Source: Rhodopseudomonas pentothenatexigens
GTDB taxonomy: Bacteria; Pseudomonadota; Alphaproteobacteria; Rhizobiales; Xanthobacteraceae
Reading direction: 5' to 3'
NCBI RefSeq assembly: GCF_900218015.1
Contig: NZ_UFQQ01000009.1
Coordinates: 62,001 to 126,000 of the forward strand
DNA length: 64,000 bases
Made by a program: the position numbers and the translations under genes. The notes under the pieces were generated by a model. That model was not told the origin of the DNA and did no database searches. It saw only the letters and a list, made by a program, of their open reading frames with translations. Below are positions 1 to 64,000 of this stretch, piece after piece; within the stretch, counting starts at the first letter, position 1, and each line of letters opens with the position of its first letter.

Positions 1-1
1 C

Positions 2-262
2 GGTCACCGCGAGATCCGGCAGTTGTGGGACTGGAGCGCCTTCGTCGGCTACAAATATCTGGAGTCCGACGCCGTGCTCGACGCCTTCGCGGATTCCGAT
101 TTCGGTCTCGGCGGCACCAATCTCAAGGGATACTTCGTCGGCGGCAGCCTCGGCCTCGGTTCCAACGTCTGGGCTACCGCGCGCTGGATGAGCGCCAACC
201 AGGTCGCGGGCGCGCCCTACGCCGTCGACATCTTCCAGCTCGATCTCAATGCGAGGTTCTGA
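2..262 (+). CDS. Outer-membrane porin, C-terminal part (gene cut by window edge)
   Basis: The reading frame is open from the first bases, so the start lies outside the window. The visible ~86 residues alternate polar and aromatic/glycine residues (WDWSAFVGYKYLE, LKGYFVGGSLGLG, WATARWMSANQ), as transmembrane beta-strands do, and end in LDLNARF. A terminal Phe is the usual signal for BAM-mediated insertion of beta-barrels. It resembles the C-terminus of the alphaproteobacterial 'putative porin' family, but family assignment from this fragment is inference. The stop lies 2 bases before the next gene, a coiled-coil periplasmic protein, so they are probably co-transcribed. Confidence 0.6.
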   Translation, partial: GHREIRQLWDWSAFVGYKYLESDAVLDAFADSDFGLGGTNLKGYFVGGSLGLGSNVWATARWMSANQVAGAPYAVDIFQLDLNARF

Positions 263-264
263 CG

Positions 265-858
265 ATGCGCGGGATACTTGGTCTCGCCGGCCTGGGCCTT
301 TGCCTCGCCTGGGCCGGGCCCGCCCTGGCGGAAAATGAAACCGCGCGCCTGCGCGAGGCGCTGCGCTCAGCCACCGCACAGGTTCGTTCGCTCGAAGACC
401 AGCGCGCCGCGCTCCAGGCCAAGCTGACGGCCACCGAGCAGGAGCGCGACACCGCAAAGAAGCAGAACACCGCGCTGCGCGCCGAGGTCAAAGAAGTGAA
501 CCAGGCCTACCGCCAGGCGGTGAAGGACTTCAACGACCGACTCGCCGAGCGAGACGACACGCTGGAGAAGTGGAAGAGTGCCTACGCCGAGGCGGCGTCG
601 GTGGCTCGCGCCAAGGACGCCGAGCGCGCCAAGTTCGAAGGCGAGGCCAAGGCGTTCCGGGCCAGCACCAAATCCTGCGAAGCCAAGAACGGCAAGCTCG
701 TCAAGATCAGCAACGACGTCGTCACCAAGTACGAGGCGATGGATCCGCTCGAAAAGGTGCTCGATCACGATCCGCTGTTCGGGATGCAGCGTGTCCAGCA
801 CCAGAACCAAGCTCAGGATTTCCGCGACCAGATCCTCGATCAGAAAGCCAAGCCATGA
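265..858 (+). CDS. Periplasmic coiled-coil protein of unknown function
   Basis: A 197-residue protein. Residues 1-22 form a Sec signal peptide (MRGILGLAGLG... ending PALA before ENET). Residues ~25-150 are a nearly continuous heptad-rich coiled coil full of Glu, Lys, Arg and Ala, followed by a short tail ending DQILDQKAKP. No catalytic motif is visible. The ATG at 265 is chosen because it directly follows the porin stop and begins the signal peptide. The stop overlaps the start of the downstream isomerase (ATGA), indicating translational coupling. Location between a porin and a periplasmic isomerase suggests an envelope role, perhaps as a structural or chaperone-like partner; this is inference. 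Confidence 0.7.
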   Translation: MRGILGLAGLGLCLAWAGPALAENETARLREALRSATAQVRSLEDQRAALQAKLTATEQERDTAKKQNTALRAEVKEVNQAYRQAVKDFNDRLAERDDTLEKWKSAYAEAASVARAKDAERAKFEGEAKAFRASTKSCEAKNGKLVKISNDVVTKYEAMDPLEKVLDHDPLFGMQRVQHQNQAQDFRDQILDQKAKP

Positions 859-1868
859 CCCGTGCCGTCGTCACCAGCGGACTGCTCGCTGCAATCACCT
901 TGGCGCTCGCGCTTGCGGAAGCATCGGCGCAGCAGCGCACACCGCAACAGCCGGTCCAGCCTCAGCAGGCCGCCGCACCGCAGCCCGGCCGTGCCGCGCA
1001 GCCGGTGGCGGACGCCGGGTCCGCAGTGAAGGATAGCGACGTCGTCGCCAAGATCGGGGGCAGCGACGTCACCGCCGCCGAGGTGCGATCGGCGATCAGC
1101 TTCCTCGATCCGCGGCAGCAGGCGGCGCTGGCGCGCGATCCGGCGCTACTGAGTCAGACCGTGCGCGCGATCCTGGCCAATCGCTTGGCTTACAAGGAGG
1201 CGCTGTCGAAAAAGTGGGAAGAGCAGCCGGCGGTGCAGGCTCAGATCGCGCGTGTCCGCGAGAGCGTGATCGTCGACGGTTATCTCAAATCGGTGACGGC
1301 GCCGCCTGAATCCTATCCGAGCGAGGCCGAGGTCAAGGCTGTGTACGATGCGAACGCCAGCGCGCTGCTGCTCCCGCGCCGGTTTCGGCTCGCCCAGGTG
1401 CTGATCGCGCTGCCCAAGGACGCCGACAAGGATGCCGATGAGGCGGCGCGCAAGAAGCTCGCCGAGGCGCTGAAGAAGCTGAAGGCGCCCGGCGCCGACT
1501 TCGGCAAGCTCGCCAGGGAGCTGTCCGAGGATCCAGCCTCCGCAGAACGGGAAGGGGAATTAGGGTGGGTCGGTGAGCCCGACCTGCGACCGGAAATTCG
1601 CAGCCAGGTGACCGGCCTGGCGAAAGGCGCCGTGTCGGAGCCGGTTCGGCTCGACGACGGCTGGCACGTGCTCAAGCTGCTCGATACCGAGGCGGCGCGG
1701 CAGCGAACGCTGGCTGAAGTCCGCGACGGCCTGGTGCAGCGTCTGCGGGCCGAGAAGGCCGAGGCCAACAGAAGGGCCTATGTCAACGAATTGTTGAAGC
1801 AGTCGCCGCCGGTGCTCAACGAGATCGCGCTGTCGCGACTGATCGAGGCCAAGACGGAATCCCGATAG
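855..1868 (+). CDS. Periplasmic parvulin-type peptidyl-prolyl isomerase (PpiC/SurA-like)
   Basis: A 337-residue exported protein. It has an N-terminal signal peptide (to about residue 24, SAQQ), then a Gln/Pro/Ala-rich low-complexity linker (about 25-60). A SurA-like helical domain follows (VVAKIGGSDVTAAEVRSAI...), then a parvulin domain from about residue 175 with the family features FRLAQVLIALPK, FGKLARELSEDPAS, GELGWVG and VSEPVRLDDGWHVLKLL. Parvulins catalyse cis/trans isomerisation of Xaa-Pro bonds and in the periplasm assist outer-membrane protein folding. This fits the porin gene two positions upstream. The start overlaps the preceding stop by 4 bases. Confidence 0.85.
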   Translation: MTRAVVTSGLLAAITLALALAEASAQQRTPQQPVQPQQAAAPQPGRAAQPVADAGSAVKDSDVVAKIGGSDVTAAEVRSAISFLDPRQQAALARDPALLSQTVRAILANRLAYKEALSKKWEEQPAVQAQIARVRESVIVDGYLKSVTAPPESYPSEAEVKAVYDANASALLLPRRFRLAQVLIALPKDADKDADEAARKKLAEALKKLKAPGADFGKLARELSEDPASAEREGELGWVGEPDLRPEIRSQVTGLAKGAVSEPVRLDDGWHVLKLLDTEAARQRTLAEVRDGLVQRLRAEKAEANRRAYVNELLKQSPPVLNEIALSRLIEAKTESR

Positions 1869-1941
1869 CGAACGACTTCGGGCCTCGACCCGTGAGCCTG
1901 TGCCACGCCGATCCGGCGAAAGTGCCTTATAACATATACCG

Positions 1942-1956
1942 TTAACAATTAGTTAA
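1942..1956 (+). promoter_or_regulatory. Candidate CtrA-binding site, perfect TTAA-N7-TTAA
   Basis: TTAA at 1942 and TTAA at 1953 are separated by exactly seven bases (CAATTAG), matching the full CtrA consensus of alphaproteobacteria. The site lies in an AT-rich island (about 1925-1985) in otherwise GC-rich DNA, 58 bases upstream of the sugar transferase start, a normal promoter position. Binding is inferred. Confidence 0.5.
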
Positions 1957-2013
1957 ACTATCACATTCGTATGATATTGCGTCTGCATCGGATTGCTGCG
2001 GTGCAGGTGCGAC

Positions 2014-3489
2014 GTGACGGACACCATCAACCCGGTCGATGCTCTCGACGCGGACCATCAGGCCGCCAGCCTCCGGGACGCAACCAAGCAGCGCTTTTCG
2101 CTTCCTTTCGCAGTCATCGGACCGGCGCTGGCGCTCGCCGACACTTTGATCATCGTGGCTGCTGGGACGCTCGGCGGAGTGCTCTATCAACAGGCGCTGG
2201 GAGGCATCGTTCAGGTCAGCATCTATGCCGGCCTCGGGCTGGTGGCGAGCTTGCTGTATGTGCTCGCTGCGCACCGGGCCGGTCTGTATCGGGTCAACGG
2301 CGTCATCGAGCCGCGTCCCAGCCATGGCCGCGTTGCGGCGAGCTGGTGCTTTGCGATGCTGGCGCTGGCGGTGATCCTGTTCATGCTCAAATCCGGCAGC
2401 GAGGTGTCGCGCGGTGCGATCGTCTGCATGTTTGCACTCGGCGCCTGCGGATTGTTGTGGTGGCGGCGGTTCGCCAAGCAGCGGTTGCGTTCCGCGCTCG
2501 CAGCGGGTGCGATCGCCGGCCGGCGTGCAGTGGTGATCGGGACTCGCGCCGAGCTGACTCGCTACTCGCGAGGCGTGTTGCTGCGCGACTTTGGTCTGGA
2601 CGAAGTCGATCGCGTCATTGTGTCCCGTCCGGAGGCGGTCGACCGGGGCGCCGAGCTGCCGTTGCAACGGATCAACGTCGCGGTCCAGCGTATCCGGGCC
2701 TCGACGGCCGAGGAAATCGTGCTGGCGTTGCCGTGGTCGAACAACGCCGAATTCGAGACGCTGCTCGATCGCCTCCGGATATTCCCGCTGCCTGTCCGTC
2801 TGCTGCCGGATTGCGCAGTATCGTCGATCCTGGATCGACAGGGAGCGTCGGTCCCGCACGTCTATATGGTCGAATTGCAGCGACCGCCGCTGACCGCGCT
2901 GGAGCGCGGCGCCAAGCGGCTGCTGGACGTCATGGTCGCCCTGACCGCACTGGTGCTGCTGTCGCCGCTGCTGCTGGTGGCCGCGGTCGCCATTAAACTC
3001 GAGTCCCGAGGTCCGGTCATCTTCCGGCAGCGCCGCCACGGGTTCAACGGCCGGCCATTCATGATCTACAAACTGCGTTCGATGCGGGTCCAGGAAGACG
3101 GGGCGGCGGTGGTCCAGGCCACCAAGCGCGACCCGCGCGTAACCCGGGTGGGGCGGATTCTGCGCGAGACCAGCATCGACGAGCTTCCGCAGCTTGTGAA
3201 TGTTCTGCAAGGGTACATGTCGGTGGTCGGGCCCCGTCCGCACGCGCTGGTGCACGATCACGAATACGGCAAGCTGATCGACAGCTACGCCTTCCGGCAT
3301 CACGTCAAGCCTGGCATCACCGGCTGGGCGCAGGTTCACGGCGCGCGCGGCGGAACTCCGCGTCTCGAATTGATGGAACGGCGAGTCGCGCTCGATCTTT
3401 GGTATATCGACAATTGGAGCCTGGCGCTCGATATCCATATCATGATCAAGACCTGTTTCGAATTGATCAGGCGGCGGAATGCGTACTGA
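2014..3489 (+). CDS. Initiating polyprenyl-phosphate sugar-1-phosphate transferase (WcaJ/ExoY/UppE-like)
   Basis: An integral membrane enzyme that transfers a sugar-1-phosphate to undecaprenyl phosphate, the first step of a polysaccharide repeat unit. The N-terminal half has several hydrophobic helices (residues ~20-150) and a CoA-binding-like Rossmann region ([18 protein letters not shown]). The C-terminal ~200 residues are the bacterial sugar transferase domain. It shows a hydrophobic hairpin ([14 protein letters not shown]), the [10 protein letters not shown] and YKLRSMR motifs, [16 protein letters not shown], the VGPRPHA motif and the [10 protein letters not shown] motif. GTG at 2014 (MTDTINPV) is preferred, with TTG at 1993 as alternative. 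In Rhizobiales such enzymes make exopolysaccharide or the unipolar polar adhesin; which one applies here is unknown. A CtrA box lies upstream. Confidence 0.88.
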
Positions 3490-3634
3490 CCCGTTGCGAT
3501 GAGAATAGGATACCGTCTTGGGCCTGTCATATCGTCCCGCCGCGATCTTGCCTGCCCAGCGGAAGCTCCGTCGACGATCCGGTGAGTATCGGTTGTCGTC
3601 GGCGATCGCGCCGAACGGCAGCGGGGAGTTGCAG

Positions 3635-3651
3635 CCAACCAAATTTGTTGG
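3635..3651. promoter_or_regulatory. Short inverted repeat upstream of HTH gene
   Basis: Arms CCAAC and GTTGG flank an AT-rich centre (CAAATTT) about 90 bases upstream of the HTH gene. It could be an operator for autoregulation, but no family consensus is matched. The rest of 3490-3738 shows nothing else I can support. Confidence 0.25.
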
Positions 3652-3738
3652 GAGGCCTATTGAAAACTTTGGGGAATCACGCTTACTAGATTCTCTCGCA
3701 CAGGTTCGTCGTGCGAGATGTGGTTCGGAGACAGCGAC

Positions 3739-4095
3739 ATGGTCGGTAGGAGGCATCCCTCTGAGGAAATTGCGACCAAGCTCGCCCAAGCCAACGAACT
3801 GGCAGCCAAAGGCAAGACGCAGCGAGAGATTTCCAAGGCGCTCGGCGTCAGCGTTATGACCTATCATCGCTGGAAGAAGATGCCAATCTCATCCGCAGGC
3901 TCGACTGCCACAGGCGACACCCGAGAGGACGATGCGCCGCAGGCCGAGTCCGATGATGCGCTCAAGCATCTCGAGCTGGAAAATTCCCGGCTGCGTAAGT
4001 TGGTGACCGACCTTCTGCTCGAGAAGATCAGCCTGGAGGAAGAGCTGCGCGACCGACATGCGGCGCGGCAGCGGCGATCCGAAAAAACCAAGTAG
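3739..4095 (+). CDS. Small HTH/leucine-zipper protein related to IS3-family OrfA
   Basis: A 118-residue protein. The N-terminal domain (HPSEEIATKLAQANELAAKGKTQREISKALGV then SVMTYHRWKK) is an IS3-OrfA-like helix-turn-helix. The C-terminal part is a coiled coil (LKHLELENSRLRKLVTDLLLEK) like the OrfA leucine zipper. No OrfB integrase domain with DDE motif follows and no terminal inverted repeats are visible, so this is not an intact insertion sequence. ATG 3739 is chosen because GGAG at 3726 is well spaced; ATG 3718 is weaker. Placement between the sugar transferase and the tyrosine kinase suggests a domesticated DNA-binding protein serving polysaccharide regulation, which is inference. Confidence 0.65.
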   Translation: MVGRRHPSEEIATKLAQANELAAKGKTQREISKALGVSVMTYHRWKKMPISSAGSTATGDTREDDAPQAESDDALKHLELENSRLRKLVTDLLLEKISLEEELRDRHAARQRRSEKTK

Positions 4096-4121
4096 CTTCC
4101 CTGGCGAAGCCACGGCCGCGG

Positions 4122-4145
4122 CCTCCAACCGGAGGGCGTTTTCTT
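4122..4145 (+). terminator. Possible intrinsic terminator between convergent genes
   Basis: CCTCC-AACC-GGAGG followed by GGCGTTTTCTT, 26 bases after the HTH gene stop. The stem is short, but the T-rich tail and convergent position fit a Rho-independent terminator. Confidence 0.4.
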
Positions 4146-4220
4146 GGCACGGGGCGTGTAGGCTCAGGGGGACGATGGCGTCGAGCGGCGTCTTTCCGGA
4201 AGCCGCGTCGGTGGTCCCGG

Positions 4221-6605
4221 TCACGCCGCCGATCTCTGCTGCGCGGACGGCGGCCAGTTCGACGCATAATAGCCGCCGCGGTACAACCCCGGCTGCTCGA
4301 ACCGTTCCAGCGCTCGCAGGTCCACCTTGTTCAGAACGACCCCGAGCAGTCGATCGTAAAGCTCGGGGCGCGCCATCAGGTGATGTTGCACCGTCCGGAT
4401 CGGAGTCTTGCCCCATTCCACCACGAATACCAGCCAGTCGATCAGCGGCAGCGTCGCGCGCACGTCGATCACCGGCGCAATCGGCGGCAGATCGACGATG
4501 ATATAGTCGTAGCGTCGCCGCAGGTCCTCGATCAGGCCAGAGAACGCCGGCGACGACAAGATTTCGTCTCCGTGCACGGGATGGTCCGCGCTCAGCAACG
4601 GGAGCAAAGCCAGTCCTGTGTCTGGTGCGCACCCGATTGCCCGGTCGAGAACCGCCTGGCCCTCGAGCACTTCGAGCCATCCGGCGGTGGGGCGCGGCAC
4701 CAGGACGCTGGCGAGCGTCGGGCTTCGGAGATCGAGGTCCAGCAGGATCACGCGCTTGCCGGCGTCGGCCATCAGCATCGCGAGGTTGCAGGCGATCGTC
4801 GACTTGCCCTCGTTCGGCAGCGTCGAAGTGACGCCGATCACCTTGTTGTCGCGCACCGCGGGGCGCAGCTCCGCGGTCACCTTGATGGCGCGGAACGCCT
4901 CAGTGAAGATCGACAGCGGCTCGTCGACGGACCGCCGCATCAGCGGCTCGGCGATCGCCAATGGCGGGACGGTGGAACCCTCGGTCGCGGCACGCGGCTC
5001 ATCGCCGGACTCTCGCTTCCGTGCCCAGCGGCCGTCGCGCGGTGCGCCAGCGCCGCGCCCCAGGCGAGTGCCGATTGACGGCACGACCGCCAGGCATTTG
5101 GTCCGCAGCGCCTGTTGGATCTGCTTCTGGGTGCGGAACGTGCCGTCGACCGCCTCACGCAGCGCCGCCACGCCGAAGCTGAGAATGATCCCGAAGGCTG
5201 CGGAGATCGCCAGCACCAGCGAGGTGATCGGCTTGCTCTTGTGCAGCGGCGGCGACGCAGAATTGATCACCCTGGCTTCCGTGATCGGAAACGACTCCTG
5301 CTGGATCACTTCCGCGTAGCGGCCGAGAAAGCTCTCATAGATCGTGTGATAGGTCTTGGCCGAGCTTTCCAATTCGGCGAGACCGATCCTGTCCCTGTTG
5401 GTGCTCTGGCCTTCCGACACCAGATTGGCCAACTCGGCCTCGAGATTCTGCTCGCGTGTCCTGGCGATCTCGTAGTCGCTCTGATAGCTCGCAGCAATCC
5501 GCCCGAGCTCGGCGGCGATGTTCCGGCTGAGCTCCTGCATCTGCTCGCGCAGATTGACCGCGGCGCTGTGATCCGCGCCGTAGCGCGCCGACAGGCTGGC
5601 GGCTCGTCCCGACAGGTCGAGATACTGATTGCGCAGCCGGGTCACGACGTCGTTCTTGAGCAGATCGGAGACCGCGGCCTCGCCAATGTCCAGCTTGCGG
5701 ATTTGTTCGATCCGGTCGAGCCGCGCTTTCGCCTCGGTGGTGGCCCCGCGCGCGGTGGAGAGCTGGCTATTGAGGTCGAACAGCTGCTGCTCGCCGATCA
5801 GCCGGTTCTGACCGCCCGCCGCCGTCGTGGCGTGGCCGCCGCCGAAATCGACGATCTTGTTCCTCTCTTTGTATTCGAGAACAGCCTTGTCGGCGGCGGT
5901 GACCTTCGCTCTCAGCTCGTTGATGCGGTCCTGCAGCCAAGTGCTGGCGCGCCGGGTCGTCTCGTATTTGGCGTCGAGCTGGTCGTCGATATAGGTCTCG
6001 GCGATGGCGTTGGCGATCCGCGCGGCGAGTTCGGGATTCCGCGCGGTGTAGGAAATGTTCAGGGCATAGGTCCGCTCGACGCGGGCGATGCTGCGACGAC
6101 CGAGCAATTCGTTGACGGCCCGCCGCTCCTGGTCCACGGCGCCGTTGTCGGACCAGGACACCAGGTTCCTGATCCGGCCGAGGGTGCCGCCCGAAGAGAC
6201 GAAGTTCGGATCGTCGGCCAGCCGCAATTGCCGCACCACGGCGCGCGCGATCCGTTCGGACGCGAGAATCTCGACTTGCGAGCCGACCTGGATGGTGTCG
6301 AGCGGCATGTCGGCCGAGGACTGCAACTGGTTCTGAAAGATCCGCAGCTTGCTGCTGTCGATCAGCAGCGTCGCGGTCGCGGTGTATTCCGGCGGCGTCG
6401 TGGCCAGATAGGCGATTCCGACAGCGACGGTCGCGGCCGGAATCCCGATGAAGATCACGATCTGGCGGCGGAGGAATCCACCGAGTTGCTCGATCAGAGA
6501 CGCCATCTGCGCGGCGGGGCTCTCGTCCCGGGACATCTCGTGATCAGCCGGATCGGATGATCGGCGCGACAGCATATCCATCGATGCGGTATCCTGGCCG
6601 AGCAC
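4221..6605 (-). CDS. Wzc/GumC-type polysaccharide co-polymerase with C-terminal BY-kinase domain
   Basis: A 794-residue inner-membrane protein for chain-length control and export of exopolysaccharide. The N-terminal Wzz domain has a transmembrane helix at ~50-70 and a long periplasmic coiled-coil region (~210-440). A second membrane helix is at ~460-485. The cytoplasmic tyrosine kinase domain has Walker A TSTLPNEGKST (594-604), Walker A' VILLDLDLRSP (619-629) and Walker B YIIVDLPP (701-708). The C-terminal tail has only a few tyrosines (Y775, Y779, Y780) instead of the large cluster of Wzc, so autophosphorylation may be limited. It converges on the sugar transferase/HTH pair, forming one polysaccharide locus. 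An internal ATG (MDML) nearby could be the true start. Confidence 0.88.
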   Translation of the reverse strand: MLGQDTASMDMLSRRSSDPADHEMSRDESPAAQMASLIEQLGGFLRRQIVIFIGIPAATVAVGIAYLATTPPEYTATATLLIDSSKLRIFQNQLQSSADMPLDTIQVGSQVEILASERIARAVVRQLRLADDPNFVSSGGTLGRIRNLVSWSDNGAVDQERRAVNELLGRRSIARVERTYALNISYTARNPELAARIANAIAETYIDDQLDAKYETTRRASTWLQDRINELRAKVTAADKAVLEYKERNKIVDFGGGHATTAAGGQNRLIGEQQLFDLNSQLSTARGATTEAKARLDRIEQIRKLDIGEAAVSDLLKNDVVTRLRNQYLDLSGRAASLSARYGADHSAAVNLREQMQELSRNIAAELGRIAASYQSDYEIARTREQNLEAELANLVSEGQSTNRDRIGLAELESSAKTYHTIYESFLGRYAEVIQQESFPITEARVINSASPPLHKSKPITSLVLAISAAFGIILSFGVAALREAVDGTFRTQKQIQQALRTKCLAVVPSIGTRLGRGAGAPRDGRWARKRESGDEPRAATEGSTVPPLAIAEPLMRRSVDEPLSIFTEAFRAIKVTAELRPAVRDNKVIGVTSTLPNEGKSTIACNLAMLMADAGKRVILLDLDLRSPTLASVLVPRPTAGWLEVLEGQAVLDRAIGCAPDTGLALLPLLSADHPVHGDEILSSPAFSGLIEDLRRRYDYIIVDLPPIAPVIDVRATLPLIDWLVFVVEWGKTPIRTVQHHLMARPELYDRLLGVVLNKVDLRALERFEQPGLYRGGYYASNWPPSAQQRSAA

Positions 6606-6911
6606 TCGGTACGCAATCCGCCCCGAGGCCGAAGACTGCGGCGTGACGATCGCGCAGCCATCGATCGCGCAGAACCCGCACGTCGCCGGCGTGCGGCCGA
6701 TCGGTCACATTCGTGTCTAGCCAAGAAATAATACACAATTGTAACAGATGATATTGGCGACACAGCAAGACGTCGACATATCATGCCGGTCGGGCCCCGG
6801 TGTAGCGATGTGGCCGAGCCCGTGTTCGAAGGCGCAGGGACAGGGCGTCGCGGTGATCCGCGGTTGACCGGCGCGGCTGGCCGGTCCGGGGCTCCGGGCC
6901 CTGAGCCCTCC
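6606..6911. other. Intergenic region with probable promoter of the Wzc-type gene
   Basis: 306 bases without a gene between two leftward genes. An AT-rich stretch at about 6718-6760, containing ACAATTGT, stands out from the GC-rich surroundings and probably holds the promoter of the co-polymerase gene. No recognisable regulator consensus or RNA is seen. Confidence 0.35.
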
Positions 6912-7703
6912 TCAGCGCCTGAAGTCCGGCCTGCGCTTCTGCTGGAATGCGGCGACGCCTTCGGCGAATTCGGCGCTGCCGAACGCGGCACCCTGGGCGA
7001 AGGCTTCGAGTGCAAAGAACTGCTCGATCGGTTCGAACGCGCCGTTGATCAGCATCTTGGTAAGGCCGAGCGAGGTGGCGGGACCGGCGGCGAGCTCGGC
7101 GGCGAGCTTCAGCGCCTCGTCCATCAGCGTATCCGCCGGCACCACGCGTTTGGCGATGCCGAGGGACAGCGCCTCATCCGCTTCGACCCGGCGGTTGGTG
7201 AGCAGGATGTCCTTGGCCCGCATCGCGCCGATTGCGCGCGGCAGTGTCAGCGCCAGGCCGAGATCCGGGGCGGCACCGAGCCCGGGAAACGCCGCGCGGA
7301 AGTAGGCCTGGTCGGACATCAGCACGATGTCGCACAGCAGCGCCAGTGAGAAGCCGGCGCCGGCCGCGGAGCCGTTGACGGCGGCGATCACCGGCTTTTC
7401 GGCGGTGAGCAGCATCTTGGCCCAGCCGTGCGTGACCTGCATCCGCCGCCGTACCTGCGGCGCGCCGCGCTCGCCCATGTTGTTGATGTCGCCGCCGGCG
7501 CAGAACGATCCCGCGCTGCCGGTGATGACCAGAGAGCGAACCGCCGGATCGGTGAGCAATTCCGGGAGACGCGTTTCCAGATGCTGCTTCACCGCCGGCT
7601 GCAGCGCGTTGCGCGTCGACGGGCTGTTGAGGCGAACCACCACGACGTCGTCATGGCGTTCGAACACGACGGCATTGCCGTCGGCTGCGCTGCCTGCAGG
7701 CAT
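6912..7703 (-). CDS. Crotonase-family enoyl-CoA hydratase/isomerase
   Basis: A 263-residue crotonase-fold protein. The CoA/oxyanion-hole motifs are present (SFCAGGDINNM around residue 66 and NGSAAGAGFSLALLCD around 110). The first catalytic Glu of classical hydratases (in FGQPE...G) is replaced here (AAFPGLGAAPDLG), and the second position reads AKDILL. The PD-x-G pattern is instead typical of PaaG-like isomerases, so simple hydration is not assured. It is transcribed divergently from an acyl-CoA ligase across a 120-base gap holding a perfect palindrome. The two are therefore probably co-regulated in breakdown of the same acyl-CoA. Confidence 0.85.
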   Translation of the reverse strand: MPAGSAADGNAVVFERHDDVVVVRLNSPSTRNALQPAVKQHLETRLPELLTDPAVRSLVITGSAGSFCAGGDINNMGERGAPQVRRRMQVTHGWAKMLLTAEKPVIAAVNGSAAGAGFSLALLCDIVLMSDQAYFRAAFPGLGAAPDLGLALTLPRAIGAMRAKDILLTNRRVEADEALSLGIAKRVVPADTLMDEALKLAAELAAGPATSLGLTKMLINGAFEPIEQFFALEAFAQGAAFGSAEFAEGVAAFQQKRRPDFRR

Positions 7704-7755
7704 GTGTTTCCACCCTTGTGTTGTTTCGGGTGACGATAGCGCAGTTGGCGAGAAT

Positions 7756-7776
7756 TTGCGAAAACGATTTTCGCAA
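7756..7776. promoter_or_regulatory. Perfect 21-bp palindromic operator in divergent promoter
   Basis: Arms TTGCGAAAA and TTTTCGCAA surround a CGA centre with no mismatch. The site sits in the middle of the 120-base gap between the crotonase and acyl-CoA ligase genes. A closely related palindrome occurs at 10509-10527 next to the IclR gene. IclR binding at both is inferred. Confidence 0.7.
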
Positions 7777-7823
7777 TGCTAGAACGCGTCCCAAGCAACG
7801 ATAGCAACAGGGTGGAGCGCGAC

Positions 7824-9383
7824 ATGCAATTGACGGCGGGCTTGCGCAAGGCGGCCTCGTTCCGCGCCGAGGAAACGGCCCTCGTCACCCCCGAGCGCAG
7901 CTTCAGCCACGGCGATTTGCTGGACCGGGTGGCGCGCCTTGCGGGTGTGTTCCGCCGCTTCGGCGTCGGGGCCGGTGAACCGGTCGCGATCCTCGCGGCC
8001 AACGGCCGCGAGTATATCGAGTGCTATTTCGCGGTGCTCTGGGCCGGCGGGGTCGTGGTGCCGGTGAATTCCCGGTTCTCGCTGCCGGAAATGATCGAAC
8101 AGGTGACCGACGCCGAGCCGTCGCTGCTGGTGTGCGATCACAGCTTTCTGAACAGTGCCGTTCAACTCGCCGAGGCTTGCCGCTGCCTCACCGCCGTGAT
8201 CGCGGCGGCGCCGAACGTGGCGGGGCTGCCGAAACTCCATGATTACGACGCCGCGGTCGCGGACGAGCGGCCCTGCGCCGACGCTGGCCGCGGCGGCGAC
8301 GATCTCGCCTGCCTGTTCTACACCGGCGGCACCACCGGCCGTGCCAAGGGCGTGATGCTCAGCCACCGCAACCTGTGGGTCAACGCGGTGGTGACGTCGC
8401 TGTCTTTCGGCTTCGACGAGACTACGGTGGCACTCCACGCCGGCCCGCTGTTCCATCTCGGAGCCGGCGCGCGCGTCTACACCACCTCGATCATGGGCGG
8501 GCGTCATGTGGTGATTCCGCGTTTCTCGCCGAACGACGTGCTGGCGGCGATCAGCCGGCACAAGGTGACGGTGGCGACGTTCGTCCCGACGATGCTCGGC
8601 ATGATCCTGCAAATGCCGGATCTCGACAGCTACGATCTGTCGAGCCTGAAGCTGATCACCTATGGCGCCTCGCCGATGCCGGAGGCGGTGCTGCAGGAAT
8701 GTCTGCGGCGGTTTCCATCGATCAGGTTCGGCCAATCCTACGGCATGACCGAGCTGTCGCCGGTCGCGACCATTCTGTCGCCGGCCGATCATCTGCCGAC
8801 CGCGCCGCGGCATCGGTTGCGCTCGGCGGGGCGGCCGATCGTGTCGGCCGAAGTCAGGATCGTCGATGCCCAGGATCGCGAGCTGAAGACCGGCGAGGTC
8901 GGCGAAGTGGTGGTGCGCGGGCCGATGGTGATGATGGGCTATTGGAAGCAGCCGGAACTGACGGCGCAGGTGCTGCGCGGCGGCTGGATGCACACCGGCG
9001 ATTCCGGCAGGTTCGATGCCGACGGCTATCTCTATATCTCCGACCGGATCAAGGACATGATCATCACCGGAGGTGAGAACGTGTACTCGGTCGAGGTCGA
9101 GAACGCGATCGCGGCGCATCCAGACGTGCTGCAATGCGCGGTGATCGGCATTCCGCACGCCAAATGGGGCGAGGCGGTGCATGCGGTGGTGGTGCGCCGC
9201 GCCGGATCGTCGCTGACGGCGGAGCAACTGATCGCGTTCTGCCGCTCCGCGATTGCCGACTACAAATCGCCGCGCAGCATCGAATTCCGCGACGACCCGC
9301 TGCCACTGTCCAGCGTCAACAAGATCAACAAGGCGGCGCTTCGCGCGCCGTATTGGACCGACAAGGACCGGCGGGTGAATTGA
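7824..9383 (+). CDS. Class I acyl-CoA synthetase (AMP-forming carboxylate-CoA ligase)
   Basis: A 519-residue ANL-superfamily enzyme activating a carboxylic acid through an acyl-adenylate. The P-loop motif is LFYTGGTTGRAKG, the A5 motif QSYGMTE, and the A7/A8 region MHTGDSGRFDADGYLYISDRIKDMI. The conserved lysine near the C-terminus is in NKINKAALR. ATG 7824 is preferred over the upstream ATG 7776 because GGTGGAG precedes it at good spacing and the upstream ATG overlaps the palindromic operator. The acid substrate cannot be read from the sequence. Context with a crotonase, IclR regulator, MaoC hydratase and Liv-type importer points to catabolism of an imported organic acid. Confidence 0.9.
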   Translation: MQLTAGLRKAASFRAEETALVTPERSFSHGDLLDRVARLAGVFRRFGVGAGEPVAILAANGREYIECYFAVLWAGGVVVPVNSRFSLPEMIEQVTDAEPSLLVCDHSFLNSAVQLAEACRCLTAVIAAAPNVAGLPKLHDYDAAVADERPCADAGRGGDDLACLFYTGGTTGRAKGVMLSHRNLWVNAVVTSLSFGFDETTVALHAGPLFHLGAGARVYTTSIMGGRHVVIPRFSPNDVLAAISRHKVTVATFVPTMLGMILQMPDLDSYDLSSLKLITYGASPMPEAVLQECLRRFPSIRFGQSYGMTELSPVATILSPADHLPTAPRHRLRSAGRPIVSAEVRIVDAQDRELKTGEVGEVVVRGPMVMMGYWKQPELTAQVLRGGWMHTGDSGRFDADGYLYISDRIKDMIITGGENVYSVEVENAIAAHPDVLQCAVIGIPHAKWGEAVHAVVVRRAGSSLTAEQLIAFCRSAIADYKSPRSIEFRDDPLPLSSVNKINKAALRAPYWTDKDRRVN

Positions 9384-9414
9384 GGTGTCTTCTCAGGCAC
9401 CGCGCCGCCTCTGT

Positions 9415-9486
9415 CGTTGTTGCGAGCGAAGCGATCCAAAGGCGCAATGCAAGGGAGCTGGATTGCTTCGCTTCGCTCGCAATGAC
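9415..9486. repeat. Interspersed palindromic repeat, family A
   Basis: Ends TTGCGAGCGAAG and CTTCGCTCGCAA are inverted, with an inner GGATTGCTTCG. It lies between the convergent ligase and IclR genes. A second copy is at 24991-25076 (CATTGCAAGCGCAGCGAAG ... CCTCGCAATGACG). Confidence 0.75.
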
Positions 9487-9531
9487 GTGGTGAGGGCGGC
9501 CGCTTTCTCGAATTCTAGCAGCGGAGACGTC

Positions 9532-10470
9532 TCATCCCCCCAGCGCGAAGCTTATCGCCTTGGCGGCGCGGGCCAGAGCAGGACCGTGTTTCTCGATCAG
9601 CTGCTGCTGCGACACCAGATAGGCCGGGCCGCCGAAGCTGAGCGTGTAGACCGGCCCGCCGTTCGGCGGGACGATCGCGGCGCCCACGGCGTTGATGTCC
9701 TTGCGCCATTCGCCGATCGAGATGCAGAAGCCGCTCTTCGCCATCTCCCGCGCCGAACGGGCAATGGCCTTTTCCAGCTTGGGCCAATCGTTGCCATGGT
9801 GGGCGCGGAGCTCGGCGAGCAGCGGGGTTCGCTCGTCTTCTCCGATCGCCGCCAGATAGGCTCTGCCGAGCGAGGTGGTGGCGATCGGCACCCGCGAGCC
9901 CGGCGGCAGGCGAAGGCCGATCAGCGCGTCGCTCTCGCAGCTTTCGATGTTGAGCATCATCAGCCGTTCGCGGGTGCCGAGCCCGACATGCAACTGGCTG
10001 TCCTCGGCCAGCCTGGTCATGATCGGCAATGCCGCCTTGCGAACGTCGAGATTGGCGAGCGCCGCATAGCTCAGCGCCAGCGCCCGCGCGCCGAGCTGAT
10101 AGGTCGCCGAGCGCGGCTCATAGGTGAGATAGCCGAGCTGGATCAGCGTGTGGGTCATCCGCGAGATCGTCGGCTTCGGCAGGCCGGTGCGCTCCGCGAG
10201 TTCCTGATTGCCGAGCGCACGGTCGCCGGCGCGAAAGGCGCCGAGCACTTCGAGGCCGCGCGCCAGCGCCGAGACGAACAGCCGGCCCCCGGCGTCGTCG
10301 CGATCGGCGGCATCCGCGCGCGGCCGGCGTGCGGCTCGCTGCAGCGATTGACGTTCCACCCGGCGCTGTGCGCGATCTTCAGCACCGGCCGACGCGGATT
10401 GTTTCGCGGCTTTCACGGGTGTGCGTGGCTTGGCGGTCGTGGGCCGGTGCGTGGTTGTCTTAGCCGCCAT
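9532..10470 (-). CDS. IclR-family transcriptional regulator
   Basis: A 312-residue regulator. The first ~65 residues are a basic, low-complexity Ala/Thr/Arg-rich extension (AAKTTTHRPTTAKPRT...), longer than usual. The winged helix follows (SALARGLEVLGAF, ELAERTGLPKPTISRMTHTLIQLGYL), then the effector-binding domain (LNIESCESDALIG, IATTSLGRAYLAA, and GEWRKDINAVGAAIV). ATG 10470 is chosen because longer upstream frames would cross the divergent promoter. It is transcribed away from the MaoC/ABC-importer operon with a palindrome between them. It likely controls that operon and, through the matching site at 7756, the crotonase/ligase pair. The effector is probably the acid or its CoA thioester (inference). 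Confidence 0.9.
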   Translation of the reverse strand: MAAKTTTHRPTTAKPRTPVKAAKQSASAGAEDRAQRRVERQSLQRAARRPRADAADRDDAGGRLFVSALARGLEVLGAFRAGDRALGNQELAERTGLPKPTISRMTHTLIQLGYLTYEPRSATYQLGARALALSYAALANLDVRKAALPIMTRLAEDSQLHVGLGTRERLMMLNIESCESDALIGLRLPPGSRVPIATTSLGRAYLAAIGEDERTPLLAELRAHHGNDWPKLEKAIARSAREMAKSGFCISIGEWRKDINAVGAAIVPPNGGPVYTLSFGGPAYLVSQQQLIEKHGPALARAAKAISFALGG

Positions 10471-10508
10471 GATGGTGTGTTCCGTGCGGCGCGGCCGCGG
10501 GTAGCCAG

Positions 10509-10527
10509 TGCGAAAATCGATTTCGCA
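10509..10527. promoter_or_regulatory. Palindromic operator, partner of 7756-7776
   Basis: Arms TGCGAAA and TTTCGCA around ATCGA, in the 115-base divergent gap between the IclR and MaoC genes. It shares the core TGCGAAA-(2-3 bases)-GATTT-CGCA with the site at 7756-7776, supporting one regulator for both. Confidence 0.65.
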
Positions 10528-10585
10528 TATTGTGCGACCGCCGCTGCGGTGGCAAGCTGCACAAAAAACAAGAGGAAGCGGAAGG

Positions 10586-11446
10586 ATGCCCATCGACCCC
10601 GCGCGCTTGCGCAACTGGCCCATTCCCGAGATCGAGCAGAGCTACACCGAGCGCGACACCATGCTGTACGCGCTGGGCGTCGGCTATGGCGACGCGCCGC
10701 TCGATGCGAACCAGCTTCGCTACGTCTACGAGCAGGATCTGCAGGTGCTGCCGTCGATGTCGGTGGTGCTGGGCTATCCGGGATTCTGGCTCGGCAATGA
10801 AGACACCGGCGTCGATTGGCGCAAGGTGCTGCACGGCGAACAGGGCTTCGAGATCTTCAAGCCGCTGCCGCCGAAGGCGACGGTGGTCGGCCGCTCGCGC
10901 GTCACCGGTCTGTTCGACAAGGGCGCCGGCAAGGGAGCGGTGCTGCTGTCGGAACGCGACGTGGTCGACAAGGCGACCGGCGAGCTGCTGTGCCGCCTGA
11001 CCTCGACCACGATGCTGCGCGGCGACGGCGGGTTCGGTGGGCCGTCCGGGCCATTGCCAGTCCCGCATGCGCTGCCCGATCGCGCACCCGACCTGTCGTC
11101 GCGGATCGCGACCTCGCCGCGCGCCGCCCTGCTGTATCGGCTGTCCGGCGACTACAATCCGCTGCACGCCGATCCCGAGGTCGCGCGCAAGGCCGGGTTC
11201 GACAAGCCGATCCTGCACGGGCTGTGCAGCTTCGGCGTGGTGTGCCGTGCCTTGGTCGAACTCTGCTGCGATGGCGATCCTACGCGTCTGACCAAGATGC
11301 AGGTGCGGTTCTCGTCGCCGGTGTACCCCGGCGAGACCATCGTCACCGAGGTGTGGAACGATGCGGAAGGACGCACCTCGTTCCGCGCCAAGGTCGCCGA
11401 GCGGGACGTCGTCGTCATCAACAACGGCTTCGCCGCAGTGTCGTAA
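10586..11446 (+). CDS. MaoC-like (R)-enoyl-CoA hydratase, double hotdog
   Basis: A 286-residue two-hotdog protein. The C-terminal hotdog carries the hydratase signature [30 protein letters not shown], with the Asp/His pair used for water addition to an enoyl-CoA. The N-terminal hotdog ([35 protein letters not shown]) resembles the non-catalytic half of eukaryotic MFE-2 hydratases. ATG 10586 follows GGAAGCGGAAGG. It is the first gene downstream of the IclR divergent promoter and upstream of a Liv-type importer. It probably supplies the beta-oxidation hydration step that the atypical crotonase at 6912 may not perform. Confidence 0.87.
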   Translation: [286 protein letters not shown]

Positions 11447-11657
11447 TGAATTCGGTGTTATTCCGTTTGCAGGAAATTGTCGCGATCGAGCCTCGCTCTG
11501 ATTGCGATGAGTCAGATGCGGTTGTGAGCGCGCGCTCCAATCGCGGGGGCACAATGCAGATTGGTAGTTCGCCGGAGTTTTGAGTGTGACTTTCGGCGGG
11601 CATCGCGTATAAGTCCGCCGACGCTGCAGTAACAACAAACAACAAAGAGGAACGCCC

Positions 11658-12902
11658 GTGTCCATTTCCCGACGTTCATTCGGAATCGGTGCGACTGGTC
11701 TGGTGCTCGGAACGGTCGCAGCGCCCTGGGTCCGCAACGCCAGCGCAGAGCCGGCGCCGATCAAGATCGGCGTGATCAATTCGATGAGCGGCGGTCTGTC
11801 GGCCTACGCCCAGGAAGGCAAGCCGGCGTTCGACTACATTATCGACCAGATCAACAAGAACGGCGGCATCAAGAGCAAGGACGGCGCCAAGATTCAATTG
11901 CTGCAGGCCGACGACGCCAGCCAGCCGGCGCGCACCGCGACCGAAGCGCGGCGCCTGATCACCGAGGAGAAGGTGCCGCTGCTCACCGGCACCATCCTCA
12001 GTGCCCAGATGCTGGCGCTGACGCCGGTGCTCGACGAATTGAAGGTGCCGACGCTGTCGATCTGGGCCGGCGGCGCCAAGTCGAACTACATGTTCTCGCT
12101 CGGCTACCCGTATGATCGCGGATACGCGCAGTCGATGCACGATTTCATCGTGTCGCTGCGCGACAACGACAAGTTTCCGATCAAGACCGCGGCGATGTGC
12201 TACTCGAACTATGAGGCCGGTCAGCAGGTCAACAAGTTCCTGGTCGACAAGCTGAAGGCCAGCGGCATCGAGGTGATCGGCGAAGCGCCGCTCGACACCA
12301 AGGCGCAAGATCAGACCTCCGCAATGATCCGCATCCGCTCGCTGAAGCCGGACGTCGTCACCGGCTTGGTGACGCCGCGCGACGGCATTCTGATGCATCA
12401 GGCGCGCTACAATCTCAACTATCAGGGCAGCCTGTTCGTCGGCGGCACCGGCGGCTATTCGGACCTGTCGCTGTGGAAGGATCTCGGCCCGGAGATCGGC
12501 AAGGCGGTGCTGACGCGCAACCTGTTCGGCATGACCGGATTCAGCCCCGGCGCCAAGATGGACTCGATGCAGAAGATCATCACCGAGCTCCGCGACGTCG
12601 CCAAGCTCGACCGCATCGGTCAGGGAGCTGTTCAATACGCTCAGGGCGCGCGCGTGCTGCAGCAGGTGTTGGAGAACGCCAAGTCGCTCGAACCCGACGC
12701 GTTGCTCGAGGCATTCAAGGGCTTCAAGATGCCGTTCGGCGACCCGCATCTCTACATCGCCAAGCCCAAGGGGCTGCAGTTCGCCGAGGATCGGCTGCTG
12801 ACCGACGGTTCGGCGATGATGATCCAGTGGATGCCGGATCAGAGCCAGGAGGTCGTGTTCCCGAAGGAGTTCGCGCAGGCCGCTCCGCGTCCCAAGAGCT
12901 GA
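11658..12902 (+). CDS. Periplasmic binding protein of Liv-type ABC importer (Tat-exported)
   Basis: A 414-residue Peripla_BP_6 protein. The N-terminus SISRRSFGIGATGLVLG is a twin-arginine signal, cleaved near NASAEPAP. The mature part begins IKIGVINSMSGGLSAYAQEG, characteristic of branched-chain amino acid/amide/aromatic acid receptors. GTG 11658 is the start, preceded by AAAGAGGAA. In this lineage such receptors often bind aromatic or dicarboxylic acids, and the CoA-ligase and hydratase context favours an organic acid over an amino acid (inference). The 211-base gap upstream (11447-11657) may hold its own promoter. Confidence 0.9.
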   Translation: MSISRRSFGIGATGLVLGTVAAPWVRNASAEPAPIKIGVINSMSGGLSAYAQEGKPAFDYIIDQINKNGGIKSKDGAKIQLLQADDASQPARTATEARRLITEEKVPLLTGTILSAQMLALTPVLDELKVPTLSIWAGGAKSNYMFSLGYPYDRGYAQSMHDFIVSLRDNDKFPIKTAAMCYSNYEAGQQVNKFLVDKLKASGIEVIGEAPLDTKAQDQTSAMIRIRSLKPDVVTGLVTPRDGILMHQARYNLNYQGSLFVGGTGGYSDLSLWKDLGPEIGKAVLTRNLFGMTGFSPGAKMDSMQKIITELRDVAKLDRIGQGAVQYAQGARVLQQVLENAKSLEPDALLEAFKGFKMPFGDPHLYIAKPKGLQFAEDRLLTDGSAMMIQWMPDQSQEVVFPKEFAQAAPRPKS

Positions 12903-12909
12903 TCCGGTC

Positions 12910-13629
12910 GTGCCCCTTCTCGAAGTCGACAACATCAGCAAGCGTTTCGGCGGCCTGCTCGCGCTGAACGACGTCTCGTTCGGCGTCGAGCAGGGCGAGA
13001 TCCTCGGCATCATCGGCCCGAACGGCGCCGGCAAGACGACGCTGTTCGGCGTGGTCTCCGGCTTCATGCCGCCGTCCAGCGGCGACGTCCGGTTCGACGG
13101 CCAGCGCATCACCGGCATCTCGCCGGATCGGCTGACGCGCCGCGGTTTGGTGCGCAGCTTCCAGATCGTCCAGACCTTCGCCGACATGACGACGCTCGAC
13201 GTCGTCACAACCGCGGCGTTGACACGACGGCCGCTGCGCGACGCGATCGACTACGCGGCCGAAGTGCTCACGCGGGTCGGCCTCGGCGCCAAACTCGACG
13301 AAACCCCGGCGACGCTGTCGCTGCAGGACAAGAAGCTGCTCGAGGTCGCCAAATGCGTTGCGACCGATCCGCAGTGCATCCTGCTCGACGAGGTGATGGC
13401 CGGCCTGACCATGGCCGAGACCGAGGCGCCGATGGCAATCATCCGCGACCTCAACCGCTCCGGCGTCACCATCGTGATGGTCGAGCACGTGATGCCGGTG
13501 ATCATGCGGATGGCGACCCGGATGGTGGTGATCAATTTCGGCGAGAAGATCGCCGAGGGCACACCGGACGAGATCATCAAGGACCGCAAGGTGATCGACG
13601 CTTACTTCGGAGAGCATCTCGATGCTTGA
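12910..13629 (+). CDS. Liv-type ABC importer ATPase (LivG family)
   Basis: A 239-residue ATPase. Walker A is GPNGAGKT (36-43) and Walker B ILLDE (157-161). The C-motif is degenerate: LSLQD (136-140) replaces LSGGQ, and VMAGL follows Walker B, as in the LivG subset found in soil alphaproteobacteria. The conserved His is in VEHVMPVI. GTG 12910 follows the receptor stop by 7 bases. The end overlaps the next ATPase by 8 bases, so they are translated together. It works as a heterodimer with the LivF-like ATPase on the two permeases encoded downstream. Confidence 0.9.
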   Translation: MPLLEVDNISKRFGGLLALNDVSFGVEQGEILGIIGPNGAGKTTLFGVVSGFMPPSSGDVRFDGQRITGISPDRLTRRGLVRSFQIVQTFADMTTLDVVTTAALTRRPLRDAIDYAAEVLTRVGLGAKLDETPATLSLQDKKLLEVAKCVATDPQCILLDEVMAGLTMAETEAPMAIIRDLNRSGVTIVMVEHVMPVIMRMATRMVVINFGEKIAEGTPDEIIKDRKVIDAYFGEHLDA

Positions 13630-14326
13630 GGTCGAAGGTCTGGTCGCAGGCTACGGCGGCTCGCCAATCCTGCGCGACGTCTCGGTGCGGCTCGCGGCCG
13701 GCGAGATCGTCGGCCTGCTCGGCGCCAACAATGCCGGCAAGACGACGCTGATCAACTGCCTGTCGGGGATCGTGCAGCCGATGTCCGGCCGCATCGTGTT
13801 CGACGGCCAGGACGTCACCCGCGCCACCGCGCGCGAACGCGTCGAGCTCGGCATCATCCAGGTGCCGGAAGGGCGGCTGGTGTTCCCGGAGATGAGCATC
13901 CGCGAGAACCTGCTGCTCGGCGGGTTCTGCGATCGCGCTCGGCCGCATCGGCCGGCGCAGATGGATAAAGTGCTAGAGCTGTTTCCGCGGCTGAAGGAGC
14001 GGCTGACGCAGGCCGCCGGCACGCTGTCCGGCGGCGAGCAGCAGATGCTGGCGATCGGCCGCGGGCTGATGGCGGAAGCGCGCATCCTGATGCTGGACGA
14101 GCCGTCCCTCGGCCTGTCGCCGTTGTTCGTGCAATACATCTTCGAAATCATCGACCAGTTGCACAAGAGCGGGCTGACCATGCTGCTGGTCGAGCAGAAC
14201 CTCAATCTGACGCTGCGGCATGCGCAGCGCTGCTACGTGCTCGAGCGCGGCCATGTCGCGGTCGAGGGCGAGGCCGATTTGGTCAGAAGCGATCCGCGCA
14301 CGCGGCAGGCTTATCTAGGTCTGTGA
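13622..14326 (+). CDS. Liv-type ABC importer ATPase (LivF family)
   Basis: A 234-residue ATPase. Walker A reads GANNAGKT (34-41), with Asn in place of the usual Gly in GxNGAGKT. The signature LSGGEQQ is intact, followed by Walker B ILMLDEPSLGLSP and the switch region LLVEQNL. An intact signature here and a degenerate one in the partner suggest the two ATP sites of the heterodimer differ. It overlaps the LivG-like gene and is followed 13 bases later by the first permease. Confidence 0.9.
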   Translation: MLEVEGLVAGYGGSPILRDVSVRLAAGEIVGLLGANNAGKTTLINCLSGIVQPMSGRIVFDGQDVTRATARERVELGIIQVPEGRLVFPEMSIRENLLLGGFCDRARPHRPAQMDKVLELFPRLKERLTQAAGTLSGGEQQMLAIGRGLMAEARILMLDEPSLGLSPLFVQYIFEIIDQLHKSGLTMLLVEQNLNLTLRHAQRCYVLERGHVAVEGEADLVRSDPRTRQAYLGL

Positions 14327-14339
14327 ACGGAGACGGCAA

Positions 14340-15203
14340 GTGAGCGAATTTTGGCAGGCCTTGGCGCAAGGCGTTCTGATCGGAAGCACCTACGGGCTGC
14401 TCGCGCTGGGCATGGGGCTGGTGTACGGCGTGTCCGGCATCGTCAACTTCGCCCACGGCGATTTCATCTCGCTGGCGATGTTCATGTCGCTGGCGCTGTT
14501 CTCCGCCTTCGCGCTCGATCCTTACGTCTCCGCGGTGATCACCATCCCGGTGATGGCGCTGATCGGAGGGCTGGTCTATCGCTACCTGTTACGGCCGATG
14601 GCCGGGCATCAGTTCCTGATGATCGTGCAGCTCACGCTGGGTCTCAGCCTGGTGCTGCAGAACGGCATCCTGATGGTGTTCGGCGGCCAGCCGGCGCGCA
14701 CGCCGTCGATCGTCGAATCCAAGCTGATCATCCTCGGCGACGTCGTGCTGCGGCTGCCGCATCTGATCGCCTTCGTGGTCGCGTTCGCGATGGCGATCGG
14801 GCTGTACGTGATGCTGCGCTCGACCGATTTCGGCCGCTCGATCCGCGCGGTTCACCAGAATGCCCGCGCCGCGGCGCTGATGGGCGTCGACGTCGGCCGG
14901 GTTCAAGTCGTCACCTTCGCGATCGGCGTCGCGATCCTCGCTGTCGCCGCGGCGCTGCTGCTGCCGGGCACGCCGATCACTCCGACCCAGGGCCTGCAAT
15001 ATACCGTGATCACGCTGCTGGTCGTGGTGCTCGGCGGCATGACCAATTTCGTCAGCATCATGCTCAGCGGCCTGGTGATCGGCATCTCCGAAGCGTTCGG
15101 TCAGATCTACGTGTCGGATACGCTCGGCCGGCTGGTGCCCTACGTGATCTTCGTCGTGATCATGCTGTTCCGGCCACAAGGCCTGACCTGGAGGACGTCA
15201 TGA
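14340..15203 (+). CDS. Liv-type ABC importer permease (LivH family)
   Basis: A 287-residue inner-membrane protein with about eight hydrophobic segments. It shows the LivH features GSTYGLLALGMGLVYGVSGIVNFAHGDF near the N-terminus and FGRSIRAVHQNARAAALMGVDV, the cytoplasmic coupling loop. GTG 14340 is the start, 13 bases after the LivF-like stop. The stop overlaps the next permease start (ATGA). It forms the transmembrane path with the LivM-like protein. Confidence 0.92.
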   Translation: MSEFWQALAQGVLIGSTYGLLALGMGLVYGVSGIVNFAHGDFISLAMFMSLALFSAFALDPYVSAVITIPVMALIGGLVYRYLLRPMAGHQFLMIVQLTLGLSLVLQNGILMVFGGQPARTPSIVESKLIILGDVVLRLPHLIAFVVAFAMAIGLYVMLRSTDFGRSIRAVHQNARAAALMGVDVGRVQVVTFAIGVAILAVAAALLLPGTPITPTQGLQYTVITLLVVVLGGMTNFVSIMLSGLVIGISEAFGQIYVSDTLGRLVPYVIFVVIMLFRPQGLTWRTS

Positions 15204-16210
15204 TCGGTAAGGGCTTCTATCAGACCCTGGCGTCACCGTGGTTGTGGGGCGTCCTGGTTGTCGCGGCCTGCCTGCCGCTCCTGCTGAACAGCTATCATCT
15301 GCACCTTCTCACCCTGGCGCTGGTCTATGTGGCGCTGGCGTCGGCCTGGAACATCGTCGGCGGCATGGCCGGCCAGGTCTCGCTGGCGCACAGCCTGTTC
15401 ATCGGCACCGGCGCAATGCTGGCGGCGGCGCTGCAGGTCAAGCTCGGCATCAACATGTGGGCCGGGCTGGTGATCTCGGCCGCGATCGCCGGCGCGCTCG
15501 GCGCGATGATCGCCTGGATCGACTTCCGGTTTCAACTCGGCCATTTGTCGTTCGTGCTTATCACGCTGGCGTTTGCCGAGATGGGGGCGATCATTGTCGA
15601 GGGCTGGGAATTCCTCGGCGGCGCCTCCGGCCTGCTGCTTCCGCGTGATACCGGCGACCTGCTGGCGTTCCAGTTCGGTGGCGGCCACGGTGCGTTCTGG
15701 GTGATGCTCGGGCTGGCGGCGATCATCGTGCTGGTCAACGTCGCAATCCTCAACGCGCCGCTCGGCTACTATTTGCGCACGATCCGCGATAACGAGAAGG
15801 CCGCGCAGGCGATCGGCGTCAACGTGCTGCGCCACAAGATCACCGCGATGACGATTTCGGCGGTGCTCACGTCGATCGTCGGCACCTGCTATGTCCGCTA
15901 TCTGACCTTCGCCGATCCATATCTGCTGGCGACGCCGGTGATCACCATCGAGATCGTGCTGTTCGCCACCGTCGGGGGGCTCGGCCGCGCTTTCGGTCCG
16001 GCGCTGGGCGCACTGCTGCTGGTGCCGCTCGGCGAGGTGCTGCGCGGCCAGCTCGGTGGTGCGGTGCCGGGGCTGCACTACTTCATCTACGGCGTCGTCG
16101 TCATCGTGGTGATCCTCGCCACTCCGCGCGGACTGTTGCCGCTCGCCGAGCGGGCTTGGCGCGGCCTGCGCCGCCGCGGCCCCGAGCCGCGGCCGGCGTC
16201 TGTGTCGTAA
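15200..16210 (+). CDS. Liv-type ABC importer permease (LivM family)
   Basis: A 336-residue multi-spanning permease. The LivM core is visible (LALVYVALASAWNIVGGMAGQVSLAHSLFIGTGAM) together with the coupling loop GYYLRTIRDNEKAAQAIGVNVLRHKI. The C-terminus is a basic Arg-rich tail (RGLRRRGPEPRP). ATG 15200 overlaps the LivH-like stop by 4 bases. This is the last gene of the MaoC-importer operon; a perfect hairpin follows 17 bases after the stop. Confidence 0.92.
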   Translation: MIGKGFYQTLASPWLWGVLVVAACLPLLLNSYHLHLLTLALVYVALASAWNIVGGMAGQVSLAHSLFIGTGAMLAAALQVKLGINMWAGLVISAAIAGALGAMIAWIDFRFQLGHLSFVLITLAFAEMGAIIVEGWEFLGGASGLLLPRDTGDLLAFQFGGGHGAFWVMLGLAAIIVLVNVAILNAPLGYYLRTIRDNEKAAQAIGVNVLRHKITAMTISAVLTSIVGTCYVRYLTFADPYLLATPVITIEIVLFATVGGLGRAFGPALGALLLVPLGEVLRGQLGGAVPGLHYFIYGVVVIVVILATPRGLLPLAERAWRGLRRRGPEPRPASVS

Positions 16211-16227
16211 AGCCATAGAGACTGCGG

Positions 16228-16249
16228 GCCGGGAGATTATTCTCCCGGC
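16228..16249. terminator. Perfect hairpin at convergent livM/cusA ends
   Basis: GCCGGGAG-ATTATT-CTCCCGGC: an 8-bp perfect stem with a 6-base loop that contains the reversed cusA stop codon. No long T-run follows, but the position suits a bidirectional terminator or mRNA 3' end stabiliser. Confidence 0.6.
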
Positions 16250-19200
16250 AGCAGCGCGGCTGCCGTCGTGCGACGGCTCGCGGCGCGGTTCAGTTTGAAG
16301 CCTTCGATGAGCCCGTAGATCGCCGGGATCACGATCAGTGTCAGCAGCGTCGACGACACCATGCCGCCGATCATCGGCACCGCGATCCGCTGCATGATCT
16401 CCGATCCCGTGCCGCTGCTCCACAGGATCGGCAGCAGGCCGGCCATGATCGCCACCACGGTCATCATCTTCGGTCGGACGCGCTCGACCGCGCCCTCCAT
16501 GATCGCACCCTGCAGATCGCGCTGCGTCAGGCTCCGGCCCTCGGCGAGGCATTTCGCCTTGGCGGCGGCGAGCGCGTGATCGAGATAGATCAGCATCACG
16601 ACGCCGGTCTCGGCGGCGACGCCGGCCAGCGCGATGAAGCCGACCGCCACCGCCACTGAGAGGTCGAAGCAGAGCCCCCACATCAGCCAAAGTCCGCCCA
16701 CCAGTGCGAACGGCAGCGACAGCATCACGATCAGCGTCTCGGTCAGCGAGCGGAAGTTCAGGTACAGCAACAGGAAGATGATCGTGAGCGTGACCGGCAC
16801 CACGATCTTCAGCCGTGCGGTGGCACGTTCTAGATACTCGTACTGTCCGCTCCAGGTCACATAGGTGCCGGGCGGGAAGCTGACGCCGTCCTGCACCGCC
16901 TGCTTGGCATCTGCGACGTAGCCGCCGAGGTCGCGGTCGCGAATATCGACATAGATGTAGGTCGCGAGCTGGCCGTTCTCGGTGCGGATCGCGGTCGGGC
17001 CGCGCGCCGGCTGCACTGTTGCCACCTCGCCGAGTGGCACGGCGCCGCCGGCCGGCAGCGGCACCAGCACGTCGCGGGCGATTCCTTGCGGATCGTCGCG
17101 CAGCTCGCGCGGATAGCGCATGTTGACGGTAAAGCGCTGGCGGCCTTCGACGGTGGTGGTCACGGTTTGGCCGCCGAGCGCGGTGGCGATGGTGTCCTGC
17201 GCGTCCTGGACCGCCAGCCCATAGCGCGCCAGAGCCGGTCGATCCGGAACGATCTCCAGATAGTAGCCGCCGATGGTGCGTTCGGCATAGGCCGAGGAGG
17301 TGCCGGGCACGGTCTTGAGCACCTGCTCGACCTGCTTGGCGAGGCGGTCGATCTCGGCAAGGTCAGTGCCCATCACCTTGACGCCGACCGGAGTGCGGAT
17401 GCCTGTCGACAGCATGTCGATCCGCGCCTTGATCGGCATCGTCCAGGCATTGGAGACGCCGGGGAATTGCAGAGCCTTGTCCATCTCGGCAATCAGCTTG
17501 TCGGTGGTCAGGCCGGGGCGCCATTCCGTTTTCGGTTTGAGATTGATCACCGTTTCGAACATTTCGGTCGGCGCCGGATCGGTCGCCGTCGATGCGCGGC
17601 CGGCCTTGCCGTAGACCGAGGCAACCTCGGGAAAGCCGCGGATGATGCGGTCCTGGATCTGCAGCAGCTCGGCGGCCTTGGTGATCGACAGGCCGGGCAG
17701 GGTGGTCGGCATATAGAGCAGCGTGCCTTCGTCGAGCGACGGCATGAACTCGGTGCCGAGCTGGCGTGCCGGCCAGATCGAGATGCCGAGCACCACCAGC
17801 GCCAGCACGATCACCAGCGTCTTGGCGCGCAGCACACCGCGGATCACCGGACGATAGATCCAGATCAACGCTCGATTGATGATGTTGCGGTGTTCCGGGA
17901 CGATCCTGCCGCGGACGAAGATCACCATCAGCGCCGGCACCAGCGTCACCGACAGCAGCGCCGCCGCCGCCATCGCGAACGTCTTGGTGAAGGCGAGCGG
18001 CCCGAACAGCCGCCCCTCCTGCGATTCCAGCGTGAAGATCGGCAGGAACGACACGGTGATGATCAGCAGGCTGAAGAACAGCGCCGGCCCGACCTCGGAT
18101 GCGGCCTCGATCAGGATGGTGACTCGCGATTTGCCCGGCTCGGCGCGTTCGAGGTGCTTGTGGGCGTTCTCGATCATCACGATCGCGGCGTCGACCATGG
18201 CGCCGATCGCGATCGCGATGCCGCCGAGGCTCATGATGTTGGAGCCGAGGCCGAGCAGCTTCATCGCCGCGAACGCCATCAGCACGCCGATCGGCAACAT
18301 CAGGATCGCCACCAACGCGCTGCGGACGTGGAGCAGAAACACGATGCACACTGCGGCCACCACCAGGCTCTCTTCCAGCAGCGTGTGCTTCAAGGTGTCG
18401 ATCGCGCTGTAGATCAGCGTCGAGCGGTCATACACCGGCACGATCTCGACCGATTTCGGCAGGCTGCTGGCGATCTCCTGAAAGCGCTTCTTGACGTGTT
18501 CGATCACGTCGAGCGCGTTGACGCCGAAGCGCTGCAGCACGATGCCGCTGGCGACTTCGCCTTCGCCGTTGAGCTCGGCGACGCCGCGCCGTTCGTCCGG
18601 GCCGAGTTCGACCCGCGCGACGTCCTTCAGCAGCACCGGCGTTCCGCCGCTGGCCTTCAGCACGATGTTGCCGAGGTCGTTGATGTCCTTGATGTAGCCC
18701 TTGCCACGGATGACGTATTCGAACTCCGACAGTTCGACGGTGCGGCCGCCGACGTCGGCGTTGGAGGCGCGGATCGCCTCGCGCATCCGCGCCATCGTGA
18801 TGCCGCGGTCGCGCATTCGCTGCGGATCGAGCACCACGTTGTACTGCTTGACGAAGCCTCCGATGCTCGCGACCTCGGCGACGCCTTCGGCCTTGGCGAG
18901 CGCAAACCGCAGATTCCAGTCCTGGATCGCGCGGGTGTCGGCGAGGTTCAGCTGCTTCGACATCACCGCATATTGATAGACCCAGCCGACGCCGGTGGCG
19001 TCCGGGCCGATGCTCGGCGCGACACCCGTCGGCAGGCGGGAGGCAGCGCCGTTGAGGAATTCCAGCACCCGCGAGCGCGCCCAATAGATGTCGGTTCCGT
19101 CCTCGAAGATGACGTAGACGAACGACACGCCGAAGAACGAGAAGCCGCGTACCACCTTCGACTTCGGCACGGTCAGCATCGCTGTGGTCAGCGGATAGGT

Positions 19201-19395
19201 GACCTGATCCTCGATCACCTGCGGCGCTTGTCCGGGATATTCGGTGTAGACGACGACCTGAGTGTCGGAGAGATCCGGAATAGCGTCGAGCGGCAGATGC
19301 AGCAGGGCGTAGAGGCCTGCGGCTGCCGCAAAGCCGGTGCCGAACAGCACCAGCAGCAGATTACGCGCCGACCAGGAGATGATGCGGGCAATCAT
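16237..19395 (-). CDS. cusA: Cu(I)/Ag(I) efflux RND transporter CusA
   Basis: A 1052-residue inner-membrane RND pump of the heavy-metal efflux group. The three methionines that line the Cu/Ag path in E. coli CusA (M573, M623, M672) are present at a constant offset of 11: M562 in LLYMPTTLPG, M612 in PTEMFETVINLKP and M661 in RIDMLSTGI. This supports copper/silver rather than zinc/cobalt specificity. The proton-relay Asp (D402, in AIGAMVDAAIVMIEN) is present. The start overlaps the cusB stop (ATGA). No separate CusC outer-membrane channel gene is present here, so an outer-membrane partner must come from elsewhere. Confidence 0.93.
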   Translation of the reverse strand: MIARIISWSARNLLLVLFGTGFAAAAGLYALLHLPLDAIPDLSDTQVVVYTEYPGQAPQVIEDQVTYPLTTAMLTVPKSKVVRGFSFFGVSFVYVIFEDGTDIYWARSRVLEFLNGAASRLPTGVAPSIGPDATGVGWVYQYAVMSKQLNLADTRAIQDWNLRFALAKAEGVAEVASIGGFVKQYNVVLDPQRMRDRGITMARMREAIRASNADVGGRTVELSEFEYVIRGKGYIKDINDLGNIVLKASGGTPVLLKDVARVELGPDERRGVAELNGEGEVASGIVLQRFGVNALDVIEHVKKRFQEIASSLPKSVEIVPVYDRSTLIYSAIDTLKHTLLEESLVVAAVCIVFLLHVRSALVAILMLPIGVLMAFAAMKLLGLGSNIMSLGGIAIAIGAMVDAAIVMIENAHKHLERAEPGKSRVTILIEAASEVGPALFFSLLIITVSFLPIFTLESQEGRLFGPLAFTKTFAMAAAALLSVTLVPALMVIFVRGRIVPEHRNIINRALIWIYRPVIRGVLRAKTLVIVLALVVLGISIWPARQLGTEFMPSLDEGTLLYMPTTLPGLSITKAAELLQIQDRIIRGFPEVASVYGKAGRASTATDPAPTEMFETVINLKPKTEWRPGLTTDKLIAEMDKALQFPGVSNAWTMPIKARIDMLSTGIRTPVGVKVMGTDLAEIDRLAKQVEQVLKTVPGTSSAYAERTIGGYYLEIVPDRPALARYGLAVQDAQDTIATALGGQTVTTTVEGRQRFTVNMRYPRELRDDPQGIARDVLVPLPAGGAVPLGEVATVQPARGPTAIRTENGQLATYIYVDIRDRDLGGYVADAKQAVQDGVSFPPGTYVTWSGQYEYLERATARLKIVVPVTLTIIFLLLYLNFRSLTETLIVMLSLPFALVGGLWLMWGLCFDLSVAVAVGFIALAGVAAETGVVMLIYLDHALAAAKAKCLAEGRSLTQRDLQGAIMEGAVERVRPKMMTVVAIMAGLLPILWSSGTGSEIMQRIAVPMIGGMVSSTLLTLIVIPAIYGLIEGFKLNRAASRRTTAAALLPGE

Positions 19396-20786
19396 TGCTG
19401 GGCTCCGGTGTGATCATGTGAATGGCTGTGGGACGACGCGGAGGGCTCGGCGGCAGGCGCGTCCGCCGCTTCGGCAAACCCCTTCAGCGCCGCCTTCAGG
19501 TTGCTCTCGGCATCGATCAGGAAGTTGGCCGAGGTGACCACCGCTTCGCCTTCGTCGACCCCATGTTTGATCTCGACGATGCCGTCGCCGCGTCGTCCGA
19601 GCGTCACGGCGCGCGGCTCGAACCGGCCATCACCCTTGTCGATCAGCACGATGCGACGACTGCCGCTGTCGAGCACCGCCGAGGTCGGAATCGTCAGCAC
19701 CGGCGCGTCGCCGCCGACGTCGATCTCGGCATCGACATACATGTCCGGCAGCAGCTTCAGGTCGGGATTGGCGAGCTCGACCCGCAGCCGGGTGGTGCGG
19801 GTGTCGCGATTGACCTGCGGATAGATCACCGCAATCGTTCCGGACAGCGCGCGATCCGGGAAGGCGCGCGCCCGGATCGTCACCTTCTGGCCGACAGAGA
19901 GAGAGCCGAGATCGCGTTCAGCGACGTCGACCAGCGCCCACACCGTCGAGATGTCGGCGATCCGAAACAGCACATCGCCGACATTGGCGCGCATGCCCTC
20001 GGTGGCGTTGCGTTCCAGCACGATGCCGTCACGCGGCGCACGCCACTGCACGCGCACAGGCGCGGTCCGCGTTCGATCCATCTCGGCGATGGTTTCCTCG
20101 GGCACGTCGAGATTAACCAGCCGCTGCCGGGAGCCGCGGCCGAATGCTTCGATCGTGCCGGTGGTCTTCGAGTTGATGGTCGACAGATATTCGGCGGCGG
20201 CCGAGCTGATCGCCGAGCTGTAGATCTGCATCAGTGGCTGCCCGGCTTTGACGAAGCTGCCGGTGGTGACGTCGGCGATCTTCTCGACGAAGCTCTCGCT
20301 GCGCATCGCGATCACCGAGACGCGGCGCTCGTCGAGCTGGATCACGCCCGGCGCCTTCACCAGCACATGGAGGGCGCGGCGCTCGGCCGGCTCGGATTTG
20401 ACGCCGCTACGCTGGATCTTGCCCGGAGAGAGTTTCACCGTGCCGTCGGTGCTGTCCTCGCCCTCATAAACCGGGACGTAGTCCATCCCCATCGAGTCTT
20501 TCTTCGGCACCTTGGAGATGTCGGGCAGCCCCATCGGATTGCGGTAGTACAGGATCTTGCGACTCGGATCGGGCACAGGCTTCGGCGCCGGCTGCGTCGA
20601 GGGCTCGTCCGCTTCGTAGACCGGCAGAAAAGCGTGACCTTGGGCGTCGGTCTTCGGTACAGCCGACCAGCGCGGCGCGCCGGATGGATCGCGGTAGTAC
20701 AACGGCGACCGCTCGTCAGCCGCGGCAGGCGCAGCGAGACAGAGTCCGATCAGAAGCAGCAGGAATGGTGAGCGCAGTGTAGCCAT
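19392..20786 (-). CDS. cusB: Periplasmic adaptor of Cus-type efflux (CusB), with two metal-binding repeats
   Basis: A 464-residue membrane-fusion protein. After a signal peptide (ending PAAADE) come two copies of a heavy-metal-binding module: YYRDPSGAPRWSAVPKTD...FLPVYE (about residues 30-57) and YYRNPMGLPDISKVPKKDSMGMDYVPVYE (about 80-108). Only the second has the methionines. The adaptor hairpin, lipoyl and beta-barrel domains follow. The C-terminus is His-rich (SSHSHSHDHTG), likely a further metal site. ATG 20786 (MATLRS) is preferred over GTG 20795. It bridges CusA to an outer-membrane channel and can hand over metal. Confidence 0.9.
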   Translation of the reverse strand: MATLRSPFLLLLIGLCLAAPAAADERSPLYYRDPSGAPRWSAVPKTDAQGHAFLPVYEADEPSTQPAPKPVPDPSRKILYYRNPMGLPDISKVPKKDSMGMDYVPVYEGEDSTDGTVKLSPGKIQRSGVKSEPAERRALHVLVKAPGVIQLDERRVSVIAMRSESFVEKIADVTTGSFVKAGQPLMQIYSSAISSAAAEYLSTINSKTTGTIEAFGRGSRQRLVNLDVPEETIAEMDRTRTAPVRVQWRAPRDGIVLERNATEGMRANVGDVLFRIADISTVWALVDVAERDLGSLSVGQKVTIRARAFPDRALSGTIAVIYPQVNRDTRTTRLRVELANPDLKLLPDMYVDAEIDVGGDAPVLTIPTSAVLDSGSRRIVLIDKGDGRFEPRAVTLGRRGDGIVEIKHGVDEGEAVVTSANFLIDAESNLKAALKGFAEAADAPAAEPSASSHSHSHDHTGAQQ

Positions 20787-20876
20787 GACGTGCACCGTCG
20801 CGCGCCGCGAGGGCGCAGTTCGATTGTCGGGAGAAGTGAAAGACGGCGGCGCCGCGGCATGCGGCGCCGCTTGCGC

Positions 20877-21272
20877 CTACTTGAACGCCTTGACGATCAC
20901 CTTTCCGGTGACGGTTTCGGGCTCGCCTTGGACCTTCGCCGACAGCGTGATCAGGTAGCGGCCCGCCATCGGCAGGTCGGTCTTGAAGGCGTACACGCCG
21001 GGCTCGGGCGACGGCAGCGCCGTCACTGGCGACACCATGTCGGCCATGTTGTCCGGCGCCATGTCGACGCGGGTCTTGAAGATCACCGCGCCTTCCACCG
21101 GTTTGCCGGTGGTCTTGTGGGTCAGGCGAATGCTGACGGTGACGTCGTCGCCTTTCTTGATTTCGGCCTTAGTGGCCTCGAACGCGTAGTCACCCGCACC
21201 GGCGATCGCGGCGGTCGCAAACAGGGTGAGCGCGGCGGCGACGGCCGCTGCGGTGCTTAATTTCGCAGTCAT
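20877..21272 (-). CDS. Exported FixH/YtkA-like domain protein of the copper operon
   Basis: A 131-residue protein with a signal peptide (TAAIAGAGD) and one Ig-like domain. The latter reads YAFEATKAEIKKGDDVTVSIRLTHKTTGKPVEGAVIF...PGVYAFKTDLPMAGRYLITLSAKV, typical of the FixH/YtkA family. A short Met/Asp stretch (VDMAPDNMADMVSP) could coordinate metal. ATG 21272 is chosen because GGAG sits at suitable distance; ATG 21275 is possible. It lies 90 bases upstream of cusB in the same direction. Its role is unknown but location suggests copper handling or delivery in the periplasm. Confidence 0.8.
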   Translation of the reverse strand: MTAKLSTAAAVAAALTLFATAAIAGAGDYAFEATKAEIKKGDDVTVSIRLTHKTTGKPVEGAVIFKTRVDMAPDNMADMVSPVTALPSPEPGVYAFKTDLPMAGRYLITLSAKVQGEPETVTGKVIVKAFK

Positions 21273-21369
21273 CATGATCTCCAAACGTGTCTGATCTCGT
21301 GCCGCGGCCTGACGGCACGCAGCAGCTAGCGGCGCGGGCGACGTGCCCGCGCGGTTCGTCAGCAGGAGA

Positions 21370-21777
21370 TCAGATGCGAGGAGGTCGGAACGGCGGGCTG
21401 CCGGCGTGGTCCGGCACGAACAGGTCGGCCGGCGGGAAAACCGTGCCGGCGGGCTGGGCGATGAACTTCACCGGCACAGAAGGAGCCGGCGAGAAACCGA
21501 CCGAGGCGCCGACGCAGCAGAACCCGAGGGGGCATTTGGCCGGATGTTGCGGCAGGGACGGCGTTGCTGGCGCCGCATCGGCGGGGATGCCGTGGCAAGA
21601 TTCGAGGGCGGCGGTGACGTGGTCAGCGTGGGCGCTGACGTGATGCTCATGGTGTTGGAGGTGCTGCGCGGCTTCCGCCGGTCCGGTAGGCAGCATGACG
21701 GCCGACGCCGAGCCGACCGGCAAAGCCGCCAGCGACAACGCGATCATCAGCGCCAAGATCGTCCGGAACAGTCGCAT
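21370..21777 (-). CDS. Cys/His-rich exported protein leading the Cus operon, possible copper-responsive upstream ORF
   Basis: A 135-residue protein with a signal peptide (MRLFRTILALMIALSLA... GSASA). It then has a His-rich stretch (HLQHHEHHVSAHADH), a Cys cluster (CHG, then KCPLGFCC) and a proline-rich C-terminus ending PPFRPPRI. This layout resembles DUF2946-type proteins, some of which (CruR in Bordetella, CutF in Rhodobacter) act as copper-sensing upstream ORFs of copper operons. Family membership is a judgement from motifs, not a search. It is the first gene after a CsoR-like operator and ends 97 bases before the FixH-like gene. Confidence 0.65.
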   Translation of the reverse strand: MRLFRTILALMIALSLAALPVGSASAVMLPTGPAEAAQHLQHHEHHVSAHADHVTAALESCHGIPADAAPATPSLPQHPAKCPLGFCCVGASVGFSPAPSVPVKFIAQPAGTVFPPADLFVPDHAGSPPFRPPRI

Positions 21778-21904
21778 TCCGCTTTCAGTTCGTCGCGAGC
21801 TATCTATCAATTCGATAGCAGCACCATGGTCGTGCGACTTGTCACAGGTCAAGATCGAAGTCGTATTCGGCTTTGCCGGCTGCAAGTCGACCTTGTCGTC
21901 CCTT

Positions 21905-21921
21905 ATACCCCTGCCGGGTAT
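21905..21921. promoter_or_regulatory. CsoR/RcnR-family-like operator of the Cus operon
   Basis: ATACCC-CTGCC-GGGTAT, a perfect 6-bp inverted repeat around a C/G tract, the form bound by CsoR/FrmR-type metal sensors in proteobacteria. It lies 128 bases upstream of the first Cus-operon ORF. The remaining divergent region (21778-22176) shows no other signal I can name. No csoR gene is in the window. Confidence 0.5.
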
Positions 21922-22176
21922 TTGATGGCAAGGTGGATGGCGCCGCATTGCGATTGTCACAACAACGAGAGTCTCTCGTCTCGGTTTCGCGAGGATGTCG
22001 TGACGTCGATGGCATGAGAAGGATTTTTCCTTTTACTCCGCATTTCGCGTCAAAGACCGTCAGAGTTCGTCGCTTTGACGCTGCCTGCGTTGTTTTTATT
22101 CTCCGGGCATTGCGAGGCGCAACTTCGCCCGGTAGTCGATAGGGAACGCCGCCACGAGGGCGGCCACCTGGAATCG

Positions 22177-23298
22177 ATGAACGAGCCGATCATGAATGCT
22201 CCCTGGCAACCGCCTGCGGGAGAGCGCCCCGCCTTTGTGTCGTCACAGCCCACGACCGGGATCCTGATTGATCGCGTCCGCAAGGTGTATCCGGCGCGCA
22301 AGAGCAGCACGGAAGTGGTCGCCCTGGACGACATCAGCCTGACCGTGCCGAAGGGCTCGATCCTCGGCGTGATCGGCCGCAGCGGCGCCGGCAAGTCGAC
22401 GCTGATCCGGCTGATCAACGGCCTCGACAAGCCGTCGAGCGGCCGCGTCGTCATCAACGGCGTCGAGATCACCGCGCTGTCCGAGCGCGATCTGCGCACC
22501 GCGCGGCGCTCGATCGGCATGGTGTTTCAGCATTTCAATCTGCTGTCGTCGCGCACCGCGTTCGGCAACGTCGCACTGCCGCTCGAGATCGCCGGCACGC
22601 CCAAAGCCGAGATCGAAAAGCGCGTGCTGCCGCTGCTCGACATGGTCGGGCTCGCCGACAAGCGCGACCGTTATCCGGCGGAGCTGTCCGGCGGCCAGAA
22701 GCAGCGCGTCGGCATTGCCCGCGCGCTCGCGACCGAACCCTCGGTGCTGCTGTCGGACGAAGCGACGTCCGCGCTCGATCCGGAAACCACCGACCAAATT
22801 CTCGAGCTGTTGAAGCAGATCAATCGCGATCTGCATCTCACCATCCTGTTCATCACCCACGAGATGGCGGTGGTGAAGGCGCTGGCCGACCGCGTCGCGG
22901 TGATCGAAGGCGGCCGCATCGTCGAGGACGGCGCGACCTTCGATGTGTTCGCCACTCCGCGCCACGAGGTGACGCGGCGTTTCGTCTCGTCGGTGACCGG
23001 CAGCGGCGCGCCGGACTGGCTCTTGGAAAAACTACAGCCGCAGCAGCCGCCGGGCGGAAGTGCGGTGCTGCGCATCACCTTCAAGGGCAGCGACGCCAGC
23101 CAGCCGCTGCTGTCGCGGGTGTCGCGCGGCGTCGGCGTCGATCTCAACATTCTGTCGGGGCAGGTCGAGATGATCGCCGGCCATCCGTTCGGCACGCTGA
23201 TTGTGACGCTCGACGCCGCGCCCGAGGTGCTGCGCCAGGTGATCGCGCAACTGTCGGCCGGCAACAATCTGGTGGAGCAGCTCGGCTATGTCGCCTGA
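22177..23298 (+). CDS. metN: Methionine ABC importer ATPase MetN
   Basis: A 373-residue ATPase. Walker [10 protein letters not shown], signature LSGGQKQR and Walker [14 protein letters not shown] are canonical, and the DEATSALDP form is typical of MetN. The C-terminal ~80 residues form the NIL regulatory domain ([21 protein letters not shown]...), which binds methionine and shuts the importer. ATG 22177 is preferred, with ATG 22192 as alternative; both precede the first core strand by a Pro-rich tail. It overlaps metI by 11 bases. No SAM riboswitch is visible upstream. Confidence 0.93.
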
Positions 23299-23956
23299 AC
23301 TCATTCGCATGATTGCGTCGTCGACGCTCGACACCCTCTACATGGTCGGGCTGGCGGGTCTGTTCGGCACGCTGATCGGCCTGCCGCTCGGCATCTTCCT
23401 CGCCACTTCTCAGCCCGGCGAGCTGTTCGCCGCGCCGGTCGCCAATCGCCTGATCGGCGTCGTCGTCAACGCGACGCGCTCGACGCCGTTCATCATCCTG
23501 GTTGTGGCGATCGTGCCGCTGACCCGGCTGATCGCCGGAACCTCGATCGGCACCGCGGCGGCGACCGTGCCGCTGACGATTGCGGCGATCCCGTTCATCG
23601 CCCGCGTCATCGAGGCGGCGATCCGCGAGGTCGACCACGGCCTGATCGAAGCCGCGCGTGCGTTCGGCGCCAGCCCGCTGCAGATCGTGCGCAAGGTGCT
23701 GCTGCCCGAAGCGATGCCGGCAGTGACGATGGCGCTGACCCTCACGCTCGTCAGCCTGCTCGGCTATTCGGCGATGGTCGGCGCGGTCGGCGGCGGTGGC
23801 CTCGGCGACCTCGGCATCCGCTACGGCTATCAGCGCTTCATGCCGGAGGTGATGCTGACCGTGGTGCTGGTGCTGATCGCGCTGGTGCAGGGCGTGCAGA
23901 CGCTCGGCGACACCCTGGCGCGCAAGCTCGATAAGCGCCGCATCCGCCGTCACTGA
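23288..23956 (+). CDS. metI: Methionine ABC importer permease MetI
   Basis: A 222-residue permease with five predicted membrane helices, the MetI size. It carries the [13 protein letters not shown] start, the [22 protein letters not shown] segment and the EAA loop [23 protein letters not shown] that contacts MetN. The start lies inside the end of metN, so the two are translationally coupled. metQ follows after 28 bases. Confidence 0.95.
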
Positions 23957-23984
23957 TTTTCGCTGTTCAGACCAGGAGTATCCG

Positions 23985-24758
23985 ATGCGCCGTCTTGCCG
24001 TTTCCCTGATCGCGTTGGCCTTCGCCGGCGCCGCCCATGCCGAGACCATCCGGGTCGGCGTCACCGCCGGCCCGCACGCCGAGATCCTCGACGTGGTCAA
24101 GAAGGTCGCCGCCGAGCGCGGCCTCGACATCAAGCCTGTCGAGTTCACCGACTACGTGGTGCCGAACCAGGCGCTGGCGCAGAAGGAACTCGAGGCCAAT
24201 TCGTTTCAGCACGAGCCGTATCTGAAGGCGCAGCTCGCCAAGACCGGCTGGACCATCGTCAAGGTCGCCAACACCATCGCGTCGCCGCAGGGCGTGTATT
24301 CGGTCAAGGTCAAGGCGCTCGCCGATCTGAAGCCGGGCGCCACCGTGGCGATCGCCAACGATCCGTCCAACGGCGCGCGCGGCCTGCAGATCCTGGCGCT
24401 GCACGGCCTGATCAAGCTGAAGGACGGCGTCGGCGCCACCGCGACGGTCGCCGACATCATCGACAACCCGAAGAAGCTGAAATTCGTCGAACTCGACGCC
24501 GCGCAGCTGCCGCGGTCGCTGCAGGACGTCGATCTGGTGTCGATCAACAACAACTACGCGGTGCAGGCCGGCCTCGATCCGTCCAAGGACGCGCTCGCCC
24601 GTGAGAATGTCGAGGGCCCCTGGGTCAACATCATCGCGGTGCGCGAGGAAGACAAGGACAAGCCCTGGGTCAAGCAACTGATCGACGCCTATCACTCGGA
24701 CCCGGTCAAGCAGTTCGTCGAGACGCGATTCAAGGGGACGTATATCCCGGCGTGGTGA
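23985..24758 (+). CDS. metQ: D-methionine/methionine-binding protein MetQ
   Basis: A 257-residue NlpA-family receptor. The signal peptide (MRRLAVSLIALAFAGAAHA) ends in a type I cleavage site with no lipobox Cys, unlike the lipoprotein MetQ of E. coli. Family motifs are VGVTAGPHAEILDVVKKVAAERGLDIKPVEFTDY in pieces, QHEPYL, ANDPSNGARGLQIL and LPRSLQDVDL. It completes metNIQ. A second, diverged copy lies at 26560-27345 on the other strand. Confidence 0.93.
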   Translation: MRRLAVSLIALAFAGAAHAETIRVGVTAGPHAEILDVVKKVAAERGLDIKPVEFTDYVVPNQALAQKELEANSFQHEPYLKAQLAKTGWTIVKVANTIASPQGVYSVKVKALADLKPGATVAIANDPSNGARGLQILALHGLIKLKDGVGATATVADIIDNPKKLKFVELDAAQLPRSLQDVDLVSINNNYAVQAGLDPSKDALARENVEGPWVNIIAVREEDKDKPWVKQLIDAYHSDPVKQFVETRFKGTYIPAW

Positions 24759-24788
24759 AGGCGCACCTTTCACGCAACCACAAACGTC

Positions 24789-24899
24789 ATCCCCCGCGCA
24801 TGCGGGGGATCTAGTATTGCAGTGCTTCAGTGACTGACGCAGGGCGCCTCAATGGCAACGCTCTGGGATACTGGGTCGCCCGCCTTCGCGGGCGACGAC
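24789..24899. repeat. Interspersed palindromic repeat, family E
   Basis: It opens with ATCCCCCGC-GCAT-GCGGGGGAT and closes with CGCCCGC-CTTC-GCGGGCG, two strong hairpins typical of mobile intergenic repeats in this lineage. It is immediately downstream of metQ, where the first hairpin can also end transcription. Confidence 0.65.
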
Positions 24900-24990
24900 G
24901 GTAGAGGGTGAGGCATACTCAGCAGCTCGACAGCGAACATTGAACCGTTAAGGCGCGTCGCGGTATCGCTTGTTACCAAACGCCCATTCC

Positions 24991-25076
24991 CGTCATTGCA
25001 AGCGCAGCGAAGCAATCCACAAAGCCTCGTGCGCGGAGCTGGATTGCTTCGTCGACTTCGCCTCCTCGCAATGACG
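24991..25076. repeat. Interspersed palindromic repeat, family A, second copy
   Basis: CGTCATTGCAAGCGCAGCGAAG and CCTCGCAATGACG form the ends; an inner GCAATCC / GGATTGC pairs too. It matches 9415-9486 in its core. Together with the family E repeat it fills the 376-base gap 24759-25134, where no gene is seen. Confidence 0.75.
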
Positions 25077-25134
25077 ATGCGGAGAGGTGCGGCGGAACGT
25101 TGAGGCTCCGCCGCCTGGTCCTCAGACCTCTTCG

Positions 25135-26470
25135 TCAGCTCCACACCCCGCTGCGTCGATCCTCGACCCGTTTGGCCTTGTGAGTGGCGCGGGGCAGGGT
25201 GTCGGGCTTCAGCACCGTGACCGCGGCCGAGACGCCGGTGATGGCCTTGAGCTGCGTTCGAACCGGTCGGCGAGCGCATGGGGCTCGCCGTTGTAGCCGT
25301 GGATGTGCTTCACTTCGACGGTGAGGCGATCGAGGTGATTGATCCGATCGACCACCAGCCGATATTCGCCGGTCAGCTCGTGATCCTGCCGCGCCACCGC
25401 CTCGACGTCACTCGGGAACAGGTTGACGCCCTTGATGATCAGCATGTCGTCGCGCCGGCCGTGGACGCCGTTGAGGCGGATCGCGGTGCGGCCGCAGCGG
25501 CACGGCTCCGGATTGAAGCTGACGATGTCGCCGGTGCGGAACCGGATCATCGGCCGCGCGGTCTTCTGCAGCGTGGTCAGCACCATTTCGCCGCGGTCCC
25601 CCGCCTTCACCGGTTCGCCGCTGTCGGGATCGATCACTTCGACCAGGATGTGATCCTCGGCCCAGTGCAGCCCGTCCTTCTCCTCGCACATTCCGGCGCA
25701 GGAGCCGAAGATGTCGGACAGGCCGTAGTAGTCGTAAACGGACGCCCCCCATAGTTGCTCGATCCGGTTGCGGGTTTCGGGAATCGAGCCGCCGGGCTCG
25801 CCGGCGACGAAGATCCGGCGGACGGCCAGATCCTTGCGCAGGTCGTAACCTTCCTTGATGGCGGTCTCGCCCAAGTACCAGGCGTAAGACGGCGTGGTCC
25901 AGATCACCGTGGCGTGGAATTGGCGCAGGATCTGCAGCAGCCGGTCGGATGGAATCGTGCCGGCGTGGATCGTCAGCGCGCCGAGCTTCTGCGCGCCGAG
26001 CACGCACGGCCCGCCGATGAACAGCGAGAAGTTCAGCGAATGTACGTAGCGATCGCTTGGCCGCATTCCGGACGACCAGAACTGCCGCGCCTCATATCGA
26101 TCCAGCCGTCGAAGTCCGATTGCGTGAACGGCGAGGCGGTCGGGACGCCGGTCGAGCCGGACGACGCGGAGATATAGACGATGTCACGCTCCGGCACGGC
26201 GACGAGGTCGCCGAACGGCGGCACCGCGAGCTGGCGGTCACGCAAGCTGCGCTTGTCGATGAACGGAAAGCGGCGGATGTCGTCGAGCGATTTGATCTGG
26301 TCGGGCGAAACCTTCGCGGCGTCGAACGCGGCGCGATAGGCCGGCGAGCCCGCAGTGGCGTGGGCGACGTGCTTTTGCAGCAGCGACAGTTTCAGCGCGT
26401 CCCAGTCGGCGCGCGATTGGGTTTCGAGCTTGGCGTCCCAATACGGACGCTCGTCGGAAGTCGTAGTCAT
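25135..26470 (-). pseudogene. Phenylacetate-CoA ligase-like gene broken by two frameshifts
   Basis: Adenylate-forming PaaK-family enzyme. The N-terminal part (MTTTSDERPYWDAKLE..., YISASSGSTGVPTASPFT) runs to DGWIDM at about 26093 and then loses frame. The next frame continues as EARQFWSSGMRPSDRYVHSL in the expected PaaK order. A second shift at about 25250 interrupts ADRFER; the third frame continues LKAITGVSAAVTVLKPDTLPR to a stop at 25135. Each shift is explained by one missing base. Adding two bases gives exactly 446 codons, the normal PaaK length. Either a young pseudogene or two sequencing errors; homopolymers are not obvious at either site. Confidence 0.8.
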
Positions 26471-26559
26471 GTGCGGTGGTCCTGAATGCGGACGACCGGC
26501 CGCAGGGCCGGTCGTGCTCTCGATGCAAGGATGAGGGACGATCGAGGCGGCGGCCGGGC

Positions 26560-27345
26560 TCACCAGGTGGTGAGAATGGTGCCGTTGAAGCGTTTCTCGG
26601 TGAAGACCTTGACCTCCGGCGAGCGATAGATCTCGACGAACTTCTTCAGCGTCGCGTTGTCCTTGTTCTTGGCGCGGACCGCGAACACCAGGTTCCAGTT
26701 GGTGTCGGCGCCTTCGAGCAGCAGCGCGCTCTTCGGGTCGAGCCCGGCGCTGAGCGCGTAGTTGAGATTGACCGCCGAGAAATCGAGGTCGTTCAGCGAG
26801 CGCGGCAGTTGCGCAGCGTCGAGCTCGACGATCTTGAGCTTCTTCGGGTTGTCGGCGATATCGGCGATCGTCGCCTTGATGCCGATGCCAGGCTTCAGCT
26901 TGATCAGACCGGCTTTTTCGAACAGTTGCAGCGCGCGGGCGCCGTTGGAAGGATCGTTCGGGATCGCTGCGCTGGCGCCGTCCTTGATGTCGCTCAGCGT
27001 CTTGACCTTGTTCGAGTAGAGTCCGATCGGCACGATGATGCTCTTGGCGATCGACACGATGTCGTAGCCACGTTGCGCCACCTGGTTGTCGAGATAGGGC
27101 TGGTGCTGGAAGTTGTTGATGTCGAGATCGTCCTGCGCCAGGGCCGCATTCGGCACGGTGTAGTCGGTGAATTCGGTGATCTTCACCTCGATGCCCTGCT
27201 TGGCGGCGAGATCGCCGGCATAGCGCAGGATCTCGGCGTAGGGACCGGCGGTGGTGCCGATCCGGACCACTTCGGTGCCGAAGGCCGGAGCCGCGGCGGT
27301 GAGTGCGGCGAAAGCTGCCGCGGCGAAAACGAGTTTACGTGCCAT
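26560..27345 (-). CDS. Second MetQ/NlpA-family substrate-binding protein
   Basis: A 261-residue periplasmic receptor with signal peptide MARKLVFAAAAFAALTAAAPAFG and no lipobox. It keeps the NlpA signatures (IGTTAGPYAEILRYAGDLAAKQG, FTDYTVPNAALAQDDLDINNFQHQPYL in order, PNDPSNGARALQLFEKAGL, LPRSLNDLDF). It differs clearly from the metQ product at 23985, so it may bind another sulfur compound or amino acid and share MetNI. It has no permease genes of its own. Upstream lie a palindrome (27447-27466), a short ORF and a Cys-codon leader, suggesting sulfur-responsive control. Confidence 0.88.
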   Translation of the reverse strand: MARKLVFAAAAFAALTAAAPAFGTEVVRIGTTAGPYAEILRYAGDLAAKQGIEVKITEFTDYTVPNAALAQDDLDINNFQHQPYLDNQVAQRGYDIVSIAKSIIVPIGLYSNKVKTLSDIKDGASAAIPNDPSNGARALQLFEKAGLIKLKPGIGIKATIADIADNPKKLKIVELDAAQLPRSLNDLDFSAVNLNYALSAGLDPKSALLLEGADTNWNLVFAVRAKNKDNATLKKFVEIYRSPEVKVFTEKRFNGTILTTW

Positions 27346-27446
27346 GGGAATTCAACCTCGATACGTGACCATCTTGGTGGTCGTGGTTTGCGGGGAAACT
27401 ACCGGCCGCCCGAACCAGCGGCCATTTCGAAATCCGTGACGGGGCG

Positions 27447-27466
27447 AGATCGGGATTTCCCGATCT
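27447..27466. promoter_or_regulatory. Perfect palindrome upstream of second metQ-like gene
   Basis: Nine-base arms AGATCGGGA and TCCCGATCT around TT, no mismatches, about 100 bases upstream of the gene start. It may be an operator or an RNA hairpin in the 245-base gap 27346-27590, which holds no gene. Confidence 0.45.
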
Positions 27467-27590
27467 GCCGTCGTCGCAGAAGATTCGTGTTGCGTGTGCG
27501 GCCCGCGATGCCCGCCGCGCCTTCGCGCTGCGCGCGACGCGAAGGTGGCTTGGGCGCCGTTTGGGTGGCGGGACGCGGTGCCGCTGCTGG

Positions 27591-27782
27591 TTACTGCAGC
27601 CGCGGGCGGACATCTTTCGCGCAGCGGGTCGCGGCCTTCTGGGCGGCGACCAGCGAACCGAACGACTGTCGCTCCAGACTGTTGAAGTCGTGATGGGCCG
27701 CGAAGAAGCAGAACTTGCGTCCGTCCCGGACGACGATGCCGGCGGTGCGGGCGTGAACTTCAATGACGTAAGCGTCGGACAT
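27591..27782 (-). CDS. Small protein of unknown function (63 residues)
   Basis: MSDAYVIEVHARTAG then IVVRDGRKFCFFAAHHDF and SLVAAQKAATRCAKDVRP: a compact sequence of beta-strand-like segments with a helical end, two Cys and three His. ATG 27782 is preceded by GGGAG at ideal distance, and codon choice is GC-rich as in neighbours, so it looks genuine. Longer in-frame extensions upstream lack a ribosome site. It lies between the Cys-codon leader peptide and the second metQ-like gene on the same strand. No function can be assigned. Confidence 0.6.
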   Translation of the reverse strand: MSDAYVIEVHARTAGIVVRDGRKFCFFAAHHDFNSLERQSFGSLVAAQKAATRCAKDVRPRLQ

Positions 27783-27792
27783 GACTCTCCCA

Positions 27793-27805
27793 CTGGCAAA
27801 GCCAG
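27793..27805 (-). promoter_or_regulatory. Hairpin abutting ribosome site of the 63-residue ORF
   Basis: CTGGC-AAA-GCCAG lies two bases from the GGGAG ribosome site (27787-27791) and 49 bases after the leader-peptide stop. In the mRNA it could compete with other structures formed when ribosomes stall on the leader. Inference only. Confidence 0.3.
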
Positions 27806-27853
27806 CGCCTTCTGATCTCTGATGATGTCGGTGGTGTCGAAACGGTGTCGGCG

Positions 27854-28006
27854 TCAGCCGAGGATCATTCGACAGCGACAACAGAGGCCGGAGCGGGGAG
27901 GAGAGAGCCGGGTGGCCGTCCGGGCCGGCGCGGTCGCGCGCAATGCAGTGGTGGTGCGGCGATGCGTGGCAGGTCGTTCAGCAATGATCGAGATGTTGGC
28001 GTTCAT
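27854..28006 (-). CDS. Candidate leader peptide with clustered cysteine codons
   Basis: A 50-residue ORF starting MNANISIIAERP, basic and Thr/Ala/Arg-rich, ending PPRSGLCCRCRMILG. Three of four codons at 27872-27883 are TGT (Cys), the less usual Cys codon in this GC-rich genome. ATG 28006 has GGAG eight bases upstream. The stop is 71 bases from the next ORF. Clustered Cys codons just before a stop, upstream of genes linked to sulfur/amino-acid uptake, are the layout of cysteine-responsive attenuator peptides (known experimentally in mycobacteria). The function here is inferred, and the peptide itself probably has no enzyme role. Confidence 0.55.
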   Translation of the reverse strand: MNANISIIAERPATHRRTTTALRATAPARTATRLSPPRSGLCCRCRMILG

Positions 28007-28130
28007 GAGCCGATCTCCGTCAACAAAGGAGCCCACGAGCCGTGTCGTGGCGCTTTAGCGATTAAACCCGCGGCGCAAGCTGCTCCGTCAAATCCCGCGA
28101 TCCGCGTCAACGAAGGACGTCGGACGAGTC

Positions 28131-28159
28131 AAATCTGCCTGACCTCGATGTGAAGTCAA
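28131..28159 (-). promoter_or_regulatory. Possible sigma-70 promoter for the leader peptide unit
   Basis: On the minus strand, TTGACT (28159-28154), a 17-base spacer and AGATTT (28136-28131). It is 125 bases upstream of the leader ORF. The -10 is imperfect. The rest of the gap 28007-28347 shows no gene. Confidence 0.3.
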
Positions 28160-28347
28160 CGTTCGCGGAAAAATAAGATCGATTTGGCGCGGGATCGCGA
28201 CAACGAGCAAGCGGTGATGTCTGCGCGATCGCGTGGAGAGAAATTTCTGCTGCGCTGCGCCTGTCGCTTGCTTGGCGGAAATCCGGAGGCGACCGGCATC
28301 GACGGCAGAGGCGGTGTGCGAGCAATGATCGGAATCGCAGGTGCCGG

Positions 28348-29160
28348 TCAGGGCTGAGCCGCGGGACCGGACGGTCGTGCTGTCCCGCCCGCAATGCCGG
28401 TACCGTCGGCCGCCGCGATCCCGCTGAAGTCGATCGCCTCTCCGCGCATCCGCGACAACGAGGCGAGCGCGCGGTCGCGATCGCCCTCGAGCAGTTCGCG
28501 GTAGTGGGATTCGGCCGCATTCGGGCGGCGTTGACGGATCGAGCGCAAGGTCGCCGCCATCAGGTCAGCGCTGAGCCGGCGGATCTTGCGGGTCTGATAG
28601 TCGAGCGGCGATTTCCAGATCGTGGTCCACACCGTCTGGTTGGCGAGGTCGGCGAGCAGTTCGACCAGCAACTCGTTGCCGGAACCCCGCGCAATGGTTC
28701 TGACAGCGCGGGTCGTGGTGCGCGCGAAGCCGATCGGATCGTCGATCTCGACACCCGCATTCAGCTCGTCGCAGCGCCGCGCCAGAGTCTCGACGAAGCT
28801 CTCGATCGGCGAGGTCGCCATCGTCCGCACCGCGAGCATCGACAGCGCCGTGCGGACGTTGAACAGATCGGCCACCGACTTCAGCGACAGCGGTTTGACG
28901 TAGGCGCCGCGCCGCGGGTTCAGTTCGACCAGCCGGCGCCGTTCGAGAATGCGGATCGCTTCGCGGATCGGGCCGCGACTGACGCCGAAGTCGCGCGCCA
29001 GATCGAGCTCGACGAGACGCTCGCCGGCCTTGCGGCGGCCGGAGACGATATCGGCGCCGAGTTCTTCGGCGATCTGATCGGGCAGCGTCCGCAGAGAGAA
29101 ACGGCCCGCCGGGGCGCCGTCGTCGTCGCCCACAGCCCTGCGATGGTTTGTCGCTGCCAT
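28348..29160 (-). CDS. GntR-family regulator, FCD (FadR) subfamily
   Basis: A 270-residue regulator. The winged helix lies at ~20-85 (LPDQIAEELGADIVSGRRKAGERLVE, FGVSRGPIREAIRILERRRLVELNPRRGAYV). The all-helical FCD effector domain follows (ADLFNVRTALSMLAVRTMA...). ATG 29160 has AGGAG six bases upstream. It is transcribed divergently from the peptide-type ABC importer/ligase/carboxylase operon, with a FadR-type palindrome in the shared promoter (29221-29238). FCD regulators usually sense organic acids, so it probably represses that operon and itself until the substrate appears. Confidence 0.9.
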   Translation of the reverse strand: MAATNHRRAVGDDDGAPAGRFSLRTLPDQIAEELGADIVSGRRKAGERLVELDLARDFGVSRGPIREAIRILERRRLVELNPRRGAYVKPLSLKSVADLFNVRTALSMLAVRTMATSPIESFVETLARRCDELNAGVEIDDPIGFARTTTRAVRTIARGSGNELLVELLADLANQTVWTTIWKSPLDYQTRKIRRLSADLMAATLRSIRQRRPNAAESHYRELLEGDRDRALASLSRMRGEAIDFSGIAAADGTGIAGGTARPSGPAAQP

Positions 29161-29220
29161 GATGTCTCCTCGCCTCCGTGACGGCGGCTCGCGCGTTGCC
29201 GCTCCTTCGTAGCGCGACAG

Positions 29221-29238
29221 TCGATTGTTGACAATCGA
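29221..29238. promoter_or_regulatory. FadR/GntR-type operator palindrome
   Basis: TCGATTGT-TG-ACAATCGA, perfect 8-bp arms. The core TTGT-TG-ACAA fits the FCD-GntR pattern (TNGTNNNACNA). It is 61 bases from the regulator start and 110-260 bases from the divergent genes, so it can serve both. Confidence 0.65.
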
Positions 29239-29346
29239 CAAACCGTGTCCTTTGATGGCGCCGCCGACGCCGGTCAGGGACCGGCGACAAGCCGAAACAG
29301 GCGACGGCCCGCACGCGGACGCGGCGGATCAAGGGAGGATATGGCG

Positions 29347-29487
29347 ATGACGTTCGCGCAGGTGCGAACCCGCACCCGAGATGTCGGGTCGAAGTGGCTT
29401 GAAGTAAGCGCCGCCTCGCCGCTGTCGCTCGTGTTGAATCGGTTCGCGCCTGGCTCTGCGGTCGCCGTCCGCGGCGTGCTGAGCTGA
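29347..29487 (+). CDS. Short ORF at the head of the importer operon (46 residues, tentative)
   Basis: MTFAQVRTRTRDVG...SVLNRFAPGS-like basic peptide ending GVLS. ATG 29347 has a strong ribosome site (AAGGGAGG) eight bases upstream, stronger than that of the following ATPase gene, whose start is only 8 bases after this stop. It may serve to couple translation into the ATPase gene. No homologue is recognised, and the ORF may be incidental. Confidence 0.3.
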   Translation: MTFAQVRTRTRDVGSKWLEVSAASPLSLVLNRFAPGSAVAVRGVLS

Positions 29488-29495
29488 CGCGCGCG

Positions 29496-30536
29496 ATGTC
29501 GGTTGGCCAGACCATCGAGTTGAACGGAGCAGCCGCGCCGAGCGGCGGTGGATCGCCGCTTCTGGCGGTGCGCGATTTGTCGCTGTCGTTTGCCACGGCC
29601 AGCGGTTCATTGCCGATCACGCGCAACGTCGGCTTTTCGATCGCGCCCGGCGAACGCGTCGGGTTGGTCGGCGAAAGTGGCTGCGGCAAGACGGTCACCG
29701 GGCTCTCGCTGCTGCGGCTGCTGCCGGCGCACAACGCGCAGGTCCGCGGCGAGATCAGGTTCGAAGGCGTCAACCTGTTGGAATTGTCCCCGCGGCGGAT
29801 GCGGGCGGTGCGCGGCCGCGACATCGCGATGATTTTTCAGGAGCCGATGAGTGCGCTCGATCCGGTGTTCACCGTCGGCGATCAGATCAGCGAAGCCTAT
29901 CGGGTGCATTTTCCGGTCAGCCGGGCCGAGGGCCGTGACCGCGCCATCGAGGCGCTGCGCGAGGTCGGCATTCCGGCGCCGGAACGGCGCTGCGACGAGT
30001 ATCCGCATCAACTCTCCGGCGGCATGCGGCAGCGCGTGATGATCGCGATGGCGCTGATCTGCAAGCCGAAGCTGTTGATCGCCGACGAGCCGACCACGGC
30101 GCTAGACGTTACCGTCCAGGCCCAGATCACCGACCTGCTGCGGTCGCTGAGCGAACGGACCGGTACCGCGCTGATTTTCATCACCCACGATCTCGGCGTT
30201 GTCGCCGAGACCTGCACGCGGATGATCACGATGTATGCCGGCGAGGTCGTCGAAGACGCACCGGTCGACGACGTGCTGACGCGGCCGCGCCATCCCTACA
30301 CCTCGGGTCTGCTGCGTTCGCTGCCGGGACTCAGCGCGCGCCGCGGTGTGCTGTCGTCGATTCCCGGCCGCGTGCCGTCGCCGAATGCGATGCCGGCCGG
30401 CTGCCGGTTTCGCGCGCGCTGCGCCCACGCGGCGGCCGGTTGCGAACGCGAGCAGGCGATGGTCGAGGTCGATGCCGGCCATGGCGCTCGCTGCTGGCGC
30501 GCGGCCGAACTGGCGTTGCCGGGAGCGGTGAATTGA
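29496..30536 (+). CDS. Peptide/opine-type ABC importer ATPase (DppD family)
   Basis: A 346-residue ATPase. Walker [10 protein letters not shown]-loop [19 protein letters not shown], signature LSGGMRQR, Walker [15 protein letters not shown] and the switch His in FITHDLGV are all canonical. The C-terminal oligopeptide-transporter extension has its Cys cluster ([15 protein letters not shown]). ATG 29496 lacks a clear ribosome site and may rely on coupling to the short ORF before it. The 3' end overlaps the second ATPase gene. It belongs to a nine-gene unit running to 41119. Confidence 0.92.
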
Positions 30537-31582
30537 CAGATTCAACTTCGCCCACTCCGAGCGAGATCATCGCGGTGCGCGATCTGCGCATCCTGTTTCC
30601 GACCCGCGACGGCCACGACACCGTCAAGGCGGTCGACGGCATGGATTTCGAAGTCCGGAGCGGCGAGACCTTCGGCATCATTGGCGAGTCCGGGTCGGGC
30701 AAGACCACGCTCGGCCGCGCTTTGGTATCGCTGCTGAAGCCGACCGAGGGACAGATCCTGCATCAGGGCGTCGATCCCGCTGGGCTCGGCGCCAAGGCGT
30801 TTCGTCGGCACCGCCGCGACTACCAGATCGTGTTTCAGGACCCCAACGCCGCGCTCAACCCGCGAATGACCATCATCGACAGCGTGATGGAGCCGCTGGA
30901 GATCGTCGGCGAGGGCGATGCGGCATCGCGCCGTCGCCGCGGCATCGCGGCGATCGAGCGGGTCGGTCTGTCTCCCGAGGCCGCCGATCGCTATCCGCAT
31001 CAGCTCTCCGGCGGACAGAAGCAGCGCGTCAACATCGCGCGGGTGTTGACGCTGCGTCCCAAAGTGATCGTCTGCGACGAGGTGGTGGCGGCGCTCGACG
31101 TCTCGATCCGCGGGGACGTGCTCAACCTGTTCGCCGATCTGCAGCGCGAGTTCGGTCTCACCTATGTGTTCATCACACACGATATCTCGGTGGTGTCGCA
31201 CATCTCCGATCGGATTGCCGTCACCTATCTTGGCAAGCTGATGGAGCTCGGGCCCGCCGAAGACGTGATCGAGCGCCCGATGCATCCTTATACGCGTGCG
31301 CTGCTGTCGGCGGAGCCGATTCCATTGCCCTCGCATCTGCGGGTCGATCGCCGCATCATTCTCGAAGGCGAGATTCCGAGCCCGGTGGCGCCGCCGTCCG
31401 GCTGCCGGTTTCGCACGCGCTGCCCCTCGGTGCAGCCGCGCTGCGCCGCCGAGGCGCCGGCGTGGCGCGAGGTCAGGTCGGGACACCGCGTCGCCTGTCA
31501 TTTCGCGACCACGGAAGGTCCGCCACCCGATCAACGACAAGCAGAAAACACAACAATCATGGGAGGACCAACATGCGCGTGA
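30533..31582 (+). CDS. Peptide-type ABC importer ATPase (DppF family)
   Basis: A 349-residue ATPase, partner of the DppD-like protein. Walker A GESGSGKT, Q-loop IVFQDPNAALNPRMT, signature LSGGQKQR and Walker B VIVCDEVVAALDVS (with VVAALD in place of PTSALD) are visible. The C-terminal extension is GCRFRTRCPSVQPRC. TTG 30533 is taken as start because GGGAG precedes it by 7 bases and it overlaps the previous stop (TTGA). The end overlaps the receptor gene start by 10 bases. Confidence 0.9.
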   Translation: MTDSTSPTPSEIIAVRDLRILFPTRDGHDTVKAVDGMDFEVRSGETFGIIGESGSGKTTLGRALVSLLKPTEGQILHQGVDPAGLGAKAFRRHRRDYQIVFQDPNAALNPRMTIIDSVMEPLEIVGEGDAASRRRRGIAAIERVGLSPEAADRYPHQLSGGQKQRVNIARVLTLRPKVIVCDEVVAALDVSIRGDVLNLFADLQREFGLTYVFITHDISVVSHISDRIAVTYLGKLMELGPAEDVIERPMHPYTRALLSAEPIPLPSHLRVDRRIILEGEIPSPVAPPSGCRFRTRCPSVQPRCAAEAPAWREVRSGHRVACHFATTEGPPPDQRQAENTTIMGGPTCA

Positions 31583-33126
31583 TCGATTTGGGAAACCGCA
31601 CCTTACGCCGTCGCGAAGTTCTGGCGCTGTTCGGCGGCGCCGCCGCGGCCGGCGTGCTCGGGTTGCCGGGCGAAGTGCTGGCCGCCAAGACCGGCGGCAT
31701 ACTCAAGGTCGCTGCGCCTGCCAATCCGTCGTCGCTCGATCCGGCGACCGGTGGCGCCGGCTCCGATCACAGCATCCTGTGGACCATGTACGACACGCTG
31801 GTCGAATGGGACTACGACACGTTGAAGCCGAAGCCCGGCATGGCGAAGTGGTCGTATCCCGATCCCAAGACCATGGTGCTGGAGATTGCCGAGGGCATCA
31901 AGTTTCACGACGGCACGCCGCTCGACGCCGAGGCAGTCAAGTTCAACCTCGATCGCAATCGCTCCGACCAGCGTTCCAACGTCAAATCCGATCTGCTGAC
32001 CATAGAAGCTGTTGAAGTGACCGGCCCGCTTCAGGTGACGCTGAAGCTGAAGAATCCCGACACCTCGCTGCCGGCGATCCTGTCGGACCGCGCCGGCATG
32101 ATGGTGTCGCCGACCAATATCAAGGCGCTCGGCAACGAAACCGACCGCAAGCCGGTTGGCGCCGGCCCCTGGAAATTCGTGCGCTGGAACGACAACGAAA
32201 TTATCGTCGTCGCCCGCAATGAGAATTACTGGCGCAAGGGCCGACCGTTCCTCGATGGTATCGAGTTCAACATCATCCCGGAGAACGCCACTGCGCTGCG
32301 CTCGGTGGTCGCCGGCCAGAACGACATGACGTTTCAATTGCCGGCGCGGCTGAAGCCGGTGATCGAGCGCGCCAAGGATCTCAAGATGGTGTCGTCGCCG
32401 ACGCTGTACTGCATCCAGGTGTATTTCAACTACGCCCGCGCGCCGCTCGACAACGTCAAGGTCCGTCAAGCGATCAACTTCGCGCTCGATCGCGACGCCT
32501 TCGTCAAGGCGGCGCTGAGCGGGCTCGGCGAACCGGCCCGGATGACGCTCCCGAGCACCCATTGGGCCTACGCCAAGGACGTCGCCGGCACCTATCCGCA
32601 CGATCCGGAGAAGGCGAAGAAGCTTCTCGCCGAAGCCGGCTACAAGGACGGGCTGGAAATGTCGATCGGCGGCTACACCGACCAGGATTCGGTGCGGCGC
32701 GGTGAGATCATCCAGGATCAGCTCGGCAAGGTCGGCATCAGACTGAAGTTCACCCGCGGCACCATCGCCGAGATCAGCGCGCAGTTCTTCGCCCAGGAGA
32801 AGAAGTTCGACCTCTTGGTGTCGGCCTGGACCGGCCGGCCCGATCCGAGCATGACCTACGCGCTCGGCTTCGACAAAGGCGCCTACTACAACGCCGGCCG
32901 CACCGCCGATCCCGAGCTGTCGAAGCTGATCCAGGAGAGCCGGGCCAGCCAGGATCTCGCCGAGCGCGCTGCGGTGTTCGCCAAGATTCAGCGCATCACC
33001 GTGGGGCAGGCGCTGTCGGCTCCGCTGGCGTTCCAGTACGAGCTCGATGCGCTGTCGGCGAAGGTGAAGGACTTCCAGCCGAACCTGCTCGGCAAGCCGA
33101 AGTTCGAGAACGTCTCGCTCGCCTGA
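31573..33126 (+). CDS. Family 5 extracellular solute-binding protein (Tat-exported)
   Basis: A 517-residue receptor. The N-terminus TLRRREVLALFGGAAAAGVLG is a twin-arginine-like signal with cleavage near VLAAKTG. The SBP_bac_5 fold is evident (LKVAAPANPSSLDPAT, IKFHDGTPLDAEAVKFNLDRN, VRQAINFALDRDAFVKAALSGLGEPA, KKLLAEAGYKDGLEM). Members bind peptides, opines, nickel complexes or, in catabolic operons, organic acids and amides. The downstream CoA ligase and carboxylase make a carboxylic acid or ester-like ligand most likely here. GGGAGGACCAAC precedes the start. Confidence 0.92.
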   Translation: MRVIDLGNRTLRRREVLALFGGAAAAGVLGLPGEVLAAKTGGILKVAAPANPSSLDPATGGAGSDHSILWTMYDTLVEWDYDTLKPKPGMAKWSYPDPKTMVLEIAEGIKFHDGTPLDAEAVKFNLDRNRSDQRSNVKSDLLTIEAVEVTGPLQVTLKLKNPDTSLPAILSDRAGMMVSPTNIKALGNETDRKPVGAGPWKFVRWNDNEIIVVARNENYWRKGRPFLDGIEFNIIPENATALRSVVAGQNDMTFQLPARLKPVIERAKDLKMVSSPTLYCIQVYFNYARAPLDNVKVRQAINFALDRDAFVKAALSGLGEPARMTLPSTHWAYAKDVAGTYPHDPEKAKKLLAEAGYKDGLEMSIGGYTDQDSVRRGEIIQDQLGKVGIRLKFTRGTIAEISAQFFAQEKKFDLLVSAWTGRPDPSMTYALGFDKGAYYNAGRTADPELSKLIQESRASQDLAERAAVFAKIQRITVGQALSAPLAFQYELDALSAKVKDFQPNLLGKPKFENVSLA

Positions 33127-33177
33127 TCGTCCGGCGCCGCGAGCGATCGCGGCGCCCTTCTCTGGACTGGTTTCGCC

Positions 33178-34134
33178 ATGTTGAACGCTCCGCGTCTGCG
33201 CATCATCGGTCGCCGCCTGCTGCACGCGGTGCCGGTGGTGGTGCTGTCCACCTTCATCGTGTTCGGGCTGCTCAAGCTGGTGCCGGGCGACGTCGCGGTG
33301 ACGCTGGCAGGCGACAACGCGTCCGAGCAGCGCATCGCCGAGATCCGCGAACTCTACGGCCTGAACCAGCCGTTCCTGGTGCAATACGGCTCGTGGCTGG
33401 CGAAGGCGGTGCAGGGCGATCTGTCGAATTCGCTGGTGTCGAGCGAGGCGGTGCTGACTTCGATCGAACGCTGTCTGCCGCACACGCTGCTGATCGTGGC
33501 GCTGGCGCTGCTCACAGCGCTGGTGATCGGCGTGCCGCTCGGCATCGCGGCTGCGGCGAAGCCCGGCTCGTGGATCGACGGGATCGTGATGGCGGTCGCA
33601 TCGCTCGGCGTCGCGGTGCCGAATTTCTGGCTCGGCATGCTGCTGGTGGCGTTCTTCTCGCTGCAGCTCAACTGGCTGCCGGCCACCGGTGCGGTGTCGC
33701 TGATGAAGGACCCGGCCGCCGCGCTCAGCCACGCGCTTCTGCCGGCATTGGCGCTCGCCTCCGGCGGCATTGCCGAGGTGGCGCGGCAACTGCGCTCTTC
33801 GCTGGTCGAGATCATGTCGTCGCAGCAGGTCCGCACGCTGCACGCCAAGGGCCTGCCGCCGTCGTCGATCCTGTGGCGGCACGGGCTGAAGAACGTCAGC
33901 GTCAATTTGCTCACCGTGATCAGCCTGCTCGCCAACCGGATGCTGGCCGCAACCGTGGTGGTGGAGGCGGTGTTCGCCATTCCGGGGATGGGCGGTCTGA
34001 TCGTCAACGCCGCGATGAACCGTGATTTTCCGGTGGTGCAGGGCGTGGTGTTCACCATGGTGCTGATCGTGGTGGCGCTGAATCTGCTCACCGACATTCT
34101 CTACAGCGTGCTCGACCCGAGGATCTCGTCATGA
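33178..34134 (+). CDS. Peptide-type ABC importer permease (DppB family)
   Basis: A 318-residue permease with the DppB topology. The N-terminal helix (VVVLSTFIVFGLLKLVPGD) is followed by a periplasmic loop and five further helices. The EAA coupling motif is RTLHAKGLPPSSILWRHGLKN and the C-terminus LLTDILYSVLDPRI is typical. It follows the receptor gene by 51 bases and overlaps dppC (ATGA). It forms the channel with the DppC-like protein. Confidence 0.93.
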   Translation: MLNAPRLRIIGRRLLHAVPVVVLSTFIVFGLLKLVPGDVAVTLAGDNASEQRIAEIRELYGLNQPFLVQYGSWLAKAVQGDLSNSLVSSEAVLTSIERCLPHTLLIVALALLTALVIGVPLGIAAAAKPGSWIDGIVMAVASLGVAVPNFWLGMLLVAFFSLQLNWLPATGAVSLMKDPAAALSHALLPALALASGGIAEVARQLRSSLVEIMSSQQVRTLHAKGLPPSSILWRHGLKNVSVNLLTVISLLANRMLAATVVVEAVFAIPGMGGLIVNAAMNRDFPVVQGVVFTMVLIVVALNLLTDILYSVLDPRISS

Positions 34135-35015
34135 CGACGGTCTCGCTCACCGCCCCGCAGCATCACCACCGCTGGCGTCGATCGCGCCGTTTCCTGCGCT
34201 GGTTCGTCTCCGATCTGCGCGGCGCCATCAGCCTCACGTTTCTGCTGATCCTGCTGGTGATCTCGCTGTTGGCGCCGTGGATTGCGCCATACGATCCGGT
34301 CGCCCAGGACATCGATGCGGCGCTGGCGCCGATGTCGGCACAGCATTGGCTCGGAGCGGACGATCTCGGCCGCGACACCCTGAGCCGGTTGATCTACGGC
34401 GGCATGGCGTCGCTGTATGCGAGCTTCCTGGCGGTCGCGATCGCCGTGCTGATCGGCGTCCCGGTCGGCATCCTCGCCGGCTATCTCGGCGGCTGGGTCG
34501 ATACCATGATCAGCCGCGTCATCGACAGCTTCCTGTCTTTCCCGGCGATCGTGCTGGCGATCGCCGTCACCGGCGCGCTCGGCATCGGTCTCACCAACGG
34601 CATGATCTCGGTCGGCATCGTGTTCGCGCCGCAGCTTGCGCGGCTGGTGCGCGCCCGGACGCTGGTGGTGCGGCAGGAGCTGTATGTCGACGCCGCGCGC
34701 TGCTTCGGTGGTTCGACCGGCCGCATCCTGTGGCGTCATGTTCTGCCGAATGCGATCCAGCCGGTGATCGTGCAGGTGACGCTGCTGCTCGCCGCGGCGC
34801 TGCTCGCCGAGGCCAGCCTCAGCTTCCTCGGCCTCGGCATTCAGCCGCCCGATCCGAGCTGGGGCGCGATGCTGGCGCGCGCCTATCAGAACATGGAGAT
34901 CGCGCCGGAGCAGATGTATCCGCCGGGGCTCGCCATCCTGTTCACCGCGCTCGCCTACAACACGCTCGGGGAATCCTTGCGAGCGGCGCTCGATCCGACG
35001 ATGAAACGCAACTGA
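34131..35015 (+). CDS. Peptide-type ABC importer permease (DppC family)
   Basis: A 294-residue permease. It has the DppC hallmarks LLAPWIAPYDPVAQD, HWLGADDLGRDTLSRLIYG, the coupling motif YVDAARCFGGSTGRILWRHVLPN and SLSFLGLGIQPPDPSWGAML. The N-terminus carries a His-rich cytoplasmic segment (APQHHHRWRRSRR). The start overlaps the dppB stop by 4 bases. The acyl-CoA ligase follows 26 bases later, tying import to activation. Confidence 0.93.
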   Translation: MTTVSLTAPQHHHRWRRSRRFLRWFVSDLRGAISLTFLLILLVISLLAPWIAPYDPVAQDIDAALAPMSAQHWLGADDLGRDTLSRLIYGGMASLYASFLAVAIAVLIGVPVGILAGYLGGWVDTMISRVIDSFLSFPAIVLAIAVTGALGIGLTNGMISVGIVFAPQLARLVRARTLVVRQELYVDAARCFGGSTGRILWRHVLPNAIQPVIVQVTLLLAAALLAEASLSFLGLGIQPPDPSWGAMLARAYQNMEIAPEQMYPPGLAILFTALAYNTLGESLRAALDPTMKRN

Positions 35016-35041
35016 TCAATCAAGAACAACAAGGACGGGAC

Positions 35042-36757
35042 ATGACCGTGGACGCCAAGGAAGCCGACTATCTGGCAAAGCTGCACGAGCTGTGGGCCAA
35101 GGCGTGGCCCAAGGGCACGCCGCGCGAGCCGCAATATCTGCACGGCGAAGTCGCGCTCAGCGAGTACCTGCGCGCCTGGGCGAAATCGGCGCCGCTGCGG
35201 CCGGCGGTGATCTTCTACGGCCACGTCACCACCTACGCGGATCTCGACGAGCAGAGCGACCGCTTCGCTGCATTGTTGATGCAGAAGGGCGTGAAGAAGG
35301 GCGACCGCGTCGCGGTGTTCCTGCCGAACTGCCCGCAGTTCCACATCGTATTCTTCGGCATCCTGAAGCTGGGCGCCATCCATGTGCCGGTCAGCCCGCT
35401 GTCGCGGGCGTTCGAGCTGTCCTACGAGCTCAACGATACCGACGCCGAAGTCATCGTCGCGCTCGACCAGCTTGCTGGCGTGGTGGAACAGGTTCGCGGC
35501 GAAACCTCGCTGCGCGAAGTGATCGTCACCAGCTTTGCCGATGTGATCCCGGCCGATCCGACGATTCCCGTGCCGGATTCGGTCAGCGGCCCGCGGATAG
35601 CGGTGCCCGGCGCGACCGACCTGCTGCCGGCGCTCGCCGCGCTGCCGAAGCCGGAGCCGCTGCCGCCGGCCGCGCTCGATGACGTCGCGGCGCTGAACTA
35701 CACCGGCGGCACCACGGGCATGCCGAAGGGCTGCGTCCACACTCAGCGCGACATGGTCTACACGGCGGCCGCTAATCACGGCATCTCGGTGGTGGCCGAT
35801 CAGAACAGCGTGTTCCTGTCGTTCTTCCCTGAGTTCTGGATCGCCGGCGAGAATTTCGGTCTGATCTTCCCGTTGTTCACCGGCGCAACGCTGGTGCTGC
35901 TGGCACGGTGGGATGCGCTCGGCGTGCTGAGCGCGATCCAGCGCTATAAGGTCAACGTCACGGCGATGCCGGTCGACGGCGCGGTCGAATTGATGGATCA
36001 CCCGCGCTTCAAGGAGTTCGATCTGTCCTCGCTCAGCCAGGTGCGGGTGGTGTCGTTCGTCAAGAAGCTCAACCCGACCTATCGCAAGCGCTGGAAGGAT
36101 CTCACCGGCACGATCCTCACCGAAGCCGCGTGGGGGATGACCGAGACCCACACCTCCAACACCTTTACGGCAGGCTTTCAGGGCGACGATTTCGATCTGG
36201 TGTCGCAGCCGATCTTCGTCGGGCTGCCGGTGCCGGGCGCTGAGTTCAAGATCACCGACTTCGAGACCGGCGAGCTGGTGCCGCTCGGCGGCGAAGGCGA
36301 AATCCGCGTGCGCACGCCGTCGTTGTTGAAGAGTTACTGGAACAAGCCCGAGGCGACCGCGCAATCGCTGGTCGATGGCTGGCTGCGCACCGGCGACATC
36401 GGCACCATCGATTCCGATGGCTTCCTGCACTTCCTCGGCCGCCGCAAGGAGATGCTCAAGGTCAAGGGCATGAGCGTGTTTCCGCCGGAGATCGAAGCGC
36501 TGCTCGGTCAGCATCCGAAGGTGCTCGGCTCAGGCGTTGTGGGACGCGACGATCCCGGCAAGGGCCAGGTGCCGGTCGCCTTCATCCAGCTCAAGCCGGA
36601 AGCCGAAGGCACAATCACGCCGGCCGAGCTGCAGGCCTGGTGCGCCGAGCGGATGGCGGTCTACAAGGTTCCGGAGATCCGTATTATCGACGCGCTGCCG
36701 ATGACCGCGACCGGCAAGGTGAAGAAGCAAGAGCTCAACGCCAACGCGCCGCTGTGA
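35042..36757 (+). CDS. AMP-forming acyl-CoA ligase of the carboxylase operon
   Basis: A 571-residue ANL enzyme. The P-loop is LNYTGGTTGMPKG, A5 is EAAWGMTET, the hinge region is LRTGDIGTIDSDGFLHFLGRRKEMLKVKG and the catalytic Lys is in ATGKVKKQEL. The SVFPPEIE motif after the hinge resembles medium/long-chain or branched acid ligases. Gene order receptor-permeases-ligase-carboxylase argues that it converts the imported acid to its CoA thioester for carboxylation. The precise substrate cannot be read from sequence. Confidence 0.9.
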   Translation: MTVDAKEADYLAKLHELWAKAWPKGTPREPQYLHGEVALSEYLRAWAKSAPLRPAVIFYGHVTTYADLDEQSDRFAALLMQKGVKKGDRVAVFLPNCPQFHIVFFGILKLGAIHVPVSPLSRAFELSYELNDTDAEVIVALDQLAGVVEQVRGETSLREVIVTSFADVIPADPTIPVPDSVSGPRIAVPGATDLLPALAALPKPEPLPPAALDDVAALNYTGGTTGMPKGCVHTQRDMVYTAAANHGISVVADQNSVFLSFFPEFWIAGENFGLIFPLFTGATLVLLARWDALGVLSAIQRYKVNVTAMPVDGAVELMDHPRFKEFDLSSLSQVRVVSFVKKLNPTYRKRWKDLTGTILTEAAWGMTETHTSNTFTAGFQGDDFDLVSQPIFVGLPVPGAEFKITDFETGELVPLGGEGEIRVRTPSLLKSYWNKPEATAQSLVDGWLRTGDIGTIDSDGFLHFLGRRKEMLKVKGMSVFPPEIEALLGQHPKVLGSGVVGRDDPGKGQVPVAFIQLKPEAEGTITPAELQAWCAERMAVYKVPEIRIIDALPMTATGKVKKQELNANAPL

Positions 36758-36819
36758 AACGAGACGGCCGGCGACGCGAAGGCGTCGCCGGCTCATGCGA
36801 CCTGCTGAGGAAATCCCCA

Positions 36820-39800
36820 ATGTCGTTCCGAAAATTGCTGATCGCCAACCGCGGCGAGATCGCGATCCGTATCGCGCGTGCCGCCGCCGAGTCCGGCCTC
36901 ACCACGGTGGCGATCCATCCCGCCGACGATGCGGCATCGCTGCACGTCCGCATCGCCGATCACGCCGAGCAGATCCCCGGCCGCGGCGCGCGGGCTTATC
37001 TCGATATCGAGGCGGTGATCGCGGCGGCGAAGGCGGCTGGCTGCGATGCGCTGCATCCCGGCTACGGCTTCCTCAGTGAGAATGCCGACCTGGCGCGTCG
37101 CTGCGCCGAGGAGGGCATCACCTTCGTCGGTCCGTCGCCGGAGGCGCTGCGGCTGTTCGGCGACAAGGTCGCCGCCAAGGAGCTGGCGAAGCGCTGCGAC
37201 GTTCCGATCATCGCCGGCACCGTCGGCCCGTCGTCGCTCGAAGAGATTCAGACGTTCTTCGCATCGCTCGGCGACAAGCCGGCGGTGATGATCAAGGCGA
37301 TGGCTGGCGGCGGCGGCCGCGGCATGCGCGTGGTCGAGCGCGCCGAGGATCTCGCCGACGCCTATGCGCGCTGCCAATCCGAGGCCAAAGCGGCGTTCGG
37401 CTACGAGGGTGTCTATGCCGAGCGGCTGATCCGCAACGCGCGGCACATCGAGGTGCAGATCATCGGCGACCGCCATGGCAATGTCAGCCAGCTGTGGGAG
37501 CGCGAATGCACGATCCAGCGCCGCAATCAGAAGCTGGTCGAGATCGCGCCGAGCCCGTCGCTATCGGAGAGCCTGCGCGGCCGCATCGTCGAGGCCGCCA
37601 AGGCGCTGGCATCGATGGCGAACTACGACAGCCTCGGCACTTTCGAATTCCTGGTCGACGGCGACGCCGGTGAAGGCGACGGCGTCTATGCGTTCATCGA
37701 GGCCAATCCGCGACTCCAGGTCGAACACACCGTGACCGAAGAGGTGCTGTCGGTCGATCTGGTGCGCGCCCAGCTCGCGGTCGCAGGTGGCGCAACGCTG
37801 GCATCGCTCGGACTCGATCAGCCCTCGGTGCCGCGGCCGCGCGGCTTCGCGATTCAGCTCCGCGTCAACATGGAGACGATGGACGCCAAAGGCGCGACCA
37901 AGCCGACCGGCGGCACGCTGGCGATCTTCGAGCCGCCGTCCGGCCCTGGCGTTCGCGTCGATACGTTCGGCTACGCCGGCTACACCACCAGCGCGGCTTA
38001 CGACTCGCTGCTGGCCAAGGTGATCGTGCACGGCCGCGGCGACTGGGCCGAGGCGGTTGCAAAGGCCGCGCGGACGCTGCGCGAATTCCGCATCGGCGGC
38101 GTTGCCACCAACGTGCCGTTGCTGCAGGCGATCCTCGCGCACGCCGATTTCAAGGCCAATCGGGTCAGCACCAGTTTTATCGATCGCCATGTTGCCGAGC
38201 TGGTCGAGGCTGCGCAGCAATTCGACCATCCGCTGATCGCGACCGAAGGCGCCGACCCGCGCGGCAGCAGCGCGACGGTTGCTTCGGAGCCGGTCCCCGA
38301 AGGCGCGGTCGCGATCGCCGCGCCGCTGCAGGGCACCGTGGTGGCGATCACGGTCGCGGAAGGCGACGTGGTGCGGCCGGGGCAGCAGCTCGCGGTGATC
38401 GAGTCGATGAAGATGGAGCATCTAGTCGCGGCCGAGCAGGGCGGCCGCATCCGCCGCATCGTCGCCGCCGACGGCGTGACGCTGATGCAGGGCGAGCCGA
38501 TCCTGTATGTCGAACCGCAGGAGGTCGAAGGCGATCACGTCGTCGCCGAACAGGATGTCGATCTCGACGCGATCCGGCCCGACCTCGCCGAGATGCTGGC
38601 GCGACAGGCCAACACCCTCGATGAGAACCGGCCGGACTCGGTGGGGCGGCGGCGCAAGACCAATCAGCGCACCGCGCGCGAGAACATCGCGCAGCTCGTC
38701 GACGACGGCTCCTTCATGGAATACGGCAGCCTGGCGATCGCCGGCCAGCGCCGTCGTCGCTCGCTCGACGATTTGATCAAGAACACCCCGGCCGATGGTC
38801 TCGTCACCGGTGTCGCCACCGTCAATGCCGCGGAGTTCGGCGAGCACGCCGCGCGCTGCATGGTGATCGCCTACGACTACACCGTGCTGGCCGGCACCCA
38901 GGGCCACATGAACCACAAGAAGATCGACCGGATGCTGACGCTGGTCGAGCAGTGGCGGATGCCGCTGGTGTTCTACGCCGAGGGCGGCGGCGGCCGGCCG
39001 GGCGACACCGACCGGCTCGGCATGACCGGGCTCGACGGCCCGTCCTTCGTGCAGTTCGCCAAGCTGTCCGGCCTGGTGCCGGTGGTCGGCGTCGTCTCCG
39101 GCTATTGCTTCGCCGGCAACGCCGCGATGCTCGGCTGCTGCGATGTCATCATCGCCACCCAGAACGCCTCGATAGGCATGGGCGGGCCGGCGATGATCGA
39201 GGGCGGCGGCCTCGGCGTGTATCACCCGGCCGAAGTCGGCCCGGTGTCGTTCCAGGCGCCGAACGGCGTGGTCGACATTCTGGTGCAGGACGAAGAGGAG
39301 GCGACCCGGGTCGCGCAGAAATATCTGTCCTACTTCCAGGGCGCGGTTGCCGAGTGGAAAGCGCCGGACCAGCGGCTGCTGCGGCGGGCAATTCCGGAGA
39401 ACCGGCTGCGGGTCTACGATATCCGCAGCGTCATCGATCTGATCGCGGACGAAGACTCGGTGCTCGAACTGCGCCGCGATTTCGGCGTCGGCATGATCAC
39501 CGCCTTCATCCGGATCGAGGGCAAGCCGTTCGGCCTGATCGCCAACAATCCGAAGCATCTCGGGGGCGCGATCGACGCCGACGCCGGCGACAAGGCGGCG
39601 CGCTTCCTGCAGCTCTGCGATGCGTTCGACATTCCGATCGTGTCGCTGTGCGATACGCCCGGCTTCATGGTCGGTCCGGAAGCGGAGAAGACCGCGATCG
39701 TCCGCCATGTCGCGCGGATGTTCGTCACCGGTGCCAGCCTCACCGTGCCGCTGTTCGGCATCGTGCTACGCAAGGGCTACGGCCTTGGCGCGCAATCGAT

Positions 39801-40128
39801 GATCGGCGGCGGTTTCCACGCCTCGTTCTTCACCGCGGCCTGGCCGACCGGTGAATTCGGCGGCATGGGCCTGGAAGGTTACGTCCGCCTCGGCTTCCGC
39901 AAGGAGATGGAGGCGATCGCCGATCCGGCCGAGCGGGAAGCTTATTACAAGAACAAGGTCGCGGAGCTGTATGCCAACGGCAAGGCGGTCTCGATCGCCT
40001 CGGTGTTCGAGATCGACAACGTGATCGACCCGGCCGAGACGCGGCGCTGGGTCATGGCCGGGCTGCGCTCGGTGCCGACGCCGCCGGAGCGCACCGAGCG
40101 CAAGCGGCCCTGCATCGATACCTGGTAG
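36820..40128 (+). CDS. Single-chain biotin-dependent acyl-CoA carboxylase (LCC type)
   Basis: A 1102-residue fusion of all carboxylase parts. Biotin carboxylase is at ~1-450 (KLLIANRGEIAIRI, AMAGGGGRGMRV, ERECTIQRRNQKL, NPRLQVEHTVTEE). The biotinyl domain is at ~500-567 with biotin on K531 in ESMKMEH. Carboxyltransferase beta and alpha halves fill ~590-1102, with oxyanion-hole glycines in GYCFAGNAAMLG and GGGFHASFFTAAWP. This layout and length match the long-chain acyl-CoA carboxylases (LCC) characterised from Mycobacterium avium and related bacteria, which accept a broad acyl-CoA range. Within the operon it probably carboxylates the ligase product. Confidence 0.92.
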   Translation: MSFRKLLIANRGEIAIRIARAAAESGLTTVAIHPADDAASLHVRIADHAEQIPGRGARAYLDIEAVIAAAKAAGCDALHPGYGFLSENADLARRCAEEGITFVGPSPEALRLFGDKVAAKELAKRCDVPIIAGTVGPSSLEEIQTFFASLGDKPAVMIKAMAGGGGRGMRVVERAEDLADAYARCQSEAKAAFGYEGVYAERLIRNARHIEVQIIGDRHGNVSQLWERECTIQRRNQKLVEIAPSPSLSESLRGRIVEAAKALASMANYDSLGTFEFLVDGDAGEGDGVYAFIEANPRLQVEHTVTEEVLSVDLVRAQLAVAGGATLASLGLDQPSVPRPRGFAIQLRVNMETMDAKGATKPTGGTLAIFEPPSGPGVRVDTFGYAGYTTSAAYDSLLAKVIVHGRGDWAEAVAKAARTLREFRIGGVATNVPLLQAILAHADFKANRVSTSFIDRHVAELVEAAQQFDHPLIATEGADPRGSSATVASEPVPEGAVAIAAPLQGTVVAITVAEGDVVRPGQQLAVIESMKMEHLVAAEQGGRIRRIVAADGVTLMQGEPILYVEPQEVEGDHVVAEQDVDLDAIRPDLAEMLARQANTLDENRPDSVGRRRKTNQRTARENIAQLVDDGSFMEYGSLAIAGQRRRRSLDDLIKNTPADGLVTGVATVNAAEFGEHAARCMVIAYDYTVLAGTQGHMNHKKIDRMLTLVEQWRMPLVFYAEGGGGRPGDTDRLGMTGLDGPSFVQFAKLSGLVPVVGVVSGYCFAGNAAMLGCCDVIIATQNASIGMGGPAMIEGGGLGVYHPAEVGPVSFQAPNGVVDILVQDEEEATRVAQKYLSYFQGAVAEWKAPDQRLLRRAIPENRLRVYDIRSVIDLIADEDSVLELRRDFGVGMITAFIRIEGKPFGLIANNPKHLGGAIDADAGDKAARFLQLCDAFDIPIVSLCDTPGFMVGPEAEKTAIVRHVARMFVTGASLTVPLFGIVLRKGYGLGAQSMIGGGFHASFFTAAWPTGEFGGMGLEGYVRLGFRKEMEAIADPAEREAYYKNKVAELYANGKAVSIASVFEIDNVIDPAETRRWVMAGLRSVPTPPERTERKRPCIDTW

Positions 40129-40165
40129 CAGCCGACGACTGTCCGAACGCATTGGGAGTGAGACG

Positions 40166-41119
40166 ATGACGCAAGCCGCTTTCGAGACGCCGATCGACGA
40201 CACCGGCGAGGCGCTGGCCGGGCCGTGGCGACAGCCGCGGCAGATGCTGCATGCGCAGGTCTACGACTCGCACGCCTCGATCCACGACGACGCAACCGCG
40301 CAGAAGCTCGGCTTCAAGGGCGGCACCATCGAGGGCCCGACGCATTTCAGCCAGTTCGCGCCGCTGTGCGAACGGCTGTGGGGCAAGGAGTGGTTCGAGA
40401 CCGGCTGCATCTCGGCGCATTATCGTAACGCCGCGTTCGAGGGCGAGGACGTTCAGGCGATCCTCGATAAGCCGGTGGCGGGCGCCCGTCACACCACGAT
40501 CCGCATGGTCAAGCGCGACGGCACCGAAGTGCTGCGCGGCACCGCCTCGGTCGGCCGCGACGCGCCGGCTTCGGCGCTCGACGTCCGGCTCACCGAGCTG
40601 AAGCCTTTGGCCGATCCGGTGATCCTGCGCGACATCTCGGTCGGGATGACCACCAAGACCCAGGCGGCGCAGATGGACCATGAGCAGATCATGGGCGAGC
40701 TGTATCCGTTCTCGCTGGCGCAGAAGCTCGAGGTGATCACCGAGCCGTCGCCGTATTATCGGCCGGGCGGCGGCTCGCCGTGGGGCAAGCCGATCATCCC
40801 GCTGGAGATGCTCAGCGTGCTGTTCCAGTATCTCAGCAAGCAGGATGGATTGCCGGTGCGTGGTCCGGTGGTCGGCCTGTTCGCCGATCAGGAGATCCGG
40901 CTGATCGAGGGGCCGCTGTTCGTCGGCGAGCCGTACCGGATCGAGCGCAAGGTGGTGGCGCTGTCCGGCAGCAAGCGGACCGAGAGCATGTGGGTACGCA
41001 GCGAAGCCTATGACGCCACCGGTCGCCTGGTCGCGACCATGCTGCTGAATTCGGCGACGCTGAAGGATTCCTACGCGCCTTATGCGCAGGAATACGCCGC
41101 GCTGTATCCAGCGCGATAG
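40166..41119 (+). CDS. Double-hotdog MaoC/FAS1-dehydratase-like protein
   Basis: A 317-residue protein with two hotdog halves. The N-terminal one has MLHAQVYDSHASIHDDATAQKLGFKGG and GPTHFSQFAPL, a variant of the MaoC hydratase signature with His/Asp retained. The C-terminal half (about 165-317) lacks a clear active site. Ribosome site GGGAGTGAG precedes ATG 40166. As last gene of the operon, 37 bases after the carboxylase, it may hydrate the unsaturated carboxylated acyl-CoA or act as a thioesterase. Which of these cannot be decided from sequence. Confidence 0.8.
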   Translation: MTQAAFETPIDDTGEALAGPWRQPRQMLHAQVYDSHASIHDDATAQKLGFKGGTIEGPTHFSQFAPLCERLWGKEWFETGCISAHYRNAAFEGEDVQAILDKPVAGARHTTIRMVKRDGTEVLRGTASVGRDAPASALDVRLTELKPLADPVILRDISVGMTTKTQAAQMDHEQIMGELYPFSLAQKLEVITEPSPYYRPGGGSPWGKPIIPLEMLSVLFQYLSKQDGLPVRGPVVGLFADQEIRLIEGPLFVGEPYRIERKVVALSGSKRTESMWVRSEAYDATGRLVATMLLNSATLKDSYAPYAQEYAALYPAR

Positions 41120-41127
41120 ACGCCGGC

Positions 41128-41283
41128 CTATTGCGTCAGGAACAAACTCGCGGCGATCGCCACCGTGATGATTGCGGTGGCGACGACACCGGTCGTCTGC
41201 AGTGCGCCGAACCGGCGCATGACGAACGCGAAGGCGATGATGATCGCCGAGACGACGATCAGCCCCAGCTTGGCTTCGGTCAT
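41128..41283 (-). CDS. Small two-helix membrane protein
   Basis: A 51-residue protein, MTEAKLGLIVVSAIIIAFAF followed by VMRRFGALQTTG and VVATAIITVAIAASLFLTQ: two hydrophobic helices joined by a basic turn. GAGGGAAAAC precedes ATG 41283. It converges on the hotdog gene with only 8 bases between stops. It reads away from norE, so the NNR-type boxes at 41339-41389 could also serve it, but function is unknown. Confidence 0.65.
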   Translation of the reverse strand: MTEAKLGLIVVSAIIIAFAFVMRRFGALQTTGVVATAIITVAIAASLFLTQ

Positions 41284-41338
41284 GTTTTCCCTCTTTCTCC
41301 GAGTGGCGGCGATTCTAGCGGCCGGCGGGGAGCGTAGT

Positions 41339-41352
41339 TTGTCGGGGCGCAA
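41339..41352. promoter_or_regulatory. FNR/NNR-type box, distal to norE
   Basis: TTG-TCGGGGCG-CAA, the TTG-N8-CAA spacing of FNR/NnrR-type regulators, with a strong right half CGCAA. It lies 71 bases upstream of norE in the divergent gap. Confidence 0.45.
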
Positions 41353-41375
41353 CCTGCGGTGAACTGCCTGCGAGT

Positions 41376-41389
41376 TTGTCGCGGCACAA
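41376..41389. promoter_or_regulatory. FNR/NNR-type box, proximal to norE
   Basis: TTG-TCGCGGCA-CAA, same spacing, 34 bases upstream of the norE start. The TTGTC...CACAA form resembles the box before norC (42318). Confidence 0.5.
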
Positions 41390-41422
41390 CGTTCCGGTGG
41401 GCTCGCCGTCTATCGTCGCGCC

Positions 41423-42031
41423 ATGACCGACGCGATCGCAGCGGGCCTGCCCGCCTTGCCCGACAGCCCCGAGAGCCGCATCGCGCCCGGGGCCAGCGCG
41501 CTCGACTCGCTCCCCGGTCACCTGATGATGTGGGTGCTGATCTTCAGCGAACTCGCTGCGTTCGGCGCGTTGCTGATCGGGTTCCAGATCGCGCGGGCGC
41601 TGCAGCCGGATGCGTTCTCGGCCGGGCAGGCGCAGCTCGACCCGGCGCTCGCCGCCGCCAATACGCTCTGTCTGGTGTCGAGCGGCTGGTTCGCCGCCAA
41701 GGCCAGCGCCGCCGCTCATGATGGGGCACGCGATGCGACGTGGCGCTGGACCCTAGGGGCCTGTCTGCTCGGCGTAGCGTTCATCGCCATCAAGCTGTTC
41801 GAATACGCCGTCGAGATCGGCCGCGGCGCCGACATCGACGGCAGCACCTTCTTCACGCTGTACTTCTTGCTCACCGGGTTCCATCTGCTGCACGTCGCGC
41901 TCGGAATCGCGATCCTGCTCGCCGTCGCCTGGCGCGCCAATGCGGCCGCGGTCGAAAGCGGAACTTGTTTCTGGCACATGGTCGATCTGGTGTGGCTGGT
42001 GATGTTCCCGATCGTCTATCTGATGCGGTGA
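41423..42031 (+). CDS. norE: NorE, cytochrome c oxidase subunit III-like protein
   Basis: A 202-residue membrane protein with five hydrophobic segments. The subunit III family pattern is clear (HLMMWVLIFSELAAFGALLIGFQ, then FTLYFLLTGFHLLHVALGIAILL and FWHMVDLVWLVMFPIVYLMR). It occurs next to norF and norCBQD, the standard set in denitrifiers, where NorE and NorF support full nitric oxide reductase activity or assembly without carrying cofactors. Two TTG-N8-CAA boxes precede it. It is followed by norF after 4 bases. Confidence 0.9.
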   Translation: MTDAIAAGLPALPDSPESRIAPGASALDSLPGHLMMWVLIFSELAAFGALLIGFQIARALQPDAFSAGQAQLDPALAAANTLCLVSSGWFAAKASAAAHDGARDATWRWTLGACLLGVAFIAIKLFEYAVEIGRGADIDGSTFFTLYFLLTGFHLLHVALGIAILLAVAWRANAAAVESGTCFWHMVDLVWLVMFPIVYLMR

Positions 42032-42035
42032 CGCG

Positions 42036-42305
42036 ATGATCCAGTTCACTCAGCGCCGGGATCGCAGCGCGATTGCTCTGCTGCTGCTGACCATCCTCGG
42101 TGTTTTACTCAGTCGGGGTGCCGCTGCGGCGTTCGCCGGCGGCGCCGTGCTGATGGTGATCGCGGTGCTGAAGGCCCGCCTGGTCGTGCTCGATTACTTC
42201 GGGTTCCGCGGTGCGCCCGGGCCGTGGCGGGCGCTGTTGTTGGGCTGGATCGCGCTGGTGGCGTGCGGTGCACTCGCCTCGCCATTGGCGCAGGCCCTTC
42301 GCTAA
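42036..42305 (+). CDS. norF: NorF-like small membrane protein
   Basis: An 89-residue protein with three hydrophobic helices (AIALLLLTILGVLLS, AFAGGAVLMVIAVLKARLVVLDYFGFRGAP, ALLLGWIALVACGAL), the size and topology of NorF/cytochrome oxidase subunit IV-like proteins. The ARLVVLDYFGFRG element is typical. It is 4 bases after norE, so expressed with it. It likely assists NorCB assembly. Confidence 0.85.
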   Translation: MIQFTQRRDRSAIALLLLTILGVLLSRGAAAAFAGGAVLMVIAVLKARLVVLDYFGFRGAPGPWRALLLGWIALVACGALASPLAQALR

Positions 42306-42317
42306 TCGTTCCGAACC

Positions 42318-42331
42318 TTGAGCTAGCACAA
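42318..42331. promoter_or_regulatory. FNR/NNR-type box upstream of norC
   Basis: TTG-AGCTAGCA-CAA, 87 bases upstream of norC, with the inner AG-CTAG palindrome. It indicates norCBQD has its own promoter, controlled by the same regulator type as norEF. Confidence 0.55.
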
Positions 42332-42417
42332 AGTTGCGGCGGTCCGGTCGATTAGTTTCGCAGCCGAAGCTGCAGCGCCGCACCTTCGCCTCCCCACATC
42401 GAAAAAGGAATCACGTG

Positions 42418-42870
42418 ATGGCTGAACGCCTCACCAAGTCTGCCGCGCGCAACGTGTTCTTCGGCGGCTCGGCCTTCTTCTTCGCGATCTTCGTCGGGCT
42501 CACCGCCCACAGCCATTATTACATCGCGACCAAGTCGACCGACGCCTCGACACTGACCCCGTCGGTGGCCCGCGGCAAACACGTCTGGGAAAAGAACTCC
42601 TGCATTAACTGCCACACCCTGCTCGGTGAGGGTGCGTATTTTGCTCCTGAACTCAGCAATGTCTGGGTGCGCTGGGGCGGCGACAAGGATCCGGCCCAGG
42701 CCCGCGAAATGCTGAAATCCTGGATGGCGTCGCAGCCCTCCGGCGTCCCGGGGCGGCGGCAGATGCCGCAATTCCACCTGACCGATCAGGAGGTCGGAGA
42801 TCTGGCTGATTTCCTGGAATGGACCAGCAAGATCAAGACCCAGAACTGGCCGCCGAACGACGCCGGCTGA
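42418..42870 (+). CDS. norC: Nitric oxide reductase cytochrome c subunit NorC
   Basis: A 150-residue membrane-anchored c-type cytochrome. One N-terminal helix (~13-31, VFFGGSAFFFAIFVGLTAH) anchors it. The heme site is C62-IN-C65-H66 (SCINCHTLLGEGAYFAPEL), with an axial Met in RRQMPQFHL. It passes electrons to NorB. GAAAAAGGA precedes ATG 42418. norB follows after 37 bases. Confidence 0.96.
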   Translation: MAERLTKSAARNVFFGGSAFFFAIFVGLTAHSHYYIATKSTDASTLTPSVARGKHVWEKNSCINCHTLLGEGAYFAPELSNVWVRWGGDKDPAQAREMLKSWMASQPSGVPGRRQMPQFHLTDQEVGDLADFLEWTSKIKTQNWPPNDAG

Positions 42871-42907
42871 ACCGACCCTCGCGCATCCGCATCAGAAAGA
42901 CCTCGTG

Positions 42908-44254
42908 ATGAAATACCAAACCCAAAAGGTCGCGTTGCTGTATTTCTACGGCGCGTTGACGCTGTTCCTCGCCCAGGTGACGTTCGGCGTGCTCGCCGGC
43001 ACCATCTACGTGCTGCCGAACACGCTCTCGGAGCTGCTGCCCTTCAACATCGTCCGGATGATCCACACCAATGCGCTGATCGTCTGGCTGCTGATGGGCT
43101 TCATGGGCTGCGCCTATTATCTGGTGCCCGAAGAAGCCGAGAACGAGCTGTTCAGCCCGTTGCTGGCGAAGCTGCAGTTCTGGCTGTTCTTCGGCGCCGC
43201 CGGCGCCGCCGTGGTCGGCTACCTGTTCCACTATCACGAGGGTCGCGAATTCCTCGAGCAGCCATTCGTGATCAAGATCGGCATCGTCGTGGTCTGCCTG
43301 ATCTTCCTGTTCAACATCACCATGACGGTGCTGAAGGGCCGCAAGACCACCATCACCAACATTCTGCTGTTCGGGCTGTGGGGCGTGGCGATCTTCTTCC
43401 TGTTTGCGTTCTACAACCCGATCAACCTCGCGCTCGACAAGATGTACTGGTGGTACGTCGTGCACCTCTGGGTCGAGGGCGTGTGGGAGCTGATCATGGC
43501 GTCGGTGCTGGCGTTTCTGATGATCAAGCTCAACGGCATCGATCGCGAAGTGGTCGAGAAATGGCTGTACGTCATCATCGGCCTCGCGCTGTTCTCCGGC
43601 ATTCTGGGCACCGGCCACCACTATTACTGGATCGGCGCGCCGGGCTATTGGCAGTGGATCGGCTCACTGTTCTCAACTCTCGAAGTCGCGCCGTTCTTCA
43701 CCATGGTGGTGTTCACCGTGCAGATGACCTGGAAGGCTGGGCGCAAGCACGAGAACCGCGCTGCACTGCTGTGGTCGGTGGGCTGCTCGGTGATGGCGTT
43801 CTTCGGTGCCGGCGTCTGGGGCTTCCTGCACACGCTGTCCAGCGTGAACTACTACACCCACGGCACCCAGGTCACCGCGGCGCACGGCCATCTCGCCTTC
43901 TTCGGCGCCTATGTGATGCTGAACCTGGCGATGATGACCTACGCCATCCCGCAGCTCCGCGGCCGCGCGCCTTACAATCAGGCGCTGTCGATCGCCAGCT
44001 TCTGGCTGATGTGCACGGCGATGAGCGTGATGACCTTCGCGCTGACCTTCGCCGGCATCATTCAGGTGCATCTGCAGCGCGTGCTCGGCCAGAGCTACAT
44101 GGAGGTGCAAGACCAGGTTGCGCTGTTCTACTGGGTGCGGCTCGGCTCCGGCGTCGCCGTGCTGATCTCCGCGCTGATGTTCGTCTGGGCGATTCTCGTC
44201 GCCGGACGCACCAAGCAGGCCACGCTCCCAGGCGCCCTGCAGCCGGCCGAATAG
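42908..44254 (+). CDS. norB: Nitric oxide reductase catalytic subunit NorB
   Basis: A 448-residue heme-copper-oxidase-family membrane protein with twelve predicted helices; it reduces 2 NO to N2O. Heme b and b3 and FeB histidines are visible in MIHTNALIVW, GTGHHYYWIG and AAHGHLAFFGAYVMLN. VHLWVEGVWELIMASVLAF carries the Glu and His near the FeB site. It lacks the quinol-oxidising extension of qNor, consistent with NorC as donor. ATG 42908 is used; the adjacent GTG 42905 is possible. Confidence 0.96.
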   Translation: MKYQTQKVALLYFYGALTLFLAQVTFGVLAGTIYVLPNTLSELLPFNIVRMIHTNALIVWLLMGFMGCAYYLVPEEAENELFSPLLAKLQFWLFFGAAGAAVVGYLFHYHEGREFLEQPFVIKIGIVVVCLIFLFNITMTVLKGRKTTITNILLFGLWGVAIFFLFAFYNPINLALDKMYWWYVVHLWVEGVWELIMASVLAFLMIKLNGIDREVVEKWLYVIIGLALFSGILGTGHHYYWIGAPGYWQWIGSLFSTLEVAPFFTMVVFTVQMTWKAGRKHENRAALLWSVGCSVMAFFGAGVWGFLHTLSSVNYYTHGTQVTAAHGHLAFFGAYVMLNLAMMTYAIPQLRGRAPYNQALSIASFWLMCTAMSVMTFALTFAGIIQVHLQRVLGQSYMEVQDQVALFYWVRLGSGVAVLISALMFVWAILVAGRTKQATLPGALQPAE

Positions 44255-44309
44255 GCTTCCCGGCGGCCACGGTGATCGTGGCCGCCTCTTTCCTCCCACG
44301 GAGATCGCC

Positions 44310-45122
44310 ATGAAGCCCGCTCTGCACGCCATCGACGCGACGCTGCCCGCTCCGCCACCCTACACGCCCGCCGGCAACGAACGCGCGCTGTTCGAACACG
44401 CCTGGAAGCGACGGGTGCCGCTGCTGCTGAAGGGGCCGACCGGCTGCGGCAAGACCCGCTTCGTCGCCCATATGGCGGCGCGGCTCGGCCTGCCGCTGTT
44501 CACCGTGTCCTGCCACGACGACCTCACCGCGGCGGATCTCACCGGCCGCTATCTGCTGAAGGGCGGCGAAACGGTGTGGGTCGATGGCCCGCTGACCCGC
44601 GCGGTGCGGGAAGGCGGCATCTGTTATCTCGACGAGGTGGTGGAGGCCCGCAAGGACGTCGCGGTGGTGCTGCATCCGCTGGCGGACGATCGCCGCGTGC
44701 TGCCGCTGGAGCGCACCGGCGAGGAGCTGCAGGCGCCGCCGCATTTCATGCTCGTGGTGTCGTACAACCCTGGTTACCAGAGCCTGCTCAAGGCGCTGAA
44801 GCCGTCCACCCGGCAGCGCTTCGCCGCTATCGAGTTCGGATTCCTTGCACCCGAGCAGGAGATCGCGGTGGTGGCCGCCGAGAGCGGTCTGCCGAGCGAG
44901 CGCGTCGCGCCGCTGGTCGCGCTCGCCGGCCGGCTGCGCAAACTCAAGGGTCACGATCTCGAAGAGGGCGTCTCCACCCGGCTATTGGTGTATTGCGCCA
45001 GCCTGATCGGCGAAGGCCTCCCGGTGCGCGACGCCGTGCTCGCCGGCCTGATCGAGCCGCTGACTGACGACGCGGATGTGAAGGCCGCGCTGATCGACGT
45101 CGCCGGCGCGGTGCTCGGGTGA
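44310..45122 (+). CDS. norQ: NorQ, MoxR-type AAA+ ATPase
   Basis: A 270-residue AAA+ protein of the CbbQ/NirQ/NorQ group. Walker A is GPTGCGKT (42-49), Walker B GGICYLDEVVEARKDV, and sensor elements appear in VVSYNPGYQSLLKALKPSTRQRF. With NorD it inserts the non-heme iron (FeB) of NorB. It follows norB by 55 bases. An interspersed repeat separates it from norD. Confidence 0.94.
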   Translation: MKPALHAIDATLPAPPPYTPAGNERALFEHAWKRRVPLLLKGPTGCGKTRFVAHMAARLGLPLFTVSCHDDLTAADLTGRYLLKGGETVWVDGPLTRAVREGGICYLDEVVEARKDVAVVLHPLADDRRVLPLERTGEELQAPPHFMLVVSYNPGYQSLLKALKPSTRQRFAAIEFGFLAPEQEIAVVAAESGLPSERVAPLVALAGRLRKLKGHDLEEGVSTRLLVYCASLIGEGLPVRDAVLAGLIEPLTDDADVKAALIDVAGAVLG

Positions 45123-45137
45123 CCTGATCTCGACGCG

Positions 45138-45234
45138 GTCATTCCGGGGCGCCGCGCAGCGGCGAACCCGGAATCACTCTCGACAACAATCTCGGGATTT
45201 CGGGTTCGCGAGCTGCGCTAGCGTCCCGAACGAC
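45138..45234. repeat. Interspersed palindromic repeat, family B, inside nor operon
   Basis: GTCATTCCGGGGCGC...GAACCCGGAATC at one side and GATTTCGGGTTCGCG...GCGTCCCGAACGAC at the other form inverted arms. A second copy is at 59275-59373. It fills almost the whole norQ-norD gap. Confidence 0.75.
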
Positions 45235-45260
45235 TCCCTGGGACTTCGCGGACTGACACC

Positions 45261-47171
45261 ATGCTCGACTTCCTCGAACTCGAAGAGACCGTCGGCCGTG
45301 CCTGGCATCGGCTGGTCGGGCGCGCCGCGAGCTATCCGGAGCATCCTGAGCACGCGGCGACGCTGAACGACTGCCGCGCCGCGCTCGGCGTGATGTATCG
45401 CGGGCTCGGTGGTGAGACTGCGGTGCAGCTTGCTGCGAGCAGCGCGCGCACCTCCGGACATCGGCTCGGTTGGCGGCAGCGTATCGGGCTCGGCGAGGAG
45501 CGGCTGATGCAGCCCGGCCGCGACGACGCGACGTTGTTTTTGCCCGACCGCATCGCGCTGTTCGCCGATGTCGATCTCAATCGCGCGTTGTATCGCTGGC
45601 TGGCGGCGTGGTTTGCGGTGGCGCCGGACGGCAGGGTGCAGGAAGCCGATCCGCTGCGGCGCGACGTTCTGCTGCTGCGACGGGCATACGCGACGACGCA
45701 ACAGGTGCTGGCCGCCTATCCCGGTCTCCGCGGCTCCTACCATCAACTTGCGGCAGCGACGGCTGCGGCGCGGCCACGCCGGGCGTTGCCGCGGATGGAG
45801 AGCGATCTCGAAACGGCGATCCAGGCGCTGCTCGGTGCGGACGTGACGCCGGACACCGAGCTGTGGCGGATGATCGTGACCGATGGCGAGATCTCCGTGA
45901 ACTCGCCGCCGGGTTATCAGCCGTTCCTGCCGTGCCCGTTGTGGGGCGAGGTCTGGACCCGCGACGTCGAGGATCCGGGCCGCGATCCCGACGAAACCGA
46001 CGAGGCGACGTCCAAGTCATGTTCGGAGCCACGGCGCAAGGCGGCAAAGCGGAAGGCGGACGATGGGCCGAGGCGCGATCCCTTGGCGCTCAACCGGTTC
46101 GAGAAGATCCTGGCGATGGCCGAGATGGTCAATGTCGATCGGCCGACCGACGAGGATGACGACGAACATGCCGACAAGGCGGCCGACGATCTCGACGAGA
46201 TCACCATCGGCAAATCCACCAAGAAGCCCGCGAGCAAATTCCGCTTCGATCTCGATCTGCCGCCGCAGGCGATCGAACACAGCCGGCTCACCGCCGGCAA
46301 ACTGTATCCGGAATGGGACTACAAGCGCGGCGGTTACCTCGCAGACCATTGCCGGGTGCTGGCGCAGGTGGCACCGGAGCAGGGCGAGGCATGGCAATGC
46401 GGTGAGGCGACACGGGCGCTGATCAAACGGGTGCGGCGCCAGTTCGAAGCGCTGCGCCCGCGGCACGAGGTGCTGCGGGCGCAAGCCGACGGTCATGATC
46501 TCGATCTCGACGCGCTGGTGCGCTCGCGCTGCGAGATCGCCGCCGGCGACGGTGGCTTCGACCGCTTCCATCTCGCGGCCCGGCCGCAGGCGCGCGATCT
46601 GGCGGTGACGCTGCTGGTCGATGTCTCGTTGTCGACCGATGCCTGGATCGACAACCGCCGCGTGCTCGACGTCGAGAAGGAAGCGCTGACGGTGCTGGCC
46701 CATGGCATCGAAGCCTGCGGCGATCAGCACAGCATCCTGACCTTCACGTCGCGGCGCCGGGATTGGGTGCGGGTCGAGACGGTGAAGGGCTTTAACGAGA
46801 GCATGAGCCCGCTGGTCGAACGGAGGATCGCCGCGCTGAAGCCGGGTTACTACACGCGGATCGGCGCGGCGCTCCGCCATGCCGGCGCCGAGCTGGCCAG
46901 GCAGCCGCAGCGCAAGAAGCTGCTGTTGGTGCTGACCGACGGCAAGCCCAACGACGTCGACCATTACGAGGGCCGGTTCGCGCTCGAGGACAGCCGCAGG
47001 GCGGTGCAGGAATCGCGCCGCAGCGGCATCGCGGTGTTCGGCGTCACCATCGATGTCGACGCGCAGGCGTATTTCCCGACGCTGTTCGGCCGCGCCGGCT
47101 ATGCCATCGTCGGCCACATCGGCCGGCTGCCGGCGGCGCTGCCCGGCATCTATCGCAATCTGATGGGGTGA
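45261..47171 (+). CDS. norD: NorD, von Willebrand factor A domain protein
   Basis: A 636-residue cytoplasmic protein. The N-terminal ~400 residues contain an acidic, Lys/Asp-rich stretch (DEDDDEHADKAADDLDE). The C-terminal VWA domain has the MIDAS motif (VTLLVDVSLSTDAW, with DxSxS), then TFTSRRRDW and LLLVLTDGKPNDVDHYEG. NorD partners NorQ for cofactor insertion into NorB. The stop codon lies in the left arm of a perfect hairpin shared with the converging FNT gene. Confidence 0.93.
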   Translation: MLDFLELEETVGRAWHRLVGRAASYPEHPEHAATLNDCRAALGVMYRGLGGETAVQLAASSARTSGHRLGWRQRIGLGEERLMQPGRDDATLFLPDRIALFADVDLNRALYRWLAAWFAVAPDGRVQEADPLRRDVLLLRRAYATTQQVLAAYPGLRGSYHQLAAATAAARPRRALPRMESDLETAIQALLGADVTPDTELWRMIVTDGEISVNSPPGYQPFLPCPLWGEVWTRDVEDPGRDPDETDEATSKSCSEPRRKAAKRKADDGPRRDPLALNRFEKILAMAEMVNVDRPTDEDDDEHADKAADDLDEITIGKSTKKPASKFRFDLDLPPQAIEHSRLTAGKLYPEWDYKRGGYLADHCRVLAQVAPEQGEAWQCGEATRALIKRVRRQFEALRPRHEVLRAQADGHDLDLDALVRSRCEIAAGDGGFDRFHLAARPQARDLAVTLLVDVSLSTDAWIDNRRVLDVEKEALTVLAHGIEACGDQHSILTFTSRRRDWVRVETVKGFNESMSPLVERRIAALKPGYYTRIGAALRHAGAELARQPQRKKLLLVLTDGKPNDVDHYEGRFALEDSRRAVQESRRSGIAVFGVTIDVDAQAYFPTLFGRAGYAIVGHIGRLPAALPGIYRNLMG

Positions 47172-47188
47172 GCGGCCGGGGCCGCTCA
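47169..47188. terminator. Perfect hairpin spanning both convergent stop codons
   Basis: TGAGCGGCC-GG-GGCCGCTCA: the left arm starts with the norD stop, the right arm ends with the reversed FNT-gene stop. No T-run. A likely bidirectional terminator or 3' stabiliser. Confidence 0.6.
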
Positions 47189-48058
47189 CTTCATTTCCTT
47201 CATCACCTGGGCGTAGGTCAGCAGCGCGAACAGCGCGGTGCCGCCGAACACGTTGCCGATCAGCACCGGCGCGATGAACCCGCCGAGCACCTGGACGACG
47301 CTGACCGAGCCGTCCCACATCAGCATGAAAGCCTCCATGCTGCCGGCGACGATATGCAGGAAGCCGCCGGCCGAAATCAGCCAGGTCATGACGATGATGA
47401 TCCAGACCTGGCTGCCTTCGGCGCTCGGCAGCAGCCACACCATCGCGGCGATCAGGAAGCCGGCGGCGATCGCCCTGAACATCGAATCGAGCCAGCCATA
47501 GGCCAGCGCATGCCGGCTGAGCTCGAGCATTTCGCGCTTGAGATCGGGATCGATGGCCGGCGTGAAACTGCAGAACGCCGCCGCGAACAGCGTGCCGGCG
47601 AAATTCGCCAGCAGCACCACCGCCCACAAGCGCGCCGCGCGGCCGAGATTGCCGATCGACCAATCGGCGATCACCGGCAGCACCACCGTGATGGTGTTCT
47701 CGGTGAACAACTGCTGGCGTCCCAGCACCACCATCAGAAAGCCGATCGAGTAGCCGAAACTGGTGACGAGCAGCCGCCAGCCTGCGGGTTCAAGATGCTG
47801 CTGCAGCACCGCCTGCGCCAGCAATGAGAAACTGATCGACAGGCCGGCGGCGAGCCCCGACCACCACAGCGACACCACCGGCCGTGCCATTTCCTCTTCG
47901 CCCAGCCGGCGGACGATCTCGTAGATGACCGGCGTGCGCGGCGTCGATCGCGCTTCGACGTCCTCTACCTCGCGCTCGGAGATCGGCGCATGGTTGGCCG
48001 GCGTGTCGGCGGCGACGCGGGTCGAGTCGGGCGAATGATAATGCTGCGCTGACGCCAT
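47186..48058 (-). CDS. Formate/nitrite transporter (FNT) family channel
   Basis: A 290-residue protein with six membrane helices and a long hydrophilic N-terminus (~60 residues). FNT features are visible (LWWSGLAAGLSISFSLLAQAVLQ, GRQQLFTENTITVVLPV, VVLLANFAGTLFAAAF, and FLHIVAGSMEAFMLMWDG). The subgroup resembles YfdC rather than FocA. Position next to nor genes makes nitrite or another small monovalent anion conceivable, but the converging orientation gives no operon link. Confidence 0.85.
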   Translation of the reverse strand: MASAQHYHSPDSTRVAADTPANHAPISEREVEDVEARSTPRTPVIYEIVRRLGEEEMARPVVSLWWSGLAAGLSISFSLLAQAVLQQHLEPAGWRLLVTSFGYSIGFLMVVLGRQQLFTENTITVVLPVIADWSIGNLGRAARLWAVVLLANFAGTLFAAAFCSFTPAIDPDLKREMLELSRHALAYGWLDSMFRAIAAGFLIAAMVWLLPSAEGSQVWIIIVMTWLISAGGFLHIVAGSMEAFMLMWDGSVSVVQVLGGFIAPVLIGNVFGGTALFALLTYAQVMKEMK

Positions 48059-48211
48059 CGATCACCTCGGTTGCGCGGGGGCACGCACGGGATCGCGCCG
48101 CCCTCGGAACCCCTGTCAAGCAGGACCAGCGGTCGAAGTTCCAGCCGGACGCCGCCACGACGTGGCGTTCGCTGCGTAGCATCCGCGGTTGTGTTTCGTT
48201 CGGGACGTTGG

Positions 48212-49420
48212 TCAGGCCTGGGCGGCAGCCCAGTTCGGGAACGGATCGGGTAGCTGCCGCCACGCATCCGGCGTGAACTCCGTATCTTCGCCGACGAGGC
48301 ACAGATCGAGCTGGCGGCGCAGTGCAGTCTCGTCCATCTCGCCGGTGCCGATGAACACGATCTCCTGGCGGCGGTCGCCCCAGACGGGATCGAAATACGG
48401 CTTCATCGCCTCGTGCCAGTCGGCGCTGTCCGGCCAGTGCGTCTTCGGCACCGCCGACCACCACAGCCCGCGCTTGGAGGTCCGGACCATCGCGCCGGCC
48501 TGCGCGATTTCGCCGACGTGCTGCGGCCGCGTCGCCAGCCAGAAGAAGCCCTTGGCGCGGATCACGCCCGGCCAGCTCCGATTGCAGAACGACTGAAAGC
48601 GCAGCGGATGAAACGGCCGCCGCGCGCGATACACGAACGAGCGGATGCCGTATTCCTCGGTCTCGGGAACGTGATCGGCGAAGCCGTTCAGCTCCTTGAA
48701 CCACAGCGGATGCTGGTGCGCGCGCTCGAAATCGAACAGCCCGGTGTGCAGCACCGACGACAGCGGCACGTCGCCGAAATCGGCCTCGATGATCTTGGCA
48801 TCCGAGTTCAGCGCCCGCACGATCGACCGCGCGGTCTCGCGCCGGCTCGGCGAGGTTGCAGAGACCTTGTTGAGCACGATGACATCGGCGAATTCGATCT
48901 GCTCGACTAAAAGATCGACCAGAGTGCGCTCGTCGTCGTCGCCGGCGACCTCGCCGCGATCGCACAGGAACTCCTGGCTGGAGTAGTTCGCCAGCAGGCT
49001 GGCGGTGTCGACCACCGTCACCATGGTGTCGAGCCGGGCGATGTCCGACAGGCTGTCGCCGTTCTCGTCGCGGAATTCGAACGTCGCGGCCACCGGCAGC
49101 GGCTCGGCGATCCCGGTGGATTCGATCACCAGCGCGTCGAACCGGCCGCTCTCGGCGAGCTTGCGGACTTCGACCAGCAGATCTTCGCGCAGCGTGCAGC
49201 AGATACAGCCGTTGGTCATCTCGACCAGAGTTTCCTCCGACCGCGTCAGCCCGCCGTCCTGACGCACCAGCTCGGCGTCGATGTTCACCTCGCTCATGTC
49301 GTTGACGATCACCGCCAGACGCCGCCCCTCCCGATTGGCCAGCATCCGGTTGAGCAAGGTGGTTTTGCCGGCGCCGAGAAAGCCGGACAGTACGGTAACC
49401 GGGAGCAGGGGGTGATCCAT
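48212..49420 (-). CDS. COG0523 GTPase (CobW/ZigA-like metallochaperone), Zur-controlled
   Basis: A 402-residue G3E GTPase. P-loop GFLGAGKTT (13-21), Walker [10 protein letters not shown], the CxCC metal site in [13 protein letters not shown] and NKVS guanine specificity element are all present, followed by the CobW C-terminal domain. A Zur-box-like sequence 44 bases upstream of the start marks it as the zinc-starvation branch (ZigA/YciC type), which moves zinc to client enzymes, and not a cobalamin enzyme. No cob genes are near. Confidence 0.9.
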
Positions 49421-49463
49421 GACGGGAGAGACCTTCGATTGCAGGCAATAGCGGGTTGCGATT

Positions 49464-49486
49464 GAAATGTTATAACGTTACATATC
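49464..49486. promoter_or_regulatory. Zur box upstream of COG0523 GTPase
   Basis: GAAATGTTATA-ACG-TTACATATC, nearly the proteobacterial Zur consensus (GAAATGTTATA then a roughly mirrored half), in an AT-rich spot. Position suits repression of the leftward GTPase gene when zinc is plentiful. Confidence 0.65.
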
Positions 49487-49748
49487 CAATCAGCAAGCCA
49501 TCCGACCAGGCGCCGCGCGGACGCCGTTCAATTGTTTGTGCGCAGCCGGCGTGACCCCGGCATTGCACGCGATCATGGTTGTCCCACGGGGCTGGCCCCG
49601 GACCGTGCGTCCGGCGACCATTGAGAGGCCGCTGGTTCTGCAGTAAGGCTTATCGATGGTCGCTTCGCTTCGGCGCGCCTTTCACTGAAGCCCTGTTTTC
49701 GGCCGCCGGCGCGCCCTCCGGCGACGGACATTTTCACGGAACAGTTCA
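49487..49748. other. Untranslated region before ilvD
   Basis: Together with the Zur site, the gap 49421-49748 is 328 bases without a gene. Two small hairpins are visible (GGGGC-T-GGCCCC near 49580 and CGGAC-CGTGC-GTCCG near 49598), but no branched-chain-codon leader peptide or T-run, so attenuation cannot be claimed. Confidence 0.3.
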
Positions 49749-51599
49749 ATGCCTGCTTATCGATCGAGAACGACGACCCACGGCCGCAACATGGCCGGCG
49801 CGCGCGGCCTGTGGCGCGCCACCGGTATGAAGGATTCCGATTTCGGCAAGCCGATCATCGCGGTGGTCAATTCGTTCACCCAGTTCGTGCCCGGCCACGT
49901 CCATCTCAAGGACCTCGGCCAGCTCGTCGCGCGCGAGATCGAAGCCGCCGGCGGCGTCGCCAAGGAGTTCAACACCATCGCGGTCGACGACGGCATCGCG
50001 ATGGGCCACGACGGCATGCTGTATTCGCTGCCGTCGCGCGAGCTGATCGCCGACAGCGTCGAGTATATGGTCAATGCGCACTGCGCCGACGCGATGGTGT
50101 GCATCTCCAATTGCGACAAGATCACGCCCGGCATGCTGATGGCGGCGATGCGGCTGAACATTCCGGCCGTGTTCGTCTCCGGCGGCCCGATGGAAGCCGG
50201 CAAGGTGGTGCTGAAGGGCAAGACCCACGCAGTCGATCTGATCGACGCGATGGTCGCCGCTGCCGACAGCGCGATGAGCGACGAAGACGTGCAGACGATG
50301 GAGCGCTCGGCGTGCCCGACCTGCGGCTCGTGCTCGGGCATGTTCACCGCCAATTCGATGAACTGCCTCACCGAAGCGCTCGGGCTGTCGCTGCCCGGCA
50401 ACGGCTCGGTGCTCGCCACCCACGCCGATCGCAAGCGGCTGTTCGTCGAGGCCGGCCACACCATCGTCGATCTGGCGCGACGCTACTACGAGCGCGACGA
50501 CTCCTCGGTTCTGCCGCGCAACATCGCTAACTTCAAGGCGTTCGAGAACGCTATGACGCTCGATATCGCGATGGGCGGCTCGACCAACACCGTGCTGCAT
50601 CTGCTGGCTGCCGCGCGCGAGGCCGAACTCGATTTCTCGATGAAGGATATCGACCGGTTGTCGCGCCGGGTGCCGTGCCTCAGCAAGATCGCGCCGTCGG
50701 TCTCCGACGTGCACATGGAAGACGTGCATCGCGCCGGAGGCATCATGGCCATCCTCGGCGAACTCGACCGCGGCGGGCTGCTCGACACCTCTTGCGCCAC
50801 GGTGCACTCAGAAACGCTGGGCGCAGCGCTGGCGCGCTGGGACATCCGCCAGAGCAACAGCGAGAGCGTCCGCACCTTCTTCCGGGCGGCGCCGGGCGGT
50901 GTGCCGTCGCAGACCGCGTTCAGCCAGGAGCGTCGCTACGACGAGCTCGATCTCGATCGTGAGAAGGGCGTGATCCGTGACGTTGCGCATGCGTTCAGCA
51001 AGGACGGCGGCCTCGCCGTGCTGTACGGCAACATCGCGCAGGACGGCTGCATCGTGAAGACCGCAGGCGTCGACGCCTCGATCCTGACCTTCTCCGGCCC
51101 GGTCAAGGTGTTCGAGAGCCAGGACGACGCGGTGTCGGCGATCCTGACCAACAAGATCGTCGCCGGCGACGTCGTGGTGATCCGCTACGAAGGTCCGCGC
51201 GGCGGCCCGGGCATGCAGGAGATGCTGTATCCGACCAGCTACCTGAAATCGAAGGGCCTCGGCAAAGCCTGTGCGCTGATCACCGACGGCCGGTTCTCCG
51301 GCGGCACGTCGGGCCTTTCGATCGGTCACGTCTCGCCGGAAGCGGCCGAGGGCGGACCGATCGCGCTGGTGCGTGACGGCGACCGGATATCGATCGATAT
51401 TCCGAACCGGACCATCTCGCTGGATGTCTCCGAGGCCGAACTGGCAAAGCGCAACGAGGAAGAGCGGGCGCGGGGCGATCAAGCCTTCACGCCCAAGGAT
51501 CGCAAGCGCAACGTCTCGGCGGCGCTGCAGGCCTATGCGATGCTGACCACCAGCGCCGCCAACGGCGCGGTCCGCGACGTCAAGCGGCGGGGACGGTAA
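49749..51599 (+). CDS. ilvD: Dihydroxy-acid dehydratase
   Basis: A 616-residue cytoplasmic Fe-S enzyme that dehydrates 2,3-dihydroxy-acids to 2-keto acids in valine, isoleucine and leucine (and pantothenate) synthesis. Conserved elements include [52 protein letters not shown] with the cluster Cys residues, and [21 protein letters not shown] near the C-terminus. The length matches E. coli IlvD (616). It appears monocistronic; a repeat and then a converging gene follow. Confidence 0.97.
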
Positions 51600-51678
51600 G
51601 CTGAACTAAGCGGCTGACTTTCGGCGGGCCAGTTCTGTGTTGATCAACTCAGAGCTGCCCGCTACCGAGCGCGATACA

Positions 51679-51812
51679 AGTACCTCCTCATGGTGAGGAG
51701 GCGCGAAGCGCCGTCTCGAACCATGGGCCACAAGCACCCGTGGCCTCATCCTTCGAGACGCCCCGGCTGCGCCCTTCGGGCTACGCCGCGGCTCCTCAGG
51801 ATGAGGACGTCG
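51679..51812. repeat. Interspersed palindromic repeat, family C
   Basis: TACCTCCTCATGGTGAGGAGGCGC at the left pairs with GCGGCTCCTCAGGATGAGGACG at the right, and inner CGTCTCGAA / TTCGAGACG pair perfectly. It lies between the convergent ilvD and glutamine amidotransferase genes. (Single copy in this window.). Confidence 0.7.
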
Positions 51813-51828
51813 TGCATGATGCTGCGCC

Positions 51829-52632
51829 CTAGCCCGAACGCCTCAGCGCGGCCGGCCGCTGCCGAGCGGCGCGATACGCGGTGACCGCTTCGCCGAAAGC
51901 GAGAAACAGCGCGCGGTTGATCGGATTGACCTGCGGATCGTATTCGGCGTGCCACTGCACGCCGAGCGCGAAGCCGGGCGCATCGGCAATGCGGATCGCC
52001 TCGATGGTGCCGTCTTCTGCGACGCCTTCGATCACGACGCGCGGGCCGGGCTCGAGAATGCCCTGGCCGTGCAGCGAATTCACCCGGATCAGATCGCGGC
52101 CGAGCAGCCGCGCGAATTCGCCACCTTGGGTGAGCTGCACGTCGTGGCGATCGGCGAACACCACGGTCGGATCGGGATGGATCTCGCCATTCTCCAGCCG
52201 CGGCATACGGTGATTGAGTCGTCCCGGCAATTCGCGGATCTCCGGATGCAGCGAGCCGCCATAGGCGACGTTCATCTCCTGAAAGCCGCGGCAGATCCCG
52301 AACAGCGGCACGCCGCGCTCGACGCAGGTGCGCACCAGCGCCAGCGCCAGCTCGTCGCGCGGCTGGTCGTAGGGTTCGTGGCGGGGATTGGGCTCGGTCT
52401 TGAAGTAGGTCGGATGCACATTGGCCCGGCCGCCGGTCAGCAGGATGCCGTCGACCACCGTCAGCAGGTCCTCGATCTCGGTGAACTCGGACGAGCCGCC
52501 GAACATCAGCGGCAGCGCGCCGGCGACGTCGGCCACCGCCCGCAGGTTGCGCTCGCCCACATGCTGGACGGCAAATCGATTATCGACGAGATGAGCGTTG
52601 CCGATCACGCCGATCACCGCTCTGCCAGTCAT
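51829..52632 (-). CDS. Class I glutamine amidotransferase-like hydrolase (PuuD family)
   Basis: A 267-residue gamma-glutamyl hydrolase-type protein. The nucleophile elbow is FGICRGFQEMNV (C114) and the catalytic His is in GVQWHAEYD. Also typical are ILLTGGRANVHPTYF and NSLHGQGI. PuuD enzymes cleave gamma-glutamyl-GABA in putrescine breakdown. No other puu gene is nearby, so another gamma-glutamyl amide is possible. ATG 52632 has GGGAGG upstream. It is divergent from the ClC gene (245-base gap, nothing recognised). Confidence 0.87.
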   Translation of the reverse strand: MTGRAVIGVIGNAHLVDNRFAVQHVGERNLRAVADVAGALPLMFGGSSEFTEIEDLLTVVDGILLTGGRANVHPTYFKTEPNPRHEPYDQPRDELALALVRTCVERGVPLFGICRGFQEMNVAYGGSLHPEIRELPGRLNHRMPRLENGEIHPDPTVVFADRHDVQLTQGGEFARLLGRDLIRVNSLHGQGILEPGPRVVIEGVAEDGTIEAIRIADAPGFALGVQWHAEYDPQVNPINRALFLAFGEAVTAYRAARQRPAALRRSG

Positions 52633-52877
52633 CCTGTTCCTCCCTGACAACCCTCGGACCATACAGACAAAACGGCGAAAATCGAGCCCGGCGATGCTGC
52701 CTTATTCGGGTGACTGCTCTGCGCTGGCGATCCGTCGGATCAACCGCTAGAAGCTGGCGCCAATCAGCCGAGTGCGTGCGGTGCTGGAACCGGCACGGAC
52801 TTGTATCTTCCGAGGATCGCCCGCAGCCATGTGCCTCGCTCCATGCCGATGAACGTCCTGTCCGGCGGGGCCGCCCG

Positions 52878-54692
52878 ATGAGCGTTATCTCGCGCCCGGA
52901 TCCGTCCGCTGTTTCGGGCGCCAGCTCCACCGCGCCGCCGGCTTCCGCGCCGTGGCGACTGCCCGCAGTCGTGCGCAATTTCGTGCGCAACCGGGAAATC
53001 GGCCTGGTGATCGTCGCGGTGGTGATCGGGCTGTTGTCCGGCCTGTTAGTGGCGATCATCTGGCACCTCAGCGAATTCGCTCATGCGGTGCTGTTCGACA
53101 TCCCATTCGACACAAGGCTCAGCGCCAACGGCGTGATCTCCTGGCAGCGCACGCTGCTGGTGCCGCTTGGCGGCGCCATCATCCTGACCATCATCGGCCT
53201 GTTTTACGCCGGCCGGTTCAAGGGCCGGCTCGCCGACGCGATCGAAGCCAACGCGCTGTATGGCGGTCGCGTGTCGATGCGCGGCAGCCTGCTGATCTCG
53301 CTGCAGACGCTGCTGTCGAACGGCTGTGGCGCGTCGGTCGGCCTGGAGGCGGGCTACACGCAAATCTGCGCGGCGTTCAGCTCGCAGATCGGACAGCGCC
53401 TTGCCGCCCGGCGCGCCGACATGCGGCTGCTGGTCGCGTGCGGCGCCGCGGGAGCCATCAGCGCTGCGTTCACCGCGCCGCTCGCCGGCGCGTTCTTCGC
53501 GTTCGAAGTCGTGCTCGGCGCCTACACCTCGGCCAGCCTGGTGCCGGTGATCGCCAGCGCGGTGTCGTCGTGGCTGGTGATGCGCAATCTGGTGCATCCG
53601 TCGTTCCTGCAGATCCCCGGCGCGCCGATGCCGGCGTCGGTCGAGATGATCGGCCAGACCATGCTGCTCGGCGTGCTGTGCGCATTCTTCAGCATCCTGG
53701 TGATGCTGGCGGTGGCGTTCTCGGAGCGGGTGTTTCAGCGCATCAGCATCTGGCGCGGCGCGCTGCGGCTGGTGATCGGCGCACTGCTGCTCAGCGGGCT
53801 GGCGCTGCTTAGCCCGACCGTGCTCGGCTCGGGCCATGGGGCGATGCAGCTTCTGCTGATCACCAATCCGACTTGGCTGATGCTGCTGACGACTCTGATC
53901 CTGAAGACGCTGGCCTCGGCGATCTCGCTCGGCGCCGGCTTTCGCGGCGGCCTGTTCTTCGCCTCGCTGATGCTCGGCTCTCTGATGGGTCTGCTCTACA
54001 GCACGGTGGTGGGCCAGTATTTCCCGGACGTCGCCCTGCAGCCCGGCACCGCGGCGGTGGCCGGTATGGTGGCGCTCGGCACCGGCGTGATCGGCGCGCC
54101 GTTCAGCATGATCTGTCTGGCGCTCGAACTGACCGGCGACTTCTGGGTGACGATCGGCGCGGTCGTCGCAGCATCGACGAGCGCGCTGATCGTCCGCGAA
54201 CTGTTCGGCTACAGCTTCGCAACCTGGCGCTTCCATCTGCGCGGCGAGACCATCCGCGGTCCGCAGGACATCGGCTGGGTCAAGCAGATCAGCGCCGCCA
54301 CGCTGATGCGGACGGACTTCCCGACCGCGCCGGCGGACCTGCCGATCGTCGAGGCGCAGAAGTTGTTTCCGCCGGCCCGCGTCAAGCAGATCGTGCTGCG
54401 GCACGCGGACGGCAGCTACGCCGGGATCGTTGGATCCGCCGAACTCCACGGCCTCGTCGAAGCCGCTGATGTGCCGCTCGAGACCCTGGCGCAGCAGCAG
54501 GATCAGTTTCTGCTGCCGCAGGTGACGGTGCGCGACATTCTCGCCACGTTCGACCGGACCGAGGCCGACATTCTGGTCGTGATCGACAACGCCGAAGATC
54601 GCCGCGCGATCGGCACCGTCAGCGAGGCGCATGTGCTGCGGACCTATTCCACCGAGCTCGAGCGCCGCAATCAGGAAGTCTTCTTCCGCTGA
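52878..54692 (+). CDS. ClC-family chloride channel/antiporter with C-terminal CBS domains
   Basis: A 604-residue membrane protein. The ClC core at ~45-440 includes SNGCGASVGLEAGYTQ, equivalent to the GREGP filter and retaining the gating Glu, and GAGFRGGLFFASLMLG with GVIGAPFSMICLALELTG near the second filter. The Ser of GSGIP is not clearly conserved, so anion selectivity may differ (as in fluoride or nitrate types). Residues ~455-600 carry paired CBS-like domains (FPTAPADLPIVEAQKLF...; VRDILATFDRTEADILVVID). ATG 52878 is chosen because upstream frame lacks a ribosome site. Confidence 0.9.
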   Translation: MSVISRPDPSAVSGASSTAPPASAPWRLPAVVRNFVRNREIGLVIVAVVIGLLSGLLVAIIWHLSEFAHAVLFDIPFDTRLSANGVISWQRTLLVPLGGAIILTIIGLFYAGRFKGRLADAIEANALYGGRVSMRGSLLISLQTLLSNGCGASVGLEAGYTQICAAFSSQIGQRLAARRADMRLLVACGAAGAISAAFTAPLAGAFFAFEVVLGAYTSASLVPVIASAVSSWLVMRNLVHPSFLQIPGAPMPASVEMIGQTMLLGVLCAFFSILVMLAVAFSERVFQRISIWRGALRLVIGALLLSGLALLSPTVLGSGHGAMQLLLITNPTWLMLLTTLILKTLASAISLGAGFRGGLFFASLMLGSLMGLLYSTVVGQYFPDVALQPGTAAVAGMVALGTGVIGAPFSMICLALELTGDFWVTIGAVVAASTSALIVRELFGYSFATWRFHLRGETIRGPQDIGWVKQISAATLMRTDFPTAPADLPIVEAQKLFPPARVKQIVLRHADGSYAGIVGSAELHGLVEAADVPLETLAQQQDQFLLPQVTVRDILATFDRTEADILVVIDNAEDRRAIGTVSEAHVLRTYSTELERRNQEVFFR

Positions 54693-54722
54693 TTGCGGCG
54701 CCGGTTTCAGCCGGTCGCCGCA
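54693..54722. terminator. Strong hairpin between convergent ClC and atzF genes
   Basis: TTGCGGCG-CCGG, loop TTTCAG, CCGG-T-CGCCGCAA: twelve paired bases with one bulged T, starting right after the ClC stop and containing the reversed atzF stop in its loop. Confidence 0.6.
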
Positions 54723-56512
54723 AGCTCCGCCATGTAGGCTCGCCAGCCGCCGAAATGCGAGATGTCGCGGGCGCCCGCGAGCGCTTCAGGTTCGGCGAGG
54801 AATCCCTTCACCGTGCTGCCGTCGGCGAGCGTCAGCGTGCCGATCGACAGCGGCGACGGGATCGCCGCGACGAACGAGCCGAACGCCGCCGGCGACAGCG
54901 CCCACACCTCCAGCGCAATCGCCGCACCGGCGCCGGGCGACACCCGCAGCAGGCCGGGCTTCGGCGGCACGGTGCCCTTCAGCGCGTAGAGTTTGTAGTC
55001 CGGCGCTGTGGCGGTGGCCGATAGCAGCCGGCCACCGAGTGCCGTCAGCTCACGGTTCAGCGGCATGCCGGACAAATGCGCGCCGACCACCGCGATTGCG
55101 ATCTCCTCGAGCGCATCACCGCCTGTGACTTCGGCGAGCGGTGGCTGCGACTGGCCGCTGGCGCCCATCGGCAGCGCGGTGTCGGCGTGAAAGACGCGGC
55201 CGAGGCTGGCAAGTTCGGCGTCGCGGCTGGCAGGCGCCAGCAGGGTGATGCCGAACGGAATGCCGTCGCTGCGGATCGACGCCGGCAGCGCCAAGCCGCA
55301 GAGGTCGAGCAGATTGACGAAATTCGTGTAGGTGCCGAGCCGGCTGTTCAGCGTGATCGGATCGGCCTGCACCTGTTCGACCGTGTAGGCGGTCGGCGCG
55401 GTCGGCAGCACCAGCGCGTCGATCCCGGCGAAGCTGCGCTCGGCGATCTTGCGCAGCCCCTGCAGCCTGTACAGCGCCGCGAAGGTGTCGGCGGCGGACA
55501 GCTTGGCGCCGGCGAGCGTGATCTGCCGCGTCACCGGATGCACCGCGTCCGGCTGGATGTCGAGCAGCTCCCGGATCGTCAGATAGCGCTCCGCCACCCA
55601 TGGGCCTTCGTACAGCAGCCGCGCCGTCTCGTAGAGCGGCTCGACGTCGATCTCCACCAGCTCTGCGCCGAGCCGCCGCCAGCGCTCGAGCGCTTCCTCG
55701 TAACCGCGCGCCGCCAGATCATCGCCGAAGAACTGCAATTGGCCTTTCTTCGGCACGCCGAGCCGCACCCGGCTCGGCATCGAGGTGACTGCCGCCACCG
55801 GCCGCTCGCGCGAAAACGGATCTTCGGCGTCCGGCGCCGTCATCGCCCGCAGTGCCGTGATTGCGTCATCGGTGGTCAGTGCAAACACCGAGACGCAGTC
55901 GAGCGTGCGACACGCCGGCACCACGCCCGTGGTCGAAATCATCCCGAGGCTGGGCTTCAGGCCGACGATGTTGTTGAGCATCGCCGGCACCCGGCCGGAG
56001 CCCGCCGTATCGGTGCCGAGCGACAGCGGCACCAGACCGGCACCGACCGCGACCGCCGAGCCGGAGCTTGATCCGCCGGGAACGAGATCGCCGCGCATCG
56101 CGTTGCGGGGGACGCCGTAAGGCGAGCGTACCCCGACCAGCCCGGTGGCGAACTGATCGAGATTGGTCTTGCCGATCACGATCGCGCCGGCGGCGCGCAG
56201 CTTGGCGACCGCGGTGGCGTCGCGGGACGGCTGATACGCAAATGCCGGGCAGGCGGCGGTGGTCGGCAGGCCGGCGACGTCGATATTGTCCTTCACCGCG
56301 ACCGGTACGCCGTAGAGCGGCAGCGATGGATCCCGCGCCGCCAGCGCAACCGCCTCGGCGATCGCATCCGCCTCGTCCCGCAAGGTGATGAACAGCGCCG
56401 GGTCCGCATAGGCGCGGATGCGCTGATAGCAGCGTGCGATCGTCTGCGCCGGGGTGGTGGTGCCGGCGCGATGCGCGGCGACGATTTCACTGATCGTTTC
56501 GAATTTGCTCAT
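54707..56512 (-). CDS. atzF: Allophanate / 1,3-dicarboxyurea hydrolase AtzF
   Basis: A 601-residue amidase-signature enzyme. The catalytic triad K74 (AVKDNID), S148 (PGGSSSGS) and S172 (GTDTAGSGR) has the same spacing as AtzF of Pseudomonas ADP (74 and 24 residues apart). The C-terminal ~130 residues form the allophanate hydrolase C-domain (VVGAHLSGMPLNRELTALGGRLL...). It releases ammonia and CO2 from allophanate-type ureido acids. The start overlaps the GntR stop by 4 bases. It is the last gene of the atz/importer unit. Confidence 0.92.
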   Translation of the reverse strand: MSKFETISEIVAAHRAGTTTPAQTIARCYQRIRAYADPALFITLRDEADAIAEAVALAARDPSLPLYGVPVAVKDNIDVAGLPTTAACPAFAYQPSRDATAVAKLRAAGAIVIGKTNLDQFATGLVGVRSPYGVPRNAMRGDLVPGGSSSGSAVAVGAGLVPLSLGTDTAGSGRVPAMLNNIVGLKPSLGMISTTGVVPACRTLDCVSVFALTTDDAITALRAMTAPDAEDPFSRERPVAAVTSMPSRVRLGVPKKGQLQFFGDDLAARGYEEALERWRRLGAELVEIDVEPLYETARLLYEGPWVAERYLTIRELLDIQPDAVHPVTRQITLAGAKLSAADTFAALYRLQGLRKIAERSFAGIDALVLPTAPTAYTVEQVQADPITLNSRLGTYTNFVNLLDLCGLALPASIRSDGIPFGITLLAPASRDAELASLGRVFHADTALPMGASGQSQPPLAEVTGGDALEEIAIAVVGAHLSGMPLNRELTALGGRLLSATATAPDYKLYALKGTVPPKPGLLRVSPGAGAAIALEVWALSPAAFGSFVAAIPSPLSIGTLTLADGSTVKGFLAEPEALAGARDISHFGGWRAYMAELAATG

Positions 56513-57252
56513 ACCGACACCGCGTAGATTTCGTATTCGTCGCGCACCAGATCGATGTGATGGCGCATCGCCTTGGCGGCGCCGTCGCGGTCGCCGCGCA
56601 GGATCGCGATCACCACGCGGTCGTGCTCGGCATGCGACTTCGCCAGCCGTCCGAGATTGCGGAACTGGGCGCGGCGGAACGGCTGCACCCGCACCCGCGT
56701 CGCCAGGGTGATCTCGGCGATGTAGTCGTTATGCGCGCCCGCATAGATCGCGTTGTGAAAGTGCTCGTTGACGTCGTGGAAGCGCTCCGGATTGCCCTGC
56801 GAGCTGAGCAGTCGCAGCTCCTCATGGATCGTCTCCAGCGTCCGGCGCTCCAGCGGCGTCATCCGCTCGGCCGCGAAGCTCGCACACAGCGCTTCGAGTT
56901 CCGACATCGCTTCGAACATGCCGGTCAGCCGCTCGAACGACGGCTGTGCCACCACCGCGCCGTGATGCGGACGCGACTCGACGAGGCCGCTGGCGACCAG
57001 CTGGCGTAGCGCCTCCCGCACCGGCGTGCGTGACACCTTGAAGCGTTGCGCGATCTCGGTTTCGTCGAGCGATGCGCCGGGGCGCAGCGTTCCGCGCACG
57101 ATCTCGTCGGCAAGCTGGCGCCGCAGCTCCTCGGCCCGGGTGATCTTCACCGGCGGTGCTGTGCGGGCGATCCGCACACCAGGCGTGATCACTGCCGCCG
57201 GAGCGGGAGGCGACTTCGTTCGGCGTGAAGTGAGCGCATCGTCGAAACTCAT
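56509..57252 (-). CDS. GntR-family regulator (FCD subfamily) embedded in the atz operon
   Basis: A 247-residue regulator. After a ~35-residue Pro/Ala/Thr-rich extension comes the winged helix (EELRRQLADEIVRGTLRPGASLDETEIAQRFKVSRTPVREALRQLVASGLV), then the FCD domain with its metal-binding-type His pattern (HDVNEHFHNAIYAGAHN, EHDRVVIAILRGDRD). It overlaps the gene before (AtzH-like) and after (atzF) by 4 bases each, so it is made with the enzymes it likely controls. The promoter it would act on lies beyond the right edge of the window. Confidence 0.9.
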   Translation of the reverse strand: MSFDDALTSRRTKSPPAPAAVITPGVRIARTAPPVKITRAEELRRQLADEIVRGTLRPGASLDETEIAQRFKVSRTPVREALRQLVASGLVESRPHHGAVVAQPSFERLTGMFEAMSELEALCASFAAERMTPLERRTLETIHEELRLLSSQGNPERFHDVNEHFHNAIYAGAHNDYIAEITLATRVRVQPFRRAQFRNLGRLAKSHAEHDRVVIAILRGDRDGAAKAMRHHIDLVRDEYEIYAVSV

Positions 57253-57644
57253 GGCGACGCCTGTGTTTCGTCGATCATGCTGACATGCGCGGCGACGATA
57301 CGCCAGCCTTCGGCAGATCGCACCCAGGTCTGCATCTGCCGGCCGACCTTGCGCGGCGCGCTGTCGCGATAGAACAAGGTCGACGCCACCGCGGTGTCGC
57401 GGCCGTAAGCCGTGATGATCGTTCGCGCGGTGGTGCGCATCAGCCCGACCGGCGAACGCGCGCCGCGGAACGCCTTGATCTCGTCGTAGCCATAGAGGTT
57501 CTCGCCGATGCCGTAGCGCAGCGTCCGTGGATCGTCGTGGAACAGCTCGTTGAGTGTGGCGACGTCGTTGCCGACGAGCGCGGTCTCGTACCTGGCGAAG
57601 GCTTCGCCGACTTCGGCGACGACGTCGGGGAGATCGATATCCAT
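57249..57644 (-). CDS. atzH: AtzH/HpxZ-like NTF2-fold protein (DUF3225)
   Basis: A 131-residue single-domain protein: DVVAEVGEAFARYETALVGNDVATLNELFHDDPRTLRYGIGENLYG, FRGARSPVGLMRTTARTII and TWVRSAEGWRIVAAHVSM match the DUF3225 family found beside AtzE/AtzG in cyanurate operons and as HpxZ in oxalurate operons. The fold is SnoaL/NTF2-like. Its exact role is not firmly established to my knowledge; processing of unstable ureido intermediates is likely. It is 2 bases after atzE and overlaps the GntR start. Confidence 0.85.
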   Translation of the reverse strand: MDIDLPDVVAEVGEAFARYETALVGNDVATLNELFHDDPRTLRYGIGENLYGYDEIKAFRGARSPVGLMRTTARTIITAYGRDTAVASTLFYRDSAPRKVGRQMQTWVRSAEGWRIVAAHVSMIDETQASP

Positions 57645-57646
57645 GG

Positions 57647-59038
57647 TCAGAAATCCTTCGGTCGCGGCGCGCGGGCGACGCCGGCGCGCTCCAGCGCCGC
57701 GGCGACGCGCAGCGCGATGTCTTCGCGCCACGGCGCGGCGATGATCTGCACCCCGATCGGCAGCGGCTCGAGTGGGATCGGGACAGCCACCACCGGCAGG
57801 CCGATGAACGAGATCGGCTGGGTGTGGATGCCGATATTGGCGCGCACCGGCAGCTCGACGCCCCCCAGCGTGAAGCTGACCTGGCCGAGCTTGGGCGCGA
57901 CGCAAGGCGTCGCTGGCGCGACGATGACGTCGACCTGCTCGAACAGGTCGAGCACGCGGGCTTGGTACCAGCGGCGGAACTTCTGCGCGCGGTCGACCAG
58001 CGGCGCCGGCACCATCGCGCCGGCGAGCAGCCGGTCACGCACCGCGGGATCGAAATCGTTCGACCGCTGCCGCAGCCGGTCGAGATGCAGCGAGGCGCCT
58101 TCGGTCGTGCTGATCACGTAAGCCGCGGCGCGGGCGCGGGCGGCTTCCGGCAGTTCGACCGAGCGGGTGACGCCGAGCGCCTTCACCACGCGCTCGACGG
58201 CTTCCCGGGCTTCTGGAAACAGGTTGGTCTCGAAGTAACCGCCGGCCTTCGCGATCCGCAGGCCGTCGATGCCTTGCGCAAGCAGGCCGGAGACCGGCTC
58301 CGGCGTCCGCGTGGCGCAGGCGGCGTCGCCATCGTCCGGCCCCTGCATCGCGTCGTAGGCCAGTGCCAGATCGGCGGCACTGCGCGCCAGCGGACCGAGA
58401 TGATCGAAGCTCGCGACGAACGGAAACGAACCGGTGCGCGGCAGCCGCCCGTAGGTCGGCTTCAGCCCGAAGATGCCGCACAGCGACGACGGCACCCGGA
58501 TCGAGCCGTTGGTGTCCGAGCCGAGCGCCAACGGCACTTCGCCGCCGCCGACCGCCGCGCCGGATCCGCCGGACGAGCCGCCGGTCATCCGGGTCGGGTC
58601 GTGCGGATTGCGTGACGGGCCGTCGTGGATGTTCTCGCCGGTGAAGTCGTAGGCGTATTCGCCCATGTTGAGCGCACCGATCAGCACCGCGCCGGCCGCT
58701 TCCAGCCGCGTGATCAATGGCGCGTCGTGCGTGGCCGGGGCTCGGTCGCGATTGATCTTGGAGCCGGCCCGGGTGGCGAGCCCGGCGACGTCGAACAGGT
58801 TCTTCACCGCAAACGGCACGCCGGCGAGCGGGCCGACGCGTTCGCCGCGCGCGATCGCCGCGTCGATCTCGCGGGCGCGTGCCCGGGCACGCTCGGCCAC
58901 GATGTCGGTGAACGCATTGAGCGTCGGATCGGCCTTGGCGATCCGCGCAAGCGCGGCCTCGGTGGCGGCCAGCGCAGTGGTGGTCCGGTTCGCAACGGCT
59001 GCGGCGGTCTCGGCGGCGGTCATCCAGTCAGTAGACAT
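57647..59038 (-). CDS. atzE: AtzE-type amidohydrolase (1-carboxybiuret hydrolase-like; HpxY homologue)
   Basis: A 463-residue amidase-signature enzyme. Triad K79 (PFAVKN), S155 (TGGSSGGS) and S179 (GSDTNGSIR) are intact. AtzE proteins descend from GatA and need the small GatC-like partner AtzG, encoded immediately upstream here. In Pseudomonas ADP AtzE/AtzG hydrolyses 1-carboxybiuret; the homologous HpxX/HpxY pair serves oxalurate catabolism in Klebsiella. No AtzD (cyanuric acid hydrolase) is in the window, so the substrate is open. ATG 59038 (MSTDWM) is chosen over ATG 59059 because the latter overlaps atzG. Confidence 0.9.
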   Translation of the reverse strand: MSTDWMTAAETAAAVANRTTTALAATEAALARIAKADPTLNAFTDIVAERARARAREIDAAIARGERVGPLAGVPFAVKNLFDVAGLATRAGSKINRDRAPATHDAPLITRLEAAGAVLIGALNMGEYAYDFTGENIHDGPSRNPHDPTRMTGGSSGGSGAAVGGGEVPLALGSDTNGSIRVPSSLCGIFGLKPTYGRLPRTGSFPFVASFDHLGPLARSAADLALAYDAMQGPDDGDAACATRTPEPVSGLLAQGIDGLRIAKAGGYFETNLFPEAREAVERVVKALGVTRSVELPEAARARAAAYVISTTEGASLHLDRLRQRSNDFDPAVRDRLLAGAMVPAPLVDRAQKFRRWYQARVLDLFEQVDVIVAPATPCVAPKLGQVSFTLGGVELPVRANIGIHTQPISFIGLPVVAVPIPLEPLPIGVQIIAAPWREDIALRVAAALERAGVARAPRPKDF

Positions 59039-59051
59039 TGCGGAATTCACC

Positions 59052-59240
59052 TCAGGCACGGAACACGCTCGCAGGCTCGGTCTCGTCGGGAAGCGGAAAC
59101 TCGTCGACCAGCCGCGCCAGCTTCAGCGAGACCTCGAGATTGGCCCGCACCGCGGGCTTCCACGCCGGATCGATCGGCAGACCGAGTGCAGCGGCAACGG
59201 CGTCGATGTAGGTGTCGAGATCGAGTGACTTGTCGTTCAA
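59052..59240 (-). CDS. atzG: AtzG-like small subunit (DUF4089; GatC-related; HpxX homologue)
   Basis: A 62-residue helical protein: LDLDTYIDAVAAALGLPIDPAWKPAVRANLEVSLKLARLVDEFPLPDETEPASVF is the complete DUF4089 pattern. AtzG wraps AtzE as GatC does GatA and helps form its active site. TTG 59240 is chosen: AGGA sits seven bases upstream and the protein then begins right before the conserved part. The alternative ATG 59279 would lie inside an interspersed repeat and add 13 unlike residues. It is 13 bases before atzE. Confidence 0.8.
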   Translation of the reverse strand: MNDKSLDLDTYIDAVAAALGLPIDPAWKPAVRANLEVSLKLARLVDEFPLPDETEPASVFRA

Positions 59241-59274
59241 TACAGTGTCCTCAGTAAGTACAGCATTCAAGTTC

Positions 59275-59373
59275 GTCATTCCGGGGCGCGCGTAGCGCGA
59301 ACCCGGAATCCATAACCCCCGACAGTGAGTATGGATTCCGGGCCCGCGCCAAGGGGCGCGTCCCGGAATGACA
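59275..59373. repeat. Interspersed palindromic repeat, family B, second copy
   Basis: GTCATTCCGGGGCGCGCG...GAACCCGGAATCCATA pairs with TATGGATTCCGGGCCCGCGCC...GCGTCCCGGAATGAC. It matches 45138-45234. It separates atzG from the ABC ATPase gene within one transcription unit. Confidence 0.8.
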
Positions 59374-59396
59374 GTGGAGAAGTGTCTTGCCTACCA

Positions 59397-61244
59397 TCAG
59401 CTCACCATCGCCGAAGTCGGCAGCGGCGGATGCGGGATCGCGGTGAGGAGTTCGCGGGTGTAGTCGTGCTTCGGGCTGCCGAGCACCTGCTCGGAGCTTC
59501 CCTGCTCGACGATCTTTCCAGCGCGCATCACGATGACGCGGTCGCACAGCAGCCGCACCACGTTGAGGTCGTGCGAGACGAACAGGTAGCTCATCCCCAT
59601 CGACTGCTTCAGGTCCTGCAGCAGGTTCAGCACCACCGCCTGCACCGAGACGTCGAGCGCCGCGGTCGGCTCGTCGAGGATCACCAGCTTCGGCCGCAGC
59701 GCGATGGCGCGGGCGATGCCGACGCGGGCTTTCTGGCCGCCGGAGAGCTGATGCGGAAAGCGGTCGAGCAGATCGAGCGGCAGGCCGACCTGTTCGGCCA
59801 GCTCTTCGCAGCGTGCCCGTACTGCGTCGCGGCCTTTGATCTCGCCGAGCTGCAGGATCGGATCGGCGATCGCACGCACCGCGGTGAAGCGCGGATTGAG
59901 GCTGTCGGTCGGATCCTGAAACACCATCTGGATCGACTTGCGCAGCGGCAGCCGTGCGAAGCGCTGCGGCAGGATGGTGCCGATCTCCTCACCGTCGAAC
60001 ACGATCCGGCCCGAGGTCTGGTCGAGCAGCCGCATCAGCATCATCGAGGTGGTCGACTTGCCGCAACCGGATTCGCCGACCAGCCCGACGCTTTCGCCGT
60101 GGCCGATCTGGAAGCTGATGCCGTCGACCGCGCGAAACACCTCCGGCTCCGGCGACGGCCCGCGCGAAAAAAGCCGGCTCATCGTCGCAGTCGCCCCCTG
60201 GCGCGGATATTCCTTCACCAGCTTTTCGACCAGGAGGAGGGGGGCCTGCTCCCTCTCCCCGCTTGCGGGGAGAGGGGTGGGGTGAGGGGGCGTCTCCGCG
60301 AAGCCGAGCGCTCCGACTCGTAGAGACGCCCCCTCACCCGGATCATCGCTACGCGCTGATCCGACCTCTCCCCGCGCGCGGGGAGAGGTTTGCGCCGTGC
60401 CGTGTTCGGCCGCGCCGCCTTCACCTTCCGTCAGCAGCTCCCGCAGACTCACCCCGAGCCGCGGCGTCGCGCGCATCAGTTTCTTGGTGTAGGGGTGCTG
60501 CGGATTGGCGAAGATGTCGGCCGCGGAGGCGGTCTCGACCACGCGGCCCTTCTCCATCACCACCACGCGATCGCAATAGGCGGCGGCGAGACCGAGGTCG
60601 TGGGTGATCAGAATGGTCGACAGCCCGCGGCTCCTGGTCAGTTCGACGATCAGATCCATCACCGCCTTCTGGGTGGTGACGTCGAGGCCGGTGGTCGGCT
60701 CGTCGGCGATCAGCAGCTGCGGATTGCAGGCCAGCGCCAGTGCGATCACCACGCGCTGGCACATGCCGCCGGACAGCTGGAACGGATAGGCGTGATAGCG
60801 CTCGCGCGGCCGCGCGATCTTGACCGCCTCCAGCGCCGCGATCGCCTTCTCGCCGCGATCGGCGGAGGTCGACTGCACGTGCTGGCGCAGCACGTCCTCG
60901 ATCTGGTCGCCGACCTTGCGGATCGGGTTGAGCGCGGCGCGCGGGTTCTGGAAGATCATCGAGATCTCGCGCCCGCGCAGGTCGCGCATCTCCTTCTCGG
61001 TGGCGGCCTTCAGATCCATGCCGCCGAACATCACCGAGCCTTCGGCGATCCGGCCGGCGCGGTCGAGAATCCGCATCACCGCATAGGACGTCACCGATTT
61101 GCCGGAGCCGCTTTCGCCGACGATCGCCAGCGTCTCGCCTTTGCCGACGCTGATATCGACATGCTGCACCGCCTTGACGATGCCGCGGCGGGTGACGAAT
61201 TCGACGGTGAGATCCCGGACTTCGAGGAGGGGTTGGGTGGTCAT
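59397..61244 (-). CDS. Fused DppD-DppF ABC importer ATPase with repeat-derived linker
   Basis: A 615-residue protein with two complete ATPase halves. First half: Walker A GESGSGKS, signature LSGGMCQR, Walker [15 protein letters not shown]. Second half: GESGCGKST, LSGGQKAR, LVILDEPTAALDVS. Both end with the switch His (ITHDLG, VSHDLN). Residues ~284-335 of the linker (TSPRARGEVGSARSDDPGE..., PHPTPLPASGERE) are the translation of a family D palindromic repeat inserted without frame change. ATG 61244 (MTTQPLLEV) starts the first domain. It energises the permeases encoded upstream at 61456 and 62378. Confidence 0.92.
   Translation of the reverse strand: MTTQPLLEVRDLTVEFVTRRGIVKAVQHVDISVGKGETLAIVGESGSGKSVTSYAVMRILDRAGRIAEGSVMFGGMDLKAATEKEMRDLRGREISMIFQNPRAALNPIRKVGDQIEDVLRQHVQSTSADRGEKAIAALEAVKIARPRERYHAYPFQLSGGMCQRVVIALALACNPQLLIADEPTTGLDVTTQKAVMDLIVELTRSRGLSTILITHDLGLAAAYCDRVVVMEKGRVVETASAADIFANPQHPYTKKLMRATPRLGVSLRELLTEGEGGAAEHGTAQTSPRARGEVGSARSDDPGEGASLRVGALGFAETPPHPTPLPASGEREQAPLLLVEKLVKEYPRQGATATMSRLFSRGPSPEPEVFRAVDGISFQIGHGESVGLVGESGCGKSTTSMMLMRLLDQTSGRIVFDGEEIGTILPQRFARLPLRKSIQMVFQDPTDSLNPRFTAVRAIADPILQLGEIKGRDAVRARCEELAEQVGLPLDLLDRFPHQLSGGQKARVGIARAIALRPKLVILDEPTAALDVSVQAVVLNLLQDLKQSMGMSYLFVSHDLNVVRLLCDRVIVMRAGKIVEQGSSEQVLGSPKHDYTRELLTAIPHPPLPTSAMVS
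60242..60396. repeat. Family D palindromic repeat located inside a coding sequence
   Basis: GCCTGCTCCCTCTCCCCGC...GGGGAGAGGGGTGGGGTGAGG at one end mirrors CCCCTCACCC...CCTCTCCCCGCGCGCGGGGAG at the other, with inner GCGTCTC/GAGACGC. It matches copies at 61268-61421 and 63448-63557, which are intergenic, but here it is an in-frame linker. Confidence 0.85.
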
Positions 61245-61267
61245 GCTTGAATCTCCGCGTGCACGGC

Positions 61268-61421
61268 GCGCTCCCTCGCCCCGCTCTTGCGGGGAGAGGG
61301 GTGGGGTGAGGGGCTGCTGCCTATCAGCGGGCACAGCGGATGTGAGAGGCGCAGTGCCTGGCCCCTCACCCGGCTCGCAAGGGCGAGCCGACCTCTCCCC
61401 GCCAAGAGCGGGGAGAGGTTA
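61268..61421. repeat. Family D palindromic repeat, intergenic copy
   Basis: CCTCGCCCCGCTCTTGCGGGG...GGGGTGAGGGGC opposite GCCCCTCACCCGG...CCTCTCCCCGCC-AAGAGCGGGG. It occupies most of the 211-base gap between the fused ATPase and dppC-like genes. Confidence 0.85.
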
Positions 61422-61455
61422 GCAGCGGCGGTGGGCAACGATTCGCAAGGCATGC

Positions 61456-62367
61456 TCACGTCCTCCGCTGCGGGTCGAAGATGTCGCGCAGGCCGTCGCC
61501 CAGCAGGTTGAAGCAGAACACGGCGGTCATCAGCGCGAGGCCGGGGAACAGTGCGATCCACCATTCGCCGGAGACCATGAAGCTCGCGCCCTCGGCGACC
61601 ATGATGCCCCATTCGGCGGTCGGCGGGCGGACGCCGAGGCCGATGAACGACAGCCCGGCGGCGTTGAGGATGGCGTAGCCCATCGTCAGCGACATCTGCA
61701 CGATCATGATCGGCATGATGTTCGGCAGGATGTGCACGAGAAGAATGCGCATCTCGCTGTTGCCCGACAACCTTGCCGCCATCACGAAGCCGGCCTCGCG
61801 GCGAACATTGGCCTCGGCGCGGGCGACCCGGGCATACAGCGGGAAATTCACGATCGCGGTGGCGATGATGATGTTCTGCACGGTGTTGCCGAGCGCCGCG
61901 ACGATGCCCATCGCCAGTACGAACAGCGGGAACGCCATGATGGTATCGGCGATCCGGCCGACGATGCGGTCGGTCCAGCCGCCGAAGTAACCGGCGGCGA
62001 CGCCCGCCAGCCCGCCCATCAGCAACACCAGCACCACCGAGGCGACCGCGATGAACAGATCGAGCCGTGTCGCCACCACGACGCGGCTGAAGATGTCGCG
62101 GCCGAGCTGATCGGTGCCGAACCAGTTGGTCGCCGATGGCGGCTTCAGCGCCTGGGCGGTGTTGCTGGCGAGCGGGTCGTAAGGCACGAGGTACGGTCCG
62201 AACAGCGCGGCGAACACGATCAGCACCAGCAGGCCGAATGCGAAGGCGGTGACCCGATTGCCGCCGAGCACGTAGCGCGCGTGGGAGATCGTCTCGGCGA
62301 TGCCGGAACGGCGCGCGGTTGGCGCAGGTGCCGACGGCTCGTTGAGCGGATGGGAGATGCTGGTCAT
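61456..62367 (-). CDS. Peptide-type ABC importer permease (DppC family) of the atz unit
   Basis: A 303-residue permease. DppC marks: LFGPYLVPYDPLASN, NWFGTDQLGRDIFSRVVVATR, the coupling region FVMAARLSGNSEMRILLVHILPN and LSFIGLGVRPPTAEWGIMV. ATG 62367 is preferred over ATG 62373 because AGGAG is 7 bases from the former and 1 from the latter. It follows the dppB-like gene by 10 bases. With that protein and the fused ATPase it forms the importer feeding the AtzE/AtzF enzymes. Confidence 0.92.
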   Translation of the reverse strand: MTSISHPLNEPSAPAPTARRSGIAETISHARYVLGGNRVTAFAFGLLVLIVFAALFGPYLVPYDPLASNTAQALKPPSATNWFGTDQLGRDIFSRVVVATRLDLFIAVASVVLVLLMGGLAGVAAGYFGGWTDRIVGRIADTIMAFPLFVLAMGIVAALGNTVQNIIIATAIVNFPLYARVARAEANVRREAGFVMAARLSGNSEMRILLVHILPNIMPIMIVQMSLTMGYAILNAAGLSFIGLGVRPPTAEWGIMVAEGASFMVSGEWWIALFPGLALMTAVFCFNLLGDGLRDIFDPQRRT

Positions 62368-62377
62368 GGTCATGCTC

Positions 62378-63391
62378 CTAGCCTTCCAGCCGCACGCGCG
62401 GGTCGATCACGCCGTAGAGGATGTCGATCGCCAGATTGAGCAGCACGTACATCACCGCCATGGTGAGCACGAAGCCCTGGACCGGCGCGAAGTCCGAGGC
62501 GATCAGCGCCTCGACCGCGTAGGATCCGATGCCCGGCCAGGCGAACACCTTCTCGACCAGCACGTTGGCGCCGAGCAGGAACGAGAACACCATCGACAGC
62601 GTGGTGACCACCGGCAGCATCGCGTTGCGGAACGCGTAGGTCATCGTCACCTTGCGTGGCGACAGGCCGCTCGCGCGTGCGGTGCGGACGAAGTCCGATG
62701 CCAGGATCGCCAGCATCGAGGCCCGGGTCATGCGTGCGATCGGCGCCAGCGAGAAGATCGCCAGCGTCGCCGCGGGGAGCAGCAGCTGACTCAGCGCCGA
62801 CCTGAAGGTTTCGAAGTCGCGCGCGATCAGGCTGTCGATCAGATAGAAACCGGTGACCGTCTCGGGCGCGCTGTAGAACACGTCGAGCCGCCCGAGCGGC
62901 GCCGGCGACCAGCCGAGCTTGAAGTAGAACACGTAGACCAGCAGCAGGCCGGTGAAGAACACCGGCAGCGACACGCCGGCAGTGGTCGTCACCCGGCACA
63001 GATGATCGATCCACGAGCCCGGCCGCGTCGCCGCCATGATGCCGAGCGGAATCGCGATCACCACCGACAGCGCCAGCCCGAACAGTGTCAGCTCGGCGGA
63101 AGCGGGCAGGCGGTTCTTGATCTCGGTGACGACCGGCTGTCCGGTCGTCAGCGATTCGCCGAGATTGCCGCGAGCCAGATCGGCGGTGTAGCGGACGAAC
63201 TGCTCCGGCAGCGACTTGTCGAGCCCGAGCTTGTGGCGGATCTGCTCGATCGCCTCCTTGCTGGCGGCTGGTCCGGCGAAATACGCCGCCGGATCGCCGG
63301 GCAGTGCTCGCGTCAGCAGAAAGGTGACGATCACCACCCCGATCAGGCTCGGGATCGCGAACATCAGGCGTTTGCCGATCAGGGTGAGCAT
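62378..63391 (-). CDS. Peptide-type ABC importer permease (DppB family) of the atz unit
   Basis: A 337-residue permease: N-terminal helix (IPSLIGVVIVTFLLTRALPGDPAAYF), large periplasmic loop and five further helices, with an unusually long loop at ~175-200 (FYSAPETVTGFYLIDSLIARD). The coupling motif is FVRTARASGLSPRKVTMTYAFRNAML, and the end is LLNLAIDILYGVIDPRV. It follows the solute-binding protein gene, separated by a family D repeat. Confidence 0.92.
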   Translation of the reverse strand: MLTLIGKRLMFAIPSLIGVVIVTFLLTRALPGDPAAYFAGPAASKEAIEQIRHKLGLDKSLPEQFVRYTADLARGNLGESLTTGQPVVTEIKNRLPASAELTLFGLALSVVIAIPLGIMAATRPGSWIDHLCRVTTTAGVSLPVFFTGLLLVYVFYFKLGWSPAPLGRLDVFYSAPETVTGFYLIDSLIARDFETFRSALSQLLLPAATLAIFSLAPIARMTRASMLAILASDFVRTARASGLSPRKVTMTYAFRNAMLPVVTTLSMVFSFLLGANVLVEKVFAWPGIGSYAVEALIASDFAPVQGFVLTMAVMYVLLNLAIDILYGVIDPRVRLEG

Positions 63392-63447
63392 GGGGTCATA
63401 CCCTTAAGTAATGGAGAGAGAGGGCATTGCATTGTCGCGCGCGGCGG

Positions 63448-63557
63448 CTTGCCCCCCTCCCCCTTGCGGGGAGGGGTCGGGGGTGGGGGGCCACAAGCAC
63501 AGTGCCCGCGTCGCCCTCACCCCGACCCTCTCCCGCAGGCGGGAGAGGGAGAAGAGG
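63448..63557. repeat. Family D palindromic repeat, third copy
   Basis: CCCCCCTCCCCCTTGCGGGGAGGGG opposite CCCTCTCCCGCAGGCGGGAGAGGG, with GGGGGTGGGGGG / CCTCACCCCGACC between. Intergenic between the dppB-like gene and the solute-binding protein gene. Confidence 0.8.
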
Positions 63558-63573
63558 GGCGTCACGTGCATTC

Positions 63574-64000
63574 TCAGCCTTTCACCATCGTCCGGTAGTC
63601 GAGACGGCGATGGAACCAGTAGGCGAAGCCGGAGACGTTCTTCTGCATCGCGACGTTGAGGTAGGGCTGATACAGCGGCAGGCGCGGGATGTCGGTGAAG
63701 GCGAGGTCGACGAAGCCCTTGACGCTGGAATCGTAGGTCGCGGTGTCGTTGCCGGCCGCGGCGACGCGGGCGGCCTCGATCAGCTTGTCCATTTCCGGCG
63801 AGTTGTAGTTCATGGTGTTGAAGATCGAATTGCCGGAGCGGTAGCACCAGTAGAAGAAGTACTCCGGGTAATCGAGCCAGCCCGAGAAAATGTTGACGTA
63901 GAGCGGCAGCACTTTCTTATTCAGCTCGGTGCGCCAGTTGGCGCCCGGGATCTTGTTGATGGTACAGCGGATGCCGATCTGCGCCAGGCTTTCCTGGATC
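63574..64000 (-). CDS. Family 5 solute-binding protein of the atz unit (C-terminal part, cut by window edge)
   Basis: The open frame runs off the right edge. The visible ~141 residues end an SBP_bac_5 receptor: IQESLAQIGIRCTINKIPG, LPLYVNIFSGWLDYPEYFFYW, MNYNSPEMDKLIEAAR, DIPRLPLYQPYLNVAMQKNVSGF and YWFHRRLDYRTMVKG. These C-terminal tyrosine/aspartate patterns are standard for the family. It is the receptor of the importer whose permeases and ATPase follow on the same strand. The ligand is presumably a ureido or amide compound handled by AtzE/AtzF (inference). Confidence 0.88.
   Translation of the reverse strand, partial: IQESLAQIGIRCTINKIPGANWRTELNKKVLPLYVNIFSGWLDYPEYFFYWCYRSGNSIFNTMNYNSPEMDKLIEAARVAAAGNDTATYDSSVKGFVDLAFTDIPRLPLYQPYLNVAMQKNVSGFAYWFHRRLDYRTMVKG

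Follow-up and report, generated by a model that had tools for sequence, protein, structure and literature searches.

The window analyzed here is a 64,000-nucleotide stretch of Rhodopseudomonas pentothenatexigens DNA, and the features of the locus lie on its reverse strand (Table 1). An earlier reading, made from the letters alone (hereafter the sequence-only reading), had picked out a 50-codon leader ORF with a ribosome-binding site and the tail GLCCRCRMILG, TGT at three of four consecutive codons near its end, a 63-residue ORF downstream with a small hairpin adjoining the ribosome site and, on the same strand, a MetQ-family receptor. Each of these features was confirmed, the leader's Shine-Dalgarno (SD) sequence being GGAG and the receptor being identified by PF03180. 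In codons the leader tail reads CTC TGT TGT CGC TGT CGA ATG ATC CTC GGC TGA, and TGT is indeed, as had been claimed, the uncommon Cys codon (TGT 9 versus TGC 89 in 26 long, GC3-rich ORFs taken from the window, where Cys makes up 0.78% of codons). An alternative in-frame GTG at 28036 would give a 60-aa reading of the leader; the start position kept among relatives is the ATG with its SD, not GTG 28036, although in one genome (G007) the codon at the ATG position is itself GTG. The receptor also matches the MetQ subfamily model of NCBIfam at E 2.6e-68, yet stays under the curated cut-off, and the 63-aa small protein gave no match in NCBIfam and Pfam scans. About 2 kb past metQ, on the plus strand, there is a second MetQ-like gene (24042-24755; 55% identity across 238 aa).

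Table 1. Features of the leader locus, in window coordinates
Feature	Position	Strand	Remarks
SAM-II-like riboswitch element	28028..28104	-	Rfam SAM_alpha sub-cut-off match; genus conservation; model R1
P1 stem of SAM-II-like element	28099..28095 with 28073..28069	-	
GATTTGA motif	28094..28088	-	SAM-II-like element
P2a pseudoknot, GGAGC with GCTCC	28086..28082 with 28032..28028	-	SAM-II-like element
GCTTGC motif	28080..28075	-	SAM-II-like element
CGCTAAAG motif	28060..28053	-	SAM-II-like element
Inserted hairpin CACGA-loop-TCGTG, between CGCTAAAG and 3' pseudoknot strand	28034..28049	-	
SD GGAG of leader	28015..28018	-	GGAGA retained in 12 RNA-bearing genus genomes
Leader ORF, 50 aa, ending GLCCRCRMILG	27854..28006	-	ATG start, 50 codons, TGA
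Cysteine codon cluster TGT TGT CGC TGT	27872..27883	-	Codon reading of leader tail
Leader stop to small ORF, 71 nt, with AGAAGG and hairpin CTGGC-TTT-GCCAG	27783..27853	-	
Hairpin CTGGC-TTT-GCCAG beside small-ORF ribosome site	27793..27805	-	
Small ORF, 63 aa, family without a name, consensus YIIEV..AGIVVRD	27591..27782	-	
Substrate-binding protein of the MetQ/NlpA family, possibly the unit's second gene	26560..27345	-	PF03180 E 9e-86

The sequence-only reading missed a SAM-II-like RNA ahead of the leader. The sole Rfam match in the interval 27300..28400 is to SAM_alpha (RF00521), at 28108..28035 and with 17.5 bits against a gathering cut-off of 36; since the score falls under that cut-off, we term the element SAM-II-like and do not assign it to RF00521. 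The motifs GAUUUGAC, GCUUGC and CGCUAAAG are all intact in the window. Upstream of the aptamer, a candidate promoter (TTGACT-16 nt-CAGATT, 28132-28159, minus strand) can be read by eye and went unreported by the consensus scan. The RNA is present in 12 of the 16 genus genomes (best E 1e-53 to 4e-27), and G001, G009, G012 and G014 gave chance-level matches only (E 0.04 or worse). In all 12 RNA-bearing genomes the leader begins 45-46 nt past the RNA core (46 nt in the window), and from GATTTGAC to CGCTAAAG 11 of the 12 sequences are identical, with upstream DNA and leader body divergent. P1 pairs in 12/12 alignment rows without any variation, and the stem of the inserted hairpin is invariant across the 12 sequences, so that there is no covariation inside it (inserted stems are longer and varied at other loci). 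Covariation in the 12-sequence alignment alone was not significant (82/500 shuffles), and a single-strand fold of the aptamer, computed with a model that excludes pseudoknots, gave no signal (z 0.29).

To collect relatives beyond the genus, we built a model (R1) on 12 elements of the hairpin-inserted kind. At E 0.01 it matched 92 of 391 family genomes and 71 of 297 order genomes (overlapping sets, weak matches counted), and at E 1e-4 it matched 46 of 240 class genomes (weak matches again counted). For detailed comparison we used 99 loci, all with E 2e-9 or better: 12 from the genus, 47 from the family and order, and 40 picked further matches. The SAM-II pocket positions listed in an excerpt of PMC3764141 fall in UUU, UUGC and GCUAAA, and the corresponding motifs.TTTG, CTTGC and GCTAAA are retained in 96, 98 and 95 of the 99 loci, respectively, with all three present in the window. 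An Rfam scan of 24 element-bearing relatives returned SAM_alpha for eight, of which one (L369, 36.8 bits) is the sole relative to pass the cut-off and the others score 22.9 to 31.7.

At these loci the loop strand that precedes AGCUUGC can pair with the one that follows the inserted hairpin, and the pairing takes several compensated forms (GGAGC/GCUCC, GAAGC/GCUUC, GAAGC/GUUUC, GGGAGC/GUUCCC and CCCGGC/GUCGGG). Mean P2a pairing is 11.0 compared with 9.99 (sd 0.29) for swapped partners, a level reached in 4/5000 permutations over 49 distinct pairs with kinship ignored; this test was restricted to loci whose hairpin fits C[AG]CG..CGTG and was redefined after the first result was known. That first, looser test, with an automatic hairpin finder and 53 non-canonical of 85 loci, gave 118/2000. 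Judged by its motifs and candidate pairing, the RNA looks like a variant of SAM-II with a hairpin inserted in the pseudoknot. With the SAM-II riboswitch (RF00521), as described in an excerpt of PMC1273637, it shares the pocket motifs, the sulfur amino-acid genes downstream and, putatively, P1 and a P2 pseudoknot; it differs in having a hairpin before the 3' pseudoknot strand and in being followed by a Cys uORF where a met gene would otherwise stand.

The leader itself is conserved in a particular way. It occurs in 12/12 RNA-bearing genus genomes, at 29-55 aa and with 3 to 6 Cys near the stop, and its bodies are unalignable between clades and its length varies freely. The tails are LCCRCRMILG, LCCSCRMNLG, LLCCCCCRPALD, RCCCCCPRALD, RCCCCCRCTLG, RCFCCPCTLG, LRCCRCRGSLD and LCCRGCRNERG, each followed by TGA. 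The sequence-only reading had named a cluster not conserved in relatives as its refutation, and the outcome was the opposite: a cluster is found in 12/12. The literal LCCRC tail occurs in only 2/12 (G000 and G015), so what relatives preserve is clustered Cys ahead of the stop codon, not that particular string. A protein search of 61 genomes with the leader found, besides itself, only G015, G006, G004 and G003 under E 1e-3 and G010 at 0.005; the RNA is the better probe for relatives. A DNA pattern for the tail matched 38 of the 61 genomes against three single matches of its reversed control, a count we leave out of the argument.

Across the 99 loci, with leaders called from the first ATG, or else GTG, having an SD-like stretch, a short uORF (at most 70 aa) lies behind the element in 91 and a longer ORF in eight. 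The short uORFs give 88 distinct peptides, with at least one Cys in 81, at least two in 57 and at least three in 38; seven have no Cys and many have one. Cys makes up 17.9% of the last 12 codons, compared with 2.3% of the remaining codons; reading this DNA in its other frames gives 3.7%. Counted another way, the last 36 nt hold 178 TGY in frame and 34 and 12 in the other two frames, of 972 positions each (kinship ignored), and TGT and TGC are mixed in 41 of the 57 leaders having two or more Cys. The in-frame bias of TGY and the mixing of the two codons indicate that conservation is at the level of the amino acid. These figures also bear on another explanation, in which TGTTGTCGCTG owes its conservation to a role in the RNA, through pairing or as a protein site, and its Cys reading is incidental. 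GCTGTC is invariant across the 12 genus genomes and similar stretches occur elsewhere (for example at L337), as this explanation would have it; it is nonetheless very improbable in our judgment, given the rarity of out-of-frame TGY, the interchange of TGT and TGC, and the fact that Cys runs arise from different sequences in different families.

The leader peptide might also act by its sequence, as an arrest peptide or as a metal- or redox-binding Cys microprotein. A tail S-A-A-T-G-x-C, possibly an arrest motif, is common to the leaders of L283, L290, L293, L342, L197 and L200, which represent several genera, and endings in C-R-R or C-R-P are frequent. Set against these, Cys number (one to six) and spacing vary, the bodies cannot be aligned, and some peptides are as short as MTRLRC and MTCCCP, so we think a sequence-dependent peptide distinctly improbable.

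Canonical SAM-II loci served as a control, which upholds the difference in layout but not an argument from Cys content. In the 20 of 30 such loci that could be parsed, an ORF of 397-413 codons begins 85-95 nt downstream. Chance ORFs start here from a GTG at +15 or +16, and six short ones contain 17 Cys in 256 residues (6.6%). Because chance ORFs are Cys-rich too, overall Cys content is a poor test, and it is the frame and tail-position tests that carry the argument. Among class-level loci, 25 of 29 could be parsed at the core, and by eye 14 of these have a Cys uORF, four a Cys-free uORF and seven a longer ORF. Leaders at this level end, for example, in MTCCCP*, ILCCCR* or DGCCCCN*, and some of the longer ORFs are, we presume, similar to met genes.

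Starting from the small protein instead of the RNA leads to the same pairing. Among 63 loci encoding its relatives, 14 have a Cys-cluster ORF upstream; the reverse strand gave one among the 63, and dinucleotide shuffles lead one to expect 0.70. Thirteen loci have both the RNA and a Cys ORF, one has the RNA only (L218), one a Cys ORF only (L223) and 48 neither, an association with a Fisher p of 1.8e-11 (kinship ignored). A second type of Cys leader, with SCCC or SCC before the stop, precedes the same small-protein family at L170, L173, L182 and L171, and no SAM-II-like core was found upstream of these four. G000:C44 (L186), read by eye, is perhaps a case of this second type in the window's own genome. 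Two further loci, L134 (G000:C41) and L167 (G012), encode proteins about 75% and about 85% identical to the 63-aa protein, and upstream scans of both show neither the SAM-II-like RNA nor a Cys-cluster leader.

As for what is controlled, the sequence-only reading had named the small ORF and the MetQ-like gene as one unit. The first half of this stood: the small ORF is found at 12/12 genus loci, beginning 70-140 nt past the leader stop and preceded by an SD-like AGGAG or AGAAGG and then a hairpin. MetQ, at nine of the 12, is not constant, which makes the small ORF the constant partner. MetQ was not found in the stretches fetched for G002 and G007, and in G005 (L128) it is a 43-aa remnant with the RNA, Cys leader and small ORF intact. 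Relatives of the 63-aa protein occur in 110 of 248 family genomes, and the leader stop codon begins 63-90 nt ahead of the small ORF in 37 of 43 loci.

The small-protein family stands behind the element in 66 of the 99 loci. At the remaining 33 we typed the gene by the largest ORF within reach, a choice of our own. The best matches there are MetN at 16, MetQ at three, TauA at three, and a sulfate ABC ATPase (CysA-like), CysG and a cysteine desulfurase at one each; five match PF03601, one a luciferase-like monooxygenase and two nothing. The TauA, CysG, sulfate ATPase subfamily and desulfurase matches are above the NCBIfam curated cut-offs, and the MetN and MetQ ones are best matches below them. 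Behind the small ORF itself we found MetQ (L299), MetN (L300, L309), SsuA (L307) and O-acetylhomoserine sulfhydrylase (L328), but also DusA (L293) and a KefC-like transporter (L317), with nothing at L314. The synteny with sulfur genes that had been suggested as a check is thus borne out: the arrangement recurs before metN, metQ, tauA, ssuA, cysA-like, cysG, metY and cysteine desulfurase genes. The RNA, the in-frame Cys cluster and the sulfur-gene context are conserved together.

The recurrence of the RNA-leader pair before sulfur genes in so many relatives suggests a two-signal sulfur switch. The order would be a SAM-II-like riboswitch variant, then a Cys-codon ORF, then the regulated gene, which would be the 63-aa ORF and perhaps metQ too. 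The riboswitch would report SAM and gate translation of the leader; when charged tRNA-Cys runs short, a ribosome would stall at the Cys codons and expression of the downstream gene would rise. On these comparative grounds we consider it probable that a SAM-II-like riboswitch gates a Cys-codon leader, the two forming a two-input sulfur sensor, and the original proposal of a Cys-codon attenuator is supported as a part of it.

Six Hyphomicrobium-type loci (five from Hyphomicrobium; the sixth, L266, from a Hyphomicrobiales MAG) all have both the RNA and a Cys ORF. The element here is compact, lacks the inserted hairpin and contains the SD of the leader (AAGGAG or AAGGAA). In our own assignment of P2a, GUUC fully pairs with GAGC, GAAC or GAGU in five of the six and forms three of four pairs in L264; an Rfam scan of L263, L264 and L268 gave no match. 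Because the leader SD overlaps the proposed pseudoknot in this type, SAM would be expected to turn off the leader. The same layout is described for the SAM-II riboswitch of Sinorhizobium meliloti metA, where the SD lies inside the riboswitch and the P2 pseudoknot should hinder ribosomes (PMC9373788, in excerpt). The S. meliloti riboswitch differs in that it serves metA itself, by way of an in-frame AUG 74 nt downstream, and the excerpt makes no mention of a Cys leader there (PMC9373788). In the hairpin-inserted type of Rhodopseudomonas, SAM might act with either sign.

Control of the downstream gene is more likely translational than exerted by an intrinsic terminator. A scan of 27300..28300 found none between leader and small ORF, and the sole terminator-like site in that interval is the inserted hairpin, which precedes the leader and is at chance level (1 versus 1.1 expected). 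An anti-SD 5' of the Cys codons that could pair with the small-ORF SD was seen by eye, and masked folding gave it no clear support. With a ribosome masked at the Cys codons, the stop or other codons of 43 loci, SD accessibility was 0.198, 0.177 and 0.223, respectively (p 0.11). The cost of opening the start region at 40 loci was lower with a ribosome at the Cys codons than with none (p 0.002) or with one at the stop (p 0.04), and lower still with one at other codons. RNAalifold on the leader-to-ORF region of 12 genomes produced no informative switch. A swap of GCUCC between aptamer and leader SD, also noticed by eye, fits in Rhodopseudomonas and G235; over 65 loci, complementarity of leader SD and pseudoknot strand was 10.51 compared with 10.61 for swapped partners, with 3431/5000 permutations as high.

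That folding models gave no clear switch, and that some elements have no Cys uORF (the eight longer ORFs among 99 loci and the seven among 25 parsed class-level loci), is what one would expect if the riboswitch alone regulates and the Cys uORF, as a mere by-product or spacer, senses no cysteine. We consider this unlikely. It does not account for the in-frame bias of TGY and the mixing of TGT and TGC, Cys clusters persist in leaders that are otherwise variable, and RNA-free Cys leaders precede the same small-protein family (L170, L173, L182).

The gated Cys-codon leader, to return to the reading we favor, can be extended further. The leader might be a coincidence detector, widespread in alphaproteobacteria, that senses SAM with a SAM-II subtype bearing the inserted hairpin, senses charged tRNA-Cys with the Cys-codon uORF gated by that riboswitch, and controls sulfur import and a new family of 60-70 aa proteins. 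In this extended form SAM would act with a lineage-dependent sign, OFF in Hyphomicrobium and possibly ON in Rhodopseudomonas, where the pseudoknot strand GCUCC could instead pair with the leader SD GGAG. We put forward the extension tentatively and are slightly more inclined to doubt it than to accept it.

Both parts have known counterparts. In mycobacteria and other Actinobacteria, polycysteine leaders (PMC1262725, in excerpt) likewise have a Cys run near the stop, sulfur genes after it and no obvious terminator. By comparison, the leaders described here have an SD and a SAM-II-like RNA in front. The mycobacterial polycysteine leader was reportedly characterized by Canestrari in 2020 as leaderless. 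Closer in phylogeny is uORFC-8-2 before cysS of the Rhodobacterales, an alphaproteobacterial tandem-Cys uORF for which ribosome-mediated attenuation has been proposed; it differs in having one target gene, stems that hold the Cys codons, an intrinsic terminator and no riboswitch, as far as an excerpt of PMC8632094 describes it. A term search of the main text of PMC9481103, on tandem riboswitches, found neither 'leader peptide' nor 'cysteine', and among the literature matches listed no title or abstract opening concerned the pairing of a SAM-II element with a Cys leader. Two known kinds of sensor are probably joined here in a new combination, which is conserved and larger than the sequence-only reading had supposed.

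With riboswitch and leader ORF in series, one mRNA leader would compare SAM and cysteine, two end products of sulfur metabolism, and the arrangement would amount to a logic gate open to direct testing. It is found in many genomes of many families and was mostly missed by the Rfam model, which illustrates how members related to a known riboswitch class can escape notice when a hairpin has been inserted. It also draws attention to an unnamed, sulfur-linked family of small proteins.

Two groups of genes behind the elements deserve a brief mention. PF03601 proteins (Cons_hypoth698, role unknown according to the Pfam entry) follow the elements at L288, L290, L296, L331 and L342. At L366 (G538), the element is followed by a family-2A encapsulin cargo cysteine desulfurase, and the leader tail there is MRCCPCCC.
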